Shown piece by piece: positions 1 to 34,727 of a stretch of 34,727 nucleotides of DNA. Position 1 is the stretch's first letter; every line of letters begins with the position of its first letter. The translations under genes were made by a program, and so were the position numbers. Source of the DNA: Desulfonatronovibrio magnus. Lineage in GTDB: Bacteria > Desulfobacterota > Desulfovibrionia > Desulfovibrionales > Desulfonatronovibrionaceae. The notes under the pieces are model-generated. The model did no database searches and was not told where the DNA came from. It saw only the letters and a program-made list of their open reading frames with translations. The DNA lies in assembly GCF_000934755.1 (NCBI RefSeq), contig NZ_KN882178.1:1-34727 (forward strand). Reading direction: 5' to 3'.

Positions 1-277
1 GTACATCTTTCCAGTCGCTGGAAAGATGTTCTGCACGCCAAAGATCGTAGCTCTTCTGGAGGTTGAGCCACAAGCCTGGTGTCGTGCTTAGGGCTCGTGA
101 GAGCCTAAGGGCCATGTCAGGAGTCACTGAACCTCGCTCATTCAATATCTTTGACAAGGTTTTTCTGGATACGCCAAGTGTTTCAGACATGCTGGTTATA
201 GAAATGTTTAGTGGTTCCAAATAATCTTTCTTCAGAATATATCCGGGATGGGATGGCTGTCTTTTCATTGTCATCAT
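1..277 (-). CDS. higA: HigA-type antitoxin (XRE family), partial at window edge
   Basis: Antidote and transcriptional repressor of the HigBA toxin-antitoxin pair; it runs off the left end of the window with about 92 codons visible. The protein begins MMTMKRQPSHPGYILKKDYL, and the N-terminal HPGxxLKxxxLxPL pattern is characteristic of HigA. A helix-turn-helix follows at about residues 28-60 (SMSETLGVSRKTLSKILNER), then the conserved RLSRAL...WLNLQ segment that ends the HigA HTH domain. The start is the first of two adjacent ATGs, 4-5 nt after an AAAGGTGA ribosome-binding site. It lies 12 bp downstream of the toxin, the toxin-first order typical of higBA. It probably binds the inverted repeat upstream of the toxin. 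The missing C-terminus prevents checking its length. Confidence 0.9.
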   Translation of the reverse strand, partial: MMTMKRQPSHPGYILKKDYLEPLNISITSMSETLGVSRKTLSKILNERGSVTPDMALRLSRALSTTPGLWLNLQKSYDLWRAEHLSSDWKDV

Positions 278-289
278 AATAGTCACCTT

Positions 290-568
290 TTAATGGTAAT
301 CATCATAGTCAACGACATAAGCATCGCTATCTATGAATTTAAAAAATATTCTCCAATTTCCCGAGACCCGGACGGAATATTGTCCCTTAAGTTTTCCTGA
401 TAGCTTATGCAGGTAGGACCCTGGGAAGTTCATATCAATTATGTCATTTGCAGCGTTCAGTCGATCCAGGATTCTGGATATTTTGTCTGCATGCTCGGGA
501 CTAATGCCTCTTGTTGATCCATAATAATAAAATACTTCAAGTCCCTTATGCTTAAAGGATTTAATCAT
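290..568 (-). CDS. higB: HigB/RelE-family mRNA interferase toxin
   Basis: A 92-residue toxin of the RelE superfamily, HigB branch, expected to cut mRNA on the ribosome. The C-terminal core (SVRVSGNWRIFFKF followed by the ending VVDYDDYH) matches the family's WRI-F-F strand and final DYH motif, and the length is normal. It is followed after 12 bp by the HigA antitoxin on the same strand. No Shine-Dalgarno sequence precedes the ATG. The predicted promoter places transcription start one or two bases before the start codon, so toxin translation may be leaderless and weak while the downstream antitoxin has a good ribosome-binding site. That arrangement would favour excess antitoxin, which is an inference. 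Confidence 0.9.
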   Translation of the reverse strand: MIKSFKHKGLEVFYYYGSTRGISPEHADKISRILDRLNAANDIIDMNFPGSYLHKLSGKLKGQYSVRVSGNWRIFFKFIDSDAYVVDYDDYH

Positions 569-575
569 ACAGAAT

Positions 576-604
576 TATGTAACCGCAATGGTTACGAATG
601 TCAA
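576..604 (-). promoter_or_regulatory. higBA promoter with embedded operator
   Basis: On the minus strand a perfect -35 box TTGACA (604-599) is followed after 17 bp by TACATA (581-576), a good sigma-70 promoter. The perfect inverted repeat GTAACC-N5-GGTTAC (579-595) fills most of the spacer and touches the -10 box, exactly where a HigA repressor would block RNA polymerase. The expected transcription start is about position 569-570, next to the toxin ATG at 568. Confidence 0.75.
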
Positions 605-744
605 CCTTTGAATTCATTAAATGTCCGGAGCAAATGATATGACCGATGTAGGTAGCACACGAATTGACCGATCCAAACCTCATTACCAGTCTTCAGAATA
701 ATTGGAAAGGACTACCTTAGAAACAGCCGGAGGCCACGCTTTCA

Positions 745-2733
745 TTATTCTGCAAGCCTTGAAAACGCTTTCTCCAGATCCATCATCTCAACCGGCTTGG
801 CCAGGTAGTCATTCATGCCTGCTTCAAGATATTTTTCTCTGTCACCCTGCATTGCATAGGCAGTCAGAGCAATTATGGGGATATCCTTTTTGATCCCCGG
901 ATCAGTTGATGAGCGGATGATTCTTGTAGCCTCGACTCCGTCCATGACCGGCATGCGAATATCCATCAGGATTACATCGAAATCCTGGGCTTTAAGTAAG
1001 TCAAGAACCTGCTGGCCATTTTCAGCAAGGGAAACAGTGTGCCCCATCATCTCCAGGATCTTCTGAGTGGTATACTGATTTGTGGGATCATCTTCAGCCA
1101 GTAGAATGCGCAGACTTTTCTCAGACTGAAGTAAAGGTTTTGTCTGATGATGCTTGGGAGCTGACTCTCCATCTGGCAACTTGAAGGGTAAAACAACATA
1201 AATGCTGGTTCCTTCCCCTACCTGACTGGTAATATTGATGGTTCCGCCCATGAGGTCCACTAATCTTTTAACTATGGCCAGGCCAAGGCCTGCTCCTTCA
1301 TATTTTCGGGTATAAGAACCCTCCAACTGGACAAAGGGCTTGAACAGGTTTTCAATCTTGTCTTCAGGTATGCCAATGCCGGTATCTGATATTGTGAACA
1401 GTATCCGGATATCACTATTTTTGCCTGGGGGGATGAGCATCATGTCCATATTCACCGCCCCATGATCAGTATATTTGATGGCGTTGCCCACCAGGTTGAA
1501 TATGATCTGGGAAACCCTGGAAGAATCACCGATTACTGATTCTGGAAGGGCCTTGCCCATTCTAAAGTTCAGGGAAATCCCCTTTTGGCCTGCAGTAATC
1601 TTTAACAGGTCATTCACAGAATGCTGCAGTTCCATCAGGCTGAACTCATCTTCCTGGGTTGTCATTTTTCCTGCTTCAACTCTGGACAGATCAAGAATGT
1701 CGGATAGCAGTCTCGTCAGGCGTTTGGCTGATTTAGTAGACAGGTCTACGAACTCCTGCTGCTCCCTGTCCAGTTCACTCATCTGCAGAAGTTGCATCAT
1801 GCCCATGATGCCATTTATGGGAGTTCGTATCTCATGGCTCATATTGGCCAGGAATTCAGACTTGGCTCGGGTAGCGGCTTCGGCCTTTATGCGGGCTTTA
1901 TCGAGTTCTGAGTTTTTTATCTCAAGATTTCTGGCATTACGCTCAAATTTTTCATTGCTTTCCAGCAACTGCAACTCCGATCCCCTCAGCAGACTTTGCC
2001 CGATCCATAAGCCAAGCAACCCAAGAACGCCGATGAGCGCATGAGCAGCAACAAGCCCTGCTTTCTGTTCTCCGGATTGAGCAAGGTAAGGTTCCCAGGG
2101 TACGGAAACACTTATTCCGCCATAAATATCACCTACTGCATAACCCTGATGCCCATGACAGCCAAGACAGTTTTCATGTGTCATAAGTGGCTTCATAAAC
2201 CGCAAATATTGGCGGCCATCCATGGTTTCAACTGAAGAAGTACGATCTGCGCCCTGCTCAAAGGACAGCAGGGCTTGGCTCTCCCATTGGTCCGGAGCGT
2301 TTTCCGGACGGAGGGGGTTGAGGCTGGTGATGTTCCCCAGCATATTGTACTGCTCAAGGCCCAGTTCGTGCACCTGGCGGGTCATGTAGGCCGGGTTGAC
2401 AAGGGTCAGCTCCATGCCGGTAGTGGTAATCACATCCCGGCCAGGTATATATGCAAGGTAGGGGTTGGCCGGGGTGGTTTCAGTGGGCTGGACATATACT
2501 CCACCTTGCATGGCAGCCCAATGCCGGTAGACAACATCTTTTTCAAAATATGCCCTGGCTTCATTCTCAGCCAGGGACATGGTTATATTATTCACTTGGT
2601 TCCAGTTCCAGGCCAGGGACGCAGCCAGTACAACTACCCAGATTACTGCAGCAGCCAGGATCAGACGGTTTGTGGTTAAAGAAGAGGTCAAAGAGCGTTT
2701 GGCCTGAATATTCTTGTTGGAAGGAAGGGTCAT
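745..2733 (-). CDS. DUF3365 c-heme sensor hybrid histidine kinase
   Basis: Membrane-bound hybrid sensor kinase of 662 residues. Order: membrane segment about 23-42; periplasmic DUF3365 (Tll0287-like) sensor about 43-225 with one c-type heme motif CLGCH (189-193); second membrane segment about 225-245; coiled coil; HisKA domain with phospho-accepting His300 in SHEIRTP; HATPase_c with N-box Asn417, DTGIGIP (450-456) and GAGLGL (480-485); receiver domain with Asp591 and Lys646. It therefore has all parts for autophosphorylation and intramolecular transfer to its own receiver. The heme suggests sensing of redox state or a gas ligand. The ATG at 2733 is preferred over the in-frame TTG six bases upstream because GGAG (2740-2743) lies 6 nt before the ATG. 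First of a cluster of related minus-strand signalling genes; no output domain or cognate regulator is visible nearby. Confidence 0.93.
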   Translation of the reverse strand: MTLPSNKNIQAKRSLTSSLTTNRLILAAAVIWVVVLAASLAWNWNQVNNITMSLAENEARAYFEKDVVYRHWAAMQGGVYVQPTETTPANPYLAYIPGRDVITTTGMELTLVNPAYMTRQVHELGLEQYNMLGNITSLNPLRPENAPDQWESQALLSFEQGADRTSSVETMDGRQYLRFMKPLMTHENCLGCHGHQGYAVGDIYGGISVSVPWEPYLAQSGEQKAGLVAAHALIGVLGLLGLWIGQSLLRGSELQLLESNEKFERNARNLEIKNSELDKARIKAEAATRAKSEFLANMSHEIRTPINGIMGMMQLLQMSELDREQQEFVDLSTKSAKRLTRLLSDILDLSRVEAGKMTTQEDEFSLMELQHSVNDLLKITAGQKGISLNFRMGKALPESVIGDSSRVSQIIFNLVGNAIKYTDHGAVNMDMMLIPPGKNSDIRILFTISDTGIGIPEDKIENLFKPFVQLEGSYTRKYEGAGLGLAIVKRLVDLMGGTINITSQVGEGTSIYVVLPFKLPDGESAPKHHQTKPLLQSEKSLRILLAEDDPTNQYTTQKILEMMGHTVSLAENGQQVLDLLKAQDFDVILMDIRMPVMDGVEATRIIRSSTDPGIKKDIPIIALTAYAMQGDREKYLEAGMNDYLAKPVEMMDLEKAFSRLAE

Positions 2734-2788
2734 GATCAACTCCGCAAAGGAAAATAATTATCAAGAAGGAAAAAGCCCTTTCTGGGAA

Positions 2789-2915
2789 AATTAACTTGTC
2801 GCTAAAATCAATCTGAAATGAGAATGTATTTTTGGAAGAAGGATGAAAAATCGGCAGGGGCAAGATTACGTGCATTCATTTACAGAAGTCCAAAATTGCC
2901 TGAATTGTCAAGCTT
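2789..2915 (-). promoter_or_regulatory. Upstream blocks shared with the next kinase gene
   Basis: Two blocks upstream of the heme kinase recur upstream of the gene at 3008-5494. Block 1 (2789-2807, minus-strand core TTTTAGCGACA followed by TAATTT) recurs at 5562-5583. Block 2 (2861-2915) is a 55-bp repeat recurring at 5641-5695 and, more diverged, at 10040-10093 and 11195-11250. On the minus strand it contains CTTGACAATTCAGG, a possible -35 box, but I find no convincing -10 box at the right distance. The function is unknown; the position suggests transcription control. Confidence 0.4.
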
Positions 2916-3007
2916 TCTTTTGTCATTCTTCAGAGTAATTGATAAGAACTATTACACATGCTTAGCCTTTATGTTGTGAGTTGGGTTATGCATAAAACAT
3001 ACGATAT

Positions 3008-5494
3008 TTATGATGTACCCGGCAGTGTAAAATACACCTTTGTCCCTTTGCTCGGCTCACTTTCCAACCAGATTCTGCCGCCATGCTTTTCCACAAATTC
3101 CTTGCACAGGACAAGTCCCAGGCCGGTTCCTTTTTCGCCGTCTGTGCCCAGTTGTTTCTTGCTTTTATTAACAGAAAAGGCAGCATTCAGAATAGCTTCA
3201 CTCATGCCAATGCCATTATCACTGATGCAGACTTGAACATCAGTGCCTGTCTGGCTGGCGGTAATGGAGATAATGCCGCTGCGATTAGCAAACTTGACCG
3301 CATTAAAGATAACATTGCGGAGAACTGTATTGATCATGGGCTGGTCAACCAGCACTGTAAGGTCATGAGGGATGTCGCACTTTAGGGCAATGTCCTTTTT
3401 TTCAGCCACATCCAGGGCTGTATGCAGACTTGATCTGGCCAGTTCATAAAGGCTGTATTCTTCAGGGCTGAAATTCATGCCACCCTGACTCATGCGTGCC
3501 CATTGCATGAGATCATTTAACAGCTCCAATGCATTTTTAGAACTTTTATGCATTTCAGTCGATATGAGGCAGATTTCGTCCAGAGATAAAAATTCCGCAT
3601 CTTTAGAAAGGATTTGAGAGGTGCTGAAAATTCCGGAAATGGGGGATTTGAGATCATGAGCAATGATGGTGAATAGCTTGTCTTTTTCTGCGTTTACTTT
3701 TTCAAGCTGCTGGTTGATCAGACTGATTTTTTCCTCGGCCATTTTCTGTTGGGTGATGTCGCGAGTAATGGATAGAACATATTCTACAGAACCGTCTGGT
3801 GAAAATTCCGGTACAATGCGGGAATGGAAGTATATTTTCATGAGGGGGCCAGGAAAATCAAAAAACATTTCTGTTTCCTGGCCTTCCTGGAATACTTTCT
3901 TTAGTTTACTGTTCCAGAATTGTACTTGCTCATCTGGCATGTGCAAATCTTCATTGGTATTGCCAATAAATTTATCCTGCTGGATTCCTGAATATTTTTC
4001 AATGACCTTATTTATGAAGACATGTCGAAGGTGTCTATCAAAGCGGGCCACAATATCCGGTGCATTTTCCGCCAGAGCAAGATATTCCTCTTCACGGCGG
4101 CGCAATGCGATTTCAGCCTTCTTACGTTCGGTTATATCCCTGCAGAAGCAGACAAACTTACCCCCTCCCACTTCAATACAAGACACGGAAACCTCAACAT
4201 CGAAAGCAGTACCGTCTTTTCTTCGATGCCTGGTCTCAAAACGCTCACTGCGACCAGCATTAATTCTTTTAAGCCGAGTCTTGGTTTCACTGGGGCTTTC
4301 CAAAGCCTCCAGGTCCGGAATGCTCATTTGAAGAAGCTCGTCCCGAGTGTAGCCCGATATGCTGCAGAAAGCTGCATTGACATCCAGCACTCGTCCCTGC
4401 TCGTTTAGAGTCAAGAAACCATCCTGTGTTGTTTCCAGAATCGCATTCAGGTACTGCTCCCGTTCCCGCAGAATACTCTCTGCGCGGACCTGCCTGCTGA
4501 CATCGCTGACAGCAACTAGCATGGTTTTAGAAGCTTTACCTCCTGAATGCACTTCAAATTCATTCTCCAGCCTGCCGAAACATCTAACCACCAACTCCCC
4601 GGATACCCCTTTAATACGGAAATCCAGATGTTTTCCGTCAGGATGTCTGAAAAAGGCATGAAAACGCCCGTAAAATGCCCCTTTATCCTCCGGAACAACA
4701 TACTCAGCCAGGCTCGCCCCAATAATTTGATGTGGCTCGAGACCCAGCATGACCGCAAAGGTCTGGTTAGTCCTGACAATTATGCTGTTTTCATCAATGG
4801 TCAAATAGCCTAAAGGAGCATCATTATAGAGCCTGGCAAACTGGTCTCTGGTAAATTCCAACTGTTTCTGGGCGTAACGAAGCTCTTCGTTTTGCATTTC
4901 CAACTCAATCTGGTGGACTCGCAAATCATGGATCAGGGCCTTTATCTCATGGCTTGAAAGGTCGTCCATTAAGAATTCTTCCTGGTCCAGACGGGATTCA
5001 GCTTTATCCCTCAGGATACGATGACTTGTGTCAATCAAGGCAATCATGTCAGGCACTGAATCGAACGTGTCCTGCCATTGATTATCAGCTGCTTTGCGCT
5101 CTGTAATGTCGGTCACAAAGCCCTGATAATGTGAAATACTCTCGTCTTCAGCATAGACTGTTCTAATGTTCTCTGAGGCCCAGAAACGGGAGCCGTCCAT
5201 GCGAATATGTTCGCATTCGTAGTTTCTGACTGTTCCTTCATTGGCCAAAAGTCTGTTAACGACAGGAGGATCTTTGGGATCAGCGAACAATTCAGCGCCA
5301 ATGTTCTGGACCGAAGTCACCAGGTCCTGCGGATCTGCATACCCATACATATCTGCCAGGGCGTGATTGGCGTAGATTAAACTGCCTTCCGGTGTGGAGG
5401 TGAACACGCCTATTGGGGCGTTCATCAGGATGTCATGAGGATCAGAAATGACGGGTCGGGCAGGCTCATCAATATTTTTGGATGATCTGGGCAT
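3008..5494 (-). CDS. Soluble multi-PAS sensor histidine kinase
   Basis: An 828-residue kinase with no membrane segments, so cytoplasmic. Order: PAS about 17-135; the first strand of another PAS at 139-162 (QDTFDSVPDMIALIDTSHRI) that breaks off and runs into a helical linker with HQIELEMQNEEL (195-206); PAS about 214-337; PAS about 343-458; PAS about 470-585; HisKA with His613 (IIAHDLKSP); HATPase_c with Asn731, DNGIGM (759-764) and GTGLGL (789-794). There is no receiver domain, so the phosphate must go to a separate protein. The ATG at 5494 has GGAG (5501-5504) six bases upstream, the same arrangement as in both neighbouring kinases, and is preferred over an in-frame TTG at 5506. The C-terminal domain is closely related to that of the kinase at 6313-8589, including a nearly identical DNA stretch. 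The truncated PAS looks like a past internal deletion or splice. Confidence 0.93.
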   Translation of the reverse strand: MPRSSKNIDEPARPVISDPHDILMNAPIGVFTSTPEGSLIYANHALADMYGYADPQDLVTSVQNIGAELFADPKDPPVVNRLLANEGTVRNYECEHIRMDGSRFWASENIRTVYAEDESISHYQGFVTDITERKAADNQWQDTFDSVPDMIALIDTSHRILRDKAESRLDQEEFLMDDLSSHEIKALIHDLRVHQIELEMQNEELRYAQKQLEFTRDQFARLYNDAPLGYLTIDENSIIVRTNQTFAVMLGLEPHQIIGASLAEYVVPEDKGAFYGRFHAFFRHPDGKHLDFRIKGVSGELVVRCFGRLENEFEVHSGGKASKTMLVAVSDVSRQVRAESILREREQYLNAILETTQDGFLTLNEQGRVLDVNAAFCSISGYTRDELLQMSIPDLEALESPSETKTRLKRINAGRSERFETRHRRKDGTAFDVEVSVSCIEVGGGKFVCFCRDITERKKAEIALRRREEEYLALAENAPDIVARFDRHLRHVFINKVIEKYSGIQQDKFIGNTNEDLHMPDEQVQFWNSKLKKVFQEGQETEMFFDFPGPLMKIYFHSRIVPEFSPDGSVEYVLSITRDITQQKMAEEKISLINQQLEKVNAEKDKLFTIIAHDLKSPISGIFSTSQILSKDAEFLSLDEICLISTEMHKSSKNALELLNDLMQWARMSQGGMNFSPEEYSLYELARSSLHTALDVAEKKDIALKCDIPHDLTVLVDQPMINTVLRNVIFNAVKFANRSGIISITASQTGTDVQVCISDNGIGMSEAILNAAFSVNKSKKQLGTDGEKGTGLGLVLCKEFVEKHGGRIWLESEPSKGTKVYFTLPGTS
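3027..3136. repeat. 110-bp near-identical segment, copy 1
   Basis: This stretch, encoding the last ATP-binding strands of the kinase, matches 6341-6450 in the neighbouring kinase with a single mismatch by direct reading. Identity drops clearly on the far side, in the rest of the shared kinase core. The sharp patch of identity fits gene conversion or recent recombination. Confidence 0.85.
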
Positions 5495-5561
5495 GGTCAA
5501 CTCCAAAAGAGAGAAATTACTTAGAAGAAAAAAACAAGGCTTGATGCCTATGTTTTGGAGT

Positions 5562-5695
5562 AAATTAGTCTGTCGCTAAAAGCAACAAATACTAAAATAA
5601 AAATTATGGTTGGAGCAGCGGATAAAAATGAGGTACTGTGCAAGACTGCGTGCATGCTCTGAGAAAAGTTCAACCCTGCCTGAATTGTCAAGCCT
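5562..5695 (-). promoter_or_regulatory. Upstream blocks of the multi-PAS kinase
   Basis: Second copy of the two-block arrangement. Block 1 (5562-5583) again reads TTTTAGCGACA then TAATTT on the minus strand; block 2 (5641-5695) is the 55-bp repeat with CTTGACAATTCAGG. Distances to the start codon are similar to those of the heme kinase. A short hairpin AGGC-ATCAA-GCCT followed by a T-run occurs in the leader near 5530-5550 and could be a weak attenuator, but its stem is only four pairs. Confidence 0.4.
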
Positions 5696-5764
5696 TGATT
5701 TGCTTGTCTTGATAATTATTGAAACAGATACTCAGTATATACATCCGGACTGTTGCTACCAAGT

Positions 5765-6316
5765 CTAAACTTTCTTGTCTCCAAAGAACTTGCTGAACGC
5801 CCTATGAAAGTCCTCAATGCTGACGGGCTTCCCTATGTAATCATCCATTCCGGCCTCCAGAAAATTTTCCCTGTCGCCGGGCTGGGTATGGGCGGTAACT
5901 GCAATGATAGGAATATCTTTCTTTGCGCCTATGGTAATTAACTCCCTGATTGCCCGGGTTGCTTCAACCCTGGTCATGACCGGCATTTGAATGTCCATAA
6001 GGATGCAGTCGAATTCCTTTTCCCGAATGATCATTTTTCCAGCTTCAATACTGGAAAGGTCCAGAATGTCCGATAACAGCTGGGTAAGTCTTTTCGCTGA
6101 AATGTTACCCAGGTTGATCAGTTCCTCCTGATCCTGGTTCAGTCCTGTTGCTGACAGCAGCTGCATCATACCAATTATTCCGTTCAGCGGAGTACGGAGT
6201 GCATGACTCATATTGGCCAGGAATTCGGACTTGGCCTGGTTGGCGACTTCTGCTTGTTCCTTATGCTTGATTAAATTTTGATAATTTGCCTGGTCAGAAG
6301 GACAAAACAGTATCAC
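5765..6316 (-). CDS. Minimal HisKA-receiver protein, likely internally deleted hybrid kinase
   Basis: A 183-residue protein. A coiled-coil segment and HisKA dimerisation helices (1-100; SHALRTP with His38) run directly into the second half of a receiver domain from residue 102 ([10 protein letters not shown], Asp108, Lys163). The whole ATP-binding domain and the front half of the receiver are missing, though the frame is open. Against the heme kinase at 745-2733 the join falls where EDEFSLM and DFDVILMD would be fused, consistent with an in-frame loss of about 220 codons. The residue after His38 is Ala instead of the usual Glu, and the receiver lacks its N-terminal acidic pocket. It starts with GTG overlapping the upstream kinase stop (GTGA), with AGGTGA just before it, so it is probably translationally coupled. 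It could act as a dimerising decoy or be decaying. Confidence 0.75.
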
Positions 6317-8589
6317 CTTTCACCTGACTTGCCCGGTAAAGTAAAATACACCTTTGTCCCTTTGCCCGGCTCACTTTCCAACCAGATTCTGCCGCCATGC
6401 TTTTCCACAAATTCCTTGCACAGGACAAGTCCCAGGCCGGTTCCTTTTTCACCGTCTGTGCCAACCCTTCTCTTGCATTTATTAATAGAAAAGGCATTAG
6501 ACAGAATAGCCTCACTCATACCAATGCCGTTGTCACTGATGCAAACTTGAACATCAGGTCCTGGCTGGCTGGCGGTAATGGAGATATTACCGCCACAATT
6601 TGTAAACTTGACCGCGTTGAAGATCACATTGCGGATAACAGTATTGATCATGGGCTGGTCTGCCATCACTATGATATCCTCAGGGATTAAACACTTGACT
6701 GTAATATTCTTTTTTTCAGCCACATCACAGGCTGTATACAGACTTGATCTGGCCAGTTCATAAAGGCTGCATTTTTCAGGACTGAAATCCATGCCCCCCT
6801 GACTCATACGTGCCCACTGCATCAGATCATTCAACAAATCTAATGCTTTTTTTGAAATCTTTTGTATTTCAGCCGATATATGGCTGATTTCTTCCAAAGA
6901 TAAAGAGTCTGGTTCTTCCGCGAGAATTTGCGAGGTGCCGTACACACCAGCCATGGGCGATTTGAGATCATGAGCAATTATGGTGAAGAGCTTGTCCTTT
7001 TCAGCGTTAACCTTCTGGAGCTGTTCATTGATGGATTTAATTTTGTGTTCTGCTTTTTTCCTTTCTGTTATATCATACAGAATACAGTGAGTTCTAATAA
7101 ATTTTCCTTCAGTATCGCGTTGAGTTCTGCCCTCGAGCAATACGAATATGGACTGGCCGTTTTTATGAAGAAGCTCAATATCTCCCTTAACACAACCTCT
7201 ATATTTGAATTCTTCAAATGTTTCAGGATACTTGTGCCTGGTCTGTTGCGACCATAACTCACCGAAGTTTTTTCCAAGAATTTCAAAACGCTCATAACCT
7301 AACAGTTGACAGATCCTGTCATTTACATCGATGTAGCGACCTTCTTCATTCAGAGACTGATAGGAAATAGGAGAATTTTCAAAAAGAGATCTGAATCGTG
7401 CTTCACTTTCAATTATTAACTTATGGGCCTGTTTAAACACGGTTATATCCTGAACAGCACCAAACATGGCTGCAGGTTTTCCTTTATCATCCGTCTCAAT
7501 TAGTCCCCTGGCATGGACATGCCTGATGTCACCTGTATCCTGTCGGACAATACGATATTCAATGTCACAGGGCTTATCATCTTCTATAGCCTGAACAAAA
7601 GCTTTTTCGATGGCAGGCCTGTCTTCAGGATACGCGATCAGGAGGAGTTGAGGAGTGGTTAGCTTGTTATCCGTGATTCCATGAATTCTTTTACAATTGT
7701 CCGACAGCAGCCAGGTATCGTTTATGATATCCCATTTCCAGCTTCCCGATTCAGTCAATTCCTCTGCTCGAACCATCATTTTCTGGCTATTAGACAAAAC
7801 CAAATCAGCCTGCTTGCGCTCGATGATCTTTCCCAGACGTTCGGCAATGGCATTGAGCAGTTGCCTTTCCTCCTTGAGGAATGGCCCTTCGTCCATGATG
7901 GGACGTTCCTCAAAATAGCACACTTCAATCATGCCGACAATCTTTCCGTGCACCTGCAGGTCTGCAGACTGCCGCCAGTCAGTTTCTCGAAAATTTGCTG
8001 TCAGATATTCTTTTTCTTCAACAATGACACGCGCGCCAGCGACCTCAGAATGTTGCCAGCCATTCGGCATAAGATTTACTACCCCCTGTAGTATCTTATC
8101 CGCATTCTCTTCTTGCTCAATCAATTTGCTGATGCCGTAGAGGCAGTTCAATTCTTTGAGACGCTCTTGGGTGACTGATTCGGCCTTTTTTCTATCAGTA
8201 ATATCCGAGACGAACCCTTGATAGGCCACAATATTACCGCCCTGATCCCTTACAGCCCGGGCATTCATGGATACCCAAATCCAGGTCCCATCCCTTCGGT
8301 GCATGCGGCATTCGTGGTTGGCCACCTGGCCTTGTGCTTCCAGCAGATTAATGAACGACTCCCGGTCCTTGGAACAGGCATACACCTGCGCGGCAATATC
8401 CGTGATGGATTTGATCATTTCTCCAGGTGAATCATAGCCGTACATCCTGGCCAATGCTGGGTTGGCGGTAAGATATTTCCCTTCCGGCGTAGATATGAAG
8501 ACACCGATAGGCGCATCCAACAGGATGTCATGAATATCAGGAAAGTTAGCTGAGTCGCAATGAACATTTTTCTTGAAATAACTGGGCAT
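6313..8589 (-). CDS. Soluble PAS-GAF-PAS-PAS sensor histidine kinase
   Basis: A 758-residue cytoplasmic kinase. Order: PAS about 17-133 ([13 protein letters not shown] and the closing [13 protein letters not shown]); GAF-like domain about 140-258 ([18 protein letters not shown] to [11 protein letters not shown]); PAS about 270-388; PAS about 395-511 ending [10 protein letters not shown]; HisKA with His540 (IIAHDLKSP); HATPase_c with Asn658, DNGIGM (686-691) and GTGLGL (716-721). No receiver domain. The first PAS and the whole catalytic core resemble the kinase at 3008-5494, so the two are paralogues that differ in their middle sensory domains. GGAG (8596-8599) lies six bases before the ATG. 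The TGA stop overlaps the GTG of the HisKA-receiver minigene, making that protein its most likely partner. The ligand cannot be told from sequence. Confidence 0.93.
6341..6450. repeat. 110-bp near-identical segment, copy 2
   Basis: Direct repeat of 3027-3136 with one mismatch (CCCGG here, CTCGG there). It covers the 3' end of the kinase reading frame. Confidence 0.85.
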
Positions 8590-9087
8590 GATTAACTCCA
8601 GTTAATATGTTAAAAAAAGAAGAAGGAGAACATAGACCAGAGAATTGTATTAGTAACTTATTGCCTCAATCCTGTAGAAAAAAACAAGAAAATTTTTAAC
8701 CCTGACAAGAGCAATAATACCCAAGATCCTTATTCTTCAGCCTTCAGTCTTCAGCAAACGACAACCAGTGCTTCCTTGACCGCTTTGAAAGAATAGCACC
8801 CTATCTCCCAGAACTTAGCAAGTAGCTTCTCCAGGTCGCATGAGTAGGAGGTAAAATATAACAAAAAATATCATGGCAGGCTTCAGATGTCACTATGAAA
8901 AAAATTTCATATGCTTCAAGATGCAAGTATGTTAAAAAAGCGGACAGGAAAGAAAGAAAGTTTACCGTATCGTTCTGTAACTGTTCAGAACTGGCCTAAG
9001 TCATAGCCATAATAATATGTTGTATAATGCTGGTATTAGGATGGGTTTTTGAGGTCGTTTTGATGCAGTGGTTGGGTCTTTCAAGTT
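8590..9087. other. Intergenic region with repeats, no convincing gene
   Basis: About 500 bp without a confident gene. It holds a dispersed 45-bp repeat at 8652-8700 and three 7-bp units related to CTTCAGC at 8734-8754. A 34-codon open frame at 8895-8999 (MKKISYASRC... with a CNC motif near its end) has no ribosome-binding site and no family I recognise. A strong AGGAGGT at about 8847 is not suitably spaced before any ATG. Confidence 0.5.
8652..8700 (+). repeat. 45-bp dispersed repeat, copy A
   Basis: Begins AGTAACTTA, continues CTCAATCCTGTAGAAAAA and ends ACAAGAAAATTTTTAAC. Related copies: 12885-12921 (minus), 16038-16068 (plus), 22995-23038 and 23039-23090 (tandem, plus), 25322-25367 (minus). 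All are intergenic. About 30 bp further on, this copy and the one at 23039 share the text CCAAGATCCTTATTCTTCAG. Confidence 0.7.
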
Positions 9088-9453
9088 TTATTCCTTACCA
9101 TCTACTTCTCTTGGCTCGGTAATCAGCTTTATACCTTGAAGAACTTCTTGAAACCGTCCGAACTTTAAGGATCCGATTTTTTCTGATAGATCACTTTTGT
9201 TTACTGTGAATATTTGAGAAATATTGACCACACTTTTTTTGGGTAAATTTGCTTCGCCCTTTTTCAGCAAGACATTCCCCGGCGCAGCTGCCCTTTTAAG
9301 ATTGGATGTTAAAGGACAAACAATAACTGTATTGATACGGCTGCGATTGAAAAGATTATTTTGAATAATGACATGAGGATGCCGGTATCCTGGCTCGGAT
9401 CCGGAAGGCTCCGTAAGATCTATCCAGAATATGTCGCCTTGATTAATTACCAT
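9088..9453 (-). CDS. mazF: MazF/PemK-family toxin
   Basis: A 121-residue mRNA interferase of the MazF/PemK/CcdB fold. The N-terminal MVINQGDIFWIDL, the GSEPGYRHPHVIIQNNLFN segment and TVIVCPLTSNL are the family hallmarks, and the length is typical. Members cleave single-stranded RNA at short specific sequences; this one's specificity cannot be read from sequence. The start codon overlaps the end of the antitoxin gene by 7 bp (ATGGTAA), so the two are translated together, antitoxin first. No downstream partner exists on this strand; the neighbouring kinase lies about 500 bp away. Confidence 0.92.
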   Translation of the reverse strand: MVINQGDIFWIDLTEPSGSEPGYRHPHVIIQNNLFNRSRINTVIVCPLTSNLKRAAAPGNVLLKKGEANLPKKSVVNISQIFTVNKSDLSEKIGSLKFGRFQEVLQGIKLITEPREVDGKE

Positions 9454-9701
9454 TGATCTTGAACCATGTTGCTATGTCTGGAACGCATCGCTGTTTTAAG
9501 AGATGCTTCTTTTTCGTCTGTGACATCGTCATATGCGGAGTTGATAGCATCCAGCAGATCTTTGTTTTTATGACGTTGAATAAACTCTTTTGCCGCCAGC
9601 GAAAAAATACGACTTCGAGACATGTTCATTTCATCAGCCAAGCTGTTGATCTGCTCAAATAATGGTTTTTCGATTGATATTGCGGTTTTAACACTTTTCA
9701 T
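9447..9701 (-). CDS. mazE: MazE-like ribbon-helix-helix antitoxin
   Basis: An 84-residue antitoxin. The N-terminus (KTAISIEKPLFEQINSLADE then MNMSRSRIFSLAAKEFIQR) is a ribbon-helix-helix DNA-binding domain as in CopG/MetJ-type regulators, about residues 5-45. The acidic C-terminal half (about 46-84) is expected to wrap around the toxin. It starts at an ATG with a strong AGGAGGTG ribosome-binding site and overlaps the MazF gene by 7 bp. It should repress its own promoter through the inverted repeat at 9736-9758. MazE proteins vary widely, so the name rests on the partner and the fold. Confidence 0.88.
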   Translation of the reverse strand: MKSVKTAISIEKPLFEQINSLADEMNMSRSRIFSLAAKEFIQRHKNKDLLDAINSAYDDVTDEKEASLKTAMRSRHSNMVQDQW

Positions 9702-9724
9702 TGACTACACCTCCTGATAAAAAA

Positions 9725-9758
9725 AGTATAACCGTAGGTATGATTTATGTCAATACCT
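9725..9758 (-). promoter_or_regulatory. mazEF promoter and operator
   Basis: Minus-strand TTGACA (9753-9748), 17-bp spacer, TATACT (9730-9725): a near-consensus sigma-70 promoter, with the ribosome-binding site a few bases after the expected start. The inverted repeat AGGTAT-N11-ATACCT (9736-9741 and 9753-9758) covers the spacer and touches the -35 box and is the likely antitoxin operator. Confidence 0.78.
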
Positions 9759-10370
9759 GTTGCTGTTGTTCTCTCATGTCAATCTGGGATAAGGATATGT
9801 TCTCTATAGCCATACAGCAAACAACTACCCTGAATTCACAGACCAACATGAGAAAAAGTAACGTCTATGGCCAGGTATTTACACCCAAGCCAGAACCTTA
9901 AAAAAACACCTTCCTCTTAAGATTATCGGAGATATGGAAAAATAATAGCAAGAGTATTTATGAACTCATCCCGTTGTAGTGAAGGCTGGGTTGCTTCGGT
10001 CAGGATGCTTTGAGTAGCCTGGTTTAAAATACATGGAGACAAGACTGTGTGCATTCAAAGAGAGTTTAACCCTCTTGAAATTATCAAAAATTTAATCTGA
10101 AAGTCTCAAAAAAATTGAATGTAAAAAAACTGTCATTGGAGATTTAAGATTTGTTAATATCGGTTTGAGGGCCGGTGGAGGTTTTGTGGGAGAGCATGGG
10201 AGTTATTTTGTCTTGATATCTGAGGATATTTTTCAGGATATGCGCTGTCCCGGGTCAGACCCGGAACGTATCGTACGTCCTCAAGCCTTTCAAAACTGCT
10301 CGCAAGTAATGCAGGGGCAGGTGAGGCAGGTCGTTGCCTATAAGTACGACCTTTATCGGCCTGTTAACAC
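9759..10370. other. Intergenic region with repeat and palindromes
   Basis: About 600 bp without a supported gene. It contains the 55-bp repeat at 10040-10093 and adjacent GC-rich palindromes at 10250-10278 (CCGGGTC-A-GACCCGG then ACGTA-TCG-TACGT). Short frames on both strands at 10165-10383 show no recognisable domain. Confidence 0.5.
10040..10093 (-). repeat. 55-bp repeat, third copy
   Basis: Diverged copy of the block seen upstream of the two kinases. It keeps CAAGACTG-GTGCAT, then GAGAGTTTAACCC, then a TTGA-rich end. It lies about 340 bp upstream of the mazEF start, further than the other copies lie from their genes. Confidence 0.5.
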
Positions 10371-11057
10371 TCAATTTATGTAAAAGCCGGCTCCGCTTTT
10401 AGGTCGTCTGGACTGCTGGCAGGTTACAGCCTGTAACAGGGACTGTCCAAGCCTTGTGCAAGCCAAAACTGCGTCGGAATTGTCTTCATAACGAAGAAAC
10501 ATATTTTTCCTGACTCTGGTAAAATTTTCAAACTGCTCTTTTGGCCAGTGCAGGGCAGGCATGCCCACCGGGCATTTGGCACCGTATCCGCAGGAAAAAC
10601 AGGGCGGGATATCTGATTTGAAAAGGGCGGTTCCGGTCACATGGAAGAAATAAATATCTTTCAGATAGGAAATAATATTGCCAGCAGCTTTTTCCGGCTC
10701 TTCTCCACCTACAGCCACAACTCCAGCGGGCATGCCTCGCAGAACCGAATTCTGATGATAATGGACAAAAAGTCTTTCCAGGAAAATATGGGCTATGGAA
10801 TTCATAATGCCGTTATAATTAACTGCGCCCATGATCAAACCTTTGGCCCGGGGAAATTTTTCAAACACAGCAGATAGATCGTCCTGCTGGACGCACCTAT
10901 TTTTTCCGGCACATTTGGCGCATCCAAGGCAGGGGCGCATATTCAGTTCAGCCAGCCTTATGAGCTCATATTCAAGGCCTGTACTCTCAGCAGTCTTGAT
11001 AACCATTCTCTCAAGATTCCCCCCAGGTTTGGGGCTGGAATGGATTGCCAGAATCAT
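10371..11057 (-). CDS. Iron-sulfur flavoprotein (NADPH-dependent FMN reductase family)
   Basis: A 228-residue cytoplasmic flavodoxin-fold protein. The N-terminal MILAIHSSPKPGGNLERMV is the FMN-phosphate loop. The compact cluster CLGCAKCAGKNRC (Cys43, 46, 49, 55) is the 4Fe-4S motif of the archaeal and anaerobe iron-sulfur flavoprotein (Isf) family, which shuttles electrons between ferredoxin-type donors and acceptors such as oxygen or peroxide. A second set, CFSCGYGAKC (Cys153, 156, 162), is unusual and could bind another metal. The ATG follows GGGGGA about nine bases upstream. The gene stands alone with repeat-rich DNA on both sides. A perfect palindrome (11121-11145) and a copy of the 55-bp block (11195-11250) lie upstream and may regulate it. 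Confidence 0.85.
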   Translation of the reverse strand: MILAIHSSPKPGGNLERMVIKTAESTGLEYELIRLAELNMRPCLGCAKCAGKNRCVQQDDLSAVFEKFPRAKGLIMGAVNYNGIMNSIAHIFLERLFVHYHQNSVLRGMPAGVVAVGGEEPEKAAGNIISYLKDIYFFHVTGTALFKSDIPPCFSCGYGAKCPVGMPALHWPKEQFENFTRVRKNMFLRYEDNSDAVLACTRLGQSLLQAVTCQQSRRPKSGAGFYIN

Positions 11058-11120
11058 TAGATTATTCCCCCAAAATGAAATAGTAATATGGACTATTATT
11101 AAGGTTTTTTCTTTAAACTA

Positions 11121-11145
11121 AAGTTTCACGGTTTTCGTGAAACTT
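11121..11145. promoter_or_regulatory. Perfect 10-bp inverted repeat upstream of the flavoprotein
   Basis: AAGTTTCACG-GTTTT-CGTGAAACTT, ten perfect pairs with a five-base loop, 64 bp upstream of the flavoprotein start. On the plus strand it is followed by CTTTTTACTTTT and could end plus-strand transcripts. On the minus strand no T-run follows, so there an operator is more likely. Confidence 0.5.
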
Positions 11146-11194
11146 CAGTCTTTTTACTTTTAACGGGATAAAATCAATTATCATTGATCTAAGC

Positions 11195-11250
11195 TCAAGA
11201 CTAAGTGCATGGTCTGAGAGAAGTTTAGCCCTTCTGTAATCGTCAGGCTT
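11195..11250 (-). repeat. 55-bp repeat, fourth copy
   Basis: Keeps CAAGACTAAGTGCATGGTCT, then GAGAGAAGTTTAGCCC and a closing CGTCAGGCTT. It lies about 140 bp upstream of the flavoprotein start, nearly the same offset as the copies upstream of the two kinases (about 130 and 150 bp). Confidence 0.55.
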
Positions 11251-11399
11251 ACTTTTGGAAGTCTCAACAATAATACGAACGGCTACGCCATGCCCATCAC
11301 AATGTATCGTATAGCGATTGCGCTCAGCGCCCCCATGTACGAGCGTTCGCTGGCGGCATTCTAATATTTAATTAATGAAAATGCTCTGATATTGTTCGT

Positions 11400-11555
11400 T
11401 TATTGATCGAGTCGTTCCGATATCTGCTTTGGATCCTGGCGACAATCAAGTACGGCTCGGACACGCGCAAGGCCATCCTCAATGCGGTAGTACACTGCAT
11501 AAGGAAACCGCTTAGAAATGAGACGATGATATCCGTTGTGAATGGTATGAATCCC
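11400..11555 (-). pseudogene. ParE/RelE-family toxin, 5'-truncated remnant
   Basis: A 51-codon minus-strand frame ending TAA at 11400-11402. Its residues include GYHRLISKRFPYAVYYRIED and ARVRAVLDCRQDPKQISERL, the C-terminal half of ParE/RelE-type toxins, where an RRFPYxIYYR strand is followed by VxAVLxxxRDP. The frame closes at a TAG (11556-11558), and within about 10 bp a repeat element begins that replaces the expected N-terminal half. No antitoxin gene is present. The C-terminus is well preserved, so the truncation may be fairly recent. Confidence 0.75.
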
Positions 11556-11565
11556 CTAAGTGTGC

Positions 11566-11815
11566 TTACAAGTAACTATAATCGTTTTATCAATAAAATC
11601 AAGGCATTATAGCTTTATCATGCAGATTGCTTCGGTCGCTTAGGCTCCTTCGTGGGTGTCAGATTTTGAGCAACTACATCTGTAACACCACATGTGTTAT
11701 TGCGAGCGAGTCTTCGAGCGCGGCAATCTCAAACGTGTTGAGGTTGATTTTTTAGTTACTCACAAGTTCGGTCCCGGTCCCCCAAGTGAGGAGCTTCTAA
11801 GTAACTGGAATCATA
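11566..11815 (+). repeat. 250-bp composite repeat, copy 1
   Basis: Direct copy of 23745-23988. Shared landmarks in order: AAGTAACTA-AATCG, GATTGCTTCGGTCGCTTAGG, GAGCAACTACATC or its variant, ATTGCGAGCGAGTCTTCGAG, GCGCGGCAATCTC, and a terminal 53-bp palindromic unit. The palindromic part built on GATTGC and GCAATC resembles repeats common in environmental proteobacteria. No open frame of note. Confidence 0.8.
11754..11806. repeat. 53-bp palindromic unit, copy 1
   Basis: Bounded by AGTTACT and AGTAACT, with inner parts CACAAGTTCGGTCCCGG and GTGAGGAGCTTCTA. It forms an imperfect hairpin. Exactly 53 bp, as are the units at 11982 and 12285. Confidence 0.8.
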
Positions 11816-11861
11816 TTATCAATAAAATCAGATACTTACAAAATTCAGTATATTTTCTTTT

Positions 11862-11971
11862 GTTCCCAGGCTCCAGCCTGGGAACACCTATTTTTTTGTG
11901 GCTCCAGCCACATTTTGAAGAAGCGGCTGGAGCCGCAAGAGTAAGACGTCCCCAGGCTGGAGCCTGGGAAC
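11862..11971. repeat. Nested inverted-repeat cassette
   Basis: Outer arms at 11862-11885 and 11948-11971 (each GTTCCCAGGCT-style 24-mers) are reverse complements of each other apart from one base and are themselves near-palindromes. Inner arms GGCTCCAGCC (11900-11909) and GGCTGGAGCC (11925-11934) also pair. The 110-bp unit could fold into one long hairpin or several small cruciforms. A partial copy without the right outer arm lies at 24261-24338. Confidence 0.85.
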
Positions 11972-11981
11972 GAGGTGTATG

Positions 11982-12034
11982 AGTTACTCACAAGTTCGGT
12001 CCCGGGCGGCCCGGGACCAAACCTGCGAGTAACT
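11982..12034. repeat. 53-bp palindromic unit, copy 2
   Basis: AGTTACTCACAAGTTCGGTC, then CCGGGCGGCCCGGG, and a closing CTGCGAGTAACT. This is the most symmetrical copy, with a fully palindromic GC-rich core. Confidence 0.85.
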
Positions 12035-12284
12035 TTAGGATACTGTCACTTTTCTGGAAATTGGGACAGTCCCCGCAAGGTACTATAAAACAGATTGATG
12101 CTGCATTGGTGTCTGGTAGAGATTTGTTTTAATGGAAAAATTTACACAGCGAGGGACAGTCCCTGTGCCAGGCGTAAGGTTCCCATCTTTGACGGAACTT
12201 TTCTGGCAAATGTGCATTAATCAAAGCAAAAATCGTCAAAATATGAAAATTATAACCATCTGATTTTATTATCAAAACGATTGT

Positions 12285-12337
12285 AGTTACTTGTAAGCTC
12301 TTCACCCGGGGGACCGGGACCGAACCTGGGAGTAACT
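12285..12337. repeat. 53-bp palindromic unit, copy 3
   Basis: Bounded by AGTTACT (12285-12291) and AGTAACT (12331-12337), core CCCGGGGGACCGGGACC. It sits 28 bp beyond the stop codon of the membrane-protein gene at 12366, so it may act as a transcript-end hairpin for it, though no T-run follows. Confidence 0.8.
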
Positions 12338-12365
12338 TTGCGGTTTCAGGGAAAATGCAATAGAG

Positions 12366-12719
12366 TTATCTGATTTCAACAGGTAAATTTTCGTTCAATT
12401 TGAGCCAGCCTTTGGCAACTCTGTAGATAAACCAGAAGAACAAAGCAATGAATATAATAAATCCAACGCCGATAATAGCTGTTACAGTAGCAATAATACT
12501 CCACATGAGAGAATACCAGAATGTTCTAATTTGCCAGGTGAAATGGCTTTCTAAAAAAGTTCCCTGAACATCAGAACGCTTGATATAGTTCATCACTATG
12601 GCAATAAAGATCGTAACACCAAAAATGATTGAAGCTGCATACAGGGCGTAAATCAGGGTAGTGACTCGTTTATTTGCTGCTATTATGTCATTATGCTGGT
12701 CTGGAAACTCAAAACCCAT
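12366..12719 (-). CDS. Small DUF4870-like membrane protein
   Basis: A 117-residue inner-membrane protein with three predicted membrane segments: about 21-44 (TLIYALYAASIIFGVTIFIA), about 68-85 and about 86-103. Between the first two is the conserved loop YIKRSDVQGTFLESHFTWQI, and near the end WFIYRVAKGWLKLNENLP. This pattern (N-Y-KR-DV-GT-LESHF-WQIRTFW, then YR--KGWL-L) is that of the DUF4870/Tic20-like small membrane family. The function is unknown. The ATG has GGAG nine bases upstream (12729-12732). It is separated from the permease by a repeat element, so an operon with it is doubtful. Confidence 0.8.
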   Translation of the reverse strand: MGFEFPDQHNDIIAANKRVTTLIYALYAASIIFGVTIFIAIVMNYIKRSDVQGTFLESHFTWQIRTFWYSLMWSIIATVTAIIGVGFIIFIALFFWFIYRVAKGWLKLNENLPVEIR

Positions 12720-12761
12720 ATCAATTAACTCCAGAAAGATGGATTATCATGAGGTATCTAA

Positions 12762-12921
12762 TGCGGGCTGTGCCTGCATCTCAGTTATCAGATAACAGTT
12801 ATCTGATAATTGTTATCAGCGCAAGGCAGTGAATTCAGCTTTTTGTTCTTCAACAATTAACTATTAACTATTAACTATTAACCATTTTTTTACAGGATTG
12901 AGGCGGTAAGTTGCAGTTACT
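12762..12921 (-). repeat. 160-bp repeat element, copy B (inverted relative to copy C)
   Basis: Read on the minus strand it starts AACTTACCGCCTCAATCCTG, continues with four 7-bp ATTAACT units (plus strand 12856-12883), then GCTGAATTCACTGCCTTGC, the perfect palindrome TTATCAGATAAC-A-GTTATCTGATAA (12785-12809), and ends GGCACAGCCCGCATTAGAT. The same order is found on the plus strand at 16038-16203. It begins two bases beyond the permease stop codon. Confidence 0.85.
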
Positions 12922-12923
12922 AA

Positions 12924-14657
12924 TCAGTGATCAAATACCATCCGCACCTTGTGCTTGTTTTCTGTGCTTTCCAGATGTACCTGATCTGCATATTGACTGA
13001 TCAAAAAACCTGAGAGCCTGGCCAGTGCTGTGTCATCTGTCAAAAGTTCCTCTGGACTGGGTCGCCTGTGGTCAAGAATGATTGCTTTACCAGTGTAATC
13101 CATATCAACCTGGATTTTGAATTCGTCAAAATACGCTTCCAGGCGGACCTGACCCTGAGACAATTCCTGGCCGATCAGGGACTCATGCAGTTCAGCGGCC
13201 GCAGTTCCTGCTTTGCGGATGACCCCGGGCCGAGCTCCCCATTTACCACCCATGTCCACAAAAAAGTCATGAATTTTTTGCCCGGAAGCACTGACACCAC
13301 TTAAGACCAATTCAGCCCTGTTGCCGACTCCAATGCGAAAGAGCAGGTTCAGCAGCACCCCGCTTATGGCTGTCAGGGCGATGGACGATCCAAATATTGG
13401 TTTAAAATGATCTGGCAAAGGGGCATAAATCTCTGGAGTTACCAGCACGCTCATGCCCATGATCAAAGAAATACCCACCACAAAAGTTTTACGTGAATCA
13501 ATCATTCTGGTCATGACTATGGACCAGCCAGTGACAATCATGAAGCTGGCAGCGTAAATGATGATGGACCCGATTACCGGAACTGGCATATGGCTCAAAA
13601 CAAATGCCGGCTGAGGCAAAAAAGCCAGGGCTATGAAAAAAATACCCGTAGCATATCCGATGTAGCGACTGGTGGCCCCGGAAGCAAAAGACATTCCAAT
13701 GTTGGAGGATGAAGCGGCCAGCCCGGTGCCTCCCAGTAGTCCGGCTGCTGCAGTACCCAAACCCTCGGCATTAATCCCGCGCTGAACAGAATGCATGTCC
13801 ACCCGCTTCCAGCCCATATCATTAATTTTCTGACATGTAATCACGTCGCCTGTCAGTTTCAGAGACGAACATAGAGCGGCAATAAAAAACGGCAGTATAA
13901 ATGCCGGATCAAAGGCCAAACCCGGATGCACTATCTGGGGCAGATCCACAAGTGGCAGTTCTCCCAGCTGATTGCGCATCTCTTGAGGCAGAATTCCCAA
14001 TGCATAAGCAGAAACATAGCCAAAGACAATGCCTATGAGGATGGAGTACAATTTAAAGCCATTCTTCCCCCATACAGTCAACCCCACTATTGTCGCCAGA
14101 GTACCCATGCCCACAAGTACTTCCTTTAACTCCATCAGCGTCTCCTCACGTCCCAGACCAAAAAGAGATTTGACTGCGTACGGGGCAAGAGCCAGTCCCA
14201 CCATAGCTACCACCAGTCCTGCAACTTCGGGTGGGAAAAGCACACGCAGCCTGCCAAAGACGCGAGACATCATAACCTGCATGAATCCAGCTGTAGCAGT
14301 CATGCCGCATACAAGAGCCAGCCCCCCGGTTTGGGCAGCGGTGATAGAAGCTTGAAAGTAGATAAAGGAACTGGTGTGCAAACAAAAATAGCCTGAGCCG
14401 AGTCCCCATTTGCTGGTTGCCTGAAGTATGCTTGCCAGTCCTCCTGCAAGCAGTCCCACAGTTACCAGAGATCTGGTCATGGCAGCATCAGCTCCAAGGG
14501 CCTGAGCAAAAAATACTGCTGCCATCAGACTGGAAATAAGCAGAGCACCGTGCTCCACACCGAGAACAGCAAGGGTCCAGACTGAAGGGCGATCATTAAC
14601 ACCGTACATCAGATTCGGATGAGTCAGGGGTGAACCTTGAGAATCCGCTTTTTTCAT
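12924..14657 (-). CDS. NCS2-family uracil/xanthine permease with extra C-terminal domain
   Basis: Inner-membrane nucleobase:cation symporter of 577 residues. The membrane part spans about 25-445 with many hydrophobic segments. NCS2 signatures are visible: the histidine-containing first helix (AVLGVEHGALL), SSLKLTGDVITCQKIND (264-280), INAEGLGTAAAGLLGGTG (295-312) with the conserved Glu298, and SSSNIGMSF (316-324) in place of the usual QN-G motif. The substrate may be a purine or pyrimidine. Typical members have about 420-460 residues. The extra soluble tail (about 455-577) has alternating strands and helices (QVRLEAYFDEFKIQVDMDYT, then a long helix and VRMVFDH) that vaguely resemble a degenerate GHKL/anti-sigma-like ATPase fold. 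GGGAG lies five bases before the ATG. No purine-catabolism gene adjoins it. Confidence 0.9.
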   Translation of the reverse strand: MKKADSQGSPLTHPNLMYGVNDRPSVWTLAVLGVEHGALLISSLMAAVFFAQALGADAAMTRSLVTVGLLAGGLASILQATSKWGLGSGYFCLHTSSFIYFQASITAAQTGGLALVCGMTATAGFMQVMMSRVFGRLRVLFPPEVAGLVVAMVGLALAPYAVKSLFGLGREETLMELKEVLVGMGTLATIVGLTVWGKNGFKLYSILIGIVFGYVSAYALGILPQEMRNQLGELPLVDLPQIVHPGLAFDPAFILPFFIAALCSSLKLTGDVITCQKINDMGWKRVDMHSVQRGINAEGLGTAAAGLLGGTGLAASSSNIGMSFASGATSRYIGYATGIFFIALAFLPQPAFVLSHMPVPVIGSIIIYAASFMIVTGWSIVMTRMIDSRKTFVVGISLIMGMSVLVTPEIYAPLPDHFKPIFGSSIALTAISGVLLNLLFRIGVGNRAELVLSGVSASGQKIHDFFVDMGGKWGARPGVIRKAGTAAAELHESLIGQELSQGQVRLEAYFDEFKIQVDMDYTGKAIILDHRRPSPEELLTDDTALARLSGFLISQYADQVHLESTENKHKVRMVFDH

Positions 14658-14834
14658 TATAACTCCCTTCGGAAGATATGAGGCAGCAGTTCAGCCCTTT
14701 TTGAGGTAATCCGGAGACAGGCACTCAAGTGAGCACCAACCGATTATTTATACGTCTCACTTATGATGCAAGTTAATCCCGGAAAAGCCAGTCCCCGTGT
14801 CACATATAAACTCTGATATGGTTGTCTCATCCAT

Positions 14835-14878
14835 CAGACTTCTTGGATTGACGGTGTGGTGTCAAGCCATGAAGTCTG
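14835..14878. other. Nested inverted repeat upstream of the permease
   Basis: Outer arms CAGACTTC/GAAGTCTG (8 bp), symmetrical five-base gaps, inner arms TTGAC/GTCAA, loop GGTGTGGT. It lies between the winged-helix gene stop and the permease start, about 180-220 bp upstream of the latter. No T-run follows on either strand. It could be a structured leader or a two-site operator. It does not match the purine riboswitch core as far as I can see. Confidence 0.4.
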
Positions 14879-14903
14879 AACTGTTACCTACGGCGAACAA
14901 ATT

Positions 14904-15605
14904 TTACCTCGCTTTTATCTTAGCCAAAGCCTTTCCCATGACATCCAAGGCATCTTGAATTTCCTCGTGATCCTGTAATTTCTGCGTCGCTGCTTCGAGC
15001 TTTTCCACGACCCCGTCAAGGCGTTGGATTAAACCTTGCAGCTTAATCAAATCAACTTTTGCATCTACTTCCTCGCTCTTTGTTATTTTCTTGAGCGGGG
15101 CTTCCTGATTTTCCTGACTCGGTTCAACCATCTGACCTTCATTGGCATTGTAGGCTTCCACTGCCAGATTGAGTATTTCTGTTGTAGTGTACTTTCCTTG
15201 TTCAAGCCTTTCTACGTAGCCTTTACGAGACAGTTGAGAGACACCGTCAGCTACTTGTTTTTTAGTTAGGGTCGATTCAAGTTCAGCTGCAAGATCATCA
15301 AGTAAAACAGGGGCATCATGGGCGGAGCGTTTTTGCACAAGTCGTGCGATTTGGCCTTGCTGAGATTCTAAATTCAGCATGGTAGAAATTTTTTTGTTAT
15401 TTTTTATTAATGGTTTCGCCCATAAGACAAACTTGTTTCCAAGATTTTGTTGATCATCTGACAGTGCAAGAGATGATTTAATTTCCGGATGTTTCAATGA
15501 AATTTCTCGGCGTGTGTTTCCGATTATCACCTCACAGCCCAGTTCCAGAGCCAACTGACTAATTTGCTGCACAGACATGTTTGGAGTAATTTTTAATGTG
15601 TTCAT
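14904..15605 (-). CDS. Unrecognised protein with a winged-helix-like middle
   Basis: A 233-residue soluble protein that I cannot assign to a family. Residues 1-60 form a small alpha/beta segment (SVQQISQLALELGCEVIIGN). About 95-145 looks like a winged helix (VLLDDLAAELESTLTKKQVA, then SQLSRKGYVERLEQGKYTTT), the pattern of a recognition helix followed by a wing. Residues 155-180 are charged and low complexity. About 185-230 is a coiled coil (LIQRLDGVVEKLEAATQKLQ). It is probably a DNA-binding protein that oligomerises. The ATG at 15605 has no clear ribosome-binding site and a TTG lies six bases upstream, so the start is uncertain. A possible small gene on the same strand lies 118 bp upstream. 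Confidence 0.7.
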   Translation of the reverse strand: MNTLKITPNMSVQQISQLALELGCEVIIGNTRREISLKHPEIKSSLALSDDQQNLGNKFVLWAKPLIKNNKKISTMLNLESQQGQIARLVQKRSAHDAPVLLDDLAAELESTLTKKQVADGVSQLSRKGYVERLEQGKYTTTEILNLAVEAYNANEGQMVEPSQENQEAPLKKITKSEEVDAKVDLIKLQGLIQRLDGVVEKLEAATQKLQDHEEIQDALDVMGKALAKIKAR

Positions 15606-16037
15606 AAGCAAATTCTAACTCGTATGTGTGTAAAAAGCAACAAGTAAACTCTTGCTTCCGACTCCGGTGGGGTCTAAAGAGTGTAAAGCAACTTTTTTCG
15701 GCTTAGATCAACCAGCTTGATACTAACCATGATCCCAAACTGGCTGGTATTTTTCGTATTTATCAGATCCACTTGGCTGCAGATCAAAACATGGAATAAT
15801 ATCTACAAACTTTTGCTCCGGATCACGCTGGAGCATAAATCGCCGGACCTGTTTACGAAAAGATGATTCGCGCTGTCGCTGTATCAATCCCATTACCTGC
15901 CCATTAAGGTAGCGCCTGTCTTTACTATTCCTGGAGGTTTTTTATTTGATAATTTTATGAACATATGACAGTATAGATTTTGGACCGTTAAATGTCCTCG
16001 TGCAAAATCTTGGATTTATCGCGCATTTTAAGCCCTT
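15606..16037. other. Intergenic stretch with one possible small gene
   Basis: Apart from the 56-codon frame at 15723-15893 nothing is recognisable. The segment next to the winged-helix gene contains ACAAG-TAAACT-CTTG (about 15640-15655), a short symmetrical sequence that could be part of its promoter region. Confidence 0.4.
15723..15893 (-). CDS. Possible small basic protein, unrecognised
   Basis: A 56-codon frame beginning MGLIQRQRESSFRKQVRRFM and continuing LQRDPEQKFVDIIPCFDLQP to a TAG. The reading frame is open for about 18 further codons upstream without another ATG, so it may be the tail of a truncated gene. Composition is protein-like (basic helix, then an aromatic-rich end), but the ribosome-binding site is poor and I recognise no family. 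It has the same orientation as the winged-helix gene and lies upstream of it. Confidence 0.35.
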   Translation of the reverse strand: MGLIQRQRESSFRKQVRRFMLQRDPEQKFVDIIPCFDLQPSGSDKYEKYQPVWDHG

Positions 16038-16203
16038 AGCAACTTACCGTTTCAATCTGTAGAAAAACAGAAATTGTTACCAGTTAATAGTTAATAGTTA
16101 ATTGTTAATTGTTGAAGAACAAAAGGCTGAATTCACTGCCTTGCACTGATAACAATTATCAGATAACAGATAGCTGCGTTGAGGGCACAGCCCGCATTAG
16201 ATT
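16038..16203 (+). repeat. 160-bp repeat element, copy C
   Basis: Plus-strand match to copy B: AACTTACCGTTTCAATCTGT, a run of 7-bp AGTTAAT-type units (16082-16109), GCTGAATTCACTGCCTTGC, TGATAACAATTATCAGATAA and GCACAGCCCGCATTAGAT. Its right end overlaps the esterase gene and supplies the last codons and the stop. With copy B it brackets the permease/winged-helix block as an inverted pair about 3.1 kb apart. Confidence 0.85.
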
Positions 16204-16743
16204 AAGTTCAGAATCAAGAAGTGGTGAAATGTTTTCAACCATTTTGTCCACCCCAGCTCGGTTGGGATGGAGGCCGTCAGGAAGTGTCAGGTCAGCATTT
16301 CCTGGTATACCTGGCATAAAATCCTCAATAAACTGGACCTGACGCGAGAGTGCAACCTGCTTAAATGCCTGATGAACTTCTGTGCTGTAGGCATCACTAT
16401 GATCTACAAGACACTCAATTCCTGCCAGAACAACTTTTGCACCATGATCATTGCAGGCATCAATGATTTTTTCCAGATTGGTCTTGACCTCACCTGGCAT
16501 TAACCCGACAAATAAGTCGTTGGCTCCAAACTGAACAATCACCAGGTCCGGTTTGTGTCTGAGCAGGGATTGCAGTCGCATAAGCCCATCATGGGTTGTA
16601 TCTCCTGAAACCCCTCCATTGATCACCTTAATCTTCCAACCATCTTTTTGCAGACGTTTTTCCAGTCTGGATGCAAATGAATCTTCCGGAGTAAGTCCAT
16701 ATCCGGCAGTAAGGCTGTCTCCAAGGGCTAAAATTGTGATCAT
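16159..16743 (-). CDS. SGNH/GDSL-family esterase (TesA-like)
   Basis: A 194-residue hydrolase of the TesA/arylesterase branch. All four SGNH blocks are visible: GDSLTAGYG (8-16) with nucleophile Ser10, Gly44 in VINGGVSGDTT, FGANDLF (72-78) with Asn75, and LPDGLHPN (154-161) with Asp156 and His159. It should cleave ester or thioester bonds of acyl substrates. Unlike E. coli TesA it has no signal peptide, so it is predicted to be cytoplasmic. The ATG follows GAGGAG closely. The last 14 or so residues (NLMRAVPSTQLSVI) and the TGA stop are encoded inside a dispersed repeat, so the natural C-terminus was probably replaced. The chemoreceptor gene ends about 80 bp upstream on the same strand. Confidence 0.9.
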   Translation of the reverse strand: MITILALGDSLTAGYGLTPEDSFASRLEKRLQKDGWKIKVINGGVSGDTTHDGLMRLQSLLRHKPDLVIVQFGANDLFVGLMPGEVKTNLEKIIDACNDHGAKVVLAGIECLVDHSDAYSTEVHQAFKQVALSRQVQFIEDFMPGIPGNADLTLPDGLHPNRAGVDKMVENISPLLDSELNLMRAVPSTQLSVI

Positions 16744-16824
16744 GCACTCCTCGCATTGTATTCAAAATAATCAATTAAAATAGATGATTAAAAAAAATGA
16801 CTGTCCAGATATCTTTTATATTTT

Positions 16825-18852
16825 TTAAGTTGATTTCAATTCCTTAATAAGTAATTCCAGTTCCTGAGTTTGAGACGTAAGATCATTGATGGATTGTTTT
16901 GACTGTTCCATAACTTCGGCACTCTGTATGGCAATATTTTTGATATCGTCAATACTTTTGCCAACCTCCTCGCTGGCTGCAGACTGTTCTTCCGTGGCAA
17001 TGGCTATGGATCTAACCTGATCTGCCGCCTCTTCAATGAGGCGTACAATCTTACCCAGCGCTTCTCCGGAACTGTGAGCAAGTTCGGTAGCTTTTTCAAC
17101 AGCCAGCACAGCATTGTCCATGCCCTTAATATTTTCCTCAGTGCCGTTTTGAATTGAATTAATGGCTTCTCCAACTTCCTTGGTGGCGGTCATGGTTTTT
17201 TCCGCGAGCTTGCGCACTTCGTCAGCAACAACAGCAAATCCTCTGCCGGCATCACCTGCCCGGGCAGCTTCAATAGCAGCGTTTAGAGCTAAAAGGTTTG
17301 TCTGGTCGGCAATATCATCGATAACATTCATTATTCCGCCAATATGTTCGGCGCGATTGCCAAGTTGAGCCAGACTATCCTTGACAGAGGCAGACATATC
17401 TTGAACTTCTTTAATTGCTTCAATGGATTTTTTAACGATATGTTCTCCATTGCCTGCTTCCTGCTGGGCCTGATCTGCTCCTTTTGCAGCATTGGAAGCA
17501 TTTCTGGCCACTTCAATTACCGTGGCGTTCATCTGTTCCATAGCTGTTGCTGTTTCAATTGTGCGATTTCGTTGTTCTTCTGAGCCTTGATTGGACTGTC
17601 TCACCTGATCTGAAAGATCATTAGAAGCTTTGCTGATGGTAAAAACTATGTTTTCCAATTGTGAAGCGGCATGATTCATTCCTTCTGTCTTGGCATTTTC
17701 TGCCATTTCTCTGGCCTGATTGGCCTCTATTGTAGCTTTGGTGGCTTTTTCTGATTCCTTAAGGGCCTCGCGTGCTCCATCTTGGGCTTCTTTAATTTTG
17801 GCCTTGAGATTTTCTACCATCTTATTTAGAGCTTGTGCCAGCAAACCAATTTCATCATTGTTCTTAATGGTCAGATTCTCATTAAGGTTTCCCTGTGCCA
17901 CTGACTGGGCATAGCTGGTAGCTGAGGTTATAGGACTGGCGATACTTTTGGAAAATATTGCTCCGGCGCCAATCATTACAGTTCCTATCAGCAGGCTGAC
18001 CCACATTATTGATGATAGTATAGCCTGTTGAGCGCTTTCAATGGTTTCCCTGTCAGTACCGAGAAAATACATGCCCACTGTTTCTCCCTGCAGGTTTTTT
18101 ATGGGCCAGTATGCTGTATCATACCAGATATTGAGTATCTGATTCCGATCCAGAAAAGTTTTTGAGTTTCTAATGACTTTGTCCAGCACTGCTTCATTCT
18201 GCATTTTTGTTCCAACAGCGCGCTGCCCGTTACTGCGAATGCTAGTTGAAAGTCTTGTATCCCCATCAAAAATTGTGGCCTCCACCCCCAGTTTTTCATT
18301 AATGGCATCTACAAAAGTATTGGAACTGAAATCCGTTCCCAGAGTAATCACTCCTACTATTCGTTCAAAAATCTTGACAGGATAGGCAGCTCTTAGAGAA
18401 AGACCAGTTTCCCTGCCTGCTTCTATACCGGCAACAGGTTGATCCTGAATTGCTTTTTGAAAAGAAATTCTGGAAGAAATATTGTCATCTTTAAACTCTG
18501 AATGGCCTCTATAAAGGACATCACCTTCAAAGTTGGAAAAAATAACCAGATCAATGTAACTGGCCTGCATCAGTTCATCAGCAATGTTGGATAAAACTCG
18601 GCTGCTACTGGAGTAAACAGCTGAAGCCAGCTGATGATCCTGGGCTGATCGTCTTGCATTTTCCAGCAAATACTGTTCAAGATCTCTAATCTCGTACTTC
18701 ATTGCTGATTGAAAGTTTTCAATGGTCTTAATTGACTCTTGATCAAATCCTTGAGACACAAAATGTTTAGTAGTGAAAAAAACTGCTGTGCCAAGAAGCA
18801 ATACAGTTATTCCTACCATTATTAACAGTTTCCAGAAAATTGAAATGCGCAT
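16825..18852 (-). CDS. Methyl-accepting chemotaxis protein with Cache-type sensor
   Basis: A 675-residue chemoreceptor. Order: membrane segment 8-27; periplasmic Cache-type domain about 30-278 ([20 protein letters not shown] and [20 protein letters not shown] mark strands of such domains); second membrane segment about 280-300; HAMP about 300-352; long signalling coiled coil with the highly conserved tip at about 505-555, including [18 protein letters not shown]. It binds CheW and CheA through that tip and probably senses a small ligand outside the cell. There is no C-terminal receptor-modification pentapeptide. I prefer the ATG at 18852, which has GGATGG a few bases upstream and directly precedes the basic-hydrophobic N-terminus; an in-frame ATG at 18864 would add four residues. 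No other chemotaxis genes lie in the window. Confidence 0.93.
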
Positions 18853-19633
18853 TTCACCATCCATTTAGTTTGTTTATTGGTAAATGTTCACCATGTGCAG
18901 AGCCAGCTTTTTTTAACCATTAAGCCCAACAAATTTTAATTACCGGCCCCGGCAATCCATCTTAATCTGTGAACTAAAAAGGCCTGGATTCCCTGGTCAA
19001 GTTGAGAAATGACTGAATTAGACGCTGCATGAACGTGGTAAACAGTTACGTTTAGTATAGAGTATTTATTCAACGTGGCACCCAGGCTGTCACAGATGTA
19101 GTTCACGTACCTTGCTTGCAGACTGGAGCCCGGGAACCTGAAGTGTAAGTTACAGGTTAGTTCTGGGGCCGTCCGGGTGAGGGGCTTTTTACTCTCTAAC
19201 AATTTAAGAATAACGTGGCAAAGGTCGGCTTATGAATCATCTGTGATGTCATGCACTTCACAAGTCTTAATTGTATACTTCGCAAGCTGGTAAATATCAA
19301 TGTTTTTTTTGGAGGTGTTTTGAGCGAGCTAAACTCTGGTCTGGACCTCAAGAATGACGGCTCCTGAAGGTGGATTTCTGGATTAAATTTTTCCGCTAAC
19401 TTCCATGGAAGGTGAGCAAACCATATATTGTTCTATGATCTTGCCGAAGAAAAGGGCATTGACTTTGATCAGACAATGGGTTTTATTTACTGGAAGAGGA
19501 AAGGAAATAGAGGAACAGTGCTGATAAGAATATTTATTCCATCCTGGCAGGGAAATACGCAAAAATGGCTGGTGGGTGGCTTGAAGCCAGTAATTTTTTA
19601 GTAGCATGTCAGGGTGAGCAGGCCCGGTGAAAT
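18853..19633. other. Gene-poor region with repeat debris
   Basis: About 780 bp. It contains a degenerate 53-bp-type unit (about 19148-19199), a fragment of the GGCTCC-type palindrome (CTGGAGCCCGGGAAC near 19122-19136) and a strong GGAGGTG at about 19311 followed by only 15 codons (SELNSGLDLKNDGS). A frame running about 19425-19605 (YDLAEEKGIDFDQTMGFIYW) looks protein-like but has no start signal. I recognise no family and treat both as possible gene remnants. Confidence 0.45.
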
Positions 19634-20413
19634 ATGACTGAACTCAATGCGCGCTTCTGGGAAGTTTTTTTCGAAGTTTACGAGAACCTGCCGCGTCAGG
19701 GTCCGGGAAACCGAACCTGTGCCGCCCAGGCGTTAGAGTTTTGCCGTGAGCTGCGAAAATCACCAGCGGTACTCGATTTGGGATGTGGTGTCGGAGCGCA
19801 AACTTTCCATCTCTCAGAATTATTGCCAGGCTCGATAGAGGCTGTCGATAACCATGCCCCATTTATCGCAATTCTTCAATCCGCTGCTGCTGATCGGGAT
19901 TTATCTCACCGGATAAGGGCGCGGGTTGCGGACATGGCTAATCTGGAATACCAGCCGGGCAGCTTCGATCTCATTTGGTCGGAAGGTGCGCTTTACAGTA
20001 TCGGTCTCCGTAACGCCCTTGGTATTTGCTATGGGTTGTTGCGTCCTGGTGGCTACCTTTCTTTTACCGACGCAATCTGGCGCAAGGAGAACCCGCCTTC
20101 TTCAGTCAAAGACAGTTTCGACATTGATTATCCGACCATGGGGTCACTGGCTGATGATTTGGCGGTGATACAAGACACTGGATTTAAACTCATCGATCAT
20201 TTTACTTTGCCTGATGCAGCGTGGTGGGATGATTTTTACACGCCCATGGAGACTCTTATCAAAGAGTTGCGAGACAAATATGCCAACGATGGAGAAGTCT
20301 CGGCCATACTCCATCAGCTTGCAGCGGAGCCTGAAATGCATCGTCGTTATTCAGATTATTATGCCTACGAGTTTTTCGTGGCACGCCGCCCTCTTGCATC
20401 TGTTGATGATTAA
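19634..20413 (+). CDS. Class I SAM-dependent methyltransferase
   Basis: A 259-residue enzyme with the Rossmann-type methyltransferase fold. Motif I is VLDLGCGVGAQT (46-57), the acidic residue that binds the SAM ribose is Asp72 in IEAVDNHAPF, the adenine-binding loop has ADM (99-101), motif IV-like FDLIWSEGALYSIG (111-124) follows, and LLRPGGYLSFTDA (135-147) is the post-II strand. It resembles the methyltransferase type 11 group acting on small molecules; the substrate is unknown. GGTGA lies just before the ATG. It is followed after about 70 bp by a second, distinct methyltransferase. Both genes look richer in G+C than their surroundings, and the spacer between them resembles an integron attachment site, so horizontal acquisition is plausible. 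Confidence 0.88.
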   Translation: MTELNARFWEVFFEVYENLPRQGPGNRTCAAQALEFCRELRKSPAVLDLGCGVGAQTFHLSELLPGSIEAVDNHAPFIAILQSAAADRDLSHRIRARVADMANLEYQPGSFDLIWSEGALYSIGLRNALGICYGLLRPGGYLSFTDAIWRKENPPSSVKDSFDIDYPTMGSLADDLAVIQDTGFKLIDHFTLPDAAWWDDFYTPMETLIKELRDKYANDGEVSAILHQLAAEPEMHRRYSDYYAYEFFVARRPLASVDD

Positions 20414-20422
20414 GATGATCGA

Positions 20423-20486
20423 ATAATACACTTCAGCGGACGCGGACAAGCTGCGCATGCGGCTGGCGTTCAGCATGAGATGCGAA
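20423..20486 (+). other. attC-like imperfect palindrome between methyltransferases
   Basis: GC-rich imperfect inverted repeat with ends ATCGAAT (left) and ATGAGAT (right, just before GCGAAATG) and arms around CAGCGGACGC and GCGTTCAGC, with centre CTGCGCATGCGGC. The layout and the GAGATGCGAA ending recall degenerate integron attC sites, but neither end matches the attC core consensus fully. Speculative. Confidence 0.25.
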
Positions 20487-21224
20487 ATGAAAGACACTAA
20501 CCGTTTATACACAGACCTGGCCTGGTTGTGGCCGATGTGGGGCGATGCCGCCGCTGAGTACGCGCACTACTGCCGTCACGTTACAGGCATAATACGCCGA
20601 TTCGCCAGGCGTCCCGCAGTCACCTTGCTGGATATTGGATGTGGGGGCGGAAAGAACGTCCTTAATCTTAAACAGGAATTCAATGTCACCGGTATCGATC
20701 TCAGTTCCACCATGCTTGAACAGGCGAAACAGCTCAATCCTGAGTGTACGTTCGTCCAGGGCGATATGCGGACGTGCAGACTGGGGCGGGTTTTTGACGC
20801 AGTGCTGATGGACGATGCGATATCATACATGAGTTGCATGACTGACTTCGAGGCAGCGTTTTGCACCGCTTATGCCCACCTTAAGCCTGGTGGCATTCTG
20901 GTCGCTACTCCGGACGTGACAACCGAAACATTCCAGCAGAACAGGACCACCACAACTCCGGTCACGCGAGACGGACTGGATGTTGTCTTCGTCGAGAACG
21001 TTTATGACCCTGACCCCACGGATGAGCATTACGAAACAACCATTCTGTATCTTATTCGCGACCACGGACGCCTTCGGATTGAGACGGATCACTGGACCAT
21101 GGGGTTATTCGCTCTAAACACTTGGAGACAAGTACTGCGCGAAACAGGTTTCGAGGTGCATGAGGGACGGTATGATCTGGGAGAGGATGAATACACTGTG
21201 TTCGCGTGCGTCAAGACAGGGTGA
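20487..21224 (+). CDS. Class I SAM-dependent methyltransferase
   Basis: A 245-residue methyltransferase unrelated in detail to the preceding one. Motif I is LLDIGCGGGKN (47-57), the ribose-binding acid Asp71 is in GIDLSSTM, FVQGDMR (89-95) is motif II, FDAVLMDDAISYM (103-115) is the substrate-side strand, and HLKPGGILVATPD (131-143) follows. The N-terminal MKDTNRLYTDLAWLWPMWGD is typical of small-molecule methyltransferases that start by binding the substrate lid. The third in-frame ATG (20487) is chosen because it gives that conserved start; ATGs at 20457 and 20475 would add residues encoded by the attC-like spacer. The substrate is unknown. Two methyltransferases in a row could modify the same metabolite or be independent captured genes. 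Confidence 0.88.
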   Translation: MKDTNRLYTDLAWLWPMWGDAAAEYAHYCRHVTGIIRRFARRPAVTLLDIGCGGGKNVLNLKQEFNVTGIDLSSTMLEQAKQLNPECTFVQGDMRTCRLGRVFDAVLMDDAISYMSCMTDFEAAFCTAYAHLKPGGILVATPDVTTETFQQNRTTTTPVTRDGLDVVFVENVYDPDPTDEHYETTILYLIRDHGRLRIETDHWTMGLFALNTWRQVLRETGFEVHEGRYDLGEDEYTVFACVKTG

Positions 21225-21546
21225 ATGCCGAACAAGCCAATTTTTCACTTTCAGACAGGCTCTCGGTTCAGATTGATGGACTTGACGGGATACATTCTGT
21301 TCTTTGTGAAATATTCGCCAGGACCGGAAAATTATTTCTTCGCCTATCTGTCTAAAGTTGGTCAAGGATATGAAGAAGGACTCTCGGCGACTTGAATATA
21401 TTACTGGTTTTGACTTATGGGCTCATGCTGTGGGTTTGCAGCAACTGAAAACCAATCAGGATACAGGCTGTCCTCACAGCATGGTGAATAAATACAAACT
21501 TTTTGCAAAATCCTGTTTTAATATTTTAACCTGAATGGAGGTTCTT
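21225..21546 (+). other. Intergenic region upstream of the protease
   Basis: An imperfect inverted repeat (GCCGAACAAGCC near 21227 and GGCTCTCGGTTC near 21259) lies right after the methyltransferase stop and could be another degenerate attC-like site. A 39-codon frame at 21276-21395 (MDLTGYILFFVKYSPGPENY...) has no ribosome-binding site and is unrecognised. The last 60 bp are AT-rich and should hold the protease promoter, but no box pair is convincing. Confidence 0.35.
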
Positions 21547-22665
21547 ATGAAAGGTAAATTCTTTGGCAGACTGGCAGTGTGTTTAGCTTTTTTGGTTCTT
21601 GCCTGTATGTTAATTCTGACAGGGGGTAATCAGATACAGGCTGGAAACAATTCACTTGTGAAGATTATCGGGGGTGAAAAAGCGCCCCGCGATGCCTGGC
21701 CCTGGATAGCTTATCTGGAAATTGTAGATGATGAAGGGTATCATTTAACGTGCGGGGGATCCCTCATAAGCCCTGAATGGGTGATTACTGCCGCCCACTG
21801 TACTGAAGAAGCTGAGGAAATCACTGTCATACTTGATCGTCACGATCTAACTACCTCCGAAGGAGAGGTAATAGCGGTCGACAGGTGGTATGACTTTCCA
21901 TTTTATGATGAAGATTTTGTTTCATCTGATATTTCACTTTTAAAACTATCAAGACCGTCTTATCAACAGACAATACCGGTAATAGGCCGGGATGCACCTG
22001 TGGATATACTGGCACCGGGCAGTATGGGCACTGTAATCGGCTGGGGAAATACTGATCCGGACGATGAATTCTCAGAGTCTGACATCCTTTTGCAGGTTGA
22101 ACTGCCAGTGATTGATGATGAAGAAGGCATACAGGTTATGTTTGATTACGCAATAGAGCATCAAGGGATAGATCCTGATGATATTACTGAGGAAGAAATT
22201 GAAATCATGCGCAGAACCATGTTCACAGCCGGATACCTTTATGAGCTTAAAGATTCTGGAGAAGGCGATTCTGGCGGTCCCTTCATGATTCAGGATGATG
22301 CAGGTCAGTGGATACTGTCAGGGCTGGTCAGCTGGGGTTTTGGAGATGCAGCCCAGGGGGCTTATGGCGTGTATACAAGGGTCTCGGAATTTTCCTACTG
22401 GATCGGAGATATGTTAGACGGCCATAGGGTTTATGATTATCTGGAAAGTTCTTATCCGGAAATTTTCGGTCCTGTCGGGGCAGAGTCAGAGATTCTGGGA
22501 ATGGAAGATATACCTGTCCACTATCGCTGCTATGATTATAAGCAGGCCTGCCTGGCTTTAAGTCACGGGTTTATTTTTTATATCGGACCACTTAGTGACA
22601 ACGAATTTCTGCCTGTAGGGACTATTGATGAATGGCTTCCTCTGGCAGAAAATGCCGGATATTAA
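21547..22665 (+). CDS. Secreted trypsin-like serine protease (S1 family)
   Basis: A 372-residue exported protease. The signal peptide or membrane anchor occupies about 1-33 (AVCLAFLVLACMLILTGG). The propeptide ends at Lys39 before IIGGEKAP, which matches the conserved new N-terminus of activated trypsins. The catalytic triad is His84 (VITAAHC), Asp128 (SSDISLLKL) and Ser242 (GEGDSGGPF). Asp236, six residues before Ser242, sits at the trypsin specificity position, predicting cleavage after Arg or Lys. The Cys69-Cys85 pair is kept, but the usual Cys near the specificity pocket is Gly238. A very acidic insertion (188-225) and a C-terminal extension of about 75 residues with its own Cys pair (328 and 335) are unusual. 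The second ATG (21547) is used because GGAGG lies six bases upstream. Confidence 0.93.
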   Translation: MKGKFFGRLAVCLAFLVLACMLILTGGNQIQAGNNSLVKIIGGEKAPRDAWPWIAYLEIVDDEGYHLTCGGSLISPEWVITAAHCTEEAEEITVILDRHDLTTSEGEVIAVDRWYDFPFYDEDFVSSDISLLKLSRPSYQQTIPVIGRDAPVDILAPGSMGTVIGWGNTDPDDEFSESDILLQVELPVIDDEEGIQVMFDYAIEHQGIDPDDITEEEIEIMRRTMFTAGYLYELKDSGEGDSGGPFMIQDDAGQWILSGLVSWGFGDAAQGAYGVYTRVSEFSYWIGDMLDGHRVYDYLESSYPEIFGPVGAESEILGMEDIPVHYRCYDYKQACLALSHGFIFYIGPLSDNEFLPVGTIDEWLPLAENAGY

Positions 22666-22781
22666 TCTTTAAGGCCTCTTGTTTTACCGCGGATTATTCC
22701 CGCAACCCTTAAGACTGAAAATACGGGCAAATAAAGAGGCCTCTTCGGAGCAGATGCTTGTTAGGTCTTAGATGATAGTGG

Positions 22782-22808
22782 GGCCTGCTTCCAGCAGGCC
22801 TGATTTCC
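22782..22808 (+). terminator. Possible terminator of the protease gene
   Basis: Perfect 7-bp GC-rich stem GGCCTGC-TTCCA-GCAGGCC followed by TGATTTCC. It lies about 115 bp beyond the stop codon. The T-run is weak, so it may instead be a simple stabilising hairpin. Confidence 0.4.
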
Positions 22809-22994
22809 TAAAAAAATGGCTAAGTTATTCCATAATCAGCACTGGAATGGACAGACATATAGGCTTTTCAGAAGGCAGTTATGCAACAGTGGTAACTGCT
22901 CAAGAACTTCAGAAAAAACATGCTGCAAGGCACAAAAACCTTACTTAAGGCCAGGTTTAGGGATGTTCAAAATATCGATATGCCGTTACTGTTC

Positions 22995-23090
22995 AGTGAC
23001 TAACCGTTGAAAGCCTGTTACAAAAAACAAGAGTTTTTAGTAACTTACCGTTTCTGTCTGTAGAAAAAAACAAGAATTTGTTTAACCTTG
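22995..23090 (+). repeat. Tandem pair of 45-bp repeats, copies D1 and D2
   Basis: D1 (22995-23038) reads AGTGACTAACCGTTGAAAGC and so on to GAGTTTTT; D2 (23039 on) reads AGTAACTTACCGTTTCTGTC and so on to AAGAATTTGTTTAACC. Both keep the order ACT-A-CCG, CTGT, poly-A, ACAAGA, T-rich end. Confidence 0.7.
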
Positions 23091-23206
23091 AAAGAGCAAT
23101 GATGCCCAAGATCCTTATTCTTCAGCCTTCAGTCTGAAAAGCAAGGTTATCGCCCCAACTTAACTATTCTTGTTTAAATTGGGTTGTGGGCACAGCCCGC
23201 ATAAGA
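23039..23206 (+). repeat. 160-bp repeat element, diverged copy D
   Basis: Shares both ends with copies B and C (AGTAACTTACCG at the left, GGGCACAGCCCGCAT at the right) and their spacing. The interior differs: CCAAGATCCTTATTCTTCAG and 7-bp CTTCAGC-type units instead of the GTTAATA units. Confidence 0.6.
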
Positions 23207-23457
23207 CAGGATTAACTGGATGGTCAGAGTAAGCAATTATACCGGAAGCCGCAGATTGCATTAGCCATCGCCAAGGGCGATTGAAGACCTCTTAGACCAC
23301 CTTCCGGGGGGGTAAACTCATAAAATGCCTGCCTTGACAAGGACTTTAGAAAAAATTTTGAAGCTGGTCGTCTTCTATCCATAGTCAACCATAACAACTC
23401 ATTCTGCAAGCGATTTTTCAGCTCTAAATCGCTCTTAAAAATGGCTCAACTTCGTCA

Positions 23458-23598
23458 TTAGTCGTGAATAAGTTTATCTCTGATGCCAGCCATACTTTTC
23501 CAGGGTACATCGCTACAGCGCAAGCGAGCTTCTGTGCTAAGGTTTTTGGTTGCCTCACCAATGATTTCCAGATTGCGTATAACAGCATTCCGGGTTTT
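23458..23598 (-). pseudogene. HepT (DUF86) toxin remnant
   Basis: Minus-strand frame of about 46 codons. It reads [20 protein letters not shown], then [17 protein letters not shown] and a stop. This is the hallmark centre of HepT/DUF86 toxins, ending at the RX4H part of the RX4HXY active motif. The Tyr and the C-terminal helices are lost to an immediate TAA. The N-terminal half is missing because the frame closes at a TAA inside an A/T run (23599-23601). No MntA-type nucleotidyltransferase partner is present. Confidence 0.85.
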
Positions 23599-23744
23599 TT
23601 AATATATGTCTCATTTTCACTGACACGTTCCGGTGATACCTGCTTATCCGGTTGACTGAGTGTGTGGATACCCGTCAGAACTCCCCTTATCTAAGCAGAT
23701 TGCTTACCAGTAAAAAAAAATCCTGATGCTTACTATGTGCTTTT

Positions 23745-23988
23745 TCTAAGTAACTACAATCGTATAGGTAATAAATTCAGAGCATTATGGTTTTACCATA
23801 TAGATTGCTTCGGTCGCTTAGGCCCCCTCGTGGGTGACAGGTTTTCAGCAACTACATCCCTGACAGCTCAGGTGTCATTGCGAGCGAGTCTTCGAGCGCG
23901 GCAATCTCTAACGTGCTAAGGCTGGTTTTTTAGTTACTCGCAGGCTCGGTCTTGGGCCGCCCGGGTGAGGAGCTTACAAGTAATTTGA
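23745..23988 (+). repeat. 250-bp composite repeat, copy 2
   Basis: Copy of 11566-11815 with the same order of blocks, ending in a 53/54-bp palindromic unit (23932-23985, AGTTACTCGCAGGCTCGGTC to CAAGTAATT). It ends about 35 bp before the tRNA gene. Confidence 0.8.
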
Positions 23989-24023
23989 TCAATTGCAGAG
24001 TGTGCCAGGTAAGCTTTTGTTGG

Positions 24024-24101
24024 TGGTGCCCCCGCCAAGATTCGAACTTGGGCAAACCAGGATTAGGAATCCTGTGCTCTATCCTACTGAGCTACGGGGG
24101 C
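24024..24101 (-). tRNA. tRNA-Arg (anticodon CCU)
   Basis: Folds as a normal tRNA on the minus strand: acceptor GCCCCCG pairing with CGGGGGC, D-arm GCTC...GAGC, anticodon stem CAGGA/TCCTG with loop TTCCTAA (anticodon CCT at 24065-24067), T-arm CCAAG-TTCGAAT-CTTGG, and an encoded CCA end (24024-24026). It reads AGG codons. No attachment-site duplication of its 3' end was noticed nearby. Confidence 0.97.
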
Positions 24102-24260
24102 AATAGCAAAGAGAAACTATTATTTATTCTTCTTATTGCTGTCAACATGAAAAATGAATGAGTTTTTTGCTTTACACTGTAACGAAATGGTGAAAATTTG
24201 GCATGTACAGCTTTGCTCAGTTAGCCGGGTGAGAGCATTAGGGTGCTGCTTTTTGCTCTT

Positions 24261-24338
24261 GTTCCTAAGTTCCAGCCTGGGAAAACCTCTATTTTGTGGC
24301 TCAAGTCACGTTTTGAAGGAGTGGCTGGAGCCGCAAGA
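24261..24338. repeat. Partial copy of the nested inverted-repeat cassette
   Basis: Matches 11862-11938: GTTCCTAAGTTCCAGCCTGG, then TTTTGTGGCTCAAGTCAC, TTTTGAAGGAGTGGCTGGAG and CCGCAAGA. The right outer arm is absent. The end of this copy abuts the toxin-like fragment that follows. Confidence 0.75.
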
Positions 24339-24537
24339 TTCTGCAAGTATTGTTCCCAAAGCGTTCAAAGCGTTAGCAGGTTTTGCATCACATGACCAGG
24401 AGACCTTACGCATAATCAGGCGTTTGGAAAGATTTTCCTACATTTACAGAATAAAAAGTACCCTTTATCATCGTCTGATGATCAGATATGAAAAAGACAG
24501 CGTTGAGGTTTTGGATTTGATTAACAGGCAGGACTAA
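24337..24537 (+). pseudogene. RelE/ParE-like toxin fragment
   Basis: About 66 codons: SIVPKAFKALAGFASHDQET, then YIYRIKSTLYHRLMIRYEKD and a DLINRQD ending. The YRIKS--HRLMIRYE-D---VLDLINR pattern matches the C-terminal strands of RelE/ParE-type toxins. The open frame continues back to 24154, but that part is read through the repeat at 24261-24338 and has no ribosome-binding site, so the true N-terminus seems to have been replaced. No antitoxin gene is visible. It could still be translated as a fusion, but decay is more likely. Confidence 0.5.
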
Positions 24538-24597
24538 GAAAAATGGATCAGTAATACTCGTGATCAAGCTGGATTCAGGCGCTTACTGCTGAAACCC

Positions 24598-24667
24598 TCT
24601 TCAGCCTTGAGTCGTCAACCTTCAACCTTCAGTCTTGAGCTTTGAGTAGTCAGCCTTCAGCCTGAAG
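24598..24667 (+). repeat. Tract of degenerate 7-bp units (CCTTCAG type)
   Basis: Ten consecutive heptamers in register: TCTTCAG, CCTTGAG, TCGTCAA, CCTTCAA, CCTTCAG, TCTTGAG, CTTTGAG, TAGTCAG, CCTTCAG, CCTGAAG. Short runs of the same units occur at 8734-8754, 23119-23132 and about 32548-32560, and inverted at 34641-34727. Confidence 0.75.
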
Positions 24668-24751
24668 ATTCAAGTTATCACCCAGACTAATGGTCCATGT
24701 TTCAGTTGGGTTTTGGATAAAGCCAGCTTTGGGGTTACATTAAGGAATAGT

Positions 24752-25141
24752 ATGCGGGCACCGGTTGTTTATACTTTACTGCAAGTACCAGGCTTTTTAT
24801 TTTTGGGAATTATAGTTATGTTTGCCTGGGAGAAGGGGTGGATATCAGGAACAACAGCATTGGGAATTATGAGTGCCTGGGTAATCAAGGATGCTTTGTT
24901 TTATAGATTCTACCGGAAAGCACTGAGTTCCAGCACTCAGGATGTCATTGCCAGACTGCATGGTTCTGAGGCAAAAGTTATAAGCAGGCTTGATCCGGTG
25001 GGACAGGTGAGTGTCAGGGGTGAAATATGGCAGGCTGTGAATGTTGACAAGACAACCATAGACACTGGACAATCAGTAAAGATCCTGGGAAATAAGGGTT
25101 TGACTCTGGAAGTGAGGTCTGAGTCAAAGACTGACGGTTGA
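24752..25141 (+). CDS. NfeD-like membrane protein
   Basis: A 129-residue protein with two membrane segments (about 5-26 and 33-50; VPGFLFLGIIVMFAW and GTTALGIMSAWVI), then a C-terminal OB-fold of about 55 residues (GSEAKVISRLDPVGQVSVRG, EIWQAV, SVKILGNKGLTLEV). This is the short NfeD form, which normally works with a stomatin-like membrane protein or a ClpP-class protease in membrane quality control. Neither partner is next to it. The ATG at 24752 is chosen because AAGGA lies five bases upstream; a TTG at 24713 in the same frame has no such signal. It starts about 85 bp after the heptamer tract. Confidence 0.82.
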   Translation: MRAPVVYTLLQVPGFLFLGIIVMFAWEKGWISGTTALGIMSAWVIKDALFYRFYRKALSSSTQDVIARLHGSEAKVISRLDPVGQVSVRGEIWQAVNVDKTTIDTGQSVKILGNKGLTLEVRSESKTDG

Positions 25142-25481
25142 AAATATGGGATGTTGTAAGTTATTGCTCTTGTCGGTTTCTAAAGTGTTGGAGCATAAAG
25201 TATTTCTGAAAGTTTAATTTGAAGCAATCACTATGCCAAGCCATCATAAACAGATTTTTTAACACAAATGATATAACCAACAGTTTTTATTTTATAATTT
25301 TTTAGAGATGTGTAATGCACCTAAAAATTTTCTTGTTTTTTTTACAGGCTTGCAGCGGTAAGTCACTGATATGGTTGACACTGCAACTATTTGTGACAAT
25401 TTTATTTTTTCGAATTGGCACAAATATTGTCTCAATAAACAGGCTTTATGGGTTTATAGTGTAGGGTCAATCCATTGAGCT
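25142..25481. other. Intergenic region between convergent genes
   Basis: About 340 bp of AT-rich DNA between the ends of the NfeD-like gene and the XRE-kinase. Apart from the 45-bp repeat at 25322-25367 I see no gene and no clear terminator. Confidence 0.5.
25322..25367 (-). repeat. 45-bp dispersed repeat, copy E
   Basis: On the minus strand: AGTGACTTACCGCTGCAAGC, CTGTAAAAAAAA, CAAGAAAATTTTTAG. Closest to copy A at 8652-8700. Confidence 0.65.
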
Positions 25482-27788
25482 TTAATTGTCAAGCCCCATT
25501 TCCAGAACTTTGTGCAGTTCTTGAAGCAGTTTTTTGAATGAATAAGGCTTTTGTAAGTACCCCATAATTTTTCCTTCAGTTTCAGGCAGTTTGTCGGCGG
25601 GGTTGTATCCGCTTGATATTATGACTTTTACCCTGGGGTCGATCTCGCACAATTTTTGATATGCTTCAATTCCATTCATTCTTGGCATGGTCAGGTCAAG
25701 AATGACGCACGATATTTTGCCAGAATTCTGCCTGTAGGTGTCAATGGCTTCGATTCCATCAGCTGCAAATAAAACATCAAACCCGGCATCCTGAAGAAGT
25801 TCTCCGCAAACATCTCGAATAAGCTCTTCATCATCAACAATCAGAATTGCGCCCAGTCTGTTAAGGTCGATCTGCGGGTTTTGTTTTTGTTCTTTTATTT
25901 TTTGATTTTCAGAGTGCTCCATCCATGCTGGAAAAAGTACTCTGATCATAGTTCCTTTTCCAGGTATACTCTTGACATCTATTGCTCCATTGTGCCTGTG
26001 AATGGCAGTCATAACAGCAGACATACCAAGGCCTCTGCCAATCGTTCTTGTGGAAAAGAAAGGATCAAAAATCCTTATCAGGGTACTTTCTTCCATGCCT
26101 TCACCTGAATCTTCTATTTCTAAGTAGGTGTAATGTCCTTCACTGACATGGTCTGTGGAATTCATCTTAGCCAGGTCCAGTTGGCTGAAATACTTGTGAC
26201 CGGTCCTGATATGAATTGTGCTTTGGGGGGTATTGATGGCTTCGCAGGAGTTGCCCACCATGGCTTTGACAGCCTGAACAATCAAGTCGTGATCGGCCAT
26301 GATCAGGGGAAGGGAGTTCTGCATGTCAAATTTCAGCCTGCAAAATGAATTACAGAGCAAGGCAAGCTTGTCTTTGTGATCTTCAATGATGTGGTTCAAA
26401 TTTACAAGCTCTGGTCTGAACTTGCCTCTTCCTGAATAACTCAGCATTTTCCTGGTAAGGTTTGCTGCCCTGCTTATAGCCTTTCGGGCAGAGTTGATTT
26501 TTTTGTCAGCCTGATCAGGAAGGTCTTTAATGTGCGAAAAGCCCTCAAGGCTGTGCTGAATTATCTGCAAAAGATTACTGAATTCATGGGCGATGCTGCC
26601 GGTAATGGTTTCAAGCTGTCTTTGCTGTTTGGTTATGGCTGCTTTTTCTTCCAATTCTTTTTGTTTGTTTTGGGCTGTTTTGCGTTTATTGATATCTCTG
26701 ATGCTGGCAAAAAATCTTTCTTCAGCTCCAATATATCCCTTTCTTAAGTTGACCTCCACCCAGAATTTTTTTCCGTCTTTTTTTCTGGCCTGCCACTCAA
26801 TGGTGGCAGTCTTGTTCTGTCTGACGTAATCCAGGAGGTCTAAGAGTATTTCTTTAGTGTATGGATCCTCGCCAGAGCTGAGATGGGAGATATCGAGCTT
26901 AAGCACTTCATCTCTGGTATACCCGTACATATCACAGACCCGCTGATTGGCCTCAATAATTTTCAAGGTGTGACCTTCATGAACAATTATTCCGTCATTG
27001 ACCATTTCCAGAATGGTCTTGCTGTACTCCAGGCTCTGGGCCAGATCCTTTTGGGCTTGTTCAGCTCGGGAGTATTCGGCTTCAATTTGGGTAACTGCAG
27101 TTGAGAGCTCACATGTTTTTTCCAAAACATAATTTTCTAAATGTTGCTGATTTGCGATCAAGGACTTCTCCAATGCTTTGCTTTCAGTTATGTCTAAGAT
27201 GATTCCAAAAACTTGAGATACTTTTCCGGTTTCGCTGGTTAAAAAATCAATATGCTGGATGCCAAGGCGCCTCAAACCTTTTTTTGTTGAGAAATAAAAC
27301 TCCAGCCCTGGACTGGATTTGCCTTTCAAGGCATTGTTGAGCTGTTTGGTGAATGGTTCCTTATGATCGCTAGATAACCTTGATTTCAAAGCCTGGAGAT
27401 TTGGAGTAATTGATGATGGCTCATAACCCATAATCTTGAAAAGCCCCAAAGACCAGAAGTGTTGATTACTCAAGATATCTGTCATCCATAGACCCTTGCC
27501 TGTGATGTATTTGGACCAGTCAAGAGGTGTTATGATGCTCAGTGGACCGACATCATCTTCGGATAAGCCCTGGTCATTACAAGATGAGAAAAGAAACAGT
27601 GCTGCTGGCTCAATCTCAAGGGCACTGCAGATTGAGGTAATGATTTTAAATGAGGGGAATGAAATGCCTCTTTCAATTCTCCCGAGATACTGAAGGGAAA
27701 CACCTGCCTTATCAGCAAGTTCAACCTGAGTCATACCTTTAATTAAACGCAGCAGTTTGAGGCGTTTGCCAAAGTCTATAGTCTGCAT
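25482..27788 (-). CDS. Hybrid histidine kinase with N-terminal XRE DNA-binding domain
   Basis: A 768-residue cytoplasmic protein. Order: XRE/Cro helix-turn-helix 7-62 (GMTQVELADKAGVSLQYLGR and RIERGISFPS); PAS about 88-203; coiled coil about 205-255; PAS about 253-368; NtrB-like dimerisation segment with His401 (SIAHEFSNLLQII); HATPase_c with Asn513, DSGEGM (560-565) and GRGLGM (584-589); receiver domain about 645-765 with Asp698 and Lys747. Joining a DNA-binding head to a complete sensor, kinase and receiver would let one protein sense a signal, phosphorylate itself and act on DNA. GGAGGC lies four bases before the ATG. The perfect palindrome at 27844-27866, at the predicted promoter, is a candidate binding site for its own HTH. 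No separate response regulator adjoins it. XRE domains usually dimerise, as does the kinase core. Confidence 0.93.
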   Translation of the reverse strand: MQTIDFGKRLKLLRLIKGMTQVELADKAGVSLQYLGRIERGISFPSFKIITSICSALEIEPAALFLFSSCNDQGLSEDDVGPLSIITPLDWSKYITGKGLWMTDILSNQHFWSLGLFKIMGYEPSSITPNLQALKSRLSSDHKEPFTKQLNNALKGKSSPGLEFYFSTKKGLRRLGIQHIDFLTSETGKVSQVFGIILDITESKALEKSLIANQQHLENYVLEKTCELSTAVTQIEAEYSRAEQAQKDLAQSLEYSKTILEMVNDGIIVHEGHTLKIIEANQRVCDMYGYTRDEVLKLDISHLSSGEDPYTKEILLDLLDYVRQNKTATIEWQARKKDGKKFWVEVNLRKGYIGAEERFFASIRDINKRKTAQNKQKELEEKAAITKQQRQLETITGSIAHEFSNLLQIIQHSLEGFSHIKDLPDQADKKINSARKAISRAANLTRKMLSYSGRGKFRPELVNLNHIIEDHKDKLALLCNSFCRLKFDMQNSLPLIMADHDLIVQAVKAMVGNSCEAINTPQSTIHIRTGHKYFSQLDLAKMNSTDHVSEGHYTYLEIEDSGEGMEESTLIRIFDPFFSTRTIGRGLGMSAVMTAIHRHNGAIDVKSIPGKGTMIRVLFPAWMEHSENQKIKEQKQNPQIDLNRLGAILIVDDEELIRDVCGELLQDAGFDVLFAADGIEAIDTYRQNSGKISCVILDLTMPRMNGIEAYQKLCEIDPRVKVIISSGYNPADKLPETEGKIMGYLQKPYSFKKLLQELHKVLEMGLDN

Positions 27789-27843
27789 TTTGCCTCCGAT
27801 TCAGAGTTTTTTATTGCCTGATTAGCATAAATCGGAACTGTTG

Positions 27844-27866
27844 AAAACAACCGTAAAGGTTGTTTT
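27844..27866. promoter_or_regulatory. Perfect palindrome upstream of the XRE-kinase gene
   Basis: AAAACAACC-GTAAA-GGTTGTTTT, nine perfect pairs over 23 bp, 56-78 bp upstream of the ATG. On the minus strand a possible -10 box TATGCT lies about 15-18 bp beyond it, so the palindrome covers the -35 position. This fits an autoregulatory operator for the HTH domain. Confidence 0.6.
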
Positions 27867-27920
27867 GATGATTTTTTGATTTTTTTTTCACTATGGCTGT
27901 GGTGAAAATATGTACGGACT

Positions 27921-28046
27921 GGTCGGAGGTCGGGGGGCAGAGGTCAGAGGTCAGCAGTCAGAAGTCTGCAGTCAGAAGTCAGGGGTCAGAGGTCGGAGGT
28001 CAGAGGTCGGAGGGCAGAGGTCGGGAGCTGGGGGTTAGAGGTTGGA
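27921..28046 (+). repeat. Heptamer tandem repeat, 18 units (GGTCAGA type)
   Basis: Eighteen consecutive 7-bp units in perfect register, mostly GGTCAGA or GGTCGGA with variants such as GGGCAGA, AGTCAGA, AGTCTGC and GGTTAGA. Strongly purine-rich on the plus strand. It lies between the pump stop codon and the kinase promoter. Confidence 0.95.
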
Positions 28047-28061
28047 GGAATGCACAATGTT

Positions 28062-31000
28062 TTAATGAACATCCTTTTTGGCAATAAAGGAATACATAAC
28101 AGGAACAAAGACCAGAGTTATGAGGGTGGAGCTGGCCAGACCGCCAATAATGGCCCGAGCCATGGGAGCCTGGGCCTCTCCGCCTTCGCCGACTCCCAGG
28201 GCCAGGGGCATCAGTCCGAAGATGGTGGTCAGGGCGGTCATGAGGATGGGGCGGAGCCTTCTTCTGCCCACTTCTTTGATGGCGGCAAACATTTCATATC
28301 CTTCTTCCTGGCGGACCATATTGGTTTGAGCCACCAGCAAAATGGCGTTATTAACCAGAATTCCTCCAAGCATTATACAACCGATGTAGGACTGGATATT
28401 AAAGGTTGTATTGGTAAGAAAAAGCATGAGGACCACACCGATAATGGCGAGAGGTACGGAAAACATGACAATGAAGGGGTCGCGCAATGATTCGTACAGA
28501 CAGGCCATGACCATGTAGACAAGGATAAGAGCCAGGAAAAGCCCCACGGCCAGTTCGTTGAAGGCTTTCTGCTGCTCTTCATAGTCACCGCCAAAAGTGA
28601 TATTGAAACCTCGCGGTATGGGGAGTATGGCAATCTGTTCCCTGATGTCAGCAATAACAGAGCTTAAATCACGATGGGTCAAATCCGTGGAAACTGTTAT
28701 GATCCTTTCCTGATCTTTACGCTCTATGTTTATGGGCCCTTTCCTGGATTCTACTTCCACCACATTGCGCAAAACTACAGGGACTGCGTTGTGTCCGGTG
28801 ATGGTTATGTCCAGCAGTTGGTTCAAAGGTAATAATTCAGCATCTTTGAGTTTGACCAGGATGGTGTATTCATCGCCCTGATCTCGGAACTGACCAGCAG
28901 AGGTTCCAGACAGCACTGTTTTGATGGCCTCGCCTACGGATGATACGCTAACCCCCATGCTCTCAGCCTTATTGCGGTCAACCAGGATGACCTGTTCAGG
29001 TACTCCACTTTCCCGGCTTATTCTGACGTCTCCCACACCATCTACCTGCTCTACCATTTTCTGGACTTCTTCAGCCAGGGCTGAAGCGGTTTCAAGATCA
29101 TATCCTCTTATTTCCACTTCCACTCGATCGCCGTCAGAAGTACCGATGCGCAGGATGAATAATCCCTGTCCAGCGCGGGTTCGTATGGTAGCACCGGGAA
29201 TGTTGTTCAGTTTGCGACGCAAATCTGCAGCAACTTCCTGACTGGATCTGGTTCGCTGGTTCTGTTCCACTAAGCTGAGCCGGACTTCTCCCAGGTGAGA
29301 ACCTGTGAAACGCCAGCCCACACCGCCCAGGAAAGATATGAGGCTGTCCAGTTCCGGAACTTCCCGGCGGATGATTTCTTCAACTTTTAGTGCTGTTTGA
29401 TCAAGCTGTTCTAATTTTGAGCCCACATCCATCTCAATATTGACCCTTACTTCACCCTCATCTGTCTGGGGCATCATTTCCGATCCAATAAATGGTATGA
29501 GCATAAGGCTGGATAACAATAAGAGGACTGACAGAAAAATGGTCATTATTCTGTGTTTTAGACAAAAATCCAGGGTTATTTTATATGATTCCTCCAAACT
29601 TTTAAAGAACGCGCATGAGAAAGCATATATTCTGTTGGACAGGCAAGGATCCTGACGTTTCCTGGAGCTGAAGTCAGTCAAGTATTTTGATGAAAGCATG
29701 GGAACCAGAGTCATGGCCACGGCAAGGGAACAAAGCAAAGAGAAGCCAACAACATAGGCAAGCTGGGAAAACATTATGCCAGCCATTCCACGTACAAAAA
29801 TCAGAGGTAAAAACACTGCAAGAGTGGTCAAAGTGCTTGCTGTAATGGCAGCACCAACTTCAGAGGCACCTTTCAAGGCAGCCTGGGGAGGGGGCATTCC
29901 CCCCTCTCTGTGACGATGGATGTTTTCCAGGACCACAATGGAGTTGTCCACAAGCATGCCAACTCCCAGCGCAAGTCCGCCAAGAGTCATAAGGTTTATG
30001 GTGAAACCCCCAAAATAAATTATTATAAAAGTAGCCACAATGGCGATGGGAATGGCCAGGCCTACAATGGCGGTTCCCCGGAAACTTCTGAGAAAAAAAA
30101 GCAGAACTATGATGGCGAAAAAACCACCATAGAACAGGGCGCTGGTAACGTTGGAAATGGAACGTTGTATATACTGTGAAGTGTCTATAATAGGGGTTAT
30201 TCTGAGTTGTGGGATGTCAGCATTAACCCGGTCAATGGCCGCCAGGACCTGTTGGGCAACTTCCACGGTATTGGTTCCTGACTGTTTGTTGACAGCAAGA
30301 CGGACCCCGGGTTCACCATTGACCCGGACAATCCTGGTTATTCTTTCCCAGGAATCCTCTATGTCAGCTATATCTCTGAGCCTGACGGGTGCATTGTCAC
30401 GGACGGCAACTATTGTGTTGCCAAGTTCCTGCAGATTGGTGAACTCTCCCAAAGTTCGAATGGATATTTCATAAGCACCGCTTTCCAGAATTCCTGCAGG
30501 AAGGTTGACATTGGCATCTCTTATCCTGCGAATTATTTCATCGAGAGGCAGCCCAAGAGCCTGGATGCGGCCTGGAATCAGATTGACATGGATTTCCCGG
30601 TCAAATCCTCCGCGAATATCAAGAGAAGCTACTCCGGGAATTCTTTCAACTCTGTATCTGACTTCATCCTCAATAAGCTGTTTGGTCTGAATGGGATCCA
30701 ACTGGCTGGATGCCCCAAGAATAAGAATTGGAAAGCTGGCCAGATCAAACTTGCGTAAAAAAGGCCGGTCAGCTTCCTCTGGCAGGCTTGAGACCACCCT
30801 GTCCAGACGATCTCGCAAATCATTTGCTGCTGCGTCGAGATCTGTTCCCCAGGCAAAACTGATGCGAATATCGCTAAGACCTTCAGTGGATCTGGAATAT
30901 ATCTGTTCTACCCCTGGTACAGCGCTGAACGCTCTCTCTAAAGGCCTGGAAATAAGGGTTTCAACTTCTTCAGGACCGGCATTGGAGTAGCTGGTGCGAA

Positions 31001-31142
31001 CGCTCAGGGTAGGGTAGGTGATGTCCGGCATTAGATCTATGGGTACTCTGGACAGGGAGATTGCGCCCAGAATCAGAACGATTAGCGTGGCCATAGTCAC
31101 AAAGACCGGACGTCCAACAGAGAATTTGATCAGATTTTTCAT
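28062..31142 (-). CDS. RND-family efflux transporter, inner-membrane pump
   Basis: A 1026-residue proton-driven pump of the hydrophobe/amphiphile (AcrB-like) RND group. The N-terminus (MKNLIKFSVGRPVFVTMATL), the first periplasmic loop (RVPIDLMPDITYPTLSVRTS, EEVETLISRPLE) and the two sets of membrane helices after about 340 and about 860 are characteristic. In the fourth helix GVGMLVDNSIVVLENI (393-408) carries one acidic residue, Asp399, followed by Asn400, instead of the Asp-Asp pair of AcrB. Single-Asp variants are common in this subgroup and should still couple to protons. It follows its membrane fusion protein after 42 bp in the usual order. No outer-membrane channel gene is adjacent, so a shared TolC-type channel is expected. 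No strong ribosome-binding site precedes the ATG. Confidence 0.95.
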   Translation of the reverse strand: MKNLIKFSVGRPVFVTMATLIVLILGAISLSRVPIDLMPDITYPTLSVRTSYSNAGPEEVETLISRPLERAFSAVPGVEQIYSRSTEGLSDIRISFAWGTDLDAAANDLRDRLDRVVSSLPEEADRPFLRKFDLASFPILILGASSQLDPIQTKQLIEDEVRYRVERIPGVASLDIRGGFDREIHVNLIPGRIQALGLPLDEIIRRIRDANVNLPAGILESGAYEISIRTLGEFTNLQELGNTIVAVRDNAPVRLRDIADIEDSWERITRIVRVNGEPGVRLAVNKQSGTNTVEVAQQVLAAIDRVNADIPQLRITPIIDTSQYIQRSISNVTSALFYGGFFAIIVLLFFLRSFRGTAIVGLAIPIAIVATFIIIYFGGFTINLMTLGGLALGVGMLVDNSIVVLENIHRHREGGMPPPQAALKGASEVGAAITASTLTTLAVFLPLIFVRGMAGIMFSQLAYVVGFSLLCSLAVAMTLVPMLSSKYLTDFSSRKRQDPCLSNRIYAFSCAFFKSLEESYKITLDFCLKHRIMTIFLSVLLLLSSLMLIPFIGSEMMPQTDEGEVRVNIEMDVGSKLEQLDQTALKVEEIIRREVPELDSLISFLGGVGWRFTGSHLGEVRLSLVEQNQRTRSSQEVAADLRRKLNNIPGATIRTRAGQGLFILRIGTSDGDRVEVEIRGYDLETASALAEEVQKMVEQVDGVGDVRISRESGVPEQVILVDRNKAESMGVSVSSVGEAIKTVLSGTSAGQFRDQGDEYTILVKLKDAELLPLNQLLDITITGHNAVPVVLRNVVEVESRKGPINIERKDQERIITVSTDLTHRDLSSVIADIREQIAILPIPRGFNITFGGDYEEQQKAFNELAVGLFLALILVYMVMACLYESLRDPFIVMFSVPLAIIGVVLMLFLTNTTFNIQSYIGCIMLGGILVNNAILLVAQTNMVRQEEGYEMFAAIKEVGRRRLRPILMTALTTIFGLMPLALGVGEGGEAQAPMARAIIGGLASSTLITLVFVPVMYSFIAKKDVH

Positions 31143-31184
31143 AAGAGTTTAGCAAGCAGAGCAAGGATTGACAATAACTCCATG

Positions 31185-32378
31185 CTAATTTTTTTGTGAT
31201 GAATTGCCGGCATTGTCTACTGAGGCCAGGCCGGGAATGATAATATTCATATTATCTTCAAGAAGGTGATGTCCCAGAGTCACAACATAGCCCTCAAGTT
31301 CGGGCTCACGAATCTCTACAAGGTTACGGTCGGTAAGACCGGTTGTAACCGGGGTAAACCGGGCCCGCATATTATCAGTGTCCGCCAGAAATACGCCCTG
31401 TATATTATCGCGCCTTGCAAGGGCTTCCTGAGGAACCGTCAACACATCTTCACGTCTGTGGAATTCAATGCGCACTCTGGAAAACATACCCGGTGCCAGT
31501 ATATTGTCCGGATTGGGAACAAGAACTTCAACCCTTCCCTGTCTCGAAGACTCCTCCAGAACAGGTGAAAATCGTATAACTCTGCCGACATAATCTTTAT
31601 CTGGATAGGCGTGAGCATTGACAACTGCCTGCTGGCCAACCTGAATATAGGGAAAGTCTCGCTCGATTACATTGACCACGGCGAGAAGGCTTCGGGTGCA
31701 AACTATTGATACAATAGGCTCATTGGCCTGCAGCATGGCACCTTCACTGGCGAATCTTCTGCCTACCATGCGGGTGTCGGATTCTCCACTCCATGCAGCT
31801 CGAATACTGGTGTAGGCAAGCCTGACTTTTGCGGCTTCTAAGGCTGCCTGTTTCTGCCTTACCTGAGCCTGAGCCACTTTATGCCTGGCATTTCGCACAT
31901 CGTAACTGGCCTGGATTTGATCAAATTCAGACTGAGAAAGACTGCCTGACTCCACAAGTCGACGCGCCCTGTTGAGCTCTCTTTCTGCGACTTGCAACTC
32001 ACTGGTGCTTTCACCAAGTGCGGCCTGGGAAACCTCAAGGTCTGCCTGGGCGCCCTGCACCTGAAGCATGAACTCCTCACTGTCTAATTGAGCAATAAGA
32101 TCACCTCTGCTAACCACATCACCAATATTGACATAAAGATTTTCCAGCCTGCCTGAGACCTTGGGCGCGGCTATAAATTCCTTTTCAGGCACAAGGGTTC
32201 CTGTCAGTTCTGCCGTGTGCAGAAGAGTTTCTCTTGTTACCGGGGTTATGCTTACGGCTTGCGCTGGAGTTCTTTGTCTGTCCTGTTGAAGGGCAGTGGA
32301 AGACAGCTCGTTATATAACTTATGGGCAGTAAACCCGGCTAAGGCCAGGATAAAACAAATGGCAATAATTTTTTTCAT
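31185..32378 (-). CDS. RND efflux membrane fusion protein (HlyD family)
   Basis: A 397-residue periplasmic adaptor. A single N-terminal membrane anchor (IIAICFILALAGFTAHKL, 3-20) without a lipobox is followed by the barrel-sandwich half-motif (AAPKVSGRLENLYVNIGDVV, then GDLIAQLDSEEF), an alpha-helical hairpin of about 80 residues (QAALGESTSELQVAERELNR to QKQAALEAAKVRLAYTSIRA), and the beta-barrel with GQQAVVNAHAYP and LAPGMFSRVRIEF. It links the RND pump to an outer-membrane channel. It lies 42 bp upstream of the pump and is surely co-transcribed. The upstream 340 bp show no regulator gene. The substrate cannot be told. Confidence 0.94.
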   Translation of the reverse strand: MKKIIAICFILALAGFTAHKLYNELSSTALQQDRQRTPAQAVSITPVTRETLLHTAELTGTLVPEKEFIAAPKVSGRLENLYVNIGDVVSRGDLIAQLDSEEFMLQVQGAQADLEVSQAALGESTSELQVAERELNRARRLVESGSLSQSEFDQIQASYDVRNARHKVAQAQVRQKQAALEAAKVRLAYTSIRAAWSGESDTRMVGRRFASEGAMLQANEPIVSIVCTRSLLAVVNVIERDFPYIQVGQQAVVNAHAYPDKDYVGRVIRFSPVLEESSRQGRVEVLVPNPDNILAPGMFSRVRIEFHRREDVLTVPQEALARRDNIQGVFLADTDNMRARFTPVTTGLTDRNLVEIREPELEGYVVTLGHHLLEDNMNIIIPGLASVDNAGNSSQKN

Positions 32379-32656
32379 TGAAAGTTTTGAGAGTTAAAAG
32401 TTTGCTTTTTTTTTGCTGCAGAATTGCAATGGCATTTCGAAAATAAGCTTTTTTGAGACTAATGTAAACCCGGGTTCATAAAATTACAATGATGTGGTGA
32501 AAAGATACGAAAGTAGTTCTTTATTTGCCGGTGAACGGCATCAGCCTTCAGCCTGAAAATTCCAAAATGCCTGGCTTCAGTTATTGCGGACATGGCCCAC
32601 TTTAAGCTTGATATGTCTTCTTGTGAAGTGCATGGTTTTGAGATAAGGACAGGCAT
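32379..32656. other. Divergent intergenic region
   Basis: Part of the 342 bp between the efflux operon and the cyclophilin gene, which are divergently transcribed. It holds two 7-bp CCTTCAG-type units near 32548-32560 and otherwise no recognisable element. The efflux promoter must be near its left end, but no clear box pair is seen. Confidence 0.4.
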
Positions 32657-32681
32657 ATCACATTTTATGTGATCGTATAAT
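32657..32681 (+). promoter_or_regulatory. Cyclophilin promoter with overlapping palindrome
   Basis: A perfect TATAAT -10 box (32676-32681) is preceded immediately by a perfect palindrome ATCACAT-TTT-ATGTGAT (32657-32673) occupying the usual spacer and reaching the -35 position. No good -35 box is visible. Either an activator or a repressor binding there would control the gene. Confidence 0.6.
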
Positions 32682-32720
32682 TGTGGTGAACAGTTAAATT
32701 TTTTTTAAGAGGAGACATTT

Positions 32721-33206
32721 ATGAAGGCTGCTATCAGGACTACACTCGGAGACATCACTATTGAACTTGAAGCTGACAGGGCACCAGTGACAGTGGAAAA
32801 TTTTCTCAACTATATTGAAAAGGAATTTTATAATGACACAGTCTTTCACAGGGTGATTCCTGGATTTATGATCCAGGGCGGAGGGATGAATACCAATATG
32901 TCTGAAAAAAAGACTGATGCTCCCATCAAAAATGAGGCAAAAAATGGTCTGCTCAATATGCGCGGAACCCTGGCCATGGCCAGAACCCAGGATGTAGACA
33001 GTGCCACAAGCCAGTTTTTCATTAATCTTTCAGATAATGCTTTTCTTGACCATGGAAAAAGGGATTTTGGCTATGCTGTCTTTGCCCGGGTTGATGACGG
33101 TATGGATGTGGTGGATAAGATAGCCAGTGTTGAGACAGGTAAATGGGGTTTTCATGATGATGTTCCCAAAGAACCGGTAATCATCAAAACTATTGAGCTT
33201 TTATGA
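32721..33206 (+). CDS. ppiB: Cyclophilin-type peptidyl-prolyl cis-trans isomerase
   Basis: A 161-residue cytoplasmic cyclophilin, full length for the bacterial PpiB type, catalysing proline isomerisation in protein folding. Visible active-site elements are [13 protein letters not shown] (42-54) with Arg44, Phe49 and Gln52, then [20 protein letters not shown] (84-103), FLDHGK (108-113) and [17 protein letters not shown] (118-134). There is no signal peptide. The ATG follows AGAGGAGA with good spacing. It has its own promoter with a palindrome in it, is followed by a 250-bp gap, and is transcribed divergently from the efflux pair. Confidence 0.95.
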
Positions 33207-33456
33207 CAAAAAACACCGAGAAGGGCCTTGAACTGATCCATATGCTGAAATTCAGATGATCGCCAATCATGTTCAATAATGTAATCGCATTAATGACCAC
33301 GATTTATTCTTGATTTGATTAAAAAATTCAACTATTAGTAGTCAGTTGCCCTGATGAAATGGTTTACAATTTTGTTAAAAGTATTTTCTTTCAGGGTAAT
33401 ACAGTGACTCAGGCTTACTCTTTTACAACTATGTCTATGTTTCAAGGAGGCAGTAG

Positions 33457-34581
33457 ATGAAGATGCGAATTAAGATGTTGGTTCTTTCCCTGTCAATTTT
33501 TTTGCTTTTGGGAGCAGGCAATGCGTGGTCTGAAATCAGGATCGGCCTTATGTGTCCGTTAACCGGATCCTGGGCCAGTGAAGGTCAGGACATGCGCGAT
33601 ATTGTTCAGCTCCTGGCTGAAGACTTGAATGCGGCCGGAGGAATAAACGGACAGCAGGTCAGAATTCTTGTGGAGGATGACGGCGGTGATCCAAGAACTG
33701 CAGTATCAGCGGCTAACCGTCTTGCAACCCGTGATGTAATTGCTGTTATTGGAACTTATGGCTCTTCAATAACAGAAGCTACTCAGAATATTTATGATGA
33801 CTTTGGAATTATTCAAGTGGCCAATGGAGCTACTTCAATTCGCTTGACCCAGAAAGGCCTGCAGTACTTTTTCCGTACTTCACCAAGAGATGATGAACAG
33901 GGCAGGGTAGCGGCTGAAACTATCTCTTCCATGGGATTCAACAATGTTGCCATTCTGCATGACAGCACTTCATATGCTCGCGGTCTGGCAGATGAGACCA
34001 GAGGACTATTGGAGCAGGAAAACAAGGAAATCGTATTTTTTGATGCCCTAACTCCAGGAGAGCGTGATTACAGCGCCATCCTGTCCAGGCTTAGGAATGC
34101 TGGCCCGGAAGTCGTGCTTTTTACCGGGTACTTTCCTGAAGCAGGCCTTCTTCTCAGGCAGAAGGCAGAGATGAACTGGGATGTACCGTTTATTGGAGGA
34201 GATGCCACCAATAATCCTGATCTGGTAGCCATTGCCGGTCGTTCTGCTGCTGAAGGTTTTTATTTCTTAAGCCCACCTGTTCCTCAAGATTTGGAAACTC
34301 CCCAGGCGGTTAATTTTCTGACTTCATTCAATAATAAGTATGACTCCAATCCAGGATCCATTTGGGCGGTTCTTGCCGGTGATGCATTTCTTGTGCTCGC
34401 AGAAGCCATCAAGGCTACCGGTTCTGTAGATAAGGATGAGCTTGCCGGTTTCATGCATAATGACTTAGAGATTGAAGGCCTTACCGGTACCATTGCTTTT
34501 GACCAGCATGGTGACAGGGTAGGTGAACTCTATCGGCTGTATAAAGTTGACGGAGAAGGTAACTTTATCATGCAGGAGTAA
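33457..34581 (+). CDS. ABC transporter periplasmic substrate-binding protein (LivK-like)
   Basis: A 374-residue periplasmic binding protein of the branched-chain amino-acid/amide (type I, Leu/Ile/Val) family. The signal peptide is 1-25 (LVLSLSIFLLLGAGNAWS, cut before Glu). The mature start IRIGLMCPLTGSWASEGQDM is the family's first strand and ligand loop, followed by INGQQVRILVEDDGGDPRTA, VIGTYGSSITEA (first lobe), RTSPRDDEQG, and the second lobe beginning VAILHDSTSYARGL. The ligand may be an amino acid, amide or related compound. AAGGAGG precedes the ATG at good spacing. The permease and ATPase genes are not in the window; a strong terminator 14 bp after the stop shows that the transcript ends here. 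Confidence 0.93.
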   Translation: MKMRIKMLVLSLSIFLLLGAGNAWSEIRIGLMCPLTGSWASEGQDMRDIVQLLAEDLNAAGGINGQQVRILVEDDGGDPRTAVSAANRLATRDVIAVIGTYGSSITEATQNIYDDFGIIQVANGATSIRLTQKGLQYFFRTSPRDDEQGRVAAETISSMGFNNVAILHDSTSYARGLADETRGLLEQENKEIVFFDALTPGERDYSAILSRLRNAGPEVVLFTGYFPEAGLLLRQKAEMNWDVPFIGGDATNNPDLVAIAGRSAAEGFYFLSPPVPQDLETPQAVNFLTSFNNKYDSNPGSIWAVLAGDAFLVLAEAIKATGSVDKDELAGFMHNDLEIEGLTGTIAFDQHGDRVGELYRLYKVDGEGNFIMQE

Positions 34582-34594
34582 TTAAATAAATAAG

Positions 34595-34622
34595 GCGCGT
34601 CGGTTATCCGGCGCGCTTTTTT
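34595..34622 (+). terminator. Rho-independent terminator
   Basis: Stem GCGCGTCGG-TTAT-CCGGCGCGC (nine pairs, one of them G-T) followed by six T residues, directly after the substrate-binding protein gene. Confidence 0.95.
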
Positions 34623-34640
34623 ATTGATTCTGATGCAGGG

Positions 34641-34727
34641 GGAAGGCGGGAAGGAAGAAGGCTGAAGGCTGAAGGCTGAAGGCGGGAAGGAAGAAGGCTG
34701 AAGGCGGGAAGGAAGAAGGCTGAAGGC
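34641..34727 (+). repeat. Tandem repeat built of GCTGAAG heptamers and a 22-bp unit
   Basis: A GGGAAGGAAGAAGGCTGAAG unit (22 bp with the final GC) occurs three times; the first copy is extended by extra GCTGAAG heptamers. It is the reverse complement of the CTTCAGC-type units elsewhere in the window. The array continues beyond the window end. Confidence 0.9.

What the first reader, a model, noticed from the sequence alone, without database searches (positions are those of the whole stretch)
25482..27866. One-protein phosphorelay carrying its own DNA-binding domain
An XRE helix-turn-helix, two PAS domains, a kinase core and a receiver in one soluble chain, with a perfect 23-bp palindrome overlapping the predicted promoter. 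Two-component systems normally separate sensing from DNA binding. Here the sensor may bind its own promoter, with phosphorylation altering the dimer. This is the strongest candidate for an unusual regulatory device in the window.
Basis: partly seen in the sequence, partly recalled or inferred. Interest (0 to 1): 0.6.

Follow-up and report, generated by a model that had tools for sequence, protein, structure and literature searches.

The report
Self-regulating sensor kinase with DNA-binding domain
A bacterial sensor kinase carries its own DNA-binding domain, and an inverted repeat in its promoter region matches that domain across related bacteria, so it probably controls its own gene, although how its signalling chemistry affects DNA binding remains unknown.

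Summary
ORF 25482-27788 (-) encodes a 768-aa XRE-HTH / PAS / PAS / CckA-like kinase / receiver protein; the first PAS is a weak match. The 'perfect 23-bp palindrome' is two perfect 9-bp arms around a 5-nt spacer.

The G001 ortholog (48% identity) has the same core repeat at the same place, with the same distance to a -10-like hexamer. That composite occurs without mismatch at only 4 places in 348 genomes of the order: 3 in this genome, 1 at that ortholog (the pattern was built from these 4).

The family is large: 72 HTH+PAS proteins in 48 of 348 genomes. Recognition-helix types go with upstream repeats: QYL[GS]R with AACC-N5-GGTTGTT 5/5 (1/77 elsewhere); SLEHx[NS]K with CGTAA-N5-TTACG 17/19 (0/63); two more types 4/4 and 8/8, each from one genus. 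34 of 72 members have none of the motifs. This is good comparative evidence that the HTH binds its own promoter, probably as an autorepressor.

The phosphorylation switch is not shown: 25 of 57 proteins have no HATPase_c match.

The parts
25482..27788 (-). gene for the 768-aa XRE-PAS-PAS-kinase-receiver protein
   Evidence: ORF; Pfam; ortholog 48% identical over the full length in G001
27603..27761 (-). XRE/Cro-CI helix-turn-helix, residues 10-62; recognition helix SLQYLGRIERG is residues 31-41
   Evidence: Pfam HTH_3 E 2.4e-11; best solved-sequence matches 9sf2, C.BclI 2b5a, C.AhdI 1y7y; helix identical in G001; naming it the recognition helix is from family knowledge
27210..27458 (-). first PAS domain, residues 111-193 (weak)
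   Evidence: PAS_3 E 1.8e-4, below curated cut-off; within the HTH+PAS unit found family-wide
27024..27176 (-). linker between the PAS domains, about residues 205-255 (LENYVLEKTCEL...)
   Evidence: conserved in the family consensus LExxVxxRTxxL; helix, coiled-coil and dimer role inferred, not computed
26688..26996 (-). second PAS domain, residues 265-367
   Evidence: Pfam PAS_9 E 4.7e-13
26433..26609 (-). HisKA region, residues 394-452, H401 at 26586-26588
   Evidence: weak Pfam HisKA; HEFSN box; alignment to 5idj
25926..26294 (-). HATPase_c kinase domain, residues 499-621
   Evidence: Pfam E 9.5e-15
25515..25847 (-). C-terminal receiver, residues 648-758, putative phospho-Asp D698 at 25695-25697
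   Evidence: Pfam E 3.1e-21; VILDLTMP
27844..27866 (.). inverted repeat / proposed operator AAAACAACC-N5-GGTTGTTTT (core AACC-N5-GGTT at 27849-27861)
   Evidence: core conserved at the ortholog and upstream of family members with similar helices
27845..27850 (-). -35-like TTGTTT inside the repeat (3 of 6 consensus bases)
   Evidence: sequence; TTGTT[TG] lies 15 nt before the -10-like hexamer at all 4 composite sites; promoter role inferred
27824..27829 (-). -10-like TATGCT (4 of 6 consensus bases)
   Evidence: TANGNT at the same distance after the repeat in C34, C115 and the G001 ortholog; promoter role inferred

Best explanation
The protein is a soluble, probably dimeric sensor with two outputs. 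Its XRE head binds the inverted repeat that overlaps the -35 region of its own promoter and most likely represses it (autorepression). In this genome it may also act on two other promoters that carry the same repeat with the same -10 spacing: upstream of a multi-PAS histidine kinase gene (C34) and of a HIRAN-domain ORF followed by a helicase gene (C115). A signal sensed by the PAS domains changes the dimer, which changes DNA binding and kinase activity together. The CckA-like kinase and receiver form a second, phosphorylation-based output. Shown here: the domains, the conserved repeat, and its association with the recognition helix in part of the family. Inferred: binding itself, the promoter elements, the sign (repression), the PAS signal, dimer state, and any coupling between phosphorylation and DNA binding.
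For: The G001 ortholog carries AACCTTAAAGGTTGTT at -72 relative to its HTH start, the window AACCTTTACGGTTGTT at -70. The composite AACCTTNANGGTTGTT-N16-TANGNT has 0-mismatch hits only in G000 (3) and G001 (1) among 348 genomes, none at 1 mismatch; the other 19 hits have 2 mismatches, against 22 for the reversed control (the pattern was built from the four sites, so what informs is the absence elsewhere). Helix-operator pairing over 82 proteins: QYL[GS]R 5/5 against 1/77 (family members only: 4/4 against 1/68); SLEHx[NS]K 17/19 against 0/63, including 9/9 fetched after the motif was fixed; TPEHLxN 4/4 against 1/78; [ST]KQHLGQ 8/8 against 0/74. The QYL motif was fixed on G000 and G001 and then found at L084, L125, L101 and L188, always in the same orientation; chance per upstream region 1.2e-4. 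On a tree of the PAS part the QYL-type operator needs 4 changes, at least 2 forced by supported branches. In the 13 SLEHx[NS]K genes of genus g21 with the repeat, it directly follows a -35-like TTTACA, a repressor-like position.
Against: No binding or expression data exist. Helix classes and motifs were partly defined on the data they were tested on; the 4/4 and 8/8 classes come from one genus each, and the nine held-out proteins are from the genus that helped define the motif. 34 of 72 family members have none of the five motifs. Counter-examples: L093 (SLEHVSK) and L130 (SLEHLNK, a one-base departure) lack the exact CGTAA repeat; L085 (TEEYVSK) has the GAA.T-N4-GTTC motif without that helix. 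By plain similarity to the window's 18-base site, L174 (SLEHCNK) scores as high (14) as L084 and L101. The five-row QYL-operator group is not clearly clustered on the PAS tree (42 of 500 shuffles as low). The hexamers match consensus poorly. Only one close ortholog is known. Repression rather than activation is a guess from position.
Confidence: 0.7

Rival explanations
1. Single-chain phosphorelay transcription factor: autophosphorylation at H401 and transfer to D698 directly switch DNA binding of the N-terminal HTH.
For: Kinase and receiver motifs are present and kept in the 48%-identical ortholog. Of the 8 family members with the QYL- or SVKH-type operator, 5 have a fused kinase and 2 a kinase in the next or overlapping ORF; for L125 none was found, but it lies near a contig end.
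Against: The HTH lies at the far end of the chain with two PAS domains between. 25 of 57 family proteins have no HATPase_c match at E 0.001 (2 of the 57 are cut by the end of the held stretch). G025 has an SVKH-type operator before an HTH-PAS gene whose kinase is a separate neighbouring gene. The ortholog's G2 box reads GRGLD.
Confidence: 0.3
2. Kinase and receiver signal to separate Hpt or response-regulator partners as in CckA pathways (recalled), and the HTH only keeps the protein's own level constant.
For: The kinase-receiver half is CckA-like (NCBIfam E 9e-64 but below cut-off; 5idj); 6 of 57 family members carry an Hpt domain, the window's does not.
Against: No other kinase or receiver ORF was seen by motif search in the 19 kb around it or in 14 kb around the G001 ortholog, but Hpt genes were not searched for and partners may lie elsewhere. 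Two other promoters in the genome carry the same operator composite, which suggests more than self-levelling.
Confidence: 0.35
3. The repeat is a transcription terminator or a generic promoter element, or is bound by another XRE protein.
For: On the + strand a T-rich tract follows the hairpin and the scan lists it as terminator-like; the genome has other XRE proteins.
Against: The gene before the repeat on the + strand side is on the minus strand, so no + strand gene ends just before it; the G001 copy has a partly broken left arm but keeps the AACC-N5-GGTT core; the repeat's sequence changes with the recognition helix of the gene downstream in part of the family.
Confidence: 0.12

Closest known systems
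Hybrid two-component systems (HTCS) of Bacteroides
   Same: Histidine kinase, receiver and DNA-binding domain in one chain; direct control of transcription without a separate regulator (PMC11253607, outline and abstract).
   Different: HTCSs contain a membrane sensor kinase and a response-regulator part made of receiver and DNA-binding domain (abstract); here the DNA-binding domain is an XRE HTH at the N-terminus next to PAS, and no clear membrane segment was seen.
HTH-PAS one-component regulators, e.g. FG214 of Fimbriimonas ginsengisoli
   Same: N-terminal HTH followed by PAS; the PAS state is linked to dimerisation and the HTH (PMC13060918, passages).
   Different: FG214 is described as HTH plus PAS only; its HTH was not compared with this one here.
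CckA-type hybrid histidine kinases
   Same: Kinase core and C-terminal receiver; best solved match 5idj.
   Different: CckA has no HTH and is membrane-anchored (recalled); NCBIfam CckA model NF046020 matches residues 375-763 only and far below its cut-off.
XRE/Cro-CI regulators and restriction-modification C proteins (C.BclI, C.AhdI)
   Same: HTH sequence; autogenous control through short inverted repeats over the promoter (recalled).
   Different: The matched chains are small (74-77 residues) and have no sensor or kinase.

Membership tests
Hybrid histidine kinase | His box, ATP-binding domain and receiver with Asp in one chain | tested here: met
   HisKA itself below the Pfam cut-off; activity not tested
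XRE/HTH_3 DNA-binding regulator | HTH_3 domain above curated cut-off | tested here: met
   43.9 bits against 23
XRE/HTH_3 DNA-binding regulator | binds an inverted-repeat operator | not testable with these tools
   comparative support only
HTCS of Bacteroides | DNA-binding domain belongs to the response-regulator part with the receiver | tested here: not met
   HTH is at residues 10-62, receiver at 648-758, 10 residues follow it
CckA (NCBIfam NF046020) | match above curated score | tested here: not met
   215.7 bits against 1000, residues 375-763 only
HTH-PAS family described here | HTH+PAS unit matched over its length by the family profile | tested here: met
   E 6.6e-76 (the window was itself a row of the profile); 72 rows at E <= 1.0e-52, next row 1.5e-31
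HTH-PAS family described here | helix-matched inverted repeat upstream (found in part of the family) | tested here: met
   window and G001 carry AACC-N5-GGTTGTT; 38 of 72 members carry one of five motifs

The most novel reading that the evidence does not exclude
A family of single-chain sensors in one bacterial order whose recognition helix and own-promoter operator have co-diversified, and in which kinase/receiver phosphorylation and PAS sensing both set DNA binding, so that one protein closes sensor, phosphorelay, regulator and autogenous feedback loop. In this genome it would also control a second PAS histidine kinase gene in trans.
Probability: 0.3. Interest if true: 0.75.

Novelty: new variant of a known kind. 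Interest (0 to 1): 0.52.

Why it matters
Textbook two-component systems separate sensing from DNA binding. This family carries an XRE reader and, in many members, a kinase behind one PAS unit, so it offers natural fused, split and apparently kinase-less versions for testing how phosphorylation couples to DNA binding. The helix-operator pairs also give a small, testable recognition code for XRE domains, with predicted binding sites that can be swapped.

Tried and rejected
Chance palindrome: disfavoured after the ortholog and family comparisons. Terminator: disfavoured because no + strand gene ends before it and the hairpin is not fully kept in G001. Orthologs by the search for related loci in genome contigs: 2 loci, matching about residues 5-59 only (41% and 36%), not used. 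Plasmid search: 6 records, none covering 80% of the query, 5 matching the PAS part and 1 the HTH part; not used. Sample of the phylum (395 genomes drawn evenly, E <= 1e-12): the 6 genomes with a match besides the own one match only from query residue 75 onward, i.e. PAS without the HTH. RND pump linkage: pump genes lie beside the gene in both G000 and G001, in different order and strand; among the 27 loci no other RND or MFP match appeared; treated as weak. Own-genome paralogs (L051, L052, L053) carry none of the motifs.

Literature: no paper on an XRE-PAS-kinase protein stood in the listings (no paper), nor of 49 and 66, which asked for related matters (held open-access library only, top rows listed). 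Seen beyond the listing: PMC1592074, PMC13060918, PMC1183210 and PMC11784639 by passages, PMC11253607 by outline and abstract.

Helix types without an assigned operator include SLRQISR, SKRQLIR, TEQYVGM and SQHHLGC. An earlier class count misread five SLEHC helices; it was redone. The upstream alignments depended on guessed start codons (L091's was wrong); anchor on the HTH instead.

Full report
WHAT IS THERE. The minus strand of 25482-27788 encodes one 768-aa protein with an ATG start. Pfam finds an XRE-type HTH (residues 10-62), a PAS domain (265-367), HATPase_c (499-621) and a receiver (648-758); HisKA is below cut-off at 394-452. A first PAS at 111-193 is a sub-threshold PAS_3 match (E 1.8e-4). 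The kinase core aligns with the solved CckA-type kinase 5idj (E 2.6e-26); His box, G1- and G2-like boxes and the receiver Asp motif are present. The HTH's best solved-sequence matches are 9sf2 and the controller proteins C.BclI and C.AhdI. The repeat at 27844-27866 has two perfect 9-bp arms and a 5-nt spacer; 3 of 3000 Markov copies of the intergenic region hold as good a repeat.

THE ORTHOLOG TEST. Among the 18 genomes of the family, own included, one other (G001, same genus) has a close ortholog: 48% identity over the whole chain, 768 aa from the matching start, identical recognition helix SLQYLGRIERG. Its upstream region reads AACCTTAAAGGTTGTT where the window has AACCTTTACGGTTGTT; the 18-base site matches in 16 bases, reached by 1 of 20,000 Markov copies. 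Both continue, 16 nt after GGTTGTT, with TATGCT. Two further copies in the own genome (C34:7405, one mismatch over both 9-bp arms; C115:141456, two mismatches; a third two-mismatch place, C3:46601, lacks the full core) show the same 16-nt spacing to TATGGT and TAAGCT. I built the composite AACCTTNANGGTTGTT-N16-TANGNT from these four and searched 348 genomes of the order: exact hits are those four only, no hit has one mismatch, and 19 hits have two, against 22 hits of the reversed-pattern control. A looser pattern, CAACCTNTNNGGTTGTT, has 8 exact hits in the 348 genomes against 2 of the control: 3 lie directly upstream of family members (window, G033, G245), one is C34, one (G026) lies in what reads as kinase coding sequence, and 3 (G206, G223, G286) I did not examine. 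With the short core ACAACC-N5-GGTTGT and up to one mismatch, the own genome has no excess over control (15 places each, 3 of them exact).

THE FAMILY. The HTH+PAS front is found as 72 proteins in 48 of 348 genomes of the order (rows with E <= 1.0e-52, counted; 8 candidates were scored per genome, so this is a lower bound; the next row is at 1.5e-31, and many of the rows below match only the PAS part). In a sample of 395 genomes drawn evenly from the phylum, the 6 genomes other than the own with a match at E <= 1e-12 match only the PAS part. Organism names are withheld; from memory the content looks like Desulfovibrionales, which no call tests. Of 57 proteins examined, HTH_3 is found in 57, HATPase_c in 32, HisKA in 30, Response_reg in 21, Hpt in 6 and GGDEF in 2 (two of the 57 run off the held stretch). 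So the HTH-PAS unit is constant and the C-terminal part varies. In G025 an HTH-PAS protein (754 aa) and a HisKA/HATPase kinase (514 aa) are neighbouring genes on the same strand; in G045 the kinase is an overlapping next ORF, which could also be a frameshift.

HELIX AND OPERATOR GO TOGETHER. Aligning upstream regions of other ortholog groups showed conserved inverted repeats of different sequence in several of them. I then scored 82 proteins (72 family members and 10 more distant HTH proteins) with the region of up to 350 bp before the HTH. Helix QYL[GS]R: AACC-N5-GGTTGTT in 5 of 5, against 1 of 77 others, and that one (L101) has the similar helix SVKHIGR; one of the five (L188) is a distant protein, so within the family it is 4 of 4 against 1 of 68. 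Helix SVKH.GR: a form with a degenerate left half, 4 of 5 (L098, with about 156 bp upstream held, lacks it), and in 3 of 77 others, all of the QYL class. Helix SLEHx[NS]K: CGTAA-N5-TTACG in 17 of 19, against 0 of 63; the nine proteins fetched after the motif was fixed all carry it, though they are from a genus that helped define it. Helix TPEHLxN: GAA.T-N4-GTTC in 4 of 4 (two genomes of one genus), against 1 of 78. Helix [ST]KQHLGQ: CAAG-N7/8-TTGT in 8 of 8 (one genus), against 0 of 74. Per-region chance rates are 1.2e-4 (QYL), 4e-5 (SLEH), 6.7e-3 and 1.25e-2. The Fisher values printed (1e-4 to 1e-15) ignore relatedness and the post-hoc choice of motifs. On a tree of the PAS part the QYL-type operator (5 rows) needs four changes, at least two of them forced by supported branches; its clustering is not beyond shuffled labels (42 of 500 as low), and all motif groups together need 11 changes against 34.7 on shuffling. 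This fits either old retention or repeated gain of the QYL-type operator rather than copying within one clade. Against the pattern: L093 and L130 lack the exact SLEH repeat, L085 has a TPEH-type repeat without that helix, L174 resembles the window's 18-base site as well as L084 and L101 do (14 of 18), and 34 of 72 have none of the five motifs.

HOW IT PROBABLY WORKS. The repeat holds a -35-like TTGTTT 15 nt before TATGCT, so a dimer on it would cover the -35 region; these hexamers are poor consensus matches and the scan does not list them. In the 13 SLEHx[NS]K genes of genus g21 with the repeat it sits directly behind TTTACA. Both arrangements suit a repressor; this is inference. The conserved unit is HTH plus PAS, so PAS sensing is the likeliest switch for DNA binding.

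COMPARISON. The nearest working analogues are Bacteroides HTCSs (PMC11253607, abstract), which join kinase, receiver and DNA-binding domain in a different order, and HTH-PAS one-component regulators such as FG214 (PMC13060918, passages). The 2006 survey of the signalling helix notes that this helix at low frequency connects signalling domains to HTH domains (PMC1592074, passages). I found no paper on XRE-PAS-kinase proteins in the listings, which cover an open-access library only.

VERDICT. Self-regulation is well supported by comparison though not tested; the phosphorylation switch is not supported or refuted. It is a new variant of a known kind.

Noticed in passing
window 27921-28022: Degenerate tandem array of GGTCAGA, 14.6 copies at 77% match, between the RND pump gene and this gene.
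   Followed up: no
window 28062-32378; L048 7481-13284: RND efflux genes (ACR_tran permease and adaptor) lie next to the gene in both G000 and near its G001 ortholog, in different order and strand.
   Followed up: partly
L005 1384-4428 (C34): A multi-PAS histidine kinase ORF with the same operator and -10 spacing upstream; a 98-aa ORF without a Pfam match overlaps its start, so a frameshift or a small leader gene is possible.
   Followed up: partly
L006 5457-9809 (C115): Same operator about 170 nt upstream of a HIRAN-domain ORF, followed by a large AAA helicase-like ORF with a REase_MTES_1575-type end; possibly defence or repair genes.
   Followed up: partly
L202 5528-9393; L201 7240-10795: Split versions of the fusion: HTH-PAS gene with a PAS-kinase gene directly downstream (G025) or an overlapping kinase ORF (G045).
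   Followed up: partly
L209 6129-13603 (G281); same arrangement in G282 by the coordinates: Two HTH-PAS family genes with the same helix type lie close together on opposite strands, each with a GAA.T-N4-GTTC repeat upstream.
   Followed up: no
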